Part shown: positions 1 through 43,571 of the stretch, piece after piece
Position numbering within the stretch: the stretch's first letter is position 1
How the letters are laid out: each line of letters begins with the position of its first letter
From: a virus
IMG/VR virus record: IMGVR_UViG_3300029624_000180
Span: 1 to 43,571 of that record
Length of the DNA: 43,571 nt
Direction: 5' to 3' (one strand)
Position numbers and translations under genes: made by a program
The notes under the pieces: generated by a model
The model's input: the letters and a program-made list of their open reading frames with translations, nothing else
Database searches by the model: none
What the model was told of the DNA's origin: nothing

Positions 1-10
1 CCTTTATCAA

Positions 11-352
11 ATGCCTAAACGTCCGCCCGTTCACATACCGCCCGGTTCTCAGACGAAAGAACAAAGAAGAAAAGATTATGATCGCTATCGATCAGGCACA
101 GAAGAACGAAAGCTCTATAGTTATCGTTGGAGCCAGTACAGCAAAGATTTTCTACGGCGCCACCCTTTATGCGTTACCTGCCAATCAGAAGGGAAGACCG
201 AAGCTGCGCGTGAAGTCGATCACATCGTCCCGCACAAAGGCGACAGGCATTTGTTTTGGGATTTAAACAATCATCAGGCGCTGTGTAAGTCTTGTCACTC
301 GCGTAAAACGGCAACGGAAGACAGTAACTTTGCCCGCCGGAAAAATTCGTGA
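11..352 (+). CDS. HNH endonuclease, terminase-associated
   Basis: This 113-residue protein is a small HNH nuclease. A CVTC pair (about residues 54-57) and a CKSCH pair (about 92-96) form the zinc-binding frame around the VDHIVPH motif (about 69-75) and the LNNHQALC segment, which supply the metal-binding histidines and asparagine. In HK97-type cos phages such a protein lies directly beside the small terminase gene and is needed for terminase to cut cos; the same arrangement here supports that role. The start is close to the window edge, so the upstream ribosome binding site and promoter cannot be judged. It would be read from the late transcript coming across the join from the replication module. 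Confidence 0.9.
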   Translation: MPKRPPVHIPPGSQTKEQRRKDYDRYRSGTEERKLYSYRWSQYSKDFLRRHPLCVTCQSEGKTEAAREVDHIVPHKGDRHLFWDLNNHQALCKSCHSRKTATEDSNFARRKNS

Positions 353-581
353 GATCGCGCCGTAAACGCTCGGCGTTTGCGGGTCCCACGCACTTTTCTT
401 TGCTCAAGGGAGGGGGGAGTCAAATCTCTACAGCCTTTCCAACCCAAAACCGCCGCCCAGTGCTGTGTGTGTGAGAACGAAAATCGCAAAAAAAAGTTCT
501 ACAAAAAGTACGGAAAACTGCGGCTTACAGAGGGGGCTTTCAGGACTTTCCTGAAAAATATTGCAATCAGAATCACTTACA
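353..581. other. Intergenic region, candidate cos site
   Basis: About 230 bases between the HNH and small terminase genes hold no convincing gene. Visible are a G-rich run at 409-418, followed by a TCAAATCTCTAC stretch, an A-rich tract around 488-515 and a perfect hairpin just before the terminase gene. In HK97-like phages cos lies between the HNH gene and the small terminase gene, so this is the natural place for it. The cleavage positions cannot be read from the sequence. Confidence 0.45.
538..556. repeat. Perfect inverted repeat before terminase small subunit
   Basis: The arms TTTCAGGA and TCCTGAAA are perfectly complementary over 8 bases with a 3-base CTT spacer. The repeat ends 25 bases before the small terminase start. 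It could be a terminase recognition site (cosB-like) or a hairpin regulating that gene; there is no T-run, so a terminator is unlikely. Confidence 0.5.
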
Positions 582-1112
582 ATGGCCAGAACAGGAAGAC
601 CAAGAAAACCAAAAGAGCTTAAAGTCGTTCAGGGCAAGTTCGGCAAAAGCGACCAGGACGGTAAAAAAAAGGGGCAGGCAAGCCTTGCTCCCGATGCGCC
701 GGATAAGCCGGACAGCCTTGATGACATAGAAAGCCAGATCTGGGATAACCTGATCGCGGTTCTAAACAATATCGGGACCCTTCAAAAGTGTGACGCAGGT
801 TCTCTTGAAAGCTACTGCACCGTATATGCCAGCATGATCCGTCATAAAAACGCATTGGTGAAATTCAGAAAAGAAAATGACGGGTGTGATTTTTACACGA
901 CCGAAGGCAAGCACGGTCTTGTTTACAAGATCCATCCGGCCGTTGGCGCTATCGAGCGGGCCACAAAGATCATAAAAGCTCTGGCTGAAGAGTTCGGCAT
1001 GACGCCCGCAAGCCGAAAAGGAATGGGATACGACCCCAAGCAACTCATGCTTCCCGGTCTGACCGGCCAGAAAGAAACGCAATTCGATCCAACCAAGGGA
1101 ATGATTGATTAG
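582..1112 (+). CDS. terS: Phage terminase small subunit (P27 family)
   Basis: This 176-residue protein begins MARTGRPRKP, the usual opening of P27-family small terminase subunits, and continues with a basic KELKVVQGKFGK segment and a helical central region. It recognises the packaging site on viral DNA and delivers it to the large subunit. An ATG lies seven codons upstream at 561, but the family N-terminus and the length favour 582. It is followed after 15 bases by the large subunit gene, with HNH upstream, which is the standard HK97-type packaging order. Confidence 0.88.
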   Translation: MARTGRPRKPKELKVVQGKFGKSDQDGKKKGQASLAPDAPDKPDSLDDIESQIWDNLIAVLNNIGTLQKCDAGSLESYCTVYASMIRHKNALVKFRKENDGCDFYTTEGKHGLVYKIHPAVGAIERATKIIKALAEEFGMTPASRKGMGYDPKQLMLPGLTGQKETQFDPTKGMID

Positions 1113-1127
1113 AACCGGAACCTGTAA

Positions 1128-2828
1128 ATGAGCTTTAAGCTGGACAAGCGTAAAAAATGTCCGGTCAGAAAATATGCCGAAGATGTTATTAGCGGCAAAA
1201 TCGTTGCCGGAAAGTATGTCAAACTTGCCTGCCAAAGGCATCTTGACGATTTGAAGAATGCGCATAAGCGCGGGTTTTATTTCGACAGAGAAGAATCCGA
1301 AAAAGCAATTTATTTCTTTGATCTTCTTCGGCATACCAAAGGTGAATGGGCCGGTCTTCAGATCCAGCTGAGTTCATGGCAGAAATTCATTATCGGGTCT
1401 GTATTTGGATGGCGATACAAACAAACCGGCCTTCGCCGGTTTAAAAAAATCATTGATCTGATTGGCCGTAAAAACGGAAAGTCAACTATTGCCGGCGGCC
1501 TAGCTTTAAAGCTTATGGCTTCCGACGGCGAACCCGGTGCTGAAGTTTATACGGTGGCAACCAAGCGCGATCAGGCAAAGATCGTTTTTGATGAAGCTCG
1601 TAATATGATCCGGGCTTTACCGGCGCATTACGAACTGCGTCAAGTAACACGCGTGTGGCAAAATCTTTTGCAGGTTGAGCGCACAGCTTCAAAGATTATG
1701 CCGTTATCTTCAGACGATAAAACGGCCGACGGCTTGAACCCGTCCGGCGCGATTATCGATGAGCTTCATGCCCATAAATCGAGGGCCATGCTGGATGTTA
1801 TCGATACCGGTATGGGTGCCCGCCGGCAGCCGATCACGTTTATTATTTCAACAGCCGGTTTTGACAAGAAATCGCCCTGTTATGAAGAGCGCGATTATGC
1901 GATCAAAGTCCTGGAAGGCGTCGTTGAAGATGACAGCCTGTTTGCTTATATCGCGGAAATTGATGATGGTGATGATCCGTTTGATGAAAGCGTCTGGATT
2001 AAGGCCAATCCGAATCTGGGGATTTCTCCAAAGCTGGATTATCTGAAGCAGCAAGCCAAAAAGGCCAAAGAGATCCCGTCCTTTTATAACGAATTCATGA
2101 CCAAGCACATGAATTTATGGACGGATACTGAAACCCGATGGCTTCCTCTGGATAAATGGGATGCCTGTAACGGTCCTGTCGATCTGAAAGAATTAAGTGT
2201 CAGACCATGTTACGGCGGCCTGGACCTGTCAAGCACGACAGACCTTTCCGCTTATGTGAAGGTCTGGCCGCCTTATGAAGACGATCCGATGTGGCGCTGC
2301 GCTGCAAAGTTCTGGCTGCCTTCGGAAGGTCTACAGGACCGTATCCGTAAAGACCGCGTCCCATATGATGTTTGGGCCCGGGAAGGATATATTACCCTGA
2401 CAGAGGGTGATGTCATCGATCACAATTTTATCCAGGCCGAACTGGAATATGACTGGGAAAATTACGAGATCATGGATAACGGGTATGACCCGTATAACGC
2501 CACGATGCTTGTAACACGCCTGGTTGATGAAGGCGTCAATATGGTCGCTTTCAGGCAGGGTTTTCTTTCTATGAGTCCGGCCGTTAAACAACTTGAAAAA
2601 ATCATCCTGTCCGGAGAACTGGCCCATGGCGGTAATCCGGTTCTACGATGGATGCTCAGCAATACAGTTCTGAAAATGGATCCTGCCGGCAACGTCAAAC
2701 CGGACAAGGAAAAATCAGCACAACGTATTGACGGGATTGTCGCTCTGGTCATGGCGGTTGGCCGGGCAAGCGCGTCATCAGGTCCTTTTAAATCCGTTTA
2801 TGAAACACGGGGAATTCTATCTTTATGA
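1128..2828 (+). CDS. terL: Phage terminase large subunit
   Basis: This 566-residue packaging motor has an N-terminal ATPase domain with a Walker A-like motif GRKNGKS at about residues 112-118 and a Walker B region IIDELHAH at about 207-214. The C-terminal nuclease domain has the first acidic motif GGLDLSSTTD, with Asp366 as a likely metal ligand. The length is normal for the family. The protein cuts the DNA concatemer and pumps DNA through the portal. Its last codons overlap the next small gene by an ATGA junction, so the packaging and portal genes are probably translationally coupled. Confidence 0.93.
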   Translation: MSFKLDKRKKCPVRKYAEDVISGKIVAGKYVKLACQRHLDDLKNAHKRGFYFDREESEKAIYFFDLLRHTKGEWAGLQIQLSSWQKFIIGSVFGWRYKQTGLRRFKKIIDLIGRKNGKSTIAGGLALKLMASDGEPGAEVYTVATKRDQAKIVFDEARNMIRALPAHYELRQVTRVWQNLLQVERTASKIMPLSSDDKTADGLNPSGAIIDELHAHKSRAMLDVIDTGMGARRQPITFIISTAGFDKKSPCYEERDYAIKVLEGVVEDDSLFAYIAEIDDGDDPFDESVWIKANPNLGISPKLDYLKQQAKKAKEIPSFYNEFMTKHMNLWTDTETRWLPLDKWDACNGPVDLKELSVRPCYGGLDLSSTTDLSAYVKVWPPYEDDPMWRCAAKFWLPSEGLQDRIRKDRVPYDVWAREGYITLTEGDVIDHNFIQAELEYDWENYEIMDNGYDPYNATMLVTRLVDEGVNMVAFRQGFLSMSPAVKQLEKIILSGELAHGGNPVLRWMLSNTVLKMDPAGNVKPDKEKSAQRIDGIVALVMAVGRASASSGPFKSVYETRGILSL

Positions 2829-3034
2829 GTCTGACCAAACTTCGAACCTATCTTTTAAGTGCCAGATTTTTTAGTGATCTCGGCAATATCTTTTACGACG
2901 TTCTGTTCATTACAGGTGCCGGGGTTCTTTCCTACGGGCTTTACATGATTTCGCCGCCTTACGGCTTTATTGCCGCCGGTATCATATTTATGGCGATGAC
3001 ACTTGCCAGATACATTTTCCGCGCAGGACCTTAA
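2825..3034 (+). CDS. Small two-helix membrane protein between terminase and portal
   Basis: This 69-residue protein has two likely membrane segments, about residues 25-43 and 47-65, with short charged ends. It overlaps terL by ATGA at its start and the portal gene by one base (TAATG) at its end, so it is translationally locked into the packaging operon. Small hydrophobic proteins in this position are seen in other alphaproteobacterial HK97-like phages, but no function is known to me. No lysis or holin role is inferred, because a separate lysis cassette exists. Confidence 0.7.
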   Translation: MSLTKLRTYLLSARFFSDLGNIFYDVLFITGAGVLSYGLYMISPPYGFIAAGIIFMAMTLARYIFRAGP

Positions 3035-4278
3035 TGCTTTTAAACAATATTTTTAAAGAACGCCGAAGCGCAGTGGTCAACCCGACGCATCCGCGGGATG
3101 AAGGACTGATCAAGCTGTTCGGCTTAAACAATTACACATCTTCCGGGATGTTCGTTTCTCCGGACAGTGCCTGGCGCATTGCGGCCGCCGCAGCGGCCAT
3201 CAAGGTCATAGCCGAAACACTGGCCAATCTGCCTTTATTCGTTTACCGCAAAACTTCTGATGGCGGTAAAGAACAGGCTAGTGAACATCCTTTATACGAC
3301 CTGCTTCATAGCGATCCAAACAGGGCGGACACATCCTATGACTGGAGATTGTTTACGCAATCCAGCATTCTGACGCACGGCAATGCCCTGAATGAAATTC
3401 TTTACACTCAAGGCGGCGCGGTTGGTGAAATCATGCCGCTTATGTATGATGAAGTCCGCGTTTTCTGGGCCAATGATAAACGCCGGGCCTATGAAGTTTA
3501 TAGCCGGGGAAACAGTAACCGGATCCTGCTTCAGGATGAAGTCTTTCATGTGATGGGTCCGTCAAAAGACAGGCTCACCGGGATGAGCCCGATCCGTGAA
3601 TGCATGGAATCTTTTGGCCTGTCCATGGCCGCCGAAAAATTCGGATCCAGATTTTTTACCAATGACGCCCGCCCCAGTGTGGTTTTAAAACATCCTCAAC
3701 CATTAGGACCGGAAGCTGTTAAAAACATTTCAGATTCCTGGGAAGAACGGTTTAAAGGTGTTGAACGCTCTCACCGTCCGGCCGTGCTTGAAGAAGGCAT
3801 GGAAATCCAGACTATCGGCATCCCGCCTGAAGAAGCCCAGTTTCTGGAAACCAGGAAATTTCAGCGCAGTGAGATCGCCAGTATCTTCCGGGTCCCGCCA
3901 CATATGATCGGAGATCTGGAGAAAGCGACATTCAGCAATATTGAACAACAGTCTCTGGAATTTGTCATTTATACCATGGGTCCCTGGCTGGTAGCCTGGG
4001 AACAGAAGTTCAGAAAATCTCTTCTGACACCGAAAGAACGGCTTCAGTACAATGTAGAATTTAAAGTTGACGGTCTTCTGCGCGGCGATATTCAGGCCAG
4101 ATACAATGCCTATGCCCAGGCCAGACAATGGGGATGGCTGTCTGTCAACGATATCCGCAAGCTTGAAAATCAGAACAAGATCGAAAATGGAGATGTCTAT
4201 CTCCAGCCCCTTAATATGGGTCCGGCAGGTGCTTTGCCAAATCCGCCGGACAATCCAGATCCTCAAGGAGATAATTAA
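3034..4278 (+). CDS. Portal protein (HK97 family)
   Basis: This 414-residue protein matches HK97-type portals. After a short N-terminal arm it has the AAAAAIKVIAETLANLPL helix, the LLHSDPN(R) segment and the conserved stretch ending in PPHMIGDLEKATFSNIEQQ (about residues 289-307). A Pro/Asn-rich tail (PNPPDNPDPQGDN) closes it. The portal forms the dodecameric ring at one capsid vertex, through which DNA passes, and nucleates head assembly. The stop codon shares its last base with the protease start. Confidence 0.93.
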   Translation: MLLNNIFKERRSAVVNPTHPRDEGLIKLFGLNNYTSSGMFVSPDSAWRIAAAAAAIKVIAETLANLPLFVYRKTSDGGKEQASEHPLYDLLHSDPNRADTSYDWRLFTQSSILTHGNALNEILYTQGGAVGEIMPLMYDEVRVFWANDKRRAYEVYSRGNSNRILLQDEVFHVMGPSKDRLTGMSPIRECMESFGLSMAAEKFGSRFFTNDARPSVVLKHPQPLGPEAVKNISDSWEERFKGVERSHRPAVLEEGMEIQTIGIPPEEAQFLETRKFQRSEIASIFRVPPHMIGDLEKATFSNIEQQSLEFVIYTMGPWLVAWEQKFRKSLLTPKERLQYNVEFKVDGLLRGDIQARYNAYAQARQWGWLSVNDIRKLENQNKIENGDVYLQPLNMGPAGALPNPPDNPDPQGDN

Positions 4279-4865
4279 TGGAAAAAGAAATCAGGTCATT
4301 TGCCCTGCAGGATGTTCATATTGAAGACCGTGAAGGACAGAATATGCCGGTCATCTTCGGACATGCTGCCGTTTTTAATTCATTATCTGAAAATCTTGGC
4401 GGTTTCCGGGAACGTATCCGGACCGGCGCTTTTCGTGAAGCCATTGATCAGGATGATATCCGCGCGCTGTTCAATCATAATCCCGACTATATTCTTGGCC
4501 GTAACCGTTCCGGCACTCTGAAATTGTCAGAAGATGAACGCGGCCTGGCTATAGAAATCGACCCGCCTGATACAAATGTCGCACGGGATCTTATCGCTTC
4601 TATGAAGCGCGGAGATGTCACCCAGATGAGTTTCGGTTTTTCAGTCAAACCTGACGGTCAGGAATGGGCTGAAGACGATGACGGCATGATCATCAGAACG
4701 CTGACGAATGTCAGATTGTTCGATGTTTCTCCCGTTACTTATCCGGCCTATCCGGAGACCGACGTTGCCGTCCGCTCCCTTCAGGGCTGGCGCAAGGAAC
4801 TCGAACAATCCAGAGCTATTCCTCTGAGTTTGTTTGAGAAATACCAGGTACTCAGCGAAAGCTGA
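4278..4865 (+). CDS. HK97-type prohead protease (peptidase family S78/U35)
   Basis: This 195-residue protein carries the family landmarks: VIFGHAAVFNS near the start, the ALFNHNPDYILGR segment with the candidate catalytic His, and MSFGFSV with the likely nucleophilic serine. Such proteases cleave the N-terminal delta domain of the capsid protein during maturation. The capsid protein in this genome has such a delta domain, which fits. The start is fixed by the TAATG overlap with the portal gene. Confidence 0.92.
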   Translation: MEKEIRSFALQDVHIEDREGQNMPVIFGHAAVFNSLSENLGGFRERIRTGAFREAIDQDDIRALFNHNPDYILGRNRSGTLKLSEDERGLAIEIDPPDTNVARDLIASMKRGDVTQMSFGFSVKPDGQEWAEDDDGMIIRTLTNVRLFDVSPVTYPAYPETDVAVRSLQGWRKELEQSRAIPLSLFEKYQVLSES

Positions 4866-4880
4866 TCTGACCTACACATA

Positions 4881-4901
4881 CCGGCGGCCGCCGGATTTTT
4901 T
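4881..4901 (+). terminator. Terminator-like hairpin before the capsid gene
   Basis: A very GC-rich self-complementary block (CCGGC, GGCC loop, GCCGG) is followed at once by A and six T residues. It lies between the protease stop and the capsid ribosome binding site (AAAAGGAGC). It has the form of an intrinsic terminator or attenuator. Late antitermination or partial read-through would be needed for the operon to continue. Confidence 0.5.
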
Positions 4902-4934
4902 AACTTCAAAATTAATTAAAAGGAGCCTTTTAAA

Positions 4935-6164
4935 ATGAACGCACGTATTCGTGAGCTGCGCGATGAGCGCCAGAAAGCTGTCGAGGAATCCCGGAAGATT
5001 CTGGATACAGCCAAAGAAGAAAAACGCGATCTCAATGACGAGGAAAACCAGAAATGGGATAGCTTGATGACGCGTCAACAAAATCTTGCCGACCAGATCA
5101 AACGCGAAGAACGCCAGATTGAGCTGGACCGGGAATTTGCCGAACATGAAGCCCGCGCCAAGGATAATGAGCGTGAACGCGAAAAGGGTAAACCCCAATC
5201 CAAAGAAGATCTTCAGATGGAAGGGTTTCGCCACTGGCTGGCCACAGGCCAGTTCCGTAATGATGATGCCGGTCAGGAATTCCGGGCTCTGTCTGCGGAA
5301 ACCGATACGGAAGGCGGATTTACCGTGCCGGAACAGTTTTCCAACAGCCTGATTAAATCCATTGATGATCTGACTTTTATTCGTCAGCGGGCCACAACCA
5401 TTTCTTTAACCAGTGGTGACAGTATCGGGGTTCCGACTCTGGACGCCGATCCTGCAGACGCAGACTGGACGTCTGAGCTTGGCACCGGGTCCGAAGACAG
5501 CGATATGAAGTTCGGCAAACGGGAAATGAAACCCTATCCTCTGGCCAAGCGCATCAAAGTCTCCAGAAAACTGCTTCGGGTTTCCGCCCTGGGCATGGAG
5601 CAACTGATCCGTGACCGACTGGCTTACAAATTCGGTATCACACATGAAAAAGCCTTCCTGACAGGCCACGGCAATAATCAACCTCTGGGTCTGTTTACAG
5701 CCAGTAATGACGGCATTCCGACAAGCCGGGACGTCTCGAGTGGAAACGAAACCACCAACATTACTTTCGATGGTCTGGCCGAAACAAAATACAGCCTGAA
5801 AGCGGCTTACAGAAACCGCGCCGAATGGCTGTTTCACCGGGATGCCGTGAAAAAGGCCGCCAAACTTAAGGACGGCGAAGGCCAGTATTTGTGGCAACCG
5901 TCCAAGTCTGCAGATGAACCAGACTTGCTTTTGGGCCGTCCGCTTCTGGAAAGCGAATATGTGCCGAACACCTTCACAACCGGCCAGTATGTCGGTCTGT
6001 TTGGCGATCTCAGTTATTACTGGATTGCAGACAGTCTGATGATGGATATGCAAAGACTGGTTGAGCTTTATTCTGAAACCAACCAGATCGGCTTTATCGG
6101 CCGCCTGGAATCAGACGGTGCGCCGGTTCTTGCAGAGGCTTTTGCCCGGATCAAGCTGGCTTAA
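4935..6164 (+). CDS. Major capsid protein (HK97 gp5-like)
   Basis: This 409-residue protein has a highly charged, coiled-coil delta domain (about residues 1-100) acting as internal scaffold. A maturation region near FRALSAETDTEGG follows (about 115-127), and then the HK97 fold, including VPEQFSNSLI, the YPLAKRIKVSRKLL strand and the FLTGHGNNQPLGL loop. The protease upstream probably removes the delta domain. A strong site, AAAAGGAGCC, precedes the ATG. The gene is bracketed by hairpins at 4881 and 6175, which may set its mRNA level or stability apart from its neighbours. Confidence 0.95.
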   Translation: MNARIRELRDERQKAVEESRKILDTAKEEKRDLNDEENQKWDSLMTRQQNLADQIKREERQIELDREFAEHEARAKDNEREREKGKPQSKEDLQMEGFRHWLATGQFRNDDAGQEFRALSAETDTEGGFTVPEQFSNSLIKSIDDLTFIRQRATTISLTSGDSIGVPTLDADPADADWTSELGTGSEDSDMKFGKREMKPYPLAKRIKVSRKLLRVSALGMEQLIRDRLAYKFGITHEKAFLTGHGNNQPLGLFTASNDGIPTSRDVSSGNETTNITFDGLAETKYSLKAAYRNRAEWLFHRDAVKKAAKLKDGEGQYLWQPSKSADEPDLLLGRPLLESEYVPNTFTTGQYVGLFGDLSYYWIADSLMMDMQRLVELYSETNQIGFIGRLESDGAPVLAEAFARIKLA

Positions 6165-6174
6165 CGATTTTTAT

Positions 6175-6195
6175 CCGGCCGCAATAAGCGGCCGG
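6175..6195 (+). terminator. Hairpin after the capsid gene
   Basis: CCGGCCGC and GCGGCCGG pair perfectly across an AATAA loop. The following TTCCATTT is only weakly T-rich, so this may be a partial terminator or an mRNA 3' end stabiliser rather than a strong stop. Confidence 0.45.
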
Positions 6196-6229
6196 TTCCA
6201 TTTCACAGAATTCAGGAAAGGAATTTAAA

Positions 6230-6679
6230 ATGCATAATCTTTCTCAACATGTCGATGTACGGGAAATCGGTGCGCCAGTCGGCGCCGGTTCTTCCATTGA
6301 TAATAACAGCGACCGGATCGATATGTCCGGATATGACGGCGCCCTGTTTATTGCTACTGTCACAGACAGTGTCGCAAACGGCGTAGCCACCCTGACAATC
6401 GAACAGAATGACAGCGATAGCGACAGCGGGATGAGCGCCCTGTCCGGCGCCGTGGCAACGGTCACCTCGGAAGAAAACGATGATCTAAATAATGGAATCA
6501 TGATTTTGGATATTCATCGTCCTAAAAAACGCTACATACAAGCAGTAAGAACATCATCAACACAAAATATTGCTTACGGAAATTTGATAGTTGTTCTCTA
6601 TAAAGGCAAAAAAATGCCACCTTCAAATCACAGTTCTGTTCTTGCATCTACGACAGTAGTCAGCCCGGATGAATCCTAA
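6230..6679 (+). CDS. Conserved phage protein next to the capsid gene, possible head decoration
   Basis: This 149-residue protein has a beta-rich pattern (YDGALFIATVTDSV, ATLTIEQND) and the segment IMILDIHRPKKRYIQAV, which resembles proteins found just after capsid genes in many tailed phages. A ribosome site (GAAAGGAAT) precedes the ATG, and a good terminator follows the gene. The part from about 6490 to 6640 is richer in A and T than the flanking genes, suggesting a mosaic joint inside it. A head decoration or stabilising role is only a guess from position. Confidence 0.7.
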   Translation: MHNLSQHVDVREIGAPVGAGSSIDNNSDRIDMSGYDGALFIATVTDSVANGVATLTIEQNDSDSDSGMSALSGAVATVTSEENDDLNNGIMILDIHRPKKRYIQAVRTSSTQNIAYGNLIVVLYKGKKMPPSNHSSVLASTTVVSPDES

Positions 6680-6686
6680 CCCCCAC

Positions 6687-6717
6687 AATATCCCGGCTTG
6701 ATGCCGGGATATTTTTT
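6687..6717 (+). terminator. Intrinsic terminator
   Basis: AATATCCCGGC and GCCGGGATATT form an 11-pair stem around a TTGAT loop and run into a T-tract. This is the best-formed terminator in the window. It separates the capsid block from the head-fibre, glycan and tail block, which therefore needs read-through or its own promoter. Confidence 0.75.
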
Positions 6718-6735
6718 CGCACAAGGAGATTTTAA

Positions 6736-6975
6736 ATGTCAGAAGCGAATACCAAAATCTATAAAGAACAAGGCGGCGATACCATGGCGATTAAGGCCGC
6801 GGACGGGGCTGTCATCAAGGGCCAGGCATCCGCAGGCGGAACACCGGCGCAGGCGGCGGCAATCAGCGATATTACGGTCACCGGCAACTATGGAGATGAT
6901 GACAGTAATATTGAAACGGCCGTTAACGAGATTCTTGCCGCGTTACGAAATGTCGGCATCGTCGCGTCCAGTTAA
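6736..6975 (+). CDS. Head fibre-like small virion protein
   Basis: This 79-residue protein contains a low-complexity Gly/Ala region and the segment AAAISDITVTG, followed by a C-terminal helix NEILAALRNVGIVAS. That pattern of a short flexible region plus 'AISDLT...AINAILAALR...GL' is typical of small head-fibre or spike-associated proteins of alphaproteobacterial phages. A strong site, AAGGAG, precedes 6736; an internal ATG at 6784 is an alternative. It begins the block that encloses the glycan cassette and could be a carrier or target of it (inference). Confidence 0.6.
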   Translation: MSEANTKIYKEQGGDTMAIKAADGAVIKGQASAGGTPAQAAAISDITVTGNYGDDDSNIETAVNEILAALRNVGIVASS

Positions 6976-6986
6976 GGAGATTTATT

Positions 6987-7247
6987 ATGAAAGTTAAACT
7001 AAACAACATTTATGCCGGCGCAAAAGGAACGTTTGTGGCCGGAGAGACCATCGAGGTTGACGATGCGGAAGGCCGTCAACTGATTGACGGCGGCTATGCC
7101 GAGTTCATTGAAGAGCCAAAGGCCGCGCCGAAGAAGGCAAAGACCGCGCCGAAGAAAGAAACGGCAACCGCCGGTCCGGAAGAAACCGCCATGCAGGACC
7201 CGGCAAAAGAAGATAACAGGCAAAAACCAGACAATCAAAAAAAGTAA
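6987..7247 (+). CDS. Small phage head-region protein with Lys/Ala/Pro-rich tail
   Basis: This 86-residue protein starts with a compact beta-type domain (residues 1-40, containing GETIEVDDAEGRQLIDGGYAE), a pattern common in small head-completion-region proteins of phages. It continues as a low-complexity tail rich in Lys, Ala, Pro and Thr with repeated APKKAK/APKKET motifs. It has a good ribosome site (AAGGAG) and ends one base before the first glycan-cassette gene. The function is not recognised. The flexible Thr/Pro-rich tail is the sort of segment that can carry glycans, but that is speculation. Confidence 0.65.
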   Translation: MKVKLNNIYAGAKGTFVAGETIEVDDAEGRQLIDGGYAEFIEEPKAAPKKAKTAPKKETATAGPEETAMQDPAKEDNRQKPDNQKK

Positions 7248-7248
7248 A

Positions 7249-7944
7249 ATGTCGGATCTCTGGTCTGTTCCGCCCCTGTTTGAGGGGCGGACAGTGGCCC
7301 TGATTGCAACAGGTCCCAGTTTAAAACAGTCAGATGTCGATCTGATCCGGTCTGCAGGTCTGCCTGCGGTTGCTATCAATAACGGATTTGAATATGCACC
7401 CTGGGCCGACATGCTCTATGCCTGCGATAATATATGGTGGGATACTTACTGGATGGACGGCGTTCTGGGCGGACCCGGCGCAAGAGATTTTAAAGGTATA
7501 AAAGTTGGTATGGCGCATGGCCGGGATTCATATGGCCGTCATCTTCAAATCGGGGCCTTGCCATGCCCGGATATTCTGAAATTAGGCTTTGGTGGGGATT
7601 TTGGTTATGATCCAAGGCCTGACTATGTCTGCGGCAATAAAAACAGCGGCTGCATGGGGGCACAGATTATCGCCAAAGCCCGTGCCAAAACCATTTTACT
7701 GCTTGGGTGTGACTGCAAAGCCGGACCTGGCGAAAAGCTTCACTGCTTTGGCGATCACCCTTTCAGGGTCGGCCGCAACCCGCCGCCCTTTGATGATTTT
7801 GTCCGGGGATGGAACGAACTGGCCGAAGACCTTTTTGAGATGGGCATCCGGGTCATAAACTGTTCACCGGACAGTGCCGTAACCTGTTTTCCTGTCATGT
7901 CAGTCAGCCAGGCCCTGAAAGAAATTGATGGCGGATCCCAATAA
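7249..7944 (+). CDS. GPSL-type DUF115/GT42-like sugar enzyme, copy 1
   Basis: This 231-residue protein shows the landmarks of the DUF115/MptE-like and sialyltransferase-like fold: a nucleotide-binding GPSL near the N-terminus (ALIATGPSLKQSD), AINNGFEYAPWADML, the core strand ILLLGCDCKAGPGEKLH and a C-terminal VINCSPDSAVTCFP. The frame is open upstream, but the ATG at 7249, right after the previous stop, gives the family N-terminus. It is the first gene of the glycan cassette and overlaps the sulfotransferase by 17 bases. It resembles the protein at 9053-9655. Activated-sugar transfer or glycan initiation is likely; the substrate is unknown. Confidence 0.65.
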   Translation: MSDLWSVPPLFEGRTVALIATGPSLKQSDVDLIRSAGLPAVAINNGFEYAPWADMLYACDNIWWDTYWMDGVLGGPGARDFKGIKVGMAHGRDSYGRHLQIGALPCPDILKLGFGGDFGYDPRPDYVCGNKNSGCMGAQIIAKARAKTILLLGCDCKAGPGEKLHCFGDHPFRVGRNPPPFDDFVRGWNELAEDLFEMGIRVINCSPDSAVTCFPVMSVSQALKEIDGGSQ

Positions 7945-8563
7945 CGTTGTCCTGCATGAGCACAGACTGTGCTATATGGCAGTTCCCAAAGCGGCATCGA
8001 CATCGATCAAAAAGCGGCTGGCGGACTGCACCGGGGTCAAGAGAACCAGTAATCTCAAACATGTTTGTAAAGAAGATGTTGCCAGATACACAGCTAAAAA
8101 CAACTATCTGAGTTTTACAATTATCCGTCATCCTTTCACCCGGCTTGTTTCCGGGTGGATGAACAAGTTTCAAAATGAGGTGGATCCGCCGCCGGATAAA
8201 AAATACAGACCTTACGGCTTTTATCCGTTTATGCCTTTTGATGAATATGCCGGCATAATATGTGATACACCGGACCATCACATGGATGTTCATTTTCGGT
8301 CTCAGTCCTATGATCTGACGAATGACCGGCGGCCGGTTCCGATGATTATCGGCCGTTTTGAACGGATGGAAAAAGACTGGCGCTATATCAGAACCCGTCT
8401 TGTCCAACACAGCCGCTTCGATCCTGGAGAAATTTATCACTACAGGCCATCCAGGGCACAAAGTGTGGTCCAGGATGTGTTGACAAAAGGTATCATTAAA
8501 AAACTGGAAGAACGTTTTCGCAATGATTTTGAAATCTTCGGATACAAGCCTGATAAGTTCTGA
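7928..8563 (+). CDS. Sulfotransferase family 2-like carbohydrate sulfotransferase
   Basis: This 211-residue protein has both PAPS-binding signatures of Golgi-type carbohydrate sulfotransferases. The 5'-phosphosulfate loop is VPKAASTSIKK (residues 19-29), and the 3'-phosphate motif is IIRHPFTRLVSGW (about 65-77). A third segment, MIIGRFERMEKDW, fits the family C-terminal part. The reaction would move sulfate from PAPS to a sugar hydroxyl. A TTG lies one codon upstream, but ATG at 7928 is preferred. It overlaps both neighbours, so the cassette is translated as a unit. Sulfotransferases are unusual inside a phage structural operon. Confidence 0.8.
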   Translation: MADPNNVVLHEHRLCYMAVPKAASTSIKKRLADCTGVKRTSNLKHVCKEDVARYTAKNNYLSFTIIRHPFTRLVSGWMNKFQNEVDPPPDKKYRPYGFYPFMPFDEYAGIICDTPDHHMDVHFRSQSYDLTNDRRPVPMIIGRFERMEKDWRYIRTRLVQHSRFDPGEIYHYRPSRAQSVVQDVLTKGIIKKLEERFRNDFEIFGYKPDKF

Positions 8564-9056
8564 TTATCAGAATGTGCTCCGGCAAAAACATAAACAGGAT
8601 CCGGAGTGGGGGCCGGGCGGAATTATCTGGATCGGACTGATCGTTTTTCTGGCCCGTGAAATAAATGCAAAAAGCATTATCGATTACGGCTGCGGAAAAG
8701 GCGGTAATATTGAGCCTTTGTCAAAGGCCGGGTTTAAGGTGCAGGGATATGATCCGGGTGTAGACAGTTTCAGTTCAAGGCCATCCAGAGCGGAATTAAC
8801 GGTCTGTCTCGATGTCCTGGAGCATGTTGAGCCTGATAAAATAGAAAATGTTCTGGCAGATATAAAATCTTTGTCCGATATATCACTATTTGTTATCTCA
8901 ATGCGCCGGGCAAAGCATAGACTGCCGAACGGGGAGAATGCCCATTTATTAATCCAGAGTCGCGAATGGTGGAGCGAGGCTCTGTCAAGGCACTGGGATA
9001 ATCAGAAAATCATGTCCGGCCGGCAGGACAGCGAACTTCTGGTGTTGTGCTGGTGA
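8523..9056 (+). CDS. Class I SAM-dependent methyltransferase
   Basis: The Rossmann motif I, IIDYGCGKGGN, lies near residues 52-62. It is followed by the acidic strand VQGYDPG and by the post-motif LTVCLDVLEHVEPD typical of small class I methyltransferases acting on small molecules, lipids or sugars. It is 177 residues long from the ATG at 8523, which overlaps the sulfotransferase by 41 bases. Start codons further in, such as GTG at 8574, are possible and would remove the overlap. The stop overlaps the next gene by GTGA. O-methylation of the glycan is inferred from context only. Confidence 0.75.
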   Translation: MILKSSDTSLISSDYQNVLRQKHKQDPEWGPGGIIWIGLIVFLAREINAKSIIDYGCGKGGNIEPLSKAGFKVQGYDPGVDSFSSRPSRAELTVCLDVLEHVEPDKIENVLADIKSLSDISLFVISMRRAKHRLPNGENAHLLIQSREWWSEALSRHWDNQKIMSGRQDSELLVLCW

Positions 9057-9655
9057 GCCGCTATTTTATCCTGGCTTCCGGGCCGTCACTGGATGGATTT
9101 GATTATACACGCCTGGCCGGTAAAAACGTTATTGCAATCAATGATGCCGCCTTTTACCAGTTTGCGGCCGCTCCTATTCTTATCAGCACGGATCCACACT
9201 GGTGGCAAAGCGTGGCGCGCGGAGACAGGAAGCTTACGCAATGGAAAGGTGATACGCTGATCTGCACCGAACAGGATGCAGCGGCCGGCATCTATGATCC
9301 GCGTATGATCCGGAAAAACAGAAAACGTATATTTGGACTAAGCGACGATCCGGCCGTTCTGCATGGTATATTTACAGGGGTTCATGCCGCAATTAATGAA
9401 GCAGTTCACCGGCGGGCAACAGAAATTGTACTACTGGGCGTAGATCTAAAATGTGGTGATGAAGGCGAGCGTAAATATACCTATGGCGGATCCACGACCT
9501 GCAGAACACCAAGACAATTTAAGAACATGATCCGCGCCCTTGAAAGTTGCGCGCCTGTCTTAAAGAAAAAAAAGATTAATGTTATCAATGCCAGCCCTGA
9601 CAGCGCCCTGACCTGCTGGCGCAGATATTCAAGCGATCAGGTGATATATGAATAA
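9053..9655 (+). CDS. GPSL-type DUF115/GT42-like sugar enzyme, copy 2
   Basis: This 200-residue protein shares the ordered motifs of the 7249-7944 protein: ILASGPSLDGFD, VIAINDAAF, a WW pair (HWW), VLLGVDLKCG and VINASPDSALTCW. The overall identity is low, so the two are diverged family members rather than a recent copy. The chosen GTG at 9053 overlaps the methyltransferase stop by GTGA; the frame extends two codons upstream to GTG 9047. It probably works with copy 1 on a shared nucleotide-sugar or lipid-linked substrate, but neither donor nor acceptor can be read from the sequence. Confidence 0.62.
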   Translation: MSRYFILASGPSLDGFDYTRLAGKNVIAINDAAFYQFAAAPILISTDPHWWQSVARGDRKLTQWKGDTLICTEQDAAAGIYDPRMIRKNRKRIFGLSDDPAVLHGIFTGVHAAINEAVHRRATEIVLLGVDLKCGDEGERKYTYGGSTTCRTPRQFKNMIRALESCAPVLKKKKINVINASPDSALTCWRRYSSDQVIYE

Positions 9656-10358
9656 GCTGCAAATGGGCTGCATGTACTGGCAGGCCAATCCGCGTTTTGT
9701 GAGCAATAAACACAAGCCTGAACATGTTAATATTTTAAAAAACAGTGTCCGCCGAAATCTTCGAATTCCGCACGATTTCTTTTGCATTACCGATACGCCG
9801 GACGGCCTGGATGATGACATCCGGATCATTCCGTTATGGAACGATCTGGCCGAACAAGGCTATTGCATGCGCAGACTGAGAGCTTTTTCAGAAGAGATGA
9901 AAGAGGTTATCGGGCCCCGCTTCGCCTGGCTGGATCTGGACGTGGTTATTGTTGACGATATAACGCCGATATTCGATACAGATGCCGATTTCAAAATCAG
10001 CGGGGTTGAGCTGAGGGAGCAACCTTATAACGGATCCATCGTGTTAATGGATGCCGGTGCCAGGGCTCAGGTTTACCATGACTTTGATCGGGATTTTTAT
10101 GAAAGGGTCAAGGCGGAAAAGAATTACGGCGGTTCGGACCAGGCCTGGTATGCCGTCTGCCTGGGAGAGCGTGAACAAACCTGGCAGAAGGTCGACGGCA
10201 TTTACAATTACCGTGAACATATTGCCCCTGCGCCGCCTCTGGGCACCGGCGGCGGATTGCCAAAAAACGCGCGCATTGTGGTTTTTAACGGGAGATTTTC
10301 CCCTGAATGGAAAGATATCCAGGAGAAAAGCCCCTGGATCAAGGAACACTGGAGATAA
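9648..10358 (+). CDS. GT-A fold glycosyltransferase with DxD motif
   Basis: This 236-residue protein has a clear metal and nucleotide-sugar motif DLD at residues 96-98 inside RFAWLDLDVVIVDD. An N-terminal strand FFCITDTPDG and a downstream GVELREQPYNGSIVLMDAG region, with NYGGSDQAWY as a likely acceptor or C-terminal metal site, match GT8/GT32-type enzymes. It would transfer a sugar from a nucleotide sugar. It overlaps the previous gene by 8 bases and is followed 3 bases later by the spike base gene, which ties the cassette to the virion operon. Confidence 0.8.
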   Translation: MNKLQMGCMYWQANPRFVSNKHKPEHVNILKNSVRRNLRIPHDFFCITDTPDGLDDDIRIIPLWNDLAEQGYCMRRLRAFSEEMKEVIGPRFAWLDLDVVIVDDITPIFDTDADFKISGVELREQPYNGSIVLMDAGARAQVYHDFDRDFYERVKAEKNYGGSDQAWYAVCLGEREQTWQKVDGIYNYREHIAPAPPLGTGGGLPKNARIVVFNGRFSPEWKDIQEKSPWIKEHWR

Positions 10359-10361
10359 ATT

Positions 10362-10649
10362 ATGACAGACGCATATGACAGTCATTCGATGCCCATAGAC
10401 GGGCCGATTGAAAAAACATTTTCCATTACGCCGGGCGGAGATGATCTGACCCAGGTCATAAGGGGTCTTTATGTAGGCACTTCAGGCCATGTTGTTCTTG
10501 TTGATCTGAACGATAATGAAATTGAGCTAAAAAACCTTGCCGCCGGCGTATGGCATCCTATCCGATGCAAAAAAGTTTTGGCGACGGCAACTGCTCTTGG
10601 GTCACCGGCACCCACAACCACGGCATTAAACATCGTTGGCGGTTACTAA
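10362..10649 (+). CDS. Head spike base protein, RcGTA Rcc01079-like
   Basis: This 95-residue protein reads SITPGGDDL followed by IRGLYVGTSGHVVLVDL and IRCKKVLATATAL, closely following the small beta-sandwich proteins named after Rcc01079 of the Rhodobacter gene transfer agent. There the protein forms the base of head spikes whose fibre binds host capsule. Here it lies directly after the glycan cassette and before the head-tail connector genes. No obvious fibre partner follows it, so the two small proteins at 6736-7247 or the modified glycan itself might take that place (inference). Confidence 0.72.
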   Translation: MTDAYDSHSMPIDGPIEKTFSITPGGDDLTQVIRGLYVGTSGHVVLVDLNDNEIELKNLAAGVWHPIRCKKVLATATALGSPAPTTTALNIVGGY

Positions 10650-10655
10650 AATCAG

Positions 10656-11243
10656 ATGACTTTAAGTGTTGTCACAGAGGCTGCAGCCGAGGTTTTAACA
10701 CAGGCTGAAGCCAAAGATCATCTGCGTGAAACCGGCAATGCCGAAGATACGTTTATTGACGGTCTGATCAAGGCCGCGACACGTTATGCCGAGAATTATA
10801 CAGGGTCTGTCTTTGTTACCCGGACACTGAAATGGACAATCGATGATTTTCCGAGAAATTCGGAAACGGCCCTCATTTTGCCAAGCGGTCCGGTAGAGTC
10901 GATTACGAGTATTGTCTATACAGATACGGACGGGATCAGCCAGACCTGGGACTCAGGGAAGTACCTTCTGGACAAGAATTTCTACCGGCCCCGGATCATG
11001 CCGGCTTATAACGAAAGCTGGCCGTCCGATGTCCGGGATCAGATGAACGCTGTCGAGATTACATTCTCTGCCGGTTACGATACTGACGGTGATGATCTTC
11101 CGGAAGATATCAAACATGCGATTAAACTGATTATCGGTCACTGGTACGAAAACCGGCAGGCCGTTGTCATGGGATCGAATCTGCAACAGGTCCCCATGGC
11201 GGCGACAAGTCTTCTGGAACCTTATAAAAGATACGGATTTTAA
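10656..11243 (+). CDS. Head-tail connector protein (phiE125 gp8 / gp6-like)
   Basis: This 195-residue protein begins with the family helix LTQAEAKDHLRE, followed by FIDGLIKAATRYAENYTG and the beta segment LPSGPVESITSIVYTDTDG. Its C-terminus IKHAIKLIIGHWYENRQA is the classic ending of the phiE125 gp8/HK97 gp6 connector family. It assembles below the portal as the adaptor ring. It sits 6 bases after the spike base gene and 2 bases before the next connector gene. Confidence 0.88.
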   Translation: MTLSVVTEAAAEVLTQAEAKDHLRETGNAEDTFIDGLIKAATRYAENYTGSVFVTRTLKWTIDDFPRNSETALILPSGPVESITSIVYTDTDGISQTWDSGKYLLDKNFYRPRIMPAYNESWPSDVRDQMNAVEITFSAGYDTDGDDLPEDIKHAIKLIIGHWYENRQAVVMGSNLQQVPMAATSLLEPYKRYGF

Positions 11244-11245
11244 TT

Positions 11246-11569
11246 ATGAATTTTGGTCGTTTGGACCGGCGGATTTCATTGCAGTCCCAGGCGGTCAGCG
11301 TTTCCGGCAATGGGGAGCGAACAGCCGGTGCGTGGACGTCCTATGCCACAAATGTTCCGGCAGAGGAACGTCAGCAATCTGCCAGAGAAATCATGGCGTC
11401 TGGAACCGAACAGGCCCAGATAACCATGGCTTTTATTATCCGTTACCGTGAAGATGTCACCACCCGCCACCGCGCCGTTTATAACGGCGATATATACGAT
11501 ATTGAGGCGGTCCGTGAAATCGGTCGCCGCGAGGGCCTTGAATTACAATGTACGCGGCATCGGGGCTAA
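11246..11569 (+). CDS. Head closure protein (SPP1 gp16-like)
   Basis: This 107-residue protein follows the head-tail joining family: GRLDRRISLQSQ at the start, WTSYATNVPAEERQQSARE in the middle and IRYREDVTTRHRAVYNGDIY near the end. It forms the stopper ring that closes the head after packaging. The position directly after the adaptor gene matches the usual order. Confidence 0.87.
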   Translation: MNFGRLDRRISLQSQAVSVSGNGERTAGAWTSYATNVPAEERQQSAREIMASGTEQAQITMAFIIRYREDVTTRHRAVYNGDIYDIEAVREIGRREGLELQCTRHRG

Positions 11570-11572
11570 AAC

Positions 11573-11992
11573 ATGGCCGGTCTTGACGTCGCACTGTACA
11601 GCATTCTGTCCCAGGATGCCACGACCGGTCCCCTGGTTGCCGATTCCGGATCGCCGGCCACCTACAGGATTTTTCCGGTTTTTGCAGGCGAAAACCCGAC
11701 TCTGCCGTGCCTGATATACGGGACCATTTCAGCGGTGCGTGAAGATGAGCTTGAAGGCCCGATGACCTGGGTTCGCGAACGTATACAAATCGACTGCTTT
11801 GCAGACAGCTATACCGATTGCAAGACACTGGCCGAGGCCGTGCGAAAAGCTCTGAATGGGTATAGCGGCACTGTTTCCGGCAAGGAAATTTTTTACGCAA
11901 GTCTGGATAACCAGCAGGATTTTTATGACGATAAAGCGGTTTTCCGCCGCATCAGTCTTGATTTCATCATCACACATAAAGAGGAGCAATAA
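11573..11992 (+). CDS. Tail completion / terminator protein (DUF3168)
   Basis: This 139-residue protein matches the DUF3168 tail-terminator family: a short N-terminal helix (DVALYSILSQD), RIFPVFAGENPTLPCLIYG, a central RIQIDCFADSYTDCKTLAEA and a C-terminal FRRISLDFIITH strand. It caps the tail tube and joins it to the head closure ring. The stop is 2 bases before the tail tube gene. Confidence 0.85.
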   Translation: MAGLDVALYSILSQDATTGPLVADSGSPATYRIFPVFAGENPTLPCLIYGTISAVREDELEGPMTWVRERIQIDCFADSYTDCKTLAEAVRKALNGYSGTVSGKEIFYASLDNQQDFYDDKAVFRRISLDFIITHKEEQ

Positions 11993-11994
11993 AA

Positions 11995-12417
11995 ATGGCA
12001 CGTATTAAAACACAGGGTACCAAGCTTCAGATTGAAAAAGCCGGAAGCCCGAATGAATTTGCCGATATCGGACAGGTTAGCGGCATTACCGGATTTAGAA
12101 GCGGTGAAGCGGTTGAGATTAATGTGACCGATTTTGATTCATCCGCTCAGGAATTTCTCATGGGTCTGAAGGATGAAGGGACATTGAACTTTAATCTGAA
12201 TTATGATCCGGACGATACTCAGCATGAGTTACTTGAAACGCACCGGACAAACCAGACACTGGCCGATTTTAAAATTCAGCTTGCGGCCGGGACAAACAAT
12301 TTTTTCAGTTTTTCAGGTTATGTTCAGTCTTTTGCTCTGAATCTTGAAGCTGATGACGCAGTCCGCGGTGAAGTCTCAATCCGGGTCAGCGGCGCCATCA
12401 CGAAATCCAGTTCCTAA
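11995..12417 (+). CDS. Major tail tube protein
   Basis: This 140-residue protein has the tail tube pattern: ARIKTQGTKLQIEK at the start, then ISGITGFRSGEAVEINVTDFDSSA, then the strand VRGEVSIRVSGAITKSSS at the end. It polymerises into the siphophage tail tube. The placement between the tail terminator and the chaperone genes is canonical. Confidence 0.88.
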   Translation: MARIKTQGTKLQIEKAGSPNEFADIGQVSGITGFRSGEAVEINVTDFDSSAQEFLMGLKDEGTLNFNLNYDPDDTQHELLETHRTNQTLADFKIQLAAGTNNFFSFSGYVQSFALNLEADDAVRGEVSIRVSGAITKSSS

Positions 12418-12427
12418 CAGGTGAGAT

Positions 12428-12790
12428 ATGAGTAAAAAAGAAAAAAACTTTCTCAATGCCAAATCTATTTTAGCGCAAAACGATCTTCAGACCGAAGATG
12501 TTGAGGTTCCTGAGTGGGGCGGCTATGTCCGCGTCCGGGAACTGACCCTCTTTGAAAGAAGTAAATTAACAGATTTATACGAACAGGATATTCCTGAATA
12601 TCAGAAACATCCAAAATGTCTGGTTGCTATATTATCTATGGGCGCTATCAACGAAGATGGGGCACATCTTTTTTCGGAAGAAGAGGCTGAAAATCTAATT
12701 AATAAGAACCCCAGGGTTATAGATCGTATCTGTAAAGTCATTTCAAAATTATCAGGTATGACCGGGAAAGAGGATAAGAAGGGAAACTAA
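12428..12790 (+). CDS. Tail assembly chaperone, upstream frame (gpG-like)
   Basis: This 120-residue acidic protein lies between the tail tube and tape measure genes, the position of the lambda G chaperone. The chaperone region binds and protects the tape measure protein during tail assembly. Its last sense codons, GGA and AAC with the preceding G, form the slippery heptamer GGGAAAC, immediately before its TAA stop. Most ribosomes would end here; some would shift back one base into the downstream frame. Confidence 0.82.
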   Translation: MSKKEKNFLNAKSILAQNDLQTEDVEVPEWGGYVRVRELTLFERSKLTDLYEQDIPEYQKHPKCLVAILSMGAINEDGAHLFSEEEAENLINKNPRVIDRICKVISKLSGMTGKEDKKGN

Positions 12791-12813
12791 AAAGCCGCCC
12801 TGAGCGGCTTTTT
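12781..12813 (+). promoter_or_regulatory. Predicted -1 programmed ribosomal frameshift site
   Basis: The heptamer G GGA AAC (12781-12787) is in the correct X XXY YYZ phase for the upstream chaperone frame. The zero-frame TAA follows at 12788. A stem-loop (GCCGC, CCTGA loop, GCGGC, extendable by A-T pairs) spans 12789-12813, with the GC core six bases after the heptamer. A -1 shift continues into the 12814-13128 frame without a stop and gives a 233-residue fusion. The hairpin with its T-run also looks like a terminator, but its placement favours recoding. Confidence 0.8.
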
Positions 12814-13128
12814 ATGTTTCGGCTGGCTCTGGCTCTGGGCATGACGGTCAGAGAGCTAAAATCCAGACTGACTTACAATGAATTCACAGAGTGGATGGCT
12901 TATTACCAACTGGAACCTTTCGGTGAGTTCCGTTCAGATCTGAGAAACGGCGCACTGTGTTCTCTGATTGCCAATATCAAGCGAGATCCGAAAAGACGGT
13001 CTTCTCCATATGAGCCAAAGGATTTTATGCCGTTTCTGGATGACCCCGAGCTTGAAGATGAAGGTGATGGTGATCAGCTTGACAGATTATTCAGAAATCT
13101 AGGGTTTAAGGTTGAAGAGCAGGAATAA
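12814..13128 (+). CDS. Tail assembly chaperone, downstream frame (gpT-like)
   Basis: This frame encodes 104 residues from an ATG that has no ribosome binding site and sits against the hairpin, so it is most likely expressed only as the C-terminal part of a -1 frameshift fusion, joined at 12787. It reads MTVRELKSRLTYNEFTEWMAYY, typical of the T part of GT-type chaperones, including the LE-PFGEFRSDLR segment. Its partner is the tape measure protein. The upstream in-frame stop at 12775 confines the shift to the 12778-12787 region, in agreement with the slippery site. Confidence 0.8.
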   Translation: MFRLALALGMTVRELKSRLTYNEFTEWMAYYQLEPFGEFRSDLRNGALCSLIANIKRDPKRRSSPYEPKDFMPFLDDPELEDEGDGDQLDRLFRNLGFKVEEQE

Positions 13129-13133
13129 TATGC

Positions 13134-13616
13134 ATGCCCAGAGAAACCCAGTTTAAAATTACCGGCGGTCCGGAAATACAAAAAGCTTTAAAAGAGCTTC
13201 CAAAAAAATTACAGCGAAGAGCCCTTGTTCATGCTTTCAGGACAGGTGCGAAGATTGTCAAGGATGACGCTGCATTACGGGCATTAAAGGTATCTCCAGA
13301 CTTCGCGTCCAGCCTCGTGGTTGCAAGACCAAATAAGAAACGCCGGGCCAATAATGAAGTGGTCGTTGTTATAGCACATAAAAGATCACATTCACGTCTT
13401 GCCCATATTTTTGAATTTGGGACAGCTAACAGATATCAGAAAAACGGGCGTTTTACAGGTCGCATCATAGCTACACCATATCTCCGCCCCGCTCTTGATG
13501 CCAGGTCAAACGAAGCAATTCAGAGCATTGCTTCCATCTTAAAAGAAAATGTTGAAATTATCGCCCGGCAACTATCAGCCGGCCAAAAAGTCAGTTTAAG
13601 AAGGTCAAAAAGATAA
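13134..13616 (+). CDS. HK97 gp10-like tail / head-tail joining protein
   Basis: This 160-residue protein matches HK97 gp10-type proteins: KITGGPEIQKALKELPKKLQ, RRALVHAFRTGAKIVKDDA, then HIFEFGTANRYQ and the C-terminal TPYLRPALDARSNEAI. Such proteins act in head-tail joining or tail completion. Usually the gene lies before the tail tube gene; here it is between the chaperone and the tape measure, which is an unusual order. The stop overlaps the tape measure start. Confidence 0.82.
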   Translation: MPRETQFKITGGPEIQKALKELPKKLQRRALVHAFRTGAKIVKDDAALRALKVSPDFASSLVVARPNKKRRANNEVVVVIAHKRSHSRLAHIFEFGTANRYQKNGRFTGRIIATPYLRPALDARSNEAIQSIASILKENVEIIARQLSAGQKVSLRRSKR

Positions 13617-15919
13617 TGGCTTCCATTGGAACCCTTAATTTAAGTTTTGAGACAAATCTTGCCACTCTGATTAATGATATGAACCGCGCTTCGCGCTCTG
13701 TTCATAAATCATCCAGCCAGATGTCAAGAAGCCTTAATACGGCCACCAACGCCGTTAAAGGGCTAGTCGCAGGCTTTGTGGGGTTTCATACTGTCCGGAA
13801 CGCCGTACAGACCATGGCCGCCTTCGAAGAATCTATGAGCGAAGTTCTGGCTGTTACCCGTGCAAGCCAGAAAGAGTTTGATAATTTAAGCGCAAAAGCC
13901 AGAGAGTTAGGTGCCTCAACCAGATTTACCGCCACACAGGCATCACAGGGCATGGCATTTCTTGCCCGTGCAGGATTTGAAACAAATGATATTCTCGAGG
14001 CCATAGGGCCTAACCTTACTTTGGCGGCGGCTGGAAATCTTGATCTCGCCAGGGCTGCTGACCTGTCATCGAATGTTATGCAGGCCTTTAATGCCCAGGC
14101 AAAAGAAACCACACGCTTTGTGGATGTTATGGCCGAAACTGCAGCCAACGCGAATACCGATATTGAACAACTTGGCGATGCTATGAAGCTAGCCGGTCCA
14201 GTTGCTTACGCGATGGGCGAAGACGTTGAATCCACGGCTGCAGCTATAGGTGTTTTATCGGATGCTGGGCTTCAGGCCACATTGGCCGGAACGGGTTTAA
14301 GAAGAGTTTTATCGGAACTTTCAAATCCATCCGAAGAGCTTGAAAAACTTATGGGCGGCCTGACGCTTGAGGCAAACGGGTTTCAGGCTGTTATGAGACA
14401 GCTGGCAAGTCAGGCGATTTCTGGTGGCGAGGCCATGCAGCTATTTGGAGAACGTGGCGGCCCGGCCTTTCTGGTGTTGCAGGACGGCGTTGAAAAAATG
14501 GCTGACTTGACAGAAAAGTTGAGAGAAGCCGAAGGCGCCGCCGCCGAAATGGCCAAAACCATGAATGATAATGTGTCCGGCGCTTTTCGTGAATTAAAAA
14601 GCGCGGTTGATGAACTGGTATTATCCATGGGGGATAGCGCTTTAGGCGGCAGTATAGAAGAACTTACACGGGGATTTACTGAAAATATTCGCTTTGCCAC
14701 GGATGTCGCCAAGGGATTAAAAGGTATTGCCGACGCTTCATCAGGCGTTCAGGCAATAACGGGAATAGTTACCAAGACTATAATTGGTGCCTGGAGCGGC
14801 ACGGCCGCGATTATTCTGAGGGCTGTTGAATATATGGTTTCAGGGCTCGACAGGGTTCTGACAAAGATGCGGCAGGCTGTCAATCTCGTTCCCTTTGTTG
14901 ATATTCCTACACAGACAGGGCTTAATGATGGGCATGGCGCCCTTGACGTACAAAACCTGAGGAATGCCAGACGGAATGCTGAGCTTGATTTTGAAGGTCT
15001 GTTTCGCTCACCTGGGAATAATCAGGAAGCCAGAAAGGTTTTCGAAGAAAGTCGAAAGCTCTGGCATGAGCAAGCCAGGCAGCTTGAAGAATACAGGACG
15101 AAACAAAATAAAGAACAGGAAGAAAGCAAGTCCAGAGCAGCTGGTGAAAAAAGGCGGCGTGACCAAATATCAAAAGCCGCAAAAGAAGAAGCCGATAAAA
15201 TAAATGATGTTGTCGAGGCCCTGAAGTTTCGCAATGTGCAGATCCAGAGAAGCGCGAAAGATCAGGATCTGTTTAACCAGCTTCAGCGCGCCGGTGTCGA
15301 TCTGTACAGCATGGAAGGCCAGAATATCCGCCACCTGGTTGAAGAGTATCATAAACTCTCAGACGAACAGCTGCGCCTGAGTGAGAACGCCGAGATGGTA
15401 GGAAACTCGATCCGCGGTATCGGCACTGCGTTTCAGGATCTGCGGTCATTCGCCCTGAACACCATTGCTGACATTGCCGAAAGCCTGCTTCAACTTGGCG
15501 CCGGTGGATCGGCTACAGGGGGCATCGGCGGATTCGTGGCCAAAGGCCTGTTTGATGCTTTTTCGTCAGGCTCCGCACTGGGATCGTTTCAATCCGCTTC
15601 CCTGCGCGGTCTGACAAATTCCGCCCTGTTCGGGCCGGGTTTTGCCCAGGGCGGCATTGCAACAAAGCCGTCCATTTTCGGGGAAGCCGGGCCTGAAGCT
15701 GCGGTTCCCTTACCGGACGGACGCCGGATCCCTGTCGATCTGGGCGGAAGCATGAAGGGCGGCGGGGATACTTATTACATTGACGCCACCGGCGCTGATC
15801 CGGCGGCCATTGCCAGACTGGAACGGACAATCCGTGAGATCAACAATTCGATTGAGCCGCGGATCATCCGGACAACCCAGGACCGTTTTTCAAGAAACAA
15901 CGATTTTCTGCGCCGCTAA
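13616..15919 (+). CDS. Tail tape measure protein (TP901 family)
   Basis: This 767-residue protein has the TP901-type core in its first third (MAAFEESMSEVLAVTRA, LGASTRFTATQASQGMAFLARAG and GVLSDAGLQATLAGTGLR). A hydrophobic segment follows around residues 383-410, then a long charged coiled coil at about 475-540. The C-terminal part has FAQGGIATKPSIFGEAGPEA, a signature of tape measure C-termini. It sets tail length and is ejected with DNA. The length implies a fairly short siphophage tail. Confidence 0.92.
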   Translation: MASIGTLNLSFETNLATLINDMNRASRSVHKSSSQMSRSLNTATNAVKGLVAGFVGFHTVRNAVQTMAAFEESMSEVLAVTRASQKEFDNLSAKARELGASTRFTATQASQGMAFLARAGFETNDILEAIGPNLTLAAAGNLDLARAADLSSNVMQAFNAQAKETTRFVDVMAETAANANTDIEQLGDAMKLAGPVAYAMGEDVESTAAAIGVLSDAGLQATLAGTGLRRVLSELSNPSEELEKLMGGLTLEANGFQAVMRQLASQAISGGEAMQLFGERGGPAFLVLQDGVEKMADLTEKLREAEGAAAEMAKTMNDNVSGAFRELKSAVDELVLSMGDSALGGSIEELTRGFTENIRFATDVAKGLKGIADASSGVQAITGIVTKTIIGAWSGTAAIILRAVEYMVSGLDRVLTKMRQAVNLVPFVDIPTQTGLNDGHGALDVQNLRNARRNAELDFEGLFRSPGNNQEARKVFEESRKLWHEQARQLEEYRTKQNKEQEESKSRAAGEKRRRDQISKAAKEEADKINDVVEALKFRNVQIQRSAKDQDLFNQLQRAGVDLYSMEGQNIRHLVEEYHKLSDEQLRLSENAEMVGNSIRGIGTAFQDLRSFALNTIADIAESLLQLGAGGSATGGIGGFVAKGLFDAFSSGSALGSFQSASLRGLTNSALFGPGFAQGGIATKPSIFGEAGPEAAVPLPDGRRIPVDLGGSMKGGGDTYYIDATGADPAAIARLERTIREINNSIEPRIIRTTQDRFSRNNDFLRR

Positions 15920-16567
15920 ATGAGCATTACATATCCTTTAAGCCTGCCTGCCAGTCCGAATTTCAAGGACATTACGCTCAGGAAAACCAGTGTGACAAGC
16001 GATCCGATGTCGCCCTATACGCTTGAATCCCAGGTTCAGGTTTATGACGGCCAGAGATGGGCCGCAGATCTGACCCTGCCGGTTTTAACCAATGCCCAGT
16101 CAGCGCAGTGGGAGGCGTTTCTGGCCAAACTGAACGGATATGAAGGAACGTTTTTGTTAGGAGATCCCGGCCGTACAACGCCGCGCGGGTCCGCGTCATC
16201 AACGCCCGGAACGCCGGTGGTGAACGGTTCCGTCACAGCGCGGAATAACAGTCTGAGTGTCAGCGGCCTGCCGGTTTTGACTGCCGGCTATCTGTTGACA
16301 GGCGATCTGATCCAGATTGAAAGCGGAGAAGATACGCGTTTGCATCAGGTTCTGGATCAGGTTGATACGGACAGTAACGGCGAAGCCACAATCACGATCT
16401 GGCCTGCTACCCGTAAAGCCTATAGCGGGGGTGAAACGATCACAGTCAGTGCCGCCAAAGGCCTTTTCAGGCTGGCCGAGTCTACACATGAGTATTTCAA
16501 GGAACCTGGAAACCCCACAACCGGGGCCCTGACACGTTTAAGTTTTTCCGCCGCCGAAGCTTTATAA
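15920..16567 (+). CDS. Tail tip protein, distal-tail-like
   Basis: This 215-residue protein directly follows the tape measure. The N-terminal half reads YPLSLPASPNFKDITLRK and WAADLTLPVLTNAQSAQWEAFLAKLNGYEGTFLLGDP, a pattern of distal tail proteins; the middle is a beta-rich insert. It is abutted by the hub protein gene. The exact Pfam family is not recognised, and the distal tail role rests on gene order and length. Confidence 0.72.
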   Translation: MSITYPLSLPASPNFKDITLRKTSVTSDPMSPYTLESQVQVYDGQRWAADLTLPVLTNAQSAQWEAFLAKLNGYEGTFLLGDPGRTTPRGSASSTPGTPVVNGSVTARNNSLSVSGLPVLTAGYLLTGDLIQIESGEDTRLHQVLDQVDTDSNGEATITIWPATRKAYSGGETITVSAAKGLFRLAESTHEYFKEPGNPTTGALTRLSFSAAEAL

Positions 16568-16568
16568 C

Positions 16569-17123
16569 ATGCGCAATATTACGACTGATTTTAAAAACGC
16601 AGCCATCGCGGACGTTGTCTATCCCAGATGGTTTGCCGAAATGGAATTTGATTCCGGGACGCTTCGGCTCTGGACCGGCACGGGCGAGATTTCCTGGAAC
16701 GGTGAAGACTGGACCGGGGCAGGCAGTCTTTTGAATATTTCCCTGCCGGAAGAAACGCAGGATCTGACTGCCGGATCATTGACCGGCACTCTGGTCAATG
16801 TTCCGGATATCCGTTCCCTGGCCCTGAATCAGGATTTTTCCGGCCGTCCGGTACGGGTCTGGCTGGCGCTTTTAAATGCGGATCATACCGTGATTTCAGA
16901 TCCGGTTCAGGCCTTTTCCGGCAAGATGGATACCATGCCCGTCAATATGGATCCGCAAAAACCGGTTATTCAGCTTACGGCCGAGAGCGATCTTGCGCTT
17001 TTATCAAAGGCCTCGCTCCGGCGCTGTACGCACGAAGACCAGCAACTCGACTATCCGGGAGATATGTTTTTTGAATTCGTTGATCAAATGCAGGATCGCT
17101 CCATCCCCTGGGGCACAGATTAA
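16569..17123 (+). CDS. Baseplate hub-like tail protein (DUF2163-like)
   Basis: This 184-residue protein reads YPRWFAEMEFDSGTLRLWTG and GEDWTGAGSLLNIS at the start and VQAFSGKMDTMPV later, resembling the DUF2163-type hub proteins that precede an NlpC/P60-like peptidase gene. It is shorter than the RcGTA hub protein and ends soon after the LRRCTHEDQQ segment. It would form part of the tail-tip ring around the tape measure C-terminus. Confidence 0.72.
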   Translation: MRNITTDFKNAAIADVVYPRWFAEMEFDSGTLRLWTGTGEISWNGEDWTGAGSLLNISLPEETQDLTAGSLTGTLVNVPDIRSLALNQDFSGRPVRVWLALLNADHTVISDPVQAFSGKMDTMPVNMDPQKPVIQLTAESDLALLSKASLRRCTHEDQQLDYPGDMFFEFVDQMQDRSIPWGTD

Positions 17124-17137
17124 TCAAAGGCCAGATC

Positions 17138-17572
17138 ATGACCCAACTGACAAAAGCCCCCCGCCTGGAAGACTGGGCGGAAAGGCTGGATGTTTTCTTT
17201 GCCGAGAACCTCACCCGCCCGTTTCAGCGCGGTCAATGGGATTGTGCCCTCTTTGCGGCCGAAGCTTACAAGGTGATGACAGCAGCAGATCCGGGTGAGA
17301 TTTTTCGCGGGTTTTATGATGATGCCGGCGGGGCGCAGGATATCCTAACCGAAAACGGGTTCGGCTCCCTGGACCAGGTTGTGACGGATCTGTTAGGTCC
17401 GCCGCTTGAAAGCTGGCGCAAGGCGCAGCGCGGAGACGGTGTTTTATTCGAGACGTCTGAAGGCGAAGCCCTGGGCATTGTCGATCTGAGCGGAAAATAT
17501 TTTATGGCGGTGACACAGGACGGTCTGACCCGTTTTCCGATCAGGGCGGCCAAGAAAGCCTGGAGAGTTTAA
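17138..17572 (+). CDS. DUF6950 family tail peptidase-like protein
   Basis: This 144-residue protein carries QWDCALFAAEAYKVMT with a cysteine where NlpC/P60 enzymes have their nucleophile. It then has FRGFYDDAGGAQDIL and a C-terminal RGDGVLF, ALGIVDLSGKYFMAV and AWRV pattern, all typical of DUF6950. Such small proteins replace the NlpC/P60 tail hydrolase in many phages of alphaproteobacteria. The second catalytic residue, usually His, is not clearly visible in the strand IVDLSGKYF, so activity is uncertain. Confidence 0.75.
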   Translation: MTQLTKAPRLEDWAERLDVFFAENLTRPFQRGQWDCALFAAEAYKVMTAADPGEIFRGFYDDAGGAQDILTENGFGSLDQVVTDLLGPPLESWRKAQRGDGVLFETSEGEALGIVDLSGKYFMAVTQDGLTRFPIRAAKKAWRV

Positions 17573-17573
17573 C

Positions 17574-19769
17574 ATGCCGGCAGCCATTCCTGCTATTGCT
17601 GCGGCTGCAACTGCCGCGGTATCCGGTACGACGATTTTCGGACTGGGTATTGCCGCCAGTTCGGCCTTAATCGGGGTTTCAAGTTTTGCCCTCAATACCC
17701 TTCAGGGATCGCTGCAGTCAAAGCCGAAATCAACCAATCTGGCCCCGTTTGCCGCCAAGTCGTCCAACCGGACCGTACAGATCCGGCAGCCGATCACTTA
17801 CCGCCGGTATGTTTACGGGGAACTGAGATTATCCGGTCCCCTGATTTTCGGTGCCAGTACGCAAAGCAATAAATTTCTGCATCTGGTGATCCGGCTGGCC
17901 GATCATGAAGTCGAGGCCATCGATGAAGTCTGGCTGAATGATGACGTCATCCCGGATGATTATCTGGATGCAGATGGAAATGTCACGACAGGCAAATATG
18001 CCGGCCGGGTGCGGATCCGCAAACATCTGGGCGGAGACGGACAGACAGCCGATGACAAGCTGGTTCTGGAAGTGCCCGAATGGACGTCTGCACACCGGGG
18101 CCGCGGCGTTGCCTATATTTATGTCCGGCTTCAGTTTAACCGGAAAAAGTTTCCAACCGGCACGCCGAATATTTCGGCTGTGGTCCGGGGTAAAAAACTG
18201 TTTGATCCGCGGACCGGAAGCACGGTTTACAGCCCCAACCCGGCCCTGATGGTCAGGGACTGGTTCACGGACACGAAGCTGGGCCTGAAGGCGTCGACCG
18301 GATCCGTGGATGATGACGATATTACATCCGCGGCCAATACGGCCGAAGAAATTGTTACGACCCAGAACGCGGATACGGATGTTGACAGCGTCTCGGCGGG
18401 CGACGATACGCTGACACTGGATGGGGATCTTCTCACCCTGCAGCGCGGAGACCGCGTCCAGATTGTCACGACAGGCACCGCGCCCGGCGGCCTGGCCACA
18501 TCAACAGATTATTATGTTATCCCCTGGCAGTGGGGTGGAACACCAAGAATAAAGCTAGCCACGTCTTTGGATAACGCGGTTGCCGGCACGGCAATTAATA
18601 TCACCGGGTCCGGCACAGGCGACCATACAGTCCGCAAAACCGGAGAGCCCCGCTATTTCGCCGCCGGATCAAGCGATGCCGAAGAACTTCGCGGCGATGC
18701 GCTTCGCGATATCGCCTCAGGCATGGGCGGAGCCGTTATTCATACCGGCGGGACATGGTCGGTATCGGCCGCAAGCTATCAAAGCCCGTCTGAAACCATA
18801 GATGAAAGCACCGCGCGCAAGGCGATTACAGTCGATCCAAGGCGCACCCGCCTTGAAAGGTTTAATACGGTAAAAGGCGTGTATGTCAGTCCGCTGAACA
18901 GCTGGCAGCCAAGCGATTATCCGGCCTGGCAGAAAGCATCTTATGTCACGGCGGATAATAATGAAGTCCTGGAAACGGATCTGGATCTGCCCTATACGCC
19001 GCGGCCACATACGGCGCAAAGACTGGCCAGTATCGCGCTTGAAAAAAACAGGCGGGAAATCAGGGTGGATTACCCGTGCAAGCTTCATGCGCTTCAGTTT
19101 AAACCCACGGATACGCTTTATGTCGACAACACCGATGCCGGGTTTTCCAGCAAGGTTTTTGAAGTCGGCAACTGGCGTCTCAGTGTTGAAGATACCGGCG
19201 GCAAAGCCCCTGTCATCGGAGTTGATCTGGGTCTGAATGAAACGGACTCGGCTGTTTACAGCTGGTCATCTTCAGGTGAATCCGATGTGGCGCCGGCTCC
19301 GCGGACCAATCTGCCGAACGTATTTGATGTTGATGCGCCGGTCGGGCTAGCGGTCGATTCCATTCCGGTTGAAACCCTGGCCGGGGATACGACATTCCGC
19401 GTGGTTTTAAGTTGGGATGAACACCAGAATATCTTTGTTACCGAAGGCGGCAAGTTCGCCATTCAGTATAAGAAAAGCACAGACCTTACCTGGATCCCGG
19501 CAACCCCGGCTGACGGGGATGACACCCGCGCCGATGTGTTCACCGGCGAACTCGGGACGGTTTACGACATCCGGATCAAGGCGATCTCCAGACTTCTGGC
19601 GGATTCGGACTGGAACACGCTGAGCGGGTTTGTCGTCGGCACGGCTGGCGGTGTGTCCGCCACGCAGGACTGGGGAAGCTTCAGCGAAACCATCGGCACC
19701 ACCCAGGACTGGGGAAGTTTCAGCGAAACCATCGGCACCACCCAGGACTGGGGCGGATTTACCTCTTAA
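17574..19769 (+). CDS. Tail tip / host specificity protein (gpJ-like)
   Basis: This 731-residue protein opens with an Ala-rich hydrophobic N-terminus (residues 1-45) and then IRQPITYRRYVYGELRLSGP, a hallmark of phage tail proteins with a gpJ-like core. The central part (about 130-550) is beta-rich, and a fibronectin-type segment lies near 590-690 (FRVVLSWDEHQNIFVTEGGKFAIQ). The C-terminus has a 13-residue repeat. It probably forms the central tail tip. The very short C-terminus after the repeats suggests the host-binding part lies on the separate fibre and spike proteins. Confidence 0.82.
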   Translation: MPAAIPAIAAAATAAVSGTTIFGLGIAASSALIGVSSFALNTLQGSLQSKPKSTNLAPFAAKSSNRTVQIRQPITYRRYVYGELRLSGPLIFGASTQSNKFLHLVIRLADHEVEAIDEVWLNDDVIPDDYLDADGNVTTGKYAGRVRIRKHLGGDGQTADDKLVLEVPEWTSAHRGRGVAYIYVRLQFNRKKFPTGTPNISAVVRGKKLFDPRTGSTVYSPNPALMVRDWFTDTKLGLKASTGSVDDDDITSAANTAEEIVTTQNADTDVDSVSAGDDTLTLDGDLLTLQRGDRVQIVTTGTAPGGLATSTDYYVIPWQWGGTPRIKLATSLDNAVAGTAINITGSGTGDHTVRKTGEPRYFAAGSSDAEELRGDALRDIASGMGGAVIHTGGTWSVSAASYQSPSETIDESTARKAITVDPRRTRLERFNTVKGVYVSPLNSWQPSDYPAWQKASYVTADNNEVLETDLDLPYTPRPHTAQRLASIALEKNRREIRVDYPCKLHALQFKPTDTLYVDNTDAGFSSKVFEVGNWRLSVEDTGGKAPVIGVDLGLNETDSAVYSWSSSGESDVAPAPRTNLPNVFDVDAPVGLAVDSIPVETLAGDTTFRVVLSWDEHQNIFVTEGGKFAIQYKKSTDLTWIPATPADGDDTRADVFTGELGTVYDIRIKAISRLLADSDWNTLSGFVVGTAGGVSATQDWGSFSETIGTTQDWGSFSETIGTTQDWGGFTS
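19662..19758 (+). repeat. 39-bp tandem repeat at the end of the gpJ-like gene
   Basis: Two full 39-base units (19662-19700 and 19701-19739) and a partial third encode TQDWGSFSETIGT repeats. The units are nearly identical at the DNA level, so copy number could change by slippage without breaking the frame. Confidence 0.85.
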
Positions 19770-19784
19770 TCACACAGGCAAAAT

Positions 19785-21047
19785 ATGACAGCAACACAAA
19801 CACAAATCCGGGGTGATACGGCCACGGCCATGGATCTTGTCGTCCTGGCCGCCAGGGAACTCGGGATCGATACCACCAACTGGCGTCTGCGGGTTGGTGA
19901 CGGGTCCACGCAAGGCGGGCTGATCGTCCCTTTGGCCACAGATCTTCAGAAGCAAAGCTTTACTGCGGCGACAGCCGGCGGCACGGCCGATGCCCTGACG
20001 CTTGCGCTTGATCCGGTTCCGGCCGCCTGGACGACGAATATGACTTTGTCCTTCAAGGCAGCGTCTAACAATACCGGATCGGCCACCATTGCCATTACCG
20101 GTTTAACCGGCACCAAAACGCTGAAAAAGATCGTTTCCGGATCGATTACAGATCTGGAAGCCGATGATATCGTTCAGGACGGATGCTATATCGGCATTTA
20201 TAACGGAACCGATGTCATCATCGTTGGCGGGATTACCGGCGGCGGCTTGCAAAGTGTTTCGCAGGACGATATAAACACATCGACAGGGACTTTTAGTGAT
20301 AGCTTCAGCAACCCATATTGGAGCGGAAGCACCCAGGTGCTTTTCATACAAACTACCGGGATTAGTTTGCCCGGCGGGCAATATTCTTTAGGTATACAAT
20401 CGGATTGTAATAATGCCACGGTCGGCGGATTCTGGTACGGGACAGACAACAACTCATATTCATCTGAAGCGGTTGCATGGTTTATTAATTCTTCGACAGG
20501 TGGCTCAGAAACAATACAGGGAAGGCAAAGATATATCACCTCATCACCGCCCTTTGATCTAGGTGATGGAGCAGCGGGCGGTTTTATCTTTTTAAAGCTT
20601 GATAAGCAAGGCAACGTCAAACGCAGCTATGCCGCCGATGTCCCGCCATGGGGTTATAACGGTCCGACCGATATCCGAGGTAAAGAATGCCCCGTCACCG
20701 GCAAGAAATTTCGCAAGGTTATCAAAAAACGATCTCTGGAAGAATTTATGGACGGGGCATCCATTGAATATGAATACCAGGAAATTACGCAGGCGATCAA
20801 AAACGCCGATATGGGATTGTTGCCCCATCCTTTTGGCCGGGTTTCCCCAGATGAAACCGTTGTCATGCTCGACCCGATGGATGAGCGTCTGGCCAAACTG
20901 ATCAAATTGCAAAATGAGGACCCTGAGTATGATTTATCCCATATTCTTCATAGCGGGAAGATCTACACAGAAGATGAGCCGATGAAGCGTAAAGGTCCGC
21001 AAGGCGTCAAAATAACACCTCTCAGATATAAATATTCAGCGCGGTAA
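19785..21047 (+). CDS. Tail fibre protein
   Basis: This 420-residue protein starts with TQIRGDTATAMDLVVLAARELGIDTTNWRLRVGDG, like the N-terminal attachment domains of fibres and of Mtd-type tropism proteins. The middle is Gly/Thr-rich and beta-structured. From about residue 265 the composition changes to a charged, mixed domain containing ECPVTGKKF and DPMDERLAKLIKLQNEDPE. The region around 20280-20580 is richer in A and T and looks like an exchanged receptor-binding segment. No reverse transcriptase or template repeat is found, so it is not a diversity-generating system. Confidence 0.72.
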   Translation: MTATQTQIRGDTATAMDLVVLAARELGIDTTNWRLRVGDGSTQGGLIVPLATDLQKQSFTAATAGGTADALTLALDPVPAAWTTNMTLSFKAASNNTGSATIAITGLTGTKTLKKIVSGSITDLEADDIVQDGCYIGIYNGTDVIIVGGITGGGLQSVSQDDINTSTGTFSDSFSNPYWSGSTQVLFIQTTGISLPGGQYSLGIQSDCNNATVGGFWYGTDNNSYSSEAVAWFINSSTGGSETIQGRQRYITSSPPFDLGDGAAGGFIFLKLDKQGNVKRSYAADVPPWGYNGPTDIRGKECPVTGKKFRKVIKKRSLEEFMDGASIEYEYQEITQAIKNADMGLLPHPFGRVSPDETVVMLDPMDERLAKLIKLQNEDPEYDLSHILHSGKIYTEDEPMKRKGPQGVKITPLRYKYSAR

Positions 21048-21059
21048 AGGGGGATAGAA

Positions 21060-21332
21060 TTGTCTGATAAGAACGGGCAAAGAAAGCCATGGGTGCGCCT
21101 CAACCCGGATATCAATATCGGGGAACTGGTAACCATTACGATGATTATCGGGGCGATTGTCATCTGGGGATTGCGGCTCGAAGGACGTGTGGACTTAAAC
21201 CAGAATCAGATCAACACGCTGAAAGAACTTCGGGCCGAAGACCAGTCAGAATTGCGCGCCCGGTTCGACCGGATTGAACGCCTGATCCTCGATCTTGGGA
21301 ACAAGCTCGACCGCAAGGCCGATAAAGACTGA
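21060..21332 (+). CDS. Small membrane protein with coiled coil, lysis region
   Basis: This 90-residue protein starts at TTG 21060, preceded by the purine-rich AAAGGGGG. One membrane segment (LVTITMIIGAIVIWGL, about residues 23-38) is followed by a charged coiled coil that continues to the C-terminus (NQINTLKELRAEDQSELRAR). The arrangement resembles holin-accessory or inner-membrane spanin subunits. It leads the lysis cassette and ends one base before the endolysin-like gene. Confidence 0.68.
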   Translation: MSDKNGQRKPWVRLNPDINIGELVTITMIIGAIVIWGLRLEGRVDLNQNQINTLKELRAEDQSELRARFDRIERLILDLGNKLDRKADKD

Positions 21333-21333
21333 T

Positions 21334-21825
21334 ATGAATCTTTTACAGTTTCGCAATTACATTGTCCGTCCGTCTTTAACCCGGATCGGGGCCTGGTCTC
21401 TGGCGGCCGAACGTCTGGTTCTGGCCACGGCCCTGGCCGAAAGCCGTCTTGAATATATCGATCAGGTGGAATCGGCCCGGGGCGATCTTCTCCCCGGCCC
21501 GGCCGCCGGCGTGTTTCAAATGGAACGGGCTACACATGACGACATCTGGCAGCACTGGATTGCCTACCGGCCGCATATCGAACAAAGACTGCGCGGTCTG
21601 ATCATGCGGGATATGGATCTGTTCGACCAGCTTCGCGGCAATCTGTTTTATGCCGCGGCGATGTGCCGGATTTTTTACTTACGCTTTGCCGAACCTTTGC
21701 CGGATGAAAATGATCTGCGCGCCATGGGGGAATACTGGAAACGGTATTACAACACCTATCTGGGGGCAGGGACGGTCGACGGCTTTGTCAGCAAAGCGGC
21801 GGCGGTGATGGAACTTAAAACTTAA
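21334..21825 (+). CDS. Endolysin-like protein (lytic transglycosylase/lysozyme-like)
   Basis: This 163-residue protein reads YIVRPSLTRIGAWSLAAERL and then LATALAESRLEY, with Glu36 in the position of the catalytic glutamate of lysozyme-like folds. The conserved segment AGVFQMERATHDDIW follows, a pattern I associate with a family of endolysin-like proteins in alphaproteobacterial phages. The start at ATG 21334 directly follows the previous stop; an upstream TTG at 21295 is less likely. The position among holin and spanin-like genes supports cell wall cleavage. There is no signal peptide. Confidence 0.68.
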   Translation: MNLLQFRNYIVRPSLTRIGAWSLAAERLVLATALAESRLEYIDQVESARGDLLPGPAAGVFQMERATHDDIWQHWIAYRPHIEQRLRGLIMRDMDLFDQLRGNLFYAAAMCRIFYLRFAEPLPDENDLRAMGEYWKRYYNTYLGAGTVDGFVSKAAAVMELKT

Positions 21826-21837
21826 AGGAGAAAGAAA

Positions 21838-22011
21838 ATGTTTACGACTATCGACAAGGCGATTGTCGCCCTGATCGGGGCGATTGTCTATTTTCTGGCG
21901 GAATTTACGCCATTAGACCCCGGTTTTTTAAATGAAGAAACAGTCAAAAATATTGCCGCGGTTATAACGCCGGTTCTGGTCTGGCTCATTCCAAACAAGG
22001 AGAAAAAATAA
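21838..22011 (+). CDS. Small holin-like membrane protein
   Basis: This 57-residue gene has an excellent ribosome site (AAAGGAGAAAGAAA before the ATG). It encodes two hydrophobic segments, KAIVALIGAIVYFLAEF (about residues 7-23) and IAAVITPVLVWLIP (about 40-53), with a short acidic turn and a basic C-terminus (NKEKK). This is the form of a class II holin. The stop overlaps the next start by one base. Confidence 0.72.
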   Translation: MFTTIDKAIVALIGAIVYFLAEFTPLDPGFLNEETVKNIAAVITPVLVWLIPNKEKK

Positions 22012-22166
22012 TGCCTTTATTACCGATTTTTGTTGCCTTATTTGGCATTGGAAATGCCGTCACACCCTGCACCACCGGCACGGTGTATGACGATTACTGC
22101 CGTCAGAATCAGGCGGTCATCGCACCGCTTGATCAGGGCTGGTATGACGCCAATACCAACGATTAA
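22011..22166 (+). CDS. Small exported-type protein in the lysis cassette
   Basis: This 51-residue frame overlaps the holin-like stop (TAATG). The N-terminus LLPIFVALFGIGNA is hydrophobic like a short signal sequence, and two cysteines (positions 20 and 30) follow in a polar C-terminal part. No family is recognised. The coupling and the lack of another gene here support it being real. Confidence 0.5.
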   Translation: MPLLPIFVALFGIGNAVTPCTTGTVYDDYCRQNQAVIAPLDQGWYDANTND

Positions 22167-22191
22167 CCACCTTATACGCGCAGCCTGAAAA

Positions 22192-22428
22192 ATGGGTACT
22201 TTATGGACCATCGCCGGCGTCGTCGTGGCGGCCGCAGGCCTGGCTGCGCGTATCTTTTTCTATTTCAAGGGAAAGGAAGCCGAACGTGCCAGACAATATA
22301 AACAGACAAGCGAACAATATAAAAAAGAAGCGCAGCGTCTGGCCGGCCGTCCCCGCAGCCGCGATGATATTTCTCGCAGGCTGCACCGGTGGGCCGAGCG
22401 GGTTCGAAACCGTGAGGATGACACCTAG
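22192..22428 (+). CDS. Inner-membrane spanin-like protein (Rz-like)
   Basis: This 78-residue protein has one N-terminal membrane segment (LWTIAGVVVAAAGLAARIFFYF) followed by a highly charged helix (KGKEAERARQYKQTSEQYKK), the usual plan of an i-spanin, though shorter than lambda Rz. A second gene begins inside it in another frame and encodes a lipoprotein. That nested arrangement is the signature of Rz/Rz1 pairs. Its partner would be the 22286 product. Confidence 0.62.
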   Translation: MGTLWTIAGVVVAAAGLAARIFFYFKGKEAERARQYKQTSEQYKKEAQRLAGRPRSRDDISRRLHRWAERVRNREDDT

Positions 22429-22552
22429 TGCCGACTTCCTTTTCTGTCTTAAAGACGAATTTGACCGCCGCCATTACGGGCAATGCACCGATCAGGCGGT
22501 GGCCGATTACATTATCCAGAACGCCCCCGAAGAGATTTTAAAAGGAGACTGA
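22286..22552 (+). CDS. Outer-membrane spanin-like lipoprotein (Rz1-like), nested start
   Basis: This 88-residue protein starts at a GTG inside the 22192 gene in a different frame and overlaps it by 143 bases. Its N-terminus has KKKR, a hydrophobic stretch and a lipobox (FLAGC, Cys33), so it is a likely outer-membrane lipoprotein. The mature part of 56 residues is acidic and has two more cysteines; it is not proline-rich like classic Rz1. A short-start alternative at the ATG just before IFLAGC would lack a proper signal peptide. Confidence 0.6.
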   Translation: MPDNINRQANNIKKKRSVWPAVPAAAMIFLAGCTGGPSGFETVRMTPSADFLFCLKDEFDRRHYGQCTDQAVADYIIQNAPEEILKGD

Positions 22553-22556
22553 AAAA

Positions 22557-22913
22557 ATGAGTGATATTCGTTTTGGCATCATTGCCAAAGGCGCGGTTTT
22601 GCCGCCTCAAGAACCGGTTAAAAGTGATGCCCGTGAAATAGAGGCCGTTATTGTCCGTGTTGATCCGGAAAACGGCTATGACCATGAAGGCACGGATGAA
22701 CAGACTCCGCGGCCGTCCGAGCATGCTCTGGCTTTGGTGTCCTATCCGGGTGACATTCAAAAGCGCCACCAGTTTAAAACGGCCAAAGATCTTCTGACCA
22801 AGATCAGTGACTTTCTACAGCGACGGATCGGTTTTACCGATTTTCAGTTTGAGACCGTGCCCGATGTTATCAAACCAGGCACCACCATTAAAGCATTCAG
22901 GGAGACAGAATAA
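22557..22913 (+). CDS. Hypothetical phage protein
   Basis: This 118-residue soluble protein has a strong ribosome site (AAAAGGAGACTG). It has no signal or membrane segment and reads IEAVIVRVDPENGYDHEGTD and FLQRRIGFTDFQFETVP. I do not recognise a family. It starts the appendage block after lysis and overlaps the next gene by one base (TAATG), so it probably contributes to a virion appendage or its assembly. Confidence 0.6.
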   Translation: MSDIRFGIIAKGAVLPPQEPVKSDAREIEAVIVRVDPENGYDHEGTDEQTPRPSEHALALVSYPGDIQKRHQFKTAKDLLTKISDFLQRRIGFTDFQFETVPDVIKPGTTIKAFRETE

Positions 22914-23311
22914 TGACAATCAGCTACGCAGAAACCTTAAAAAATGCCCGGCTTGATGAAATCACATCGGCTATTGGCACAAGCGGCCTGCTCAGAATTT
23001 ATTCCGGATCGGTTCCAACAGATGCGGATACCTCACTTGCCGGCAATACACTTCTGGCGGAACTGGCCCTGTCCAGTTCTTTTGCCGGATCTGCTTCCTC
23101 TGCCCAGCTGACGGCCAATTCGATCAGCGATGACAGTTCGGCCGATGACACCGGCACAGCCACATTTTTCCGGCTGGTGACGTCAGGCGGGACATCCAAG
23201 GTGCAGGGAAGCGTCGGGACGTCAGGGGAAGATCTGAACCTGAACACCGCCTCAATCGTTGCAGGCGCACAGGTCAGCGTTTCCTCTATGGTCATCACTG
23301 CCGGAAACTAA
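22913..23311 (+). CDS. Conserved phage virion-region protein, beta-rich
   Basis: This 132-residue protein follows a pattern frequent in tail-appendage regions: NARLDEITSAIG, LLRIYSGSVPTDADT, NTLLAELALSSSFAG, TGTATFFRLVTSGGT and a final VSVSSMVITAG. It is Ser/Ala/Thr-rich and probably all-beta. Its role is unknown to me, but homologous patterns are common next to tail fibre genes. Confidence 0.65.
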   Translation: MTISYAETLKNARLDEITSAIGTSGLLRIYSGSVPTDADTSLAGNTLLAELALSSSFAGSASSAQLTANSISDDSSADDTGTATFFRLVTSGGTSKVQGSVGTSGEDLNLNTASIVAGAQVSVSSMVITAGN

Positions 23312-23317
23312 GCTGTC

Positions 23318-23902
23318 ATGATTATACAGCCGACAACCTTAATCGGCGGATACATGCGATGCGGTACGTCTATGATGTGCTGGGCTTTGCGTGAAGGCGG
23401 TATGGATGTAGCTTTTGCGGAAGAGAGAGAAAAATTAAACCGCAGGACCAGTGACGCTCAGTACAAAACCAATAAGGGCGGATTGTATGAGTTGACGCAA
23501 AAAGATTATATGGAACCGGGCTTTCCAAAGCAGTTTGAAGGTAAGGTAATCAAGGTTCTCAATATCGGTATAGCTCATGTCTGTCCGGGTAATTATAACT
23601 GCATTATCATGCGCCGGGACTGGGAAGAGGTCCGTCAGTCTCTTAACGCTGCAAAACTTAGAAAGATGCCTTGCGGTGAAGAAGAGTTTCAACACCGAAT
23701 GGATATTATTGTCGGCATAATGCAGCAACGTAAGGATGTCAGAGTAAAAGAGGTCTGGTATCGTGATGTTGTTGATGATCCGCTTGGTAAGTTCACAGAA
23801 CTGGCGGAATGGGGGCTTCCAATAGACCCTGAAAAAGCCGCTTCTGTGGTTGATCCGAGGCTTTGCAGGTCAAGAAAAGAGATATTGGTTCCGGGCGCAT
23901 GA
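23318..23902 (+). CDS. Sulfotransferase-like protein (second PAPS-type enzyme)
   Basis: This 194-residue protein begins with GGYMRCGTSMMCWALREGG (about residues 10-28), matching the P-loop-like 5'-phosphosulfate motif of sulfotransferases. A later strand, CIIMRRDWEEVRQSL (about 95-109), matches the 3'-phosphate motif with its Arg and Ser. It is compact and differs clearly from the 7928-8563 enzyme. It overlaps the next virion gene by ATGA, so sulfation is again coupled to production of an appendage. The substrate is unknown; a kinase-like P-loop is the alternative. Confidence 0.62.
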   Translation: MIIQPTTLIGGYMRCGTSMMCWALREGGMDVAFAEEREKLNRRTSDAQYKTNKGGLYELTQKDYMEPGFPKQFEGKVIKVLNIGIAHVCPGNYNCIIMRRDWEEVRQSLNAAKLRKMPCGEEEFQHRMDIIVGIMQQRKDVRVKEVWYRDVVDDPLGKFTELAEWGLPIDPEKAASVVDPRLCRSRKEILVPGA

Positions 23903-25971
23903 GAGAGTTAATTGAAAAAAGAAAGATACGCTCCAAAACCTACTTGTTGGAGGATGGCCGCAAGAAAGTTGTGTGCCGCCCAACACCAATGCACTTTGTC
24001 AAAGACGATGTATTGGTTGATTATGATCTAACTCCACAGAAAGAAGGAAAAAAATGGGTCATACCTTCAGCGCAATATGAACTTGAAATACATGAGGACG
24101 GTACTTTCATTCTTTCTTTCAACGGGGAAGAATACAAGGTTTCTCCCGGATTTTCCATTGATATTTCAGACGTAGAATGTAGTGAACGGCACCTCACAAT
24201 TAACGAGGCCATTCCGAATGTCGATCTAATCCTGCATATAGGTCATACTAAGATTGAGTGGTTTAAGCGAATAAAATCGCCGGATGTTGACACGCGCTTT
24301 GAATGGGACATTGAACAAGAAGAAAACTCAAAGTTCATTGTTAAGAAAGATGACGAAGCTATTGGCTGGGATGCTCACGGTAACAAGCTTAAGTTTGGGT
24401 TTGATACACTTACAGAAAGAAAAGAAAAGAATAAAATAAAGCGCAGGATTAAGGAACAGGCACCAAACCAGATGCTTCGTCCTCATTTTACTACGCGGGT
24501 TCTTGAGGATACACCTCTCAGTAAAATGAAATACCCCATTTTACTAGACGTTCCCGATGTTAGTGTTAGTGTGGAACACAGTTTGGACACTGTATATGTC
24601 AAGTTTGATTTTTTTGATAGCACAACAGTTCATATAGGCGGCTCTGTAATACGGGCGGGTGGATATTACGGTAATTACGGGGAGCAGGACCATCCTTTCT
24701 TCCGCTTTAGATCAGTGGGTGTTTCACAAGGCGCTTCAATATCTCTCGCTGAATTAAAGCTTGGACAAAAACGCAGTCCATTCGCGTCTGCTGCTCCTAC
24801 TGGTATTACATGGTTTGGAATTGACGAGGCAGACACACCTGCGTCAAACGTTGGTACAAAACCATTTCTTCGGCCCAGAACGACCGCAACAGGTGATTTC
24901 AACACATCTGCGAGTAGCAGTTATGTGACAAACGCGCATGATGTAACTGACATCGTACAGGAAATTGTCGATCTTGGTAGTTTTGATACTGACAGCCCTA
25001 TAGCATTTTTAGGTGTTGTGACAGGAACTGACACTGGTGGCTCTGTCCGATCCTCTCATTTTGCTGAGTACGGGCAAATGGGCGTTATTGACCCCACGCT
25101 TGAAATTACCTTGGGGGGTGGACCGGATCCCGTTTCAGGCACGTCAAGCTGGACAGAAAGTGATGACACATCTTCTGCCTCCGGGGCCCTTGAACTAACC
25201 GGGACGTCATCCTGGAGCGAAGGCGCAGACGCCGCCTCGGGCAGCGGGACGCTGATCTATACCGGATCCATAAGTTACACTGAATCGGATGACAGCGCAT
25301 CGGCCTCAGGCACTCTGATCATCACCGGCAGTCTGTCGTCAACCGAACAGGATGACAGCGCGGCCGGGTCCGGTCTTCTGGAATTGACCGGCACGTCATC
25401 CTGGAGCGAAGGCGCAGACACATGCACGGCATCCGGCAATCATATCGAAGCGATTGCGGGGGCATCGTCCTGGACCGAAGCAGGCGATTCCATGAGTTCG
25501 GCCGCGGCCGAAGAAATGACCGGTGCCTCATCCTGGACAGAGGAACAGGATTACCTGTCATCAACAGGAACAGAAGAGATGACCGGCCCGGCCGCCTGGA
25601 CAGAAGCCCTTGATCAGCTGGTCGCTGAAGGAAAGCTGGTCTATTCAGGATCCGGGGCCTGGACGGAAGACGGTGATACGATCGATGCTGCCGGCATCTC
25701 TGAAAACACAGGGACAGGCGCATGGTCTGAAAATGCGGACACATGCGGGGCAAGTGGATCTGTTACGCCGCCGGCCGTCAGCGGGACATCATCCTGGAAC
25801 GAAGCGGATGACAGCTGCGTTGCGGCCGGTCAGTTCGGCAATATTGTCCAGGCGGCGGAACGGACCCTGTATGCCCGGACAAATGCCGACAGAACATTAT
25901 ATGCAAACACCAATAAAGACCGGGATCTGCATGTGAAAACCAATGCAGACCGGGATATTTACACAGGATAA
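23899..25971 (+). CDS. Large virion appendage protein with Ser-rich tandem repeats
   Basis: This 690-residue protein starts at the ATG of an ATGA overlap; upstream in-frame codons from 23863 are rejected. The N-terminal 190 residues (KTYLLEDGRKKVVCRPTPMH, YDLTP, YELEIHEDGTF) resemble the opening of DNRLRE-type secreted proteins. The middle is a beta-sandwich with DIVQEIVDLGSF. From about residue 412 there are eleven units of about 21 residues, G(T)SSWxExxDxxxASG, and the end has four DRxLYxxTN-type decapeptides. It is probably a long stalk or fibre, and the Ser/Thr repeats could be modified (inference). Confidence 0.7.
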   Translation: MRELIEKRKIRSKTYLLEDGRKKVVCRPTPMHFVKDDVLVDYDLTPQKEGKKWVIPSAQYELEIHEDGTFILSFNGEEYKVSPGFSIDISDVECSERHLTINEAIPNVDLILHIGHTKIEWFKRIKSPDVDTRFEWDIEQEENSKFIVKKDDEAIGWDAHGNKLKFGFDTLTERKEKNKIKRRIKEQAPNQMLRPHFTTRVLEDTPLSKMKYPILLDVPDVSVSVEHSLDTVYVKFDFFDSTTVHIGGSVIRAGGYYGNYGEQDHPFFRFRSVGVSQGASISLAELKLGQKRSPFASAAPTGITWFGIDEADTPASNVGTKPFLRPRTTATGDFNTSASSSYVTNAHDVTDIVQEIVDLGSFDTDSPIAFLGVVTGTDTGGSVRSSHFAEYGQMGVIDPTLEITLGGGPDPVSGTSSWTESDDTSSASGALELTGTSSWSEGADAASGSGTLIYTGSISYTESDDSASASGTLIITGSLSSTEQDDSAAGSGLLELTGTSSWSEGADTCTASGNHIEAIAGASSWTEAGDSMSSAAAEEMTGASSWTEEQDYLSSTGTEEMTGPAAWTEALDQLVAEGKLVYSGSGAWTEDGDTIDAAGISENTGTGAWSENADTCGASGSVTPPAVSGTSSWNEADDSCVAAGQFGNIVQAAERTLYARTNADRTLYANTNKDRDLHVKTNADRDIYTG
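25135..25847 (+). repeat. Eleven 63-bp coding repeats (21-residue units)
   Basis: Each unit encodes roughly SGTSSWTESDDTSSASGALEL with a conserved Trp-x-Glu and Asp-x core. DNA identity varies, with some units sharing long exact stretches, such as GGCACGTCATCCTGGAGCGA at 25391 and its near copy at 25201. This suggests repeated expansion and gene conversion. Confidence 0.85.
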
Positions 25972-25977
25972 CAGGAC

Positions 25978-26346
25978 ATGAGCGACGACGTCATTGACCG
26001 TTTTGTAGCTGGGAGCAGCTTTACCCTGACGCTGACCCCCAAGGATGAGACGGGCGCGATTATTGATATAACCGGCGCCGATATCGAGTGGCAGTTGAAA
26101 AAGCGGCATAATGCGCCGGCGCTGATCACAAAAAGCACAGGCGGATCCGGCATCTCTATTTTAAATCCGGGGGAAAATAACACGTTTCGCATTACATGTG
26201 ATCCGGCGGACAGTTCAGGTTTGCAAGGCCGGTATGTGCATGATTCCAAAGTCACGGTTTCTTCCGGACAGGTTTATTATCTTCGAAGCAGCGCAGACGA
26301 CCCGGATGCCCCGGTTCTGTATTTCTATCCAGCTATTGTCAGTTAG
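25978..26346 (+). CDS. Phage appendage protein with BppU-like beta domain
   Basis: This 122-residue protein has FVAGSSFTLTLTPKDETGAIIDITGADIEWQL, the opening typical of small beta-sandwich proteins in phage baseplate or fibre regions (BppU N-terminal-like). It continues with RVSC-type strands and ends YFYPAIVS. It sits between the repeat protein and the esterase spike and may connect the spike to the tail. Confidence 0.6.
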   Translation: MSDDVIDRFVAGSSFTLTLTPKDETGAIIDITGADIEWQLKKRHNAPALITKSTGGSGISILNPGENNTFRITCDPADSSGLQGRYVHDSKVTVSSGQVYYLRSSADDPDAPVLYFYPAIVS

Positions 26347-26361
26347 GACGGGAGAAATTTT

Positions 26362-27897
26362 ATGGGACTCGGAATTGGTCTTGATTACGCAAAAAATTTT
26401 ATAAAAAGATTTGAACGGTTCTTTAAGGGGACAGAGACAGCCCTGTCATCGTTCAATGAAGATAATGAATCCGTAAGTGATGTGACCTGGTTCAACCATG
26501 TGGAAGGATGTTTTGTTCTGCGTTATAAAGCGCCGGCGGCTTTTTCAAATTACGATTATCTGATGGTGGCCCATGATGGAAGCTCATCTGACACTGTCGG
26601 TATGCGCGTAGATTCCAACGGCAATCTAAGAGGATTTGTCCGGGCAGGATCAGTAAACCAGCACAGTTCTCCAAACAGTGATGTTCAAATTGTAGAACAG
26701 ACTCAGGTGGCCGGCTTTGCCTGGAAGTCCGGCGAAGCTTATGTTCTTTCCGGTGCCATGAAGGATGAACGTACGTACTCCGGAGATCCTGCAGGCATGA
26801 ATGAGCTTCATTTTGCGGCCAGAAACGGCAATAATGACGCCTCTAATCTTACCGTATATGACGCAGAAGTGGGGGCTGTTTATCAGGATCCCTATTCCCT
26901 CTCCGCCCTAATGTACGAACCTGATGATATTCTTGTCGGCGGCGGCGGTCAGTCTTTAATGGTAGGCTATTTTGATTCACAGGAATCCAACGCGGAGTCT
27001 GGTAAGCAGACATTAAGATCCACGATAGGCGCAGAAATCGGTTCAAATACAGTTGTTTTTGCCAATGGGGCAACGGGCGGAAGTGCCGCAGCAAAGACGT
27101 CTGACGATACCAATTACTGGTGGGATAATGCGGCCAGTAAGCGTGGCACAGCGCTAAAAACATTTTATTCAAATTTCAGGGAAGTCGGCTTTCGCCCGAA
27201 CATCATTTTATGGTCTCAGGGCGAACAGGATTCCGCCAATATTCCGTCTAACACAACACCGGCAGAATATAAACAGGCGTTATTATCGATCTTTCAGGAC
27301 ATCCGCGCAGAATATGGCGACATTCCCATTGTCATTCAAAAGATCGGCCGCCGTACAACGGGTTACAGTAATACGGGCGGATATCAGGCTGTGCGTGATG
27401 TTCAGAACGAATTGATCGCCGAATATGACTGGATCCATGATGGGGCAGAAACCTATGATCTTGGTCTTTATACCGGAGACAGCATGAATGTACACCTGAC
27501 TGACACCGCATATGATGCGGCGGCGCAGAGAAATGCGCGAATTATCCTGGATCTTCTGGGGTACAATCTGATGGGGTCGGTTCATGGACCTGTCATCACT
27601 GACGCTGTCCGGGATGGTACGACGGTGACAGTCACAATAAGCCATGATGCCGGCAGTGATTTTACCCCCACATCCGCGATTACCGGATTTGTATTTCATG
27701 ATGATGGAGCTTCGATCACGATAAATTCGGCAGTGCGGACGGATGCGACGACGATTACCCTAACACTCGATTCATTACCAAACGGTGTGGAAGTTCTATA
27801 TTATATTTATGATAATGCAGATGTTAATATATCGAATATCGTTAAGGATAACTCTCCCCAGGCGTTACCTTTAAGACCGGCCAGAATTGCGCTTTAA
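26362..27897 (+). CDS. Tail spike with SGNH/sialate O-acetylesterase-like domain
   Basis: This 511-residue protein has an SGNH hydrolase core. Block I is GGGGQSLMVGYF with Ser198 as the likely nucleophile. WSQGEQDS (284-291) matches the QGExD signature of SASA/DUF303 acetylesterases, and NVHLTD (376-381) supplies the catalytic His378. The N-terminal 180 residues look like a beta-sandwich attachment or lectin domain, and the C-terminal 110 residues are another beta domain. The likely activity is removal of O-acetyl groups from host surface polysaccharide. It is the last gene of the virion operon; its stop abuts a convergent gene. Confidence 0.8.
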   Translation: MGLGIGLDYAKNFIKRFERFFKGTETALSSFNEDNESVSDVTWFNHVEGCFVLRYKAPAAFSNYDYLMVAHDGSSSDTVGMRVDSNGNLRGFVRAGSVNQHSSPNSDVQIVEQTQVAGFAWKSGEAYVLSGAMKDERTYSGDPAGMNELHFAARNGNNDASNLTVYDAEVGAVYQDPYSLSALMYEPDDILVGGGGQSLMVGYFDSQESNAESGKQTLRSTIGAEIGSNTVVFANGATGGSAAAKTSDDTNYWWDNAASKRGTALKTFYSNFREVGFRPNIILWSQGEQDSANIPSNTTPAEYKQALLSIFQDIRAEYGDIPIVIQKIGRRTTGYSNTGGYQAVRDVQNELIAEYDWIHDGAETYDLGLYTGDSMNVHLTDTAYDAAAQRNARIILDLLGYNLMGSVHGPVITDAVRDGTTVTVTISHDAGSDFTPTSAITGFVFHDDGASITINSAVRTDATTITLTLDSLPNGVEVLYYIYDNADVNISNIVKDNSPQALPLRPARIAL

Positions 27898-28275
27898 TCA
27901 TCCTACGCCCCCTTGTCCTGTGGGGGTTAATCGTTTGCGGCCATAAACATGCACAACTCGCGTTCCATCCTGCTGTAACACAAGACCGTCTTTACCTTCT
28001 TTAGTCCGGTATGAGCCTATAACCGTGCCAGTGAAGTCGTCATAATCGGCACTAAAGCGCTGCCCTAATTCAGGGACATCCACGCTCTGCGGGGGTAGCT
28101 TCTTTCCATCCTCAACGCCTTTCATGTAGGCAATCGTCAGGTCGCAATCTTCACCCATCGGGCATTTATCAGCGCTCTGCAGGGCGGCCCTAACAGTCGT
28201 ATATAGGTCAACTGCCTTTGGGTCATCGGTAAGCTTAAACAGTTCCTGCAAAGCCTTCTGCGCGTCATGTGTCAT
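27898..28275 (-). CDS. Hypothetical accessory protein
   Basis: This 125-residue protein is acidic and soluble. The N-terminal half is helical (ALQELFKLTDDPKAVDLYTTVRAAL) with a CPMGEDCDLTIAYMKGVEDG segment carrying two cysteines. The C-terminal half is a small beta domain (FSADYDDFTGTVIGSYRT, LVLQQDGTRVVHVYG), like KOW or SH3-type modules. I do not recognise a family. It is the last gene of the leftward accessory operon and overlaps the upstream gene by 11 bases. Confidence 0.6.
   Translation of the reverse strand: MTHDAQKALQELFKLTDDPKAVDLYTTVRAALQSADKCPMGEDCDLTIAYMKGVEDGKKLPPQSVDVPELGQRFSADYDDFTGTVIGSYRTKEGKDGLVLQQDGTRVVHVYGRKRLTPTGQGGVG
27908..27930. terminator. Hairpin at the convergent gene ends, weak terminator candidate
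   Basis: CCCCC and GGGGG pair around a 9-base loop just inside the end of the leftward gene. The T-run on the right is poor (TTAAT). It may end the rightward late transcript; a bidirectional role is possible but weakly supported. Confidence 0.3.
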
Positions 28276-28489
28276 CTTTGGGTTCCTTTCTTCCTTGGGT
28301 TCCTAACTCATATCCGCGAATAAAAGCTGCAATCTCAGGTAACGTTTCGTACGCAACTTTTCCACGCGAACCCGGAACATTTTCTATACAATATGAGCAA
28401 GATAAAAATCCTAGCTGAAAGCCATTATTTTTTGCTTGCTCCTGTAATTCTAAAAACAGATTTATTAAATCCTTTTCGCTGATTCTCAT
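28265..28489 (-). CDS. Hypothetical accessory protein
   Basis: This 74-residue protein starts with a charged helix (KDLINLFLELQEQAKNNG). It has two closely spaced cysteines (FLSCSYC) and ends with a basic and acidic tail. The ATG at 28489 shares a base with the upstream stop (TGATG); a GTG one codon earlier is possible. Its function is unknown, and the coupling supports that it is real. Confidence 0.6.
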   Translation of the reverse strand: MRISEKDLINLFLELQEQAKNNGFQLGFLSCSYCIENVPGSRGKVAYETLPEIAAFIRGYELGTQGRKEPKDDT

Positions 28490-29109
28490 CACTTCTCCCC
28501 CGTTCCGTTGAGGGCGGCTAAGTATGCTTCTGCGGCTTCAAAAATTATACAGCCAGCATCTTTCTGCGGACGGTCTTTATTCATTCCCACAAAGTTCTCA
28601 TTCTCAGATTTAAACCAATCCATTGCCCGTTGATATTGCGGTCTATTTTTTTCCAGCGCGGCGTGTAACCCCTCCAACGCTTCGGATGGGGCCGGGCGGG
28701 TGTAAAAACGATCTGATAACTGTGTGATTTCAGTTTCCGCGCTGTAAATATCTTTTACGCCATATCTGCTTAGAATATCGCAAATTTCGTTCTGGTATTC
28801 TTCCGGCTTTAACTCCGGCATGTCGTCTGGTATGTCATCTGTCATTTTCATATCCTCAGCTAGTTTCTTCATGTTTTCTCTGCCTTCTGGAAGTTCCAAA
28901 AATTTTCCAAAGTCCAATGACATAGCACCATTTCCAGATACAGTTATTGCCCCGTGGTCTATTGTTTTACGAAACAGGTCATCTGTCATCGGTTTTTTCC
29001 TTTCCTTTTCTTTCTTGGCGGCGTCAATCTCTACCAATATGGCTAAAGCGCATACTCCAATTGGGCCGCCTAAAATCATTGAAAAAAAGAACCAATCGCC
29101 AATATCCAT
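28489..29109 (-). CDS. Hypothetical protein, N-terminal membrane segment
   Basis: This 206-residue frame starts with a hydrophobic segment (WFFFSMILGGPIGVCALAILV, residues 6-26) and a run of Lys/Glu, followed by a soluble acidic domain beginning MTDDLFRKTIDHG at 28989. An SD-like AAAGGAAAGG lies before that internal ATG, so a shorter cytoplasmic form of 166 residues may be made, or may be the only product. The C-terminal part (FEAAEAYLAALNG) is helical. I do not recognise a family. Confidence 0.55.
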   Translation of the reverse strand: MDIGDWFFFSMILGGPIGVCALAILVEIDAAKKEKERKKPMTDDLFRKTIDHGAITVSGNGAMSLDFGKFLELPEGRENMKKLAEDMKMTDDIPDDMPELKPEEYQNEICDILSRYGVKDIYSAETEITQLSDRFYTRPAPSEALEGLHAALEKNRPQYQRAMDWFKSENENFVGMNKDRPQKDAGCIIFEAAEAYLAALNGTGEK

Positions 29110-29115
29110 GCTTTA

Positions 29116-29172
29116 TTACTCAACAAGCTGGTCAAAGTATTCTTGTTTTACAGATAGCCAGAGATCACTCAT
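29116..29172 (-). CDS. Very short coupled open frame
   Basis: An 18-residue frame (MSDLWLSVKQEYFDQLVE) begins 8 bases inside the end of the upstream gene and fills the only gap in this part of the operon. Its acidic, aromatic-rich composition resembles tiny phage proteins. With so few codons, chance cannot be excluded. Confidence 0.25.
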   Translation of the reverse strand: MSDLWLSVKQEYFDQLVE

Positions 29173-29419
29173 CCCTTACCCCCTCGCTTAGCCTCTGTGA
29201 GTCATTGCTTCCCCACGCTTCAATCATCTTGTGTAATTTATAAGCATCATCAAGGCATAAGTTTGAGCAATCAAAGCCTTGCGGATAACTGTAAAAACCC
29301 TCTGTGCCGTTATCGTTTTCTGTATAGTTCCATCCCGCTTTAAAAAGTTCGCAATGTTTTGCGCCTCTGAGAACTTGCTGACCTTGTTCTTCTGTTATTT
29401 CAATATGCGGTTTACTCAT
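29165..29419 (-). CDS. Hypothetical accessory protein
   Basis: This 84-residue protein starts at MSKPHIEITEEQG. The frame is open for 43 more codons upstream inside the next gene, but those residues do not look like a real N-terminus. It contains QQVLRGAKHCELFKAG and YPQGFDCSNLCLDDAYKLHK, with three cysteines. The start overlaps the upstream gene by 8 bases. No family is recognised. Confidence 0.58.
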   Translation of the reverse strand: MSKPHIEITEEQGQQVLRGAKHCELFKAGWNYTENDNGTEGFYSYPQGFDCSNLCLDDAYKLHKMIEAWGSNDSQRLSEGVRDE

Positions 29420-29849
29420 CTCCGGCTCCTGTGTTTGAACTGTTCGGAATTTCCGAATAGTTGGACTCCACGGCTTTAATGAGTTTTGACAGGGCGGGGC
29501 GGGTATGTCCGGCGACTTCAATAAATGCAAGTATTTTTTGTGCGGCATCTTGTCCTTGTCCCCATTTTCCGCTACCCCAATAAGGTACTTCTAAACAAGT
29601 TCTGTTGTATAGAGGAAGATTTGAAGGCTCTTTATAGACAAGCCTACAATACCTGACCTTTTTTATTTCGTTCATATGGGGAAAATACTTCCCCGCCTCA
29701 TCCAGCTTAACCAGCTCCGGCAAGGCTTCTTCTAAGGCTGCGGCTATGCGTAGGGCTTGCCTGCAAGTATATAAATGATCGCCTTGTTTAAGCTTTGAGA
29801 CATCATAAGTCCGGTCAAACCATTCCAAAGTGCTTTCATACTGGGTCAT
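29412..29849 (-). CDS. Hypothetical accessory protein
   Basis: This 145-residue protein starts at MTQYESTLEWF, fixed by an ATGA overlap with the ASCH gene; the frame extends five codons further. A helical N-terminus (QALRIAAALEEALPELVKLDEAG) is followed by a Cys- and Trp-containing domain (LPLYNRTCLEVPYWGSGKWGQ). The C-terminal tail contains AFIEVAGHTRPALSKLI. I do not recognise a family. Confidence 0.6.
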   Translation of the reverse strand: MTQYESTLEWFDRTYDVSKLKQGDHLYTCRQALRIAAALEEALPELVKLDEAGKYFPHMNEIKKVRYCRLVYKEPSNLPLYNRTCLEVPYWGSGKWGQGQDAAQKILAFIEVAGHTRPALSKLIKAVESNYSEIPNSSNTGAGDE

Positions 29850-30223
29850 CTGTTTCCTTTCCACTGGTAAATATAGCCGCTAAATGGCAGGCCGTATTGA
29901 TCTTCAAAAAACCGGACAAAGTCTTCCACGTTCTTAAAGCCTTCAATTTCGTGCAGGCAAAGACCATTCCAGCCAAGTTCTAAATCGCCCCATATTTCCC
30001 GTATTGACCAGTAGGGCGCACCCGCTTTGTTTCGATTAATCAGTATAGACCCTGCCCCCGTGCATACATCTTCCCTGAGCTTCCGGCAGTTCTTTGTCCG
30101 CATTCCTGTGTAAAGCTGGACATTATCTCCGGGTTTGCATCTGATCTTTTCGCGAATCGTCGAGAATTTGCGGCCTGTTTCCACATCGTCGGCAAACTGT
30201 TTTTTGAAGTTAAAAGCTACCAT
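29846..30223 (-). CDS. ASCH-domain protein
   Basis: This 125-residue protein has the ASCH pattern: an N-terminal KKQFADDVETGRKFSTIREK with the conserved Gly-Arg and Thr-x-Arg, then KPGDNVQLYTGMRTKNCRKL as the beta-barrel core, and a C-terminal FSGYIYQWKG. ASCH domains belong to the PUA-like group and are linked to RNA binding and, in some phages, RNA or nucleotide processing. The ATG at 30223 shares its base with the upstream stop; GTG 30226 is an alternative. The first part of this gene is duplicated at 31023-31087. Confidence 0.72.
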   Translation of the reverse strand: MVAFNFKKQFADDVETGRKFSTIREKIRCKPGDNVQLYTGMRTKNCRKLREDVCTGAGSILINRNKAGAPYWSIREIWGDLELGWNGLCLHEIEGFKNVEDFVRFFEDQYGLPFSGYIYQWKGNR

Positions 30224-30233
30224 CACTCGCCTT
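30169..30233 (-). repeat. 65-bp direct repeat, copy 1 (start of ASCH gene)
   Basis: This segment covers the ribosome site, start codon and first 18 codons of the ASCH gene. It is identical over 65 bases to 31023-31087 in the same orientation. Confidence 0.95.
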
Positions 30234-30564
30234 CCTCAAACTCTGCGGTTTCGGATAAAACTTCAATTAACCTTCCAAACGAAGAACCTGTAGCCATATC
30301 CTGACTATAACGAGATGTATAATCTTCTATCGCATCCCTAAGTTGTTTAATCGCCTTAGCTTGCCGATCATTCTCATTAACCAATTCAGTATTTAAATCA
30401 TGCTGTCTTTCAAGGTCATGACTAACAGCATCATATTCGTCCAGCAGGGTTTCAACGTCCTCAATGGCAGGAGAGCAAGTAACTAAAAGCGTTACGGGGC
30501 CTTCTGCTTTCGTGGGTTTAACCGATTTACGCACACGCGCTATCGCTTCTTCAGTATTTGTCAT
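30223..30564 (-). CDS. Hypothetical coiled-coil protein
   Basis: This 113-residue, very acidic protein has an N-terminal stretch with a VTLLVTCSPAIEDVE strand and a long predicted coiled coil (about residues 38-82, with LLDEYDAVSHDLERQHDLNT). It is linked to its neighbours by TGATG and ATGA overlaps. Its partner and function are unknown. Confidence 0.6.
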   Translation of the reverse strand: MTNTEEAIARVRKSVKPTKAEGPVTLLVTCSPAIEDVETLLDEYDAVSHDLERQHDLNTELVNENDRQAKAIKQLRDAIEDYTSRYSQDMATGSSFGRLIEVLSETAEFEEGE

Positions 30565-30983
30565 GATTGTTCCGCCAGACGCTTCATGTCTTCAAGCGCT
30601 TCTTCATTAGTGCAGTAAAAGTCCGGTATTCTCTCTAATTCAGGATCACTTAACATGTAGATAATAGCGGCGGCGGCGGGTGTTCCGTGTACCCACTCAA
30701 GAACTTTCCCAGCTTCACCGGCCAAATGAACTACCCATCCAGCTCTACAATGCGTTGTATTACAGGTATGCCAATCTGACATATCAAGGGCGTTAGGCTG
30801 TGATGCGGCCTCATATACCACCTTATGAATGTCTTTGATTTTCAGGCATTCAGGAGCACCGCACAGGACAGCACCGCGCAGGACAGCACCGCGCAAATCA
30901 GCACCGCGCAGGACGGCCTTTAACGAAAGGCCACCACACATAATTTCGCCGGTAAATCTGTTTTTAATTGTTTCGTATTCCAT
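30561..30983 (-). CDS. Pentapeptide-repeat phage protein
   Basis: This 140-residue protein has a short pentapeptide-repeat block (LRGADLRGAVLRGAVLCGA, about residues 25-43). It then has a domain with MSDWHTCNTTHCRAGWVVHLAG and a C-terminal DPELERIPDFYCTNEEALEDM. The Trp-Cys-His-Cys pattern may bind a metal. Fusions of this kind occur in phage early regions without known function. The leader AGAGGAGAAAGTGA before the ATG is shared with two other genes of this operon. Confidence 0.65.
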   Translation of the reverse strand: MEYETIKNRFTGEIMCGGLSLKAVLRGADLRGAVLRGAVLCGAPECLKIKDIHKVVYEAASQPNALDMSDWHTCNTTHCRAGWVVHLAGEAGKVLEWVHGTPAAAAIIYMLSDPELERIPDFYCTNEEALEDMKRLAEQS

Positions 30984-30999
30984 TCACTTTCTCCTCTCA

Positions 31000-31077
31000 T
31001 CATAATTTCTGGAAAGTCAGAATGCGGCCTGTTTCCACATCGTCGGCAAACTGTTTTTTGAAGTTAAAAGCTACCAT
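31000..31077 (-). pseudogene. Truncated duplicate start of the ASCH gene
   Basis: The frame begins with MVAFNFKKQFADDVETGR, identical to the ASCH protein, then departs into ILTFQKL and stops after 25 residues. The matching DNA is the 65-base repeat at 31023-31087. It is most likely a scar left by recombination that copied a gene start, although a short peptide could still be translated. Confidence 0.75.
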
Positions 31078-31087
31078 CACTCGCCTT
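31023..31087 (-). repeat. 65-bp direct repeat, copy 2
   Basis: This is an exact copy of 30169-30233. It carries a usable ribosome site and start codon but only 18 codons of the ASCH gene. Confidence 0.95.
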
Positions 31088-31093
31088 TCTTTC

Positions 31094-31231
31094 TTAATTT
31101 CCAAATTCCATCACATCATGAACAACTGTTCTGGTTTCTGTTTCAGTTACCTGATACTTTATCGTGGCTCTCCAACGACAATCCTTGGCTATATAACCAA
31201 TCCTGCTTATCGCTTCTTCAGGGTGTGTCAT
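31094..31231 (-). CDS. Short hypothetical protein
   Basis: This 45-residue frame starts MTHPEEAISRIGYIAKDCRW and ends in MEFGN. The start overlaps the upstream gene by ATGA, the coupling used across this operon, which supports it being real. The pattern of a short helix then RATIKYQVTETETR resembles small phage proteins that precede hypothetical nucleotide-metabolism genes, but no function is assigned. Confidence 0.5.
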   Translation of the reverse strand: MTHPEEAISRIGYIAKDCRWRATIKYQVTETETRTVVHDVMEFGN

Positions 31232-31503
31232 TGTGCTGCCTCATATGTGGCTTTAAAAATATCAGGCTTACAGGGATAATATTCACCCTTCACACCCTTA
31301 ATTATATAGTCACCCGGCTGAGCTAGCATTGTCCCCTCAAGGGTATGAATTAGGACACCCTCATTTGAACTTTCCCATTCTTCACAATCTTTCATAAAAT
31401 CTGCGAGGCCATCATTGTGAGCATGAGCTTCTGCCGAACGTAATTCATCCGGGTCTTCCAATAGCCAAGCATGAATAACAACTGGTTTTTTCCTGTATTT
31501 CAT
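31228..31503 (-). CDS. Conserved phage protein, PGDYIIKGVKGEYYPCKPDIF family
   Basis: This 91-residue protein is a well-known small phage type: KYRKKPVVIHAWLL at the start, GVLIHTLEGTMLAQPGDYII in the middle and GVKGEYYPCKPDIFKATYE at the end. It occurs in many siphophages and prophages. Its biochemical role is unknown. The leader AGAGGAGAAAGTGA before the ATG is one of the three shared leaders. Confidence 0.78.
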   Translation of the reverse strand: MKYRKKPVVIHAWLLEDPDELRSAEAHAHNDGLADFMKDCEEWESSNEGVLIHTLEGTMLAQPGDYIIKGVKGEYYPCKPDIFKATYEAAQ

Positions 31504-31716
31504 TCACTTTCTCCTCTGGGCTAAGGTTTTCCAAATAAAAGCTATTAAAAGCGGTACGATGAAGGGAATTAAAGCTATGCCGTTAGTTTTATAAACAAGA
31601 CATGCAAGCATGAAGCATGTAAACGCAAAGGTGATTAAAAAAACCGTGGCAAAAAAATATCCAAAAAACGGCCAGTTCGGATAATCAGTCTCTTCCAAAA
31701 ATTCCCTAATAATCAT
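31504..31716 (-). CDS. Small two-helix membrane protein
   Basis: This 70-residue protein has two membrane segments (FFATVFLITFAFTCFMLACLV, about 22-42, and IALIPFIVPLLIAFIW, about 48-63) and a basic C-terminal tail (KTLAQRRK). It is the first gene of the accessory operon and has a strong ribosome site (AAAGGAGAAAG). A role such as superinfection interference is possible but unsupported. Confidence 0.6.
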   Translation of the reverse strand: MIIREFLEETDYPNWPFFGYFFATVFLITFAFTCFMLACLVYKTNGIALIPFIVPLLIAFIWKTLAQRRK

Positions 31717-32074
31717 TCACTTTCTCCTTTCAAAAATTAGCGGGGCTGGCAGATAGCCATTAATGACAAGTGCTTCATACGAAGCCTTTATCAAAACCCC
31801 TTCCCGCTGGCACTGCTTCCCGCTCGGGTTTGCCCAAACGGCAGCGGAAACTTGTTCTTTGGGGCTGGCAGGGCTTATGGTATCGCCATCCTGCCTGCAT
31901 CCGTTGGCTAAACGGCAACAGCCCCTTCCCGTTACCGGGAAACTTAAGTGCTGGCCCCTCTTCAGCTTGCGTGGGTTCCGGCCCGAGTATTTTTGACCTG
32001 CTGCCCAACCAGCACCTTCCCTTGCGGGAAATAAAAAGGGCAGCGCTCTTTGGTTCATTTGAACGAACTTGCCC

Positions 32075-32102
32075 TTGTGTTCTTTGTTTGTATTCGTATA
32101 AA
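32075..32102 (+). promoter_or_regulatory. Possible rightward promoter into attP
   Basis: TTGTGT and TATAAA are spaced by 16 bases. Transcription from here would cross attP and run antisense to int. This is a weak match without further support. Confidence 0.22.
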
Positions 32103-32160
32103 ACGGCCTGTATTGGCTTATGGTTTGGCGGATTACTGCCCGTTGGCGAGTGGGCTTTAG

Positions 32161-32207
32161 TCCTCCGGAGGCGAAGGTCGTAGGTTCGAATCCTACCGGG
32201 CGCGCCA
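32161..32207 (+). other. attP core: 3' half of a tRNA-Arg(CCG)
   Basis: From 32163 the sequence reads as a tRNA anticodon loop CTCCGGA (anticodon CCG), a GGCGA 3' stem strand, a 5-base variable loop, a perfect T-arm (GTAGG, TTCGAAT, CCTAC), an acceptor 3' strand CGGGCGC, discriminator G and CCA. The bases upstream give neither a matching anticodon stem nor a D-arm or acceptor 5' strand, so this is not a whole tRNA. A 3' half of a tRNA next to a tyrosine integrase gene is a classic phage attachment core that rebuilds the host tRNA on integration. Confidence 0.82.
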
Positions 32208-32264
32208 GTAAAATCAATAACTTACCCTTCAAAAAGGCAGGGGTCTTTCTACCAAATGAACCAA

Positions 32265-33236
32265 TCATGCTTCCAATATCCCCTCTAATGCGTCTGCGCA
32301 CCCCATTAAATACTGAGGCGAGTAGCGGGCATAAACCCGCTCTGTGATGCGTGAATCCGTGTGGCCCAGGTACTGGGCAATCTCAGACATAGGGCGCCCG
32401 GCTTCTGCCAGCCATACAGCGGCGGTGTGCCTTAAGACATGCGGTGAGACACCTTCCAGTCCGGCCCGTTTAACGGCACCTGCGAACCCTTTCTTAATAT
32501 CCAGAACATTTCCGCCGGCATACTCAATCACATACTCGCATGTCCTGTTTTCATAGGCGAAAGCAAGCTCTGCATGTAATAAGTTGCCTATCGGTACAGT
32601 CGCCCTTCCTTTTCTGCCGTGCTGATCTTGTGTGGCTAACCTGATAATCCGTCTTTCGAAATCAACCCGGTCCCATGTCAGCTCTAATAAAGCGGTCTTC
32701 CTTCCTGCCGTGTAAATCGCCAGTTGAATGAACATCTTTATATGCCCGTCACTGGCGTCCAGTAGCTTCTTATACTCTTCACGGGTTAAATAACGCTCTT
32801 TCGGGGCAGGGGCCGGGGGAAGCTCCCATTGACCAGCGCCTTTTTGCCACCAGTTTACACAGGCTCTCGCCTGTCCAAGCTCCCTGCGAATGGTGCCGTT
32901 AGAAATCCCCTGGGCTTGCCTTTTGATAATATACCCCCGGCAAAGTAAACGATTGATCTGATCAGGCCGCACATTGCCAAAATGCGGCAATATGTGCCTT
33001 TCAGATGTTGTCGCTCTTTGAACCTGCGTATTCATTTTATCCTCTTTCCAAGCATCCCAGACTTCCCTAAAAGTCGTTTTAGGGGCTTCTAGTTGCCGGA
33101 CAGCCTCGTGAAAGTTTCGTTCGGCAGTATTACGACATTTTGTCTTGAGTGACTGACGCTTGGTTTTCTTGTCCTCTGTCCAGACGATATACCATGACTT
33201 TCGGTAGAGTTTTGCTTTGTATTTTCCGTGCTGCAT
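32265..33236 (-). CDS. int: Tyrosine recombinase, phage integrase
   Basis: This 323-residue protein has an N-terminal arm-type domain (MQHGKYKAKLYRKSWYIVW), a SAM-like core-binding domain (about 55-135) and a catalytic domain with Arg179 (YTAGRKTALLEL), His266-x-x-Arg269 (SPHVLRHTAAVWLAE), His292 (GHTDSRI) and the tyrosine nucleophile, probably Tyr302 (ERVYARY). It recombines attP (32161-32207) with a host tRNA-Arg gene. It is the last gene of the left early operon. Its 5' end overlaps the excisionase frame by 148 bases. Confidence 0.93.
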   Translation of the reverse strand: MQHGKYKAKLYRKSWYIVWTEDKKTKRQSLKTKCRNTAERNFHEAVRQLEAPKTTFREVWDAWKEDKMNTQVQRATTSERHILPHFGNVRPDQINRLLCRGYIIKRQAQGISNGTIRRELGQARACVNWWQKGAGQWELPPAPAPKERYLTREEYKKLLDASDGHIKMFIQLAIYTAGRKTALLELTWDRVDFERRIIRLATQDQHGRKGRATVPIGNLLHAELAFAYENRTCEYVIEYAGGNVLDIKKGFAGAVKRAGLEGVSPHVLRHTAAVWLAEAGRPMSEIAQYLGHTDSRITERVYARYSPQYLMGCADALEGILEA

Positions 33237-33415
33237 ATCTCTAATTCTCCATTTTCGACCTTAAGGACAATATCTTTACGGATTCTGTATCCGGTTCCAA
33301 GCTTAAAGCAGGGTATTTTTTCCTGAACACACAGAAGTCTTATGTATTCTCTGGAGCAATCCCAGCGCTCAGAGAGCATTTTGATTGTGAAATTTGGTGG
33401 CATATCGTTAAGCAT
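33089..33415 (-). CDS. xis: Excisionase-like DNA-binding protein
   Basis: The first 58 residues form a winged-helix/MerR-like module (NFTIKMLSERWDCSREYIRL, then KIPCFKLGTGYRIRKDIV), typical of excisionases and AlpA-type proteins. The remaining 50 residues are Ser/Thr-rich without clear structure and lie entirely over the start of int in another frame, so they may be tolerated rather than selected. It is coupled upstream to the 33408 gene. It would steer integrase towards excision. An alternative start at MPPNF is four codons in. Confidence 0.75.
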   Translation of the reverse strand: MLNDMPPNFTIKMLSERWDCSREYIRLLCVQEKIPCFKLGTGYRIRKDIVLKVENGELEICSTENTKQNSTESHGISSGQRTRKPSVSHSRQNVVILPNETFTRLSGN

Positions 33416-33433
33416 TATTGCTCCTTTGGTTTA
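33365..33433 (-). repeat. 69-bp direct repeat, copy 1 (start of xis)
   Basis: This segment holds the ribosome site, start codon and first 17 codons of the excisionase gene. It is identical over 69 bases to 33871-33939. Confidence 0.95.
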
Positions 33434-33581
33434 TTTGAATTTCCACTTTTCCGTAGAGAGTTTCCTCAACTATAGATGTGTGAACACTTAATGCTCTTGC
33501 CGAAATGTGTCCTTCCAGATCTTTTCCATCATCGTCATAAAATTTTGTATCTGAAGCTCTGGGTCCTAGCGTTATTTTCAT
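33408..33581 (-). CDS. Short hypothetical protein upstream of xis
   Basis: This 57-residue protein reads MKITLGPRASDTKFYDDDGK and VEETLYGKVEIQINQRSNNA. It looks like a small beta-rich phage protein. Both ends overlap neighbours: ATGA with the upstream gene, and the last codons with the xis start. The tight coupling supports a real gene. No function is recognised. Confidence 0.6.
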   Translation of the reverse strand: MKITLGPRASDTKFYDDDGKDLEGHISARALSVHTSIVEETLYGKVEIQINQRSNNA

Positions 33582-33757
33582 AGTCTCTTCTCGCTTTCTT
33601 CCAGAAAGTTTAAGGCTTTGACGATTTTCTTGGCGCGGGCAATTTTGGTGGCGCTGTTTCCAAAAATAGTGGCCGCCCTTTTTCCTTGTGGAGTGATGAG
33701 GTAAACAAATCCCGTGTTCGGAACTCCTTCATAAGTCCATTGCGGCATATCACTCAT
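33578..33757 (-). CDS. Short hypothetical protein
   Basis: This 59-residue protein reads PQWTYEGVPNTGFVYLITPQ and GKRAATIFGNSATKIARAKK, with a basic, helical C-terminal half. It overlaps both neighbours by ATGA. The composition would allow nucleic-acid binding, but no family is recognised. Confidence 0.58.
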   Translation of the reverse strand: MSDMPQWTYEGVPNTGFVYLITPQGKRAATIFGNSATKIARAKKIVKALNFLEESEKRL

Positions 33758-33921
33758 GACTTTGCTCCGTTCTGCTGGCTGGTACCAAGAGGGGTGGCTG
33801 AAAAATCCTCCACCCCGATGGCCGCCCGGTACAGGCTTTCAAGTTCTTCCTCTTCCCGCCGTTTATCCGCGCGCTCAGAGAGCATTTTGATTGTGAAATT
33901 TGGTGGCATATCGTTAAGCAT
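33754..33921 (-). CDS. In-frame chimeric gene: xis start fused to GapR-like end
   Basis: This 55-residue frame has the same first 17 residues as the excisionase (MLNDMPPNFTIKMLSER), then continues as ADKRREEEELESLYRAAIG and the C-terminus of the GapR-like protein. The DNA is two imported pieces: 69 bases identical to the xis start and 107 bases matching the GapR gene end with three mismatches, joined at 33871. The ribosome site is copied too, and the stop overlaps the next gene by ATGA, so it is probably translated. The fusion cuts the winged helix short, so DNA binding is unlikely. Confidence 0.65.
   Translation of the reverse strand: MLNDMPPNFTIKMLSERADKRREEEELESLYRAAIGVEDFSATPLGTSQQNGAKS
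33765..33871 (-). repeat. 107-bp repeat, copy 1 (end of GapR-like gene)
   Basis: This matches 34536-34642 with three substitutions over 107 bases. The mismatches show it is older than, or less constrained than, the exact 69-base repeat it is joined to. Confidence 0.92.
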
Positions 33922-33939
33922 TATTGCTCCTTTGGTTTA
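33871..33939 (-). repeat. 69-bp direct repeat, copy 2
   Basis: This is an exact copy of 33365-33433, carrying the ribosome site and first codons of the excisionase. Here it starts the chimeric frame 33754-33921. Confidence 0.95.
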
Positions 33940-33942
33940 CTA

Positions 33943-34239
33943 TCAACCCGGTTCGCCGCTTGCCTGGCGTTTTTTTGCAATCAAGTATCCTTCGTTGTCA
34001 GGTTGATTTTCATATTCTCTTGTCCAGAAAAAAGGGAATTTTTCCCCGTAGGGGAAGCTGCGGCCTGAAAGAAACGGCGGTAAAAGTCTGCCTATACGAT
34101 ATTTATAAGGACCTGTATAAGTGACGATATATCCGCTGCCCCAATTATAAATGCTATTCGCAGGGCATCCATATCCAGCGCCGGCCACATCAGAATTTTC
34201 ACCATAAGGATAATGAATAAAATACTGTCCTTTATGCAT
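33943..34239 (-). CDS. Hypothetical protein, Tyr/Gly-rich
   Basis: This 98-residue protein is rich in Tyr, Gly and Pro (HYPYGENSDVAGAGYG, YIVTYTGPYKYRIG, FPFFWTREYENQPDNEGY). It overlaps the DUF6948-like gene by 8 bases. No signal, membrane helix or known motif is visible. It may be an all-beta inhibitor-type phage protein, but this is only an impression. Confidence 0.55.
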   Translation of the reverse strand: MHKGQYFIHYPYGENSDVAGAGYGCPANSIYNWGSGYIVTYTGPYKYRIGRLLPPFLSGRSFPYGEKFPFFWTREYENQPDNEGYLIAKKRQASGEPG

Positions 34240-34528
34240 TTTTCTTATTCCATGTTTCCCATACGACTAGAGCGCCCGAGCTTATTTCTGAAATACTGGT
34301 AATTTTGTATAGTGTCATGCTTGATACAGGATCACTTATTTCACAATGTTTGTCGGGCCCTTTGGCGGCCAGGCCTGTGAATCCGTTGACTGTATGAGAC
34401 CAGTAAATGCAACATCTGGCATCTTTTAGTGTTAGCTTTTCAGGTGCGCTCTCCGGATCTTCAATGTAACCAAAAAAGACACCCCTGTATTCTGTTGTGA
34501 CAATGACCGGAATAAGAGAATGTGTCAT
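34232..34528 (-). CDS. DUF6948-like protein
   Basis: This 98-residue protein has IPVIVTTEYRGVFFGYIEDP at the start, LTLKDARCCIYW in the middle and ITSISEISSGALVVWETW at the end. This sequence of strands is familiar from DUF6948 proteins found in phage early regions. No function is established. It lies between the GapR-like gene and the 33943 gene in the P_L operon and is coupled to the former by ATGA. Confidence 0.6.
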   Translation of the reverse strand: MTHSLIPVIVTTEYRGVFFGYIEDPESAPEKLTLKDARCCIYWSHTVNGFTGLAAKGPDKHCEISDPVSSMTLYKITSISEISSGALVVWETWNKKNA

Positions 34529-34887
34529 GCATTTCCTCCGTTCTGCTGGCTGGTACCAAGAGGGGTGGCTGAAAAATCCTCCATCCCGATGGCCGCCCGG
34601 TACAGACTTTCAAGTTCTTCCTCTTCCCGCCGTTTGTCCGCGTCTATTTTTCGAAGCCTGACAATTTTTCTGATGATTTTCTTGTCAAAACCTGTGCTTT
34701 TGGCTTCGTAATAGACTTCCTTGATATCCTCACTGATACCTGATTTTTCCTCTTCCAGACGTTCGATCCGTTCAATAAAGCTGATCAGCCTTTTTCCGGC
34801 AATGCCCTGAACCTCTCTCGGCTCTCCAGAGTTATGACCGAGCCCGGCCATATCGGACAGACCTGTTTCTTCCTTGTCGTCATGCAT
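34525..34887 (-). CDS. GapR-like nucleoid protein (DUF2312)
   Basis: This 120-residue protein has a Gly/Asn linker (GLGHNSGE) then the DUF2312 core: LISFIERIERLEEEKSGISE, then IKEVYYEAKSTGFDKKIIRK and LRKIDADKRREEEELESLYR. This core forms the coiled-coil clamp of Caulobacter GapR, which surrounds overtwisted DNA ahead of replication and transcription. It is an alphaproteobacterial hallmark. Phage expression early in infection could assist replication or reshape host chromatin. The extra C-terminal 25 residues (SATPLGTSQQNGGNA) are not part of the core. Confidence 0.85.
   Translation of the reverse strand: MHDDKEETGLSDMAGLGHNSGEPREVQGIAGKRLISFIERIERLEEEKSGISEDIKEVYYEAKSTGFDKKIIRKIVRLRKIDADKRREEEELESLYRAAIGMEDFSATPLGTSQQNGGNA
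34536..34642 (-). repeat. 107-bp repeat, copy 2 (within GapR-like gene)
   Basis: This is the resident copy, in the 3' end of the GapR-like gene; its partner is 33765-33871. Confidence 0.92.
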
Positions 34888-35152
34888 CTGATTGTCCTTT
34901 CAGTTTGCGGCCGCGTTGATGGATGTACCGGATTGCGACCGCAGCCAGTTGCATCGCTTCCTCTTCGGTTTTCCAGACCTGGCTGTTCATCACCGCCTGC
35001 CAGAATTCATCCAGCTCATGTTTTAAAAAGGCATAGGCTTCATGGGCGGATTGAAAATCAGTCTGAAGGCCGTAATCCTGCGCCACCTGACTTTCAAGAT
35101 CGCGGAAAATTTCGGCCAGAACCGGGTCGGTTATGACGATTGATGGTGTCAT
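34880..35152 (-). CDS. Helical protein, possible MazG-like fold
   Basis: This 90-residue protein is all-helical. It contains AYAFLKHELDEFWQAV with an ExxE-like acid pair and AMQLAAVAIRYI, a pattern reminiscent of the all-alpha NTP pyrophosphatase group. The second acidic motif (ExxD) is not clearly present, so catalysis is doubtful. It is coupled to both neighbours in the P_L operon (ATGA upstream, 8-base overlap downstream). Confidence 0.6.
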   Translation of the reverse strand: MTPSIVITDPVLAEIFRDLESQVAQDYGLQTDFQSAHEAYAFLKHELDEFWQAVMNSQVWKTEEEAMQLAAVAIRYIHQRGRKLKGQSDA

Positions 35153-35538
35153 GCCCGCTTCTCCGCCAGACGGACCTGATCCGGGGACCGGGCCAGCATC
35201 TGATAATTGTTCCAGACATGCACCGTCACAATCTGTTTGGTGTTCGGATCACAACCGAATCCGAAAATCACGCCTTCAACCAGCTCACCATTTTTGGCAA
35301 TGACCACCTTGTCACCGCGTTTAAACTGTGTACGGGTCATCGGCGGGACCGGTATGGATGTCATATCCCGGCCGTAATCTATACCGACCCATGGCTCATG
35401 CGCGCTTGCAGGGCGGCATTTATGGATCGGAAACAAAACAATGTCCCCTTTTGCGTTCCTGGCGGTAACGGGTTTTCTGCCGCGGCACAGCCTGAACAGG
35501 TCCAGATCAATAATATTTTTGCTTAGCGGCCAATGCAT
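35149..35538 (-). CDS. Hypothetical protein with KOW/SH3-like segment
   Basis: This 129-residue protein has a basic middle part (CRGRKPVTARNAKGDIVLFP) and a beta-barrel-like C-terminal segment (FKRGDKVVIAKNGELVEGVI and FGCDPNTKQIVTVHVWNN). The latter resembles small SH3/KOW folds that bind nucleic acid. No family is assigned. It overlaps the first gene of the operon by 16 bases. Confidence 0.58.
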   Translation of the reverse strand: MHWPLSKNIIDLDLFRLCRGRKPVTARNAKGDIVLFPIHKCRPASAHEPWVGIDYGRDMTSIPVPPMTRTQFKRGDKVVIAKNGELVEGVIFGFGCDPNTKQIVTVHVWNNYQMLARSPDQVRLAEKRA

Positions 35539-35750
35539 AATTCGCCTCCCTGCTCCAGAATAAGGGTGCTGAGCCGTGTATGAGACTGTTCCAGAACGGT
35601 CCGTTCGGCCGGGGTCAGGCTTTCACTGTCCAGCATCAGATCCAGGTCGACGATCTGATCGGCCAGCTTCTGGACACGCTCGCGCAGGCCGCCGCGGGTG
35701 AAGTCAATTACGCGCGCCGGATTGGCCGGTATGTTTTGAGGGGTTTTCAT
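35523..35750 (-). CDS. First gene of the P_L operon, hypothetical
   Basis: This 75-residue protein starts MKTPQNIPANPARVIDF; a longer frame to 35813 would run through the promoter and is rejected. A strong ribosome site (AAGGAG) lies before the ATG. The core LRERVQKLADQIVDLDLMLD, then SESLTPAERTVLEQSHTRLS, is a helical hairpin. It is transcribed from the operator-controlled P_L promoter directly upstream, so it is probably among the first phage proteins made. Confidence 0.65.
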   Translation of the reverse strand: MKTPQNIPANPARVIDFTRGGLRERVQKLADQIVDLDLMLDSESLTPAERTVLEQSHTRLSTLILEQGGELCIGR

Positions 35751-35787
35751 GATGTCATCTCCTTGTGAATTAACAATGAGATGAATA

Positions 35788-35836
35788 TTCACAAATCGTG
35801 AACAGTCTGTCAAATAAAAATTTCACATTTCGTGAA
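35788..35836 (-). promoter_or_regulatory. P_L promoter with two operators
   Basis: On the minus strand a perfect TTGACA (35813-35808) lies between two 15-base operators, TTCAC-N5-GTGAA, at 35822-35836 and 35788-35802. The downstream operator covers the spacer and reaches the -10 region (GAATAT at 17-base spacing). The operators start 34 bases apart and leave gaps of 8 and 5 bases to the -35 box, exactly as in P_R at 38230-38278. This indicates control by the 37818-38210 repressor and the Cro-like protein. Confidence 0.82.
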
Positions 35837-35844
35837 CTTTTTAT

Positions 35845-36348
35845 TTACACGGCTTCACATGTCAGTTTTTCCTGCCTGAAAAGCTGAAAGCCAAGCCTTT
35901 GATAAAAGGGAATGGAATTGACCCTGTTGCTGTCGCGTGTGTTGAGATAAACCGTGGCGGCCCGGGTGAAGATATCGCCCAGGACAAACTGAAGACACGG
36001 CCCGCCCAGACCCCTGCCTGTGTTTTCAGGGTAAAGGGCGAATTTGTGGATTTCGCGGCAAGGCCGGGGAAGACCGAAATCAGGGGCCAGGGTCACATAG
36101 CAAAACCCGGCTTCTTCCCGGCCCTGAAACAGATACAGATCTGATTTTTCGATCAAATCAACGGTTGCGGGCGACGGGTGCGCGTATTCCGGTCTTGACT
36201 GCCAGTTATCGCCGGCTTTTTTAAGCCGCGCAATAAAGCCGTCCCAGTCAGGATGCGCCTTTATCACCGTTATATCCGGCGGCAGAGCTTTTACCGGCCC
36301 CTGAAAAAAAGCCTGTTTATCCAGAAAAAGATGGCTTAACACCGTCAT
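35845..36348 (-). CDS. GNAT-family acetyltransferase
   Basis: This 167-residue protein has a GNAT core: FCYVTLAPDFGLPRPCREIH, then KFALYPENTGRGLGGPCLQF with an Arg-Gly-x-Gly acetyl-CoA loop variant, and YLNTRDSNRVNSIPFYQRLG leading to GFQLFRQ. The target is unknown. It is coupled by ATGA to an upstream HTH regulator gene, and the pair sits between P_L and the repressor, a lysogeny-expressed position. A toxin, host-modification or signal-making role is possible. Confidence 0.78.
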   Translation of the reverse strand: MTVLSHLFLDKQAFFQGPVKALPPDITVIKAHPDWDGFIARLKKAGDNWQSRPEYAHPSPATVDLIEKSDLYLFQGREEAGFCYVTLAPDFGLPRPCREIHKFALYPENTGRGLGGPCLQFVLGDIFTRAATVYLNTRDSNRVNSIPFYQRLGFQLFRQEKLTCEAV

Positions 36349-36989
36349 TGCGGCACCTTTGCGGCATCCCAGGCGAGATCAAAGAACACGCGCTGTGTTT
36401 TAACCAGTTTGGGGTTGGAAAATACGGAAATATCAACGCTGTCAGGGGTGAAGGCAAAAAAAGCCACCTTGTCGCCGTAAATATAAACCGTCTGGTCGGA
36501 AAATTTCCGCCTCGGGAACCACCTGTATTCCGCAAAACCGGCTGCGATAAACTGATTATCTCCTTCTTCCACTATAATCTTAAAAGTAAAGTTGTTCTTG
36601 ATCCTGACCATTCTTCTGGAATGCATCTCATAAAATTCATCGCCCAGCCATTTCACCAGAAGATGCGGCACACCGTTAAATAAACAGATTTGTCCGCCAG
36701 AGGATTTGGCCGTTTCATAAACATCATCAAAAAACTGCTGTATGCCTGCCCGGCCTTTATAGGACCTTTCGTCCTGCCTGAACTGGACCCCCTGATTGGG
36801 CAGAAAATCAATGCCGTTGCCTTCAAAAAAAGTCTGTAGCTTAAAGGCCGACTCGCCGCCGGGGACAGCGGCGCCGCCTTTTTCTATGTTATAGATGGTG
36901 TTTTTTGAAATGCCCGTGCTTTCAGCAACCTGGGGCTGGCTTAAATCCAGCAACGCGCGGGCGGCCCTGACCTGATTTCCTGTGATCAT
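36345..36989 (-). CDS. XRE-type HTH regulator with C-terminal sensor domain
   Basis: Residues 1-60 of this 214-residue protein form an XRE helix-turn-helix (LDLSQPQVAESTGISKNTIY). The C-terminal 130 residues (FFDDVYETAKSSGGQICLFN, then IYGDKVAFFAFTPDSVDISV and VFFDLAWDAA) resemble the effector-binding part of TrmB-like or PLD-fold regulators. It is much larger than a phage Cro or CI. A perfect inverted repeat at 37016-37033 lies just upstream of its start, suggesting self-regulation. It forms an operon with the GNAT gene. Confidence 0.75.
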   Translation of the reverse strand: MITGNQVRAARALLDLSQPQVAESTGISKNTIYNIEKGGAAVPGGESAFKLQTFFEGNGIDFLPNQGVQFRQDERSYKGRAGIQQFFDDVYETAKSSGGQICLFNGVPHLLVKWLGDEFYEMHSRRMVRIKNNFTFKIIVEEGDNQFIAAGFAEYRWFPRRKFSDQTVYIYGDKVAFFAFTPDSVDISVFSNPKLVKTQRVFFDLAWDAAKVPQ

Positions 36990-37015
36990 ATAACAGTCCT
37001 TTGTTCTTTTATCAC

Positions 37016-37033
37016 ATCACATGTTTTTGTGAT
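37016..37033. promoter_or_regulatory. Inverted repeat upstream of the HTH-GNAT pair
   Basis: ATCACA and TGTGAT are perfect arms around a 6-base T-rich spacer. It lies 27 bases before the HTH gene start. It differs from the TTCAC-N5-GTGAA operators of P_L and P_R and is therefore likely the operator of the HTH protein itself. Confidence 0.55.
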
Positions 37034-37116
37034 TTTTTTCTTTCTTTAACCATTCATTAAGGATTTGTCCAGTATAAAACGCGGCATTGAGTAAAATAAA
37101 ACTGTGTGGGGATACT

Positions 37117-37440
37117 ATGTCAAAAGAAGTTACAGAAGCGGTCGAGGACCTGAAAAAGGCATTGGCGGCCAATATCAACTGGGAAGTAAATTATGTGGAT
37201 GTGAAACATCTTAATGACCTAACCTTTGAGTACCGGGCCAAGGTTCTGAAATATATTCATGCTTACCGGATATGGAAACAACACTATGAAGCCCAGAGAG
37301 ATATCAGGGCGGTCATTTACGGTACCCTTGAGGGCGAATTTATTCGGCGCAAGCTGGAAGAAGCCTTGAAAGTTTACAGGACAGTGCGCCGGGAAGCCTG
37401 GTTTTTAACGGATGTCTATATCAGCCAGTGTAAACGTTAA
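37117..37440 (+). CDS. Hypothetical accessory protein in the immunity region
   Basis: This 107-residue helical protein starts MSKEVTEAVEDLKKAL. A GGGGA site precedes ATG 37117; an upstream TTG start is rejected. It contains LTFEYRAKVLKYIHAYRIWK and ALKVYRTVRREAWFLTDVYI. It is transcribed against its neighbours and its last bases overlap the end of the lipoprotein gene. An isolated gene with its own direction inside an immunity region is typical of a lysogenic conversion (moron) gene. No function is known. Confidence 0.6.
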   Translation: MSKEVTEAVEDLKKALAANINWEVNYVDVKHLNDLTFEYRAKVLKYIHAYRIWKQHYEAQRDIRAVIYGTLEGEFIRRKLEEALKVYRTVRREAWFLTDVYISQCKR

Positions 37441-37817
37441 TGACATTTCAGGATAAAACCGCTATAGGCTTTTTTGGTGCGTTCATAGCTGATCAGATTT
37501 TTGGACACATAAAGATCTGATGCGATCATGCCATTGCTGTTTTGCAGCTCAATCAGGGTCATAATATACATTCCCTGCATCTGAATGATTTCGGTCTTGT
37601 CTTTAAACTGGCGAAGCTGCACCGGCATTGCCCGGTTTTCAAATTCAAACCCGGTCAAAATCGGATAGGTTTCTATTTTTTCAGTCAGGCATTGTGTAAG
37701 GTCCAGCATATCCGCCTTTGCCGTATGCTGAAAATCAGGACTGTCTTTTTTAAGTCCGGCCGGCGTCGTGGCGCAGGCGGCCAAAAACAAAAAAGCCATC
37801 GCATAGAGCAGCTTCAT
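37437..37817 (-). CDS. Lipoprotein, likely lysogenic conversion gene
   Basis: This 126-residue protein has a short signal (MKLLYAMAFLF) and a lipobox FLAAC with Cys15, then a Thr/Pro linker and a soluble domain with two more cysteines (Cys43 and the Cys near the end). The start codon directly follows the repressor stop, so it is co-expressed with the repressor in lysogens. Phage lipoproteins in this position often block receptor use or superinfecting DNA entry; that role is inferred. Codon use does not look different from that of its neighbours. Confidence 0.7.
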   Translation of the reverse strand: MKLLYAMAFLFLAACATTPAGLKKDSPDFQHTAKADMLDLTQCLTEKIETYPILTGFEFENRAMPVQLRQFKDKTEIIQMQGMYIMTLIELQNSNGMIASDLYVSKNLISYERTKKAYSGFILKCH

Positions 37818-38210
37818 TTAATCCTCTTTGTGTTCATAACCCGGCTGGTTTTTTTCATGCAACGTCATGCTTTGGCGGTCTTCTGCCGGGTTAATCAGCT
37901 TAAATTCCTCAAGCTCAATCGTGCGCCAGACATTGTCTTTACCGTTTTCGGGTAAAGCATTATAGCGTGAAATCAGCTCCTGATCTTTATCGTCCGGTAT
38001 CATTTTTGGGTCAACAAATAAATACCATTCAGGGATTCTAAGTTTTTCACTGATAAGGCTAATCCATTTGGCATGATATTTTCTCTCACCGCTCAAAAGC
38101 ATGCTTACCTGACCTTTTGAACAATTTAATATTTCTGCAAGAGCTTCCTGTGTGAGCCCCGCATCCTCCATTATTTCCTTTAATCTCCAAGCCATTTTTC
38201 TATGTTTCAC
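37818..38210 (-). CDS. CI-type phage repressor (XRE family)
   Basis: This 130-residue protein has an N-terminal XRE helix-turn-helix (AGLTQEALAEILNCSKGQVS, about residues 17-36) followed by a short C-terminal part with a Glu-rich tail. No LexA-like peptidase domain is present, so it is not self-cleaving; induction must work differently from lambda. It faces the Cro-like gene across a 77-base control region with paired operators. It is the likely maintenance repressor of both P_L and P_R. Confidence 0.82.
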   Translation of the reverse strand: MKHRKMAWRLKEIMEDAGLTQEALAEILNCSKGQVSMLLSGERKYHAKWISLISEKLRIPEWYLFVDPKMIPDDKDQELISRYNALPENGKDNVWRTIELEEFKLINPAEDRQSMTLHEKNQPGYEHKED

Positions 38211-38229
38211 AGTTCAAAGTTTATCGCCA

Positions 38230-38278
38230 TACACATAATGTGAACTTTTTTCTTGACCTTTTGTTTACGTTTTGTGAA
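38230..38278 (+). promoter_or_regulatory. P_R promoter with two operators
   Basis: TTGACC (38253-38258) lies between operators TACAC-ATAAT-GTGAA (38230-38244) and TTTAC-GTTTT-GTGAA (38264-38278), each one base from the TTCAC-N5-GTGAA consensus of P_L. The -10 candidate is GAACAT at 17 bases. The start-to-start distance of 34 bases and the 8- and 5-base gaps repeat the P_L layout. A half-site TTCAC at 38206-38210 covers the repressor start codon and may serve autoregulation. Confidence 0.82.
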
Positions 38279-38287
38279 CATACGGCC

Positions 38288-38509
38288 ATGAAGCTAGTAG
38301 AAAAAATTAAGTTTTGGCGGATTTCTCGCGTTAACCTCTCGCAGGAGAAAGCCGGAAATGTATTGGGCTTGGGAAAAACCTACATTTCTATGCTTGAAAA
38401 CGGAGAGCGTGAAATCTCCAAGGCCGTTTTTCAAAAATATATGGACGCGGATCCGGAGTTTTTCCGGCCGGAAGATTTCTTCCAGCCGGCGGCGGCCGCG
38501 TCTGAATGA
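38288..38509 (+). CDS. Cro-like XRE regulator
   Basis: This 73-residue protein starts MKLVEKIKFWRISRVNLSQE; a frame open back to 38240 runs through the operators and is rejected. The HTH is LSQEKAGNVLGLGKTYISML (about residues 17-36), and an Ala-rich tail follows. It is divergent from the repressor gene and just downstream of P_R, the position of cro. It should compete for the shared operators and favour lytic growth. Confidence 0.78.
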   Translation: MKLVEKIKFWRISRVNLSQEKAGNVLGLGKTYISMLENGEREISKAVFQKYMDADPEFFRPEDFFQPAAAASE

Positions 38510-38566
38510 CGATACAAAAAAAATTTTCGTGAAATCACAAAAAGAATTTGTGGAGGATATAATTTG

Positions 38567-38929
38567 ATGGAGCCAGGGACGATCACATTCCGAAACCATC
38601 TGAAACAGACTTTTCCGATGCAACCGGGAGAACGCATGGCGCCGTATCTTCGGCGCCTCGCCCGGGCCAGACGCATCGACCCCGCGCGTCTCACTACGCT
38701 GTATTACGGACACTCGCATTACCATGTGACTTTCCGCGATGCGCATGAACGCGCTCTTTTCTTTTCCCCGCCATCCGGGGACCAACTCCAGAGACTCGCC
38801 CAGGAACGGGAAGCCCACAGCGACGACCTGACCCAAATCAAGAAGGAGATCAAACATGAAATCATGCAGGACGTGGTCCGAAAATTTAGCGCGGCTTTGC
38901 TGGAGCTGGCTTCTGATCAAAATCGCTGA
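38567..38929 (+). CDS. Hypothetical early protein
   Basis: This 120-residue protein is preceded by a perfect GGAGG at 38551-38555; a TTG one codon earlier is ignored. It reads MEPGTITFRNHLKQTF, then YLRRLARARRIDPARLTTLY and ends with a charged helix IKKEIKHEIMQDVVRKFSAA. The Arg-rich first half could bind DNA; the position after cro is where a CII-like activator might be, but there is no clear HTH. Confidence 0.55.
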   Translation: MEPGTITFRNHLKQTFPMQPGERMAPYLRRLARARRIDPARLTTLYYGHSHYHVTFRDAHERALFFSPPSGDQLQRLAQEREAHSDDLTQIKKEIKHEIMQDVVRKFSAALLELASDQNR

Positions 38930-39047
38930 GTTTTACGACCGGCGCGCCGAAAACACATTCAACCGTTATCTGCGCCTGCATGACCGGTCCATCCGCTTCA
39001 AGCGCCTGGCCGGTTCCGGTTATGAACCGCAAGGCACCCTGTTTTAA
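38856..39047 (+). CDS. Short hypothetical protein, overlapping start
   Basis: This 63-residue frame begins 74 bases inside the previous gene and covers the otherwise empty stretch to 39047. The unique part, IAEFYDRRAENTFNRYLRLHDRSIRFKRLAG, is a basic amphipathic helix. The true start may be further in. No family is recognised. Confidence 0.45.
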   Translation: MKSCRTWSENLARLCWSWLLIKIAEFYDRRAENTFNRYLRLHDRSIRFKRLAGSGYEPQGTLF

Positions 39048-39068
39048 ATCCAAACCGTGTGAGGGGAC

Positions 39069-39497
39069 ATGACATTTCTAAACGGTCTGAAAGAGTACGC
39101 GCCGAAACCGGTGATGCCGGTGAATAAAAACGGCGGGCTTTTTTTTAAATCCACAGCCGGGTTTATCTTCTGGATGTGCCGGGTGCAGGGCCTGACAGAG
39201 CAAGGCCGCCCGCGAGACGTTACCCGGACAGATACCCGGATTATCAAATCTTTTATTCAGCTTATGGGCCGCCTGCATGACCGCGGGGATCTGTTGACGG
39301 ATCATCTTCTGATTCTGCGCAAGTACGGCGCGCTGCAAAGGCCCCCAAATCCCTGTCTGCCGCCCGAGGAAATGGCCTGGACAATCTGGTCGGACGCGCT
39401 GCAGGTCCTGTACCCCTATCTGGAAAAGGCCGGTTATATCCGGCCGCGTGAACACAGGCCCTGTTTGCGCGCCATGAGAACAAGGGGGCATGCATGA
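39069..39497 (+). CDS. Hypothetical early protein
   Basis: This 142-residue protein has a good site (GTGAGGGGACAT). It contains FKSTAGFIFWMCRVQG, IIKSFIQLMGRLHDRG and an Arg-rich end (RPREHRPCLRAMRTRGHA). It is located between the early protein and the MT-A70 methylase, which it overlaps by ATGA. I do not recognise a family. Confidence 0.55.
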   Translation: MTFLNGLKEYAPKPVMPVNKNGGLFFKSTAGFIFWMCRVQGLTEQGRPRDVTRTDTRIIKSFIQLMGRLHDRGDLLTDHLLILRKYGALQRPPNPCLPPEEMAWTIWSDALQVLYPYLEKAGYIRPREHRPCLRAMRTRGHA

Positions 39498-40117
39498 AAA
39501 TTCCATCCGGCCAGTATGGCGTCATTTATGCCGATCCGCCCTGGCGTTACAAAATGTACGGCGATGGCGGATATCAAAAAAGTCCGCAGGCGCATTATCC
39601 GTGCATGAGCCATAAAGATCTTCTGGATCTGCGCGATCAGGTTCTGTTCGCAGCCGCCCCGGATTCGGTCCTGATTATGTGGACGCTGTTTTCCGCCGAT
39701 AGTGAGCGCGATTTTCTGCTTGAGGCGATTGAGCTGATGACTGCCTGGGGATTTACCCGCAAGACCGGCGGTCCGTGGATCAAGCTGGCCGGGAACGGCA
39801 ATCCGGCCATGGGCACCGGCTATATCTTACGCGGCGCGGCGGAACTGTTCCTGATCGGGACGCATGGTAACCCCAGAATTAAAAATCGCGGCACCCGCAA
39901 CCTGCTTTTAACCGGAGACTGGCCGCAAAAACCGGAAGACATCAGCGAGATTATCGTCAATACCCTGCGCCGTGAGCATTCGCGCAAACCCGATGAAATG
40001 ATCCCGCTGATCGAAAATCTGTTTGAAGGACCGTATCTGGAACTGTTCGGCCGGACGCAGCGGCCGGGATGGACCGTCGCCGGTAATGAAACCGATAAAT
40101 TTGGAGACAGCGCATGA
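39494..40117 (+). CDS. MT-A70-like adenine methyltransferase
   Basis: This 207-residue protein has the catalytic DPPW at residues 14-17 (GVIYADPPWRYKMYG), then a central LIMWTLFSA strand, and ELFLIGTHGNPRIKNRGTRN, all typical of the MT-A70 group. In phages these are usually DNA N6-adenine methylases that protect the genome from restriction or mark replication. It is expressed early from P_R and overlaps both neighbours. No partner nuclease is present, so it is a solitary methylase. Confidence 0.85.
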   Translation: MKIPSGQYGVIYADPPWRYKMYGDGGYQKSPQAHYPCMSHKDLLDLRDQVLFAAAPDSVLIMWTLFSADSERDFLLEAIELMTAWGFTRKTGGPWIKLAGNGNPAMGTGYILRGAAELFLIGTHGNPRIKNRGTRNLLLTGDWPQKPEDISEIIVNTLRREHSRKPDEMIPLIENLFEGPYLELFGRTQRPGWTVAGNETDKFGDSA

Positions 40118-40338
40118 AATGTTTTTTTGAAGCCGTCATGGATGGCGTGGTCATCGGTATGAGCATCACATTGACGCTTTTCGTTATGAGTTTTTTTGAA
40201 AAAAAGGAATGTGAAAATACCTATGGCGCACCTTGTCTTTTTATTGGCGATTACATTCCAGGCCGCACGGGTCAGAATTACAACTCGCCGCTGAGCGTTC
40301 CAGACAGGCTGGAAGAGCCGGAAGGTCAGGGCGTATGA
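40114..40338 (+). CDS. Small membrane-anchored protein
   Basis: This 74-residue protein has one hydrophobic segment (VMDGVVIGMSITLTLFVMSFF, about residues 8-28) and a polar C-terminal tail with two cysteines. It is coupled by ATGA to the methylase upstream and the helicase downstream. Its function is unknown. Confidence 0.55.
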   Translation: MKCFFEAVMDGVVIGMSITLTLFVMSFFEKKECENTYGAPCLFIGDYIPGRTGQNYNSPLSVPDRLEEPEGQGV

Positions 40339-41735
40339 TTTCAGAGCAAAACGCTTCCGATCTGCCAACAAACCTGGAAGCCGAACAGGGGCTTCTCGGC
40401 ACCCTGATGATCAATATCAAGGGATATGAAGAGATCGCCGGGATTTTAACCCGGGATCATTTTCACTGGCCGGTACATGGACGGATTTATGCCGCCATTG
40501 AACATTTTATCATCAAGGGGCAAAGCCCGACGCCCCTGGTGTTAAAAAATTACTTTCAGGGTGAGACAGAACTGGACGCCGCCGGCGGCGAAAAATATCT
40601 GGCGGCCATGGCGGCCGAAGCGCCGATGATCAACACCCCTTACGATTACGCCCGCAATATTATCGATATGGCGCAAAGGCGGGAAATGATCTATGCCGCC
40701 AACGCCCTGATCGATCAGGCCAAGACGCCGGATTACAAAATTTCAGCACGGCAGATTATCGAAGATACAGAAACGCGGCTTTATAACATCGCCGAATACG
40801 GCACGGACACGCGGCCCGGACTTGCCGCCGCGGACAGTGTCGATCAGACCATCAAGCTGATAGAAAAGATGCAGACCGGCGCTTTTCGCGGTGTACCAAC
40901 CGGCATTGACCGGCTCGATGCGCATTTAACCGGGTTGCATGCCGGGGAAATGACCGTGGTCGCCGGACGGCCCGGTATGGGAAAAACGGTTTTTGCGATG
41001 ACGGCCGCGCTCAATGCCGCGCAGGCTGGATATAATGTTGCGTTTTTCTCACTCGAAATGGCGCATGAGCTTTTATCCATGCGGATCCTTTCCAGGATGA
41101 CCGGCATTCCGACCGGCGTGATGCGCCGCGAAGGGGCGCTTTATACCGACAGCTGGCCCAAGCTTCTGGAAGCCAGGTCCAGGCTGGCGGCCATGCCGCT
41201 TATTCTCGAAGACATGCCCGGTCTTGCACCGGGGCATGTCATGACCAGAGCGCGGCGGCATAAACGCAAGCGCGGGCTGGATATGATTATTATCGATTAT
41301 TTGGGCCTCATGGAATCGCCGACTGATATCCCGAACCAGGCCGTTCGCATTTCAGAGATCACCAAGGCGGTTAAAAGTATTGCCCGGGAACTTAACGTGC
41401 CGGTCATGCTGCTTTGTCAGATTAACCGGGGCGTGGAATCGCGCGATGACAAGCGTCCGACTTTGGCCGATCTGCGTGATTCCGGATCCATCGAGCAGGA
41501 TGCCGATAATGTCCTGTTTTTATACCGGGATGAATACTACCTGGCGAAGTTTCCGCCAAAACGCAAAGAGCGGGAAGACGATGCCCGGTTTAACGACCGG
41601 TATGCCGAATGGGAAGCGCGTCTTCAGGGATCAAGAGGTCAGGCCGATATTATCGTCGCCAAACAGCGCATGGGCGCGGAAGGCACGATTACAACAGGAT
41701 TTAATGCCAACAGGCAGGAATTTTTTAATCTTTAA
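40335..41735 (+). CDS. dnaB: Replicative DNA helicase (DnaB family)
   Basis: This 466-residue protein starts at MISEQNASDLPTNLEAEQGL, fixed by the ATGA overlap; 34 codons upstream in frame are rejected. The N-terminal DnaB domain (about 5-110) is followed by a RecA-like core with Walker A GRPGMGKT (about 210-217), FFSLEM, IIIDYLGLM (Walker B region, about 317-325) and DLRDSGSIEQDADNVLF. It unwinds DNA at the phage fork. The length is normal for the family. No separate loader is seen, so the next gene may deliver it to the origin. Confidence 0.93.
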   Translation: MISEQNASDLPTNLEAEQGLLGTLMINIKGYEEIAGILTRDHFHWPVHGRIYAAIEHFIIKGQSPTPLVLKNYFQGETELDAAGGEKYLAAMAAEAPMINTPYDYARNIIDMAQRREMIYAANALIDQAKTPDYKISARQIIEDTETRLYNIAEYGTDTRPGLAAADSVDQTIKLIEKMQTGAFRGVPTGIDRLDAHLTGLHAGEMTVVAGRPGMGKTVFAMTAALNAAQAGYNVAFFSLEMAHELLSMRILSRMTGIPTGVMRREGALYTDSWPKLLEARSRLAAMPLILEDMPGLAPGHVMTRARRHKRKRGLDMIIIDYLGLMESPTDIPNQAVRISEITKAVKSIARELNVPVMLLCQINRGVESRDDKRPTLADLRDSGSIEQDADNVLFLYRDEYYLAKFPPKRKEREDDARFNDRYAEWEARLQGSRGQADIIVAKQRMGAEGTITTGFNANRQEFFNL

Positions 41736-41762
41736 CACCTAAAACCAAAAGGAGAAGCCAAA

Positions 41763-42569
41763 ATGAGCCGAACAGCCCCTTTATTTGATCCGATGTCTTT
41801 GATTTCGGATCTGACCATCGTCACCCTGTCCAATGCCGCGCAGCTGTTTTTTTATAAGCTGTGTATGATTGCCAATGATGCAGGCGGCTATGTCATGCAT
41901 AACGGCCGCGCCCTGACAGGGCGTGAATTGGCGCAGTTTTTACGTCTTCGCGATGAGGACATGCCGGCGCTCTGGGATGAAATTTCGTCTTTGGTCGGGC
42001 AGGATGAAAACGGGATATTTGTCCATGACATGAAGGCGCGGCAGGAGCTTCGCGACAAGCGCAGGGCGGCCGGGAAAAAAGGCGGAAATCCGCGGCTGAT
42101 TAAATTGAAAAACCATGTGCAAAAGGATTTGCTTAAGCAAAAAGAAAACCAGCCGGAAACGGGCTCTCACCAACGCGTTTCAGGAAAGGCGCAAAAAGAA
42201 AAAAGAACCAAAAAAGAAAAATATAATAATAATAATATATTTTATTTATATAACCCTCAGTCGGCAGAGCCGCATAACGGCTATCACGCCGACAGGCTGA
42301 ACGCCGAGATCCCGGAATTCGAAAAGCAGTGGTGCTATGCCGGCAAGGTGATCAAGCTCCGGCGCGGCGAGTATGCGGAGCTTCAGCGCCAGTGCCCGTG
42401 GATTTCAAGCTTGGATGACGTTCTCGACCGGCAGGATGACTGGCTGGATGAACAGGATGGAAAAACGCAGCAAGCCTGGCGTTTTGTGACGGCCGCTTTC
42501 CTGCGCAAGGTCAACGCCCAGGCCAAGTCGGAACAGTCTGCCGATGACGGCTATGCAGAGGCGGCGTAG
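41763..42569 (+). CDS. Replication initiator-like protein
   Basis: The N-terminal half of this 268-residue protein (PLFDPMSLISDLTIVTLSNA, AGGYVMHNGRALTGRELAQF and the GFFVHDM-like strand) resembles the winged-helix domains of phage replisome organisers. A Lys-rich linker with four consecutive Asn residues follows, then a C-terminal region (EIPEFEKQWCYAGKVIKL). The linker DNA is extremely AT-rich, as in lambda O, where the origin lies within the initiator gene. It follows dnaB by 27 bases. Confidence 0.65.
   Translation: MSRTAPLFDPMSLISDLTIVTLSNAAQLFFYKLCMIANDAGGYVMHNGRALTGRELAQFLRLRDEDMPALWDEISSLVGQDENGIFVHDMKARQELRDKRRAAGKKGGNPRLIKLKNHVQKDLLKQKENQPETGSHQRVSGKAQKEKRTKKEKYNNNNIFYLYNPQSAEPHNGYHADRLNAEIPEFEKQWCYAGKVIKLRRGEYAELQRQCPWISSLDDVLDRQDDWLDEQDGKTQQAWRFVTAAFLRKVNAQAKSEQSADDGYAEAA
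42189..42254 (+). other. AT-rich tract inside initiator gene, candidate origin
   Basis: About 60 bases are nearly all A and T, including repeated AATAAT and a TATATTTTATTTATATAA end. This is by far the most AT-rich stretch in the replication region. Its position inside a putative initiator gene mimics lambda ori. No clear iterons are visible beside it, which weakens the claim. Confidence 0.45.
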
Positions 42570-42571
42570 CC

Positions 42572-43366
42572 ATGGTGATCACGGGATGGAAAATTTTATT
42601 CGGCGGCGGTGTTTCCGCCCGTCACGAAATCACCCTTCTGACCTGGCCGCATGCCTGGCAGTCGGCGTTCGGGACCTCGACAATCCGGCAGGAAACAAGC
42701 GCTCAAAAACAGCGGTTTGATATTCCTGAAGCCAACGATTACGTGATTGATCCGCGCTATGCCGTGCCTGTTTCCAGATGGGGTCAGGAAGGCCCGGCGG
42801 TCCGGCGGGAAGGGGATCGCACCACCGTCATTGCCGATGACGGTGAAGAGGTTGATGTTCTTCGGGTTCGCGGGGGTTTGGCCAGATTGTATGCACAAGG
42901 GACAATCAACGATGAAATGCTGGCGGCCGGTGTTGACTTTCAGGCTCATTTTGCCATTTGCGGATATGATCGTCTGAAGACAACCGATTACAGCGGCGCA
43001 CCTGGCGGCGGGCTGAGTACCGAAGACCGTATGACCCGAACGGTCAGATCCAGAAAGATTGTTGAAAGCTATCTCACTTCGCTTGGCGGTGTGCATACAG
43101 CTCAGGGGCTGGCAGCGTGGTGGATAGTAGGACATGGTGCCGGATTGATGGACATGTCAAAGGATGATGAAAAGAACCAGAATATCCCTGGCTCAAAGGA
43201 TCGTGCTTTCTGGCGCGGGACGCTCGTGGTCACGCTTGGCATGATGGCGATCCATCATCGTGGTCGCCAGAAGCGAGAGAAACAGGCGATTCGCGTCCAA
43301 AAACGTTTTGACGATGATGTTTTTTCTTGTGCAGGAGAGTCTGCAAGGCGCAGAAAACAGCCATAG
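42572..43366 (+). CDS. DUF6456-like protein, possible late gene regulator
   Basis: This 264-residue protein begins with WKILFGGGVS and has a middle domain (RVRGGLARLYAQGTINDEML, then AGVDFQAHFAICGYDRL) that resembles DUF6456 proteins of alphaproteobacteria. The C-terminal part has ESYLTSLGGVHTAQGLAAWW and a Lys/Arg-rich tail. It is the last rightward gene before the late genes, the place of Q or RinA-type regulators, so control of late transcription is plausible. The family assignment is tentative. Confidence 0.55.
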   Translation: MVITGWKILFGGGVSARHEITLLTWPHAWQSAFGTSTIRQETSAQKQRFDIPEANDYVIDPRYAVPVSRWGQEGPAVRREGDRTTVIADDGEEVDVLRVRGGLARLYAQGTINDEMLAAGVDFQAHFAICGYDRLKTTDYSGAPGGGLSTEDRMTRTVRSRKIVESYLTSLGGVHTAQGLAAWWIVGHGAGLMDMSKDDEKNQNIPGSKDRAFWRGTLVVTLGMMAIHHRGRQKREKQAIRVQKRFDDDVFSCAGESARRRKQP

Positions 43367-43519
43367 TAAAAAAAGAAGTTGACGAGTGACGTCAATTAAT
43401 GAGAGATTTTTGCCATGGTCGATAACTGTGTCTGAGTTGGAAGGGTTAGATACAGGCTGTTGATCAGACAATAACTCCGCCGGGTTCGTCCTGCCGGGGT
43501 TTTTTTGTGGTTTATTCAT
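43193..43519 (-). CDS. Antisense frame with perfect ribosome site, uncertain
   Basis: A 108-residue frame starts at 43519 directly after AAGGAGGTTCT, a near-perfect Shine-Dalgarno on the minus strand. The first 45 residues (MNKPQKNPGRTNPAELLSDQ and on) occupy otherwise empty sequence; a hydrophobic stretch (LLFLLWLF) and the rest lie antisense to the 42572 gene. It may be a real short gene whose end is not well defined, or a chance start. Confidence 0.3.
   Translation of the reverse strand: MNKPQKNPGRTNPAELLSDQQPVSNPSNSDTVIDHGKNLSLIDVTRQLLFLLWLFSAPCRLSCTRKNIIVKTFLDANRLFLSLLATTMMDRHHAKRDHERPAPESTIL
43379..43395. repeat. Inverted repeat TTGACG-N5-CGTCAA
   Basis: Two perfect 6-base arms lie 12 bases after the 42572 gene and about 200 bases before the terminase block across the join. 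This may be the binding site of the late regulator or part of a late promoter (TTGACG as -35). Confidence 0.5.
43473..43506 (+). terminator. Terminator-like hairpin at the right edge
   Basis: AACTCCG and CGGGGTT pair (with one G-T pair) over a 15-base GC-rich interior and run into seven T residues. It would end the early-replication transcript, and a late regulator acting as antiterminator would be needed to enter the HNH-terminase genes. Confidence 0.5.
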
Positions 43520-43571
43520 AGAACCTCCTTCGTTAAGTGAAAGCCCACAGGACGGGTGCGGTTCTTCCTTC

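Follow-up and report, generated by a model that had tools for sequence, protein, structure and literature searches.

A putative glycan-building gene cassette with a sulfotransferase in a phage head operon

The window analysed here is the whole 43,571-nucleotide stretch of DNA of an uncultivated phage in IMG/VR record IMGVR_UViG_3300029624_000180. All five open reading frames of a glycan-modification cassette were found between positions 7249 and 10358 on a single strand (Table 1). Adjacent genes of the cassette overlap by 17, 41, 10 and 8 nt, in order, and gaps of only 1 nt and 3 nt separate the cassette from its upstream and downstream neighbours, respectively. It is situated within the interval between the major capsid protein (MCP) and the connector of the head operon and adjoins a true spike-base gene of the Rcc01079 family. 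The glycosyltransferase genes thus lie inside a virion gene module, which is one criterion of a phage virion glycosylation system.

Table 1. Genes of the cassette and of its flanks in the window
Feature	Position	Strand	Matches and properties
HK97-fold major capsid protein (MCP), upstream boundary of the cassette region	4935..6164	+	TIGR01554 1.7e-92
Small protein directly after the MCP	6230..6679	+	phrog_5707 1e-8; C-terminus MPPSNHSSVLASTTVVSPDES, 20% S+T
Small protein	6736..6975	+	phrog_12102 1.2e-7
DUF7302 protein, tail charged and Pro/Ala/Lys-rich	6987..7247	+	PF23976 2.4e-6, above cut-off; phrog_2616 3.1e-9
GPSL-A, GT42-like (sialyltransferase-fold) transferase	7249..7944	+	phrog_4603 1.4e-28; AlphaFold pLDDT 88.5; Foldseek CstII
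PAPS-dependent carbohydrate sulfotransferase	7928..8563	+	PF03567 (Sulfotransfer_2) 1.5e-26, 94.5 bits; PAPS-binding motifs intact
Class I SAM-dependent methyltransferase	8523..9056	+	PF13489 (Methyltransf_23) 5e-9, above cut-off; phrog_24759 8.6e-23
GPSL-B, second GT42-like transferase	9047..9655	+	phrog_4603 3.7e-18; 29% identity to GPSL-A
GT8-fold (GT-A) glycosyltransferase, DxD motif	9648..10358	+	phrog_1962 6.5e-14; model pLDDT 91.6
Head spike base, Rcc01079 family	10362..10649	+	NF048002 1.3e-17, 63.8 bits (cut-off 28); PDB 6tb9 (Rcc01079) 1.7e-4
Head-tail connector (gp6-like), downstream boundary	10656..11243	+	TIGR02215 6.7e-37

Because a PDB sequence search with the sulfotransferase, GPSL-A and the glycosyltransferase gave no useful matches, the folds of GPSL-A and of the glycosyltransferase were predicted. 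The best Foldseek match of the GPSL-A model in the PDB is CstII (1ro7), with an E-value of 2.3e-4, a probability of 1.00 and a TM-score of about 0.49. Since the GPSL genes have no sialyltransferase match in Pfam at E <= 1, their products are called GT42-like rather than GT42. Assignment to the MptE-like/DUF115 family (PF01973) was rejected, the scores of 12.8 and 15.8 bits being under the cut-off of 34.6. The model of the glycosyltransferase resembles the GT8 folds of glycogenin, LgtC and LARGE1 (E about 1e-7); the protein has no match in Pfam and is therefore GT8 by fold, not by sequence family. Its DLD (DxD) motif is conserved among 26 sequences.

The sulfotransferase covers positions 4-252 of the 252 in the PF03567 profile, at a score far above the cut-off of 22 bits. 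Both PAPS-binding motifs are intact, VPKAASTSIKKRL as the 5'-phosphosulfate loop and RHPFTRLVS as the 3'-phosphate motif, and residues R67, R72 and S75 are invariant among nine phage sequences. Translation most likely starts at 7928. Purifying selection on the sulfotransferase and GPSL genes is strong (dN/dS about 0.07, with dS near saturation). The highest 19-residue hydropathy mean in the five enzymes is 1.53, showing that they have no membrane-type hydrophobic segment. A possible second sulfotransferase at 23318-23902 was rejected, as its score is under the cut-off and no relatives were found.

The profile and fold matches thus agree with an earlier note on this DNA, which had described two GPSL enzymes, a PAPS sulfotransferase, a methyltransferase and a DxD glycosyltransferase in overlapping genes. 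They also agree with its head spike base at 10362-10649, which passes the NF048002 equivalog cut-off and matches Rcc01079 in the PDB. The two proteins encoded at 6736-6975 and 6987-7247 had been taken for head-surface proteins; their matches, to phrog_12102 alone for the first and to DUF7302 and, weakly, to connector-type proteins for the second, do not bear this out. The gene at 6230-6679, directly 3' of the MCP, is missing from the flanking genes listed in that note.

Single-protein scans of IMG/VR gave almost no matches. Relatives of GPSL-A were collected with a profile from a four-sequence GPSL alignment, an eight-sequence alignment being too divergent, and those of the methyltransferase with a home-made HMM and domain trimming; the untrimmed version drifted onto GT-D fusion proteins. 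A virion gene adjoins the GPSL-A relative in 78 of 80 IMG/VR loci. After clustering at 70%, virion genes are found on both sides in 24 of the 31 loci that have a 3 kb flank on each side, and on at least one side in 30. An exclusive association with LPS or capsule genes of the host is thereby contradicted, and, because virion genes flank most GPSL relatives, the placement in the head operon is not accidental. The order MCP-GPSL-(GT-D+MT fusion)-GPSL-GT2-GT8-like-connector is nearly identical in loci L035, L041, L078, L089 and L098, and the fusion of a glycosyltransferase to a methyltransferase implies one shared glycan. Bacterial genomes contributed 18 GPSL relatives, many of which sit in prophage head operons; none of those with labels lies in a recognisable LPS cluster, and L121 and a few others carried no phage labels. 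Exceptions to the head position are phiNP, where the GPSL gene is between lysis and terminase genes, and CcrColossus, where it is between tail and lysis genes.

Among named phages, Tetraselmis viridis virus S20 (NC_020840) has homologues of GPSL-A, GPSL-B, the methyltransferase and the glycosyltransferase (the last with 37% identity over 99%) between the MCP and the head closure protein (Hc1). Unlike the window, S20 has extra GT-D, GT2 and FkbM genes, and neither a sulfotransferase nor a spike base was found in it. Pseudomonas phages D3 (orf7), PAJU2 (ORF010) and Psp6 likewise carry a GPSL gene in the head-tail operon together with a methyltransferase (phrog_6564), but their cassette is smaller and lacks the sulfotransferase. 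The GPSL protein of these phages is annotated as hypothetical, and in PAJU2 as a "structural protein".

Sulfotransferases occur in the head operons of at least two other, distantly related lineages. In the first, L129 has the order MCP...GPSL-sulfotransferase, and L125 and L123 have GPSL-sulfotransferase upstream of the connector. In the second, which is P22-like (L008, L018 and L019), the sulfotransferase gene directly follows that of the MCP. The same arrangement is found in CBW1004C-Prop1 (MZ188970), where a PF03567 sulfotransferase gene lies directly 3' of the MCP; it differs from the window in its P22-like head operon and in that the enzyme is alone, with no GPSL or glycosyltransferase gene beside it. 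The cassette region of L129 also encodes proteins with apparent signal peptides. Other phage sulfotransferase genes belong to long glycan clusters near which no virion gene is labelled (L017 and L020), or occur together with GT25 and FkbM genes and an APS kinase (L002).

Probably the cassette, a phage-encoded module expressed along with the head genes, builds a glycan on at least one virion protein of the phage itself. Sugars from host nucleotide sugars, at least one of them perhaps sialic-acid-like (nonulosonic), would be added by the GT8-fold enzyme and both GT42-like transferases, after which the methyltransferase and the sulfotransferase would cap the chain. Expression would be late, together with the head genes, and the acceptor would be a virion protein. 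Such a coat might shield the particle, stabilise it or help it adsorb to a host surface that is charged. The conservation of the head interval, the recurrence of sulfotransferases there, the purifying selection, the lack of membrane segments and known precedents all count in favour of this reading. Candidate acceptors are the MCP, the small proteins encoded immediately 3' of it and the spike base; of these, the 6230-6679 product, with its Ser/Thr-rich C-terminus, is possibly a decoration protein that carries the glycan. No shared Ser/Thr-rich tail was seen at the MCP C-termini, and the small proteins after the MCP have no sequence likeness between the window and L129. The MCP types differ, and strict co-occurrence with the cassette was not observed for any one virion protein.

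The position in a late operon, taken alone, is compatible also with a target on the host surface. The main alternative is that the cassette alters a glycan of the host surface (LPS, capsule or S-layer) during late infection or in lysogens, for example to keep competing phages or virions already released from attaching; the head operon would then simply be the late transcript on which the genes travel. With its integrase and repressor-like gene, the window phage may be temperate. The signal peptides in L129, the long clusters of L017 and L020, and the lysis genes beside GPSL in phiNP and CcrColossus count, like the missing strict partner, against glycosylation of the virion, and they fit a host-surface target, as does the gene company in L002. 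This alternative nevertheless appears unlikely. The position between the MCP or portal and the connector is kept in many unrelated phages and is away from the integrase, the usual neighbour of conversion genes. Serotype-conversion cassettes of the gtrABC/oac type have a membrane flippase or membrane-bound transferase, whereas this cassette has neither, nor a polymerase, and the prophage relatives described above point to head operons rather than to LPS clusters.

A special case of virion glycosylation, put forward in the earlier note, is that the glycan is carried specifically by the Rcc01079-type head spike. The spike-base gene is immediately 3' of the cassette, and a fibre-adaptor gene (Gp77 family) occupies the matching place before the connector in L122/L123. 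The spike of RcGTA (base Rcc01079, fibre Rcc01080) binds host capsule (PMC7296036, PMC10218006), and the window shares the base family; in contrast to the window, no glycan-building cassette is described with that spike in the available parts of these two sources. An RcGTA-type fibre partner was not identified in the window. The expected co-occurrence fails, the spike base being absent from all 46 GPSL-bearing IMG/VR records (0/46) and from S20, while RcapNL and L004 have a spike base with no cassette gene in the stretches examined. A restriction to the spike is thus quite improbable. Of the earlier proposal, the enzymes and their place in the late head operon are supported, as are the conservation of that location and the recurrence of sulfotransferases in it; the sulfated, methylated glycan would probably be on the virion rather than on the host surface.

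That the enzymes instead decorate DNA bases, giving glycosylated or sulfated hypermodified DNA, is hardly credible: sulfotransferases and glycosyltransferases have been listed among the components of DNA-modification systems predicted in phages (Iyer 2013, cited in PMC10829341), but the cassette is with head rather than replication genes, its folds match GT42 and GT8 sugar transferases and not DNA glucosyltransferases, no base hydroxymethylase, oxidase or TET/JBP-like gene turned up in a scan of the window proteins that covered the small ORFs in part, and the one gene found for DNA modification, at 39494-40117, is a homologue of MT-A70.

Glycosylation of virions by the phage itself has a precedent in mycobacteriophages, in which capsid and tail-tube proteins are the targets of phage-encoded glycosyltransferases (Freeman et al. 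2023, cited in PMC12619734 and PMC10877033). The set predicted in the window, from a different phage group, is larger, with GT42-like and GT8-like folds, a methyltransferase and a sulfotransferase. A sulfated virion glycan is also on record: VP4 of HRPV-1 carries an N-glycan with a sulphated nonulosonate (Kandiba 2012, in PMC6137143), although this is an archaeal pleomorphic virus and its glycan is predicted to be a product of the host's enzymes rather than of viral ones. What would be new here is the putative phage-encoded sulfation step. In the part of the literature that was searched, no phage sulfotransferase that modifies virions was found described; phage sulfotransferases appear in it only as auxiliary metabolic genes or, as cited, as DNA-modification candidates.

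The recurring head-operon cassettes and sulfotransferases suggest that certain phages cover their own virions in sulfated sugars. More tentatively, several tailed-phage lineages may independently encode head-operon sulfotransferases that sulfate a sialic-acid-like virion glycan, forming a phage-made charged coat. If the particles do bear the glycan, virion glycosylation would be widespread among tailed phages, beyond the mycobacteriophages, and sulfation would be an addition to the chemistry that phages encode. There would be consequences for how phages adhere to charged surfaces or evade them, for their recognition by antibodies, and for the common unexplained phage genes annotated as "alpha-2,3-sialyltransferase" (phrog_4603) and "glycosyltransferase" (phrog_1962).

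The phage in the window is an HK97-type siphovirus, represented by a 43,571-base IMG/VR virus record; the presence of an integrase together with a repressor-like gene points to a temperate lifestyle. Its genes are arranged in the order terminase, portal, protease, major capsid protein (MCP), three small genes, the cassette, the spike base, the connector, and then more head-tail and tail genes. The interval between the MCP and the connector occupies about 10% of the record. The cassette ORFs overlap by 8 to 41 nt and are separated from the neighboring genes by 1 to 3 nt, so that the cassette is most likely transcribed late, together with the head genes. Between the MCP and position 6230 there is a GC-rich hairpin, as well as a promoter-like site, but the number of such sites in the region does not exceed chance level.

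Positions of the principal features in the window and in the comparison locus L002
Feature	Record	Position	Remark
MCP	window	4935-6164	
Five-gene cassette	window	7249-10358	
Spike-base gene	window	10362-10649	
Head-tail connector	window	10656-11243	
APS kinase	L002	12971-13405	near sulfotransferase, GT25, FkbM methyltransferase

The enzyme types named in the earlier note (two GPSL proteins, a sulfotransferase, a methyltransferase and a DxD glycosyltransferase) are borne out by Pfam, phrog and fold matches. The sulfotransferase scores far above its Pfam cut-off (94.5 bits against 22) and preserves both PAPS-binding motifs. Both GPSL proteins match phrog_4603 ("alpha-2;3-sialyltransferase"). The AlphaFold model of the first is confident (pLDDT 88.5), and its best solved structure is the Campylobacter GT42 sialyltransferase CstII (E 2.3e-4, probability 1.00, TM about 0.49). 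Because neither protein reached any Pfam sialyltransferase family, they are, judging from the model, termed GT42-like. The last enzyme belongs to phrog_1962 and has a conserved DLD motif; its model (pLDDT 91.6) matches the GT8 folds of glycogenin, LgtC and LARGE1 with E about 1e-7. The methyltransferase passes the Methyltransf_23 cut-off. The downstream gene, as had been proposed, genuinely belongs to the Rcc01079 spike-base family (63.8 bits against a cut-off of 28; PDB 6tb9).

Elsewhere in the window, a tail-type protein (26362-27897) scores above the cut-off for PF03629, the sialate O-acetylesterase (SASA) domain, and the phage may thus also deacetylate a sialic acid-like glycan. The gene at 19785-21047 has an N-terminal major tropism determinant domain (PF18454); none of the ORFs in the window stood out as a reverse transcriptase. 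In the tail-fibre region, the product of 23318-23902 shows by eye sulfotransferase-like motifs, GYMRCGTSMM near the N-terminus and YRDVVDDP near the C-terminus; it scores 13 bits with Pfam Sulfotransfer_3, below the cut-off of 27, and a search for relatives found none.

The GPSL gene lies between the MCP and connector in the annotated phages D3 and Psp6, and within the head-tail operon in PAJU2. Tetraselmis viridis virus S20 has a larger cassette, which takes up the interval from the MCP to head closure and includes homologues of four of the window's five enzymes. Phages phiNP and CcrColossus have GPSL relatives elsewhere in the late region; in the deposited record of Citrobacter phage phiNP, a GPSL gene (5001-5588) is unannotated beside an annotated "alpha-2,3-sialyltransferase". 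An IMG/VR scan gave 578 relatives, the best 80 of which were analyzed, with neighbors labeled by home-made HMMs. A virion gene adjoins the GPSL gene in 78 of these 80 loci, although ranking the hits by their similarity to the protein in the window may favor like contexts. This is the opposite of the pattern, always with host LPS or capsule genes and never with virion genes, that the earlier note had named as refuting its reading. Clustering at 70% identity, used to limit redundancy, gave 51 clusters. In 31 of these, the sequence extends for 3 kb or more in each direction; virion genes flank GPSL on both sides in 24 of the 31 and on at least one side in 30. Of 18 bacterial-genome relatives, many belong to head operons that resemble those of prophages (L104, L108, L110, L111, L113, L115, L118, L120); L121, which has no phage labels, is an outlier.

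The sulfotransferase is a rare cassette member, since PF03567 was found in only one of 50 GPSL-bearing records. In this record (L122, which shares its contig with L123), genes for GPSL, a GT8-like enzyme and a methyltransferase precede GPSL-sulfotransferase, with the connector several genes further on. Relatives of its sulfotransferase were found in L124 and L125, and the sulfotransferase there scores above the Pfam cut-off (59-61 bits). The order in L125 is GPSL-sulfotransferase-connector-Hc1-neck-tail, and that in L129, the full record of L124, is terL-portal-protease-MCP-small-small-GPSL-...-GT-GT-MT-kinase-GPSL-sulfotransferase. Proteins of the window and L129 are only 24% (sulfotransferase, MCP) to 29% (GPSL) identical, which indicates a plan shared at long distance and no recent transfer. 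Between L124 and L125, dN/dS is about 0.07 for the sulfotransferase and GPSL, a rough figure because dS is near saturation; between L123 and L125, the sulfotransferase is 65% identical, above the connector at 47%. In a third, P22-like lineage (L008, L018, L019) the sulfotransferase is immediately downstream of the MCP. The sulfotransferase of L002, a record in which no capsid or portal family was matched, is accompanied by an APS kinase (63.1 bits against a cut-off of 21.1), so that some phages may even raise the PAPS supply. Two further phage contigs (L020, L017) have long glycan clusters with several sulfotransferases, L020 also having, by eye, nucleotide-sugar-type genes.

The cassette enzymes would build a glycan on virion proteins in the cytoplasm, and this glycan would then be methylated and sulfated. 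A serious alternative is that the cassette targets the host surface, with which the operon position is by itself compatible. In L129, moreover, the reverse strand of the cassette region encodes, in the stretch that separates the first GPSL from the GT genes, proteins that seem to bear signal peptides, including one of 925 residues; such proteins, odd for a virion, could point to a surface role. However, late co-expression with the head, the solubility of the enzymes, the conserved placement and the fusion of a GT-D glycosyltransferase to a methyltransferase within head cassettes (L035, L041, L078, L089, L098), taken together, make modification of virion proteins the most likely reading. The spike base probably does not serve as the general acceptor, because it is present in the window but was absent from all 46 other GPSL records; the conserved co-occurrence that the earlier note had suggested checking is thus absent from these records. 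The small protein after the MCP has a Ser/Thr-rich end in the window, and no sequence likeness to its L129 counterpart.

For mycobacteriophages, it is established that phage enzymes glycosylate the virion (Freeman 2023, as cited in PMC12619734 and PMC10877033). The spike protein of the archaeal virus HRPV-1 carries a sulphated glycan ending in legionaminic acid, predicted to be made by the host (PMC6137143), whereas the sulfotransferase in the window is phage-encoded. Published lists of auxiliary metabolic genes include sulfotransferases of viruses (PMC8290583, PMC10829341). Since no report tying a phage-encoded sulfotransferase to a virion module was found in the part of the literature covered, such an enzyme in this position would be the new element in the otherwise known glycosylation of phage virions.
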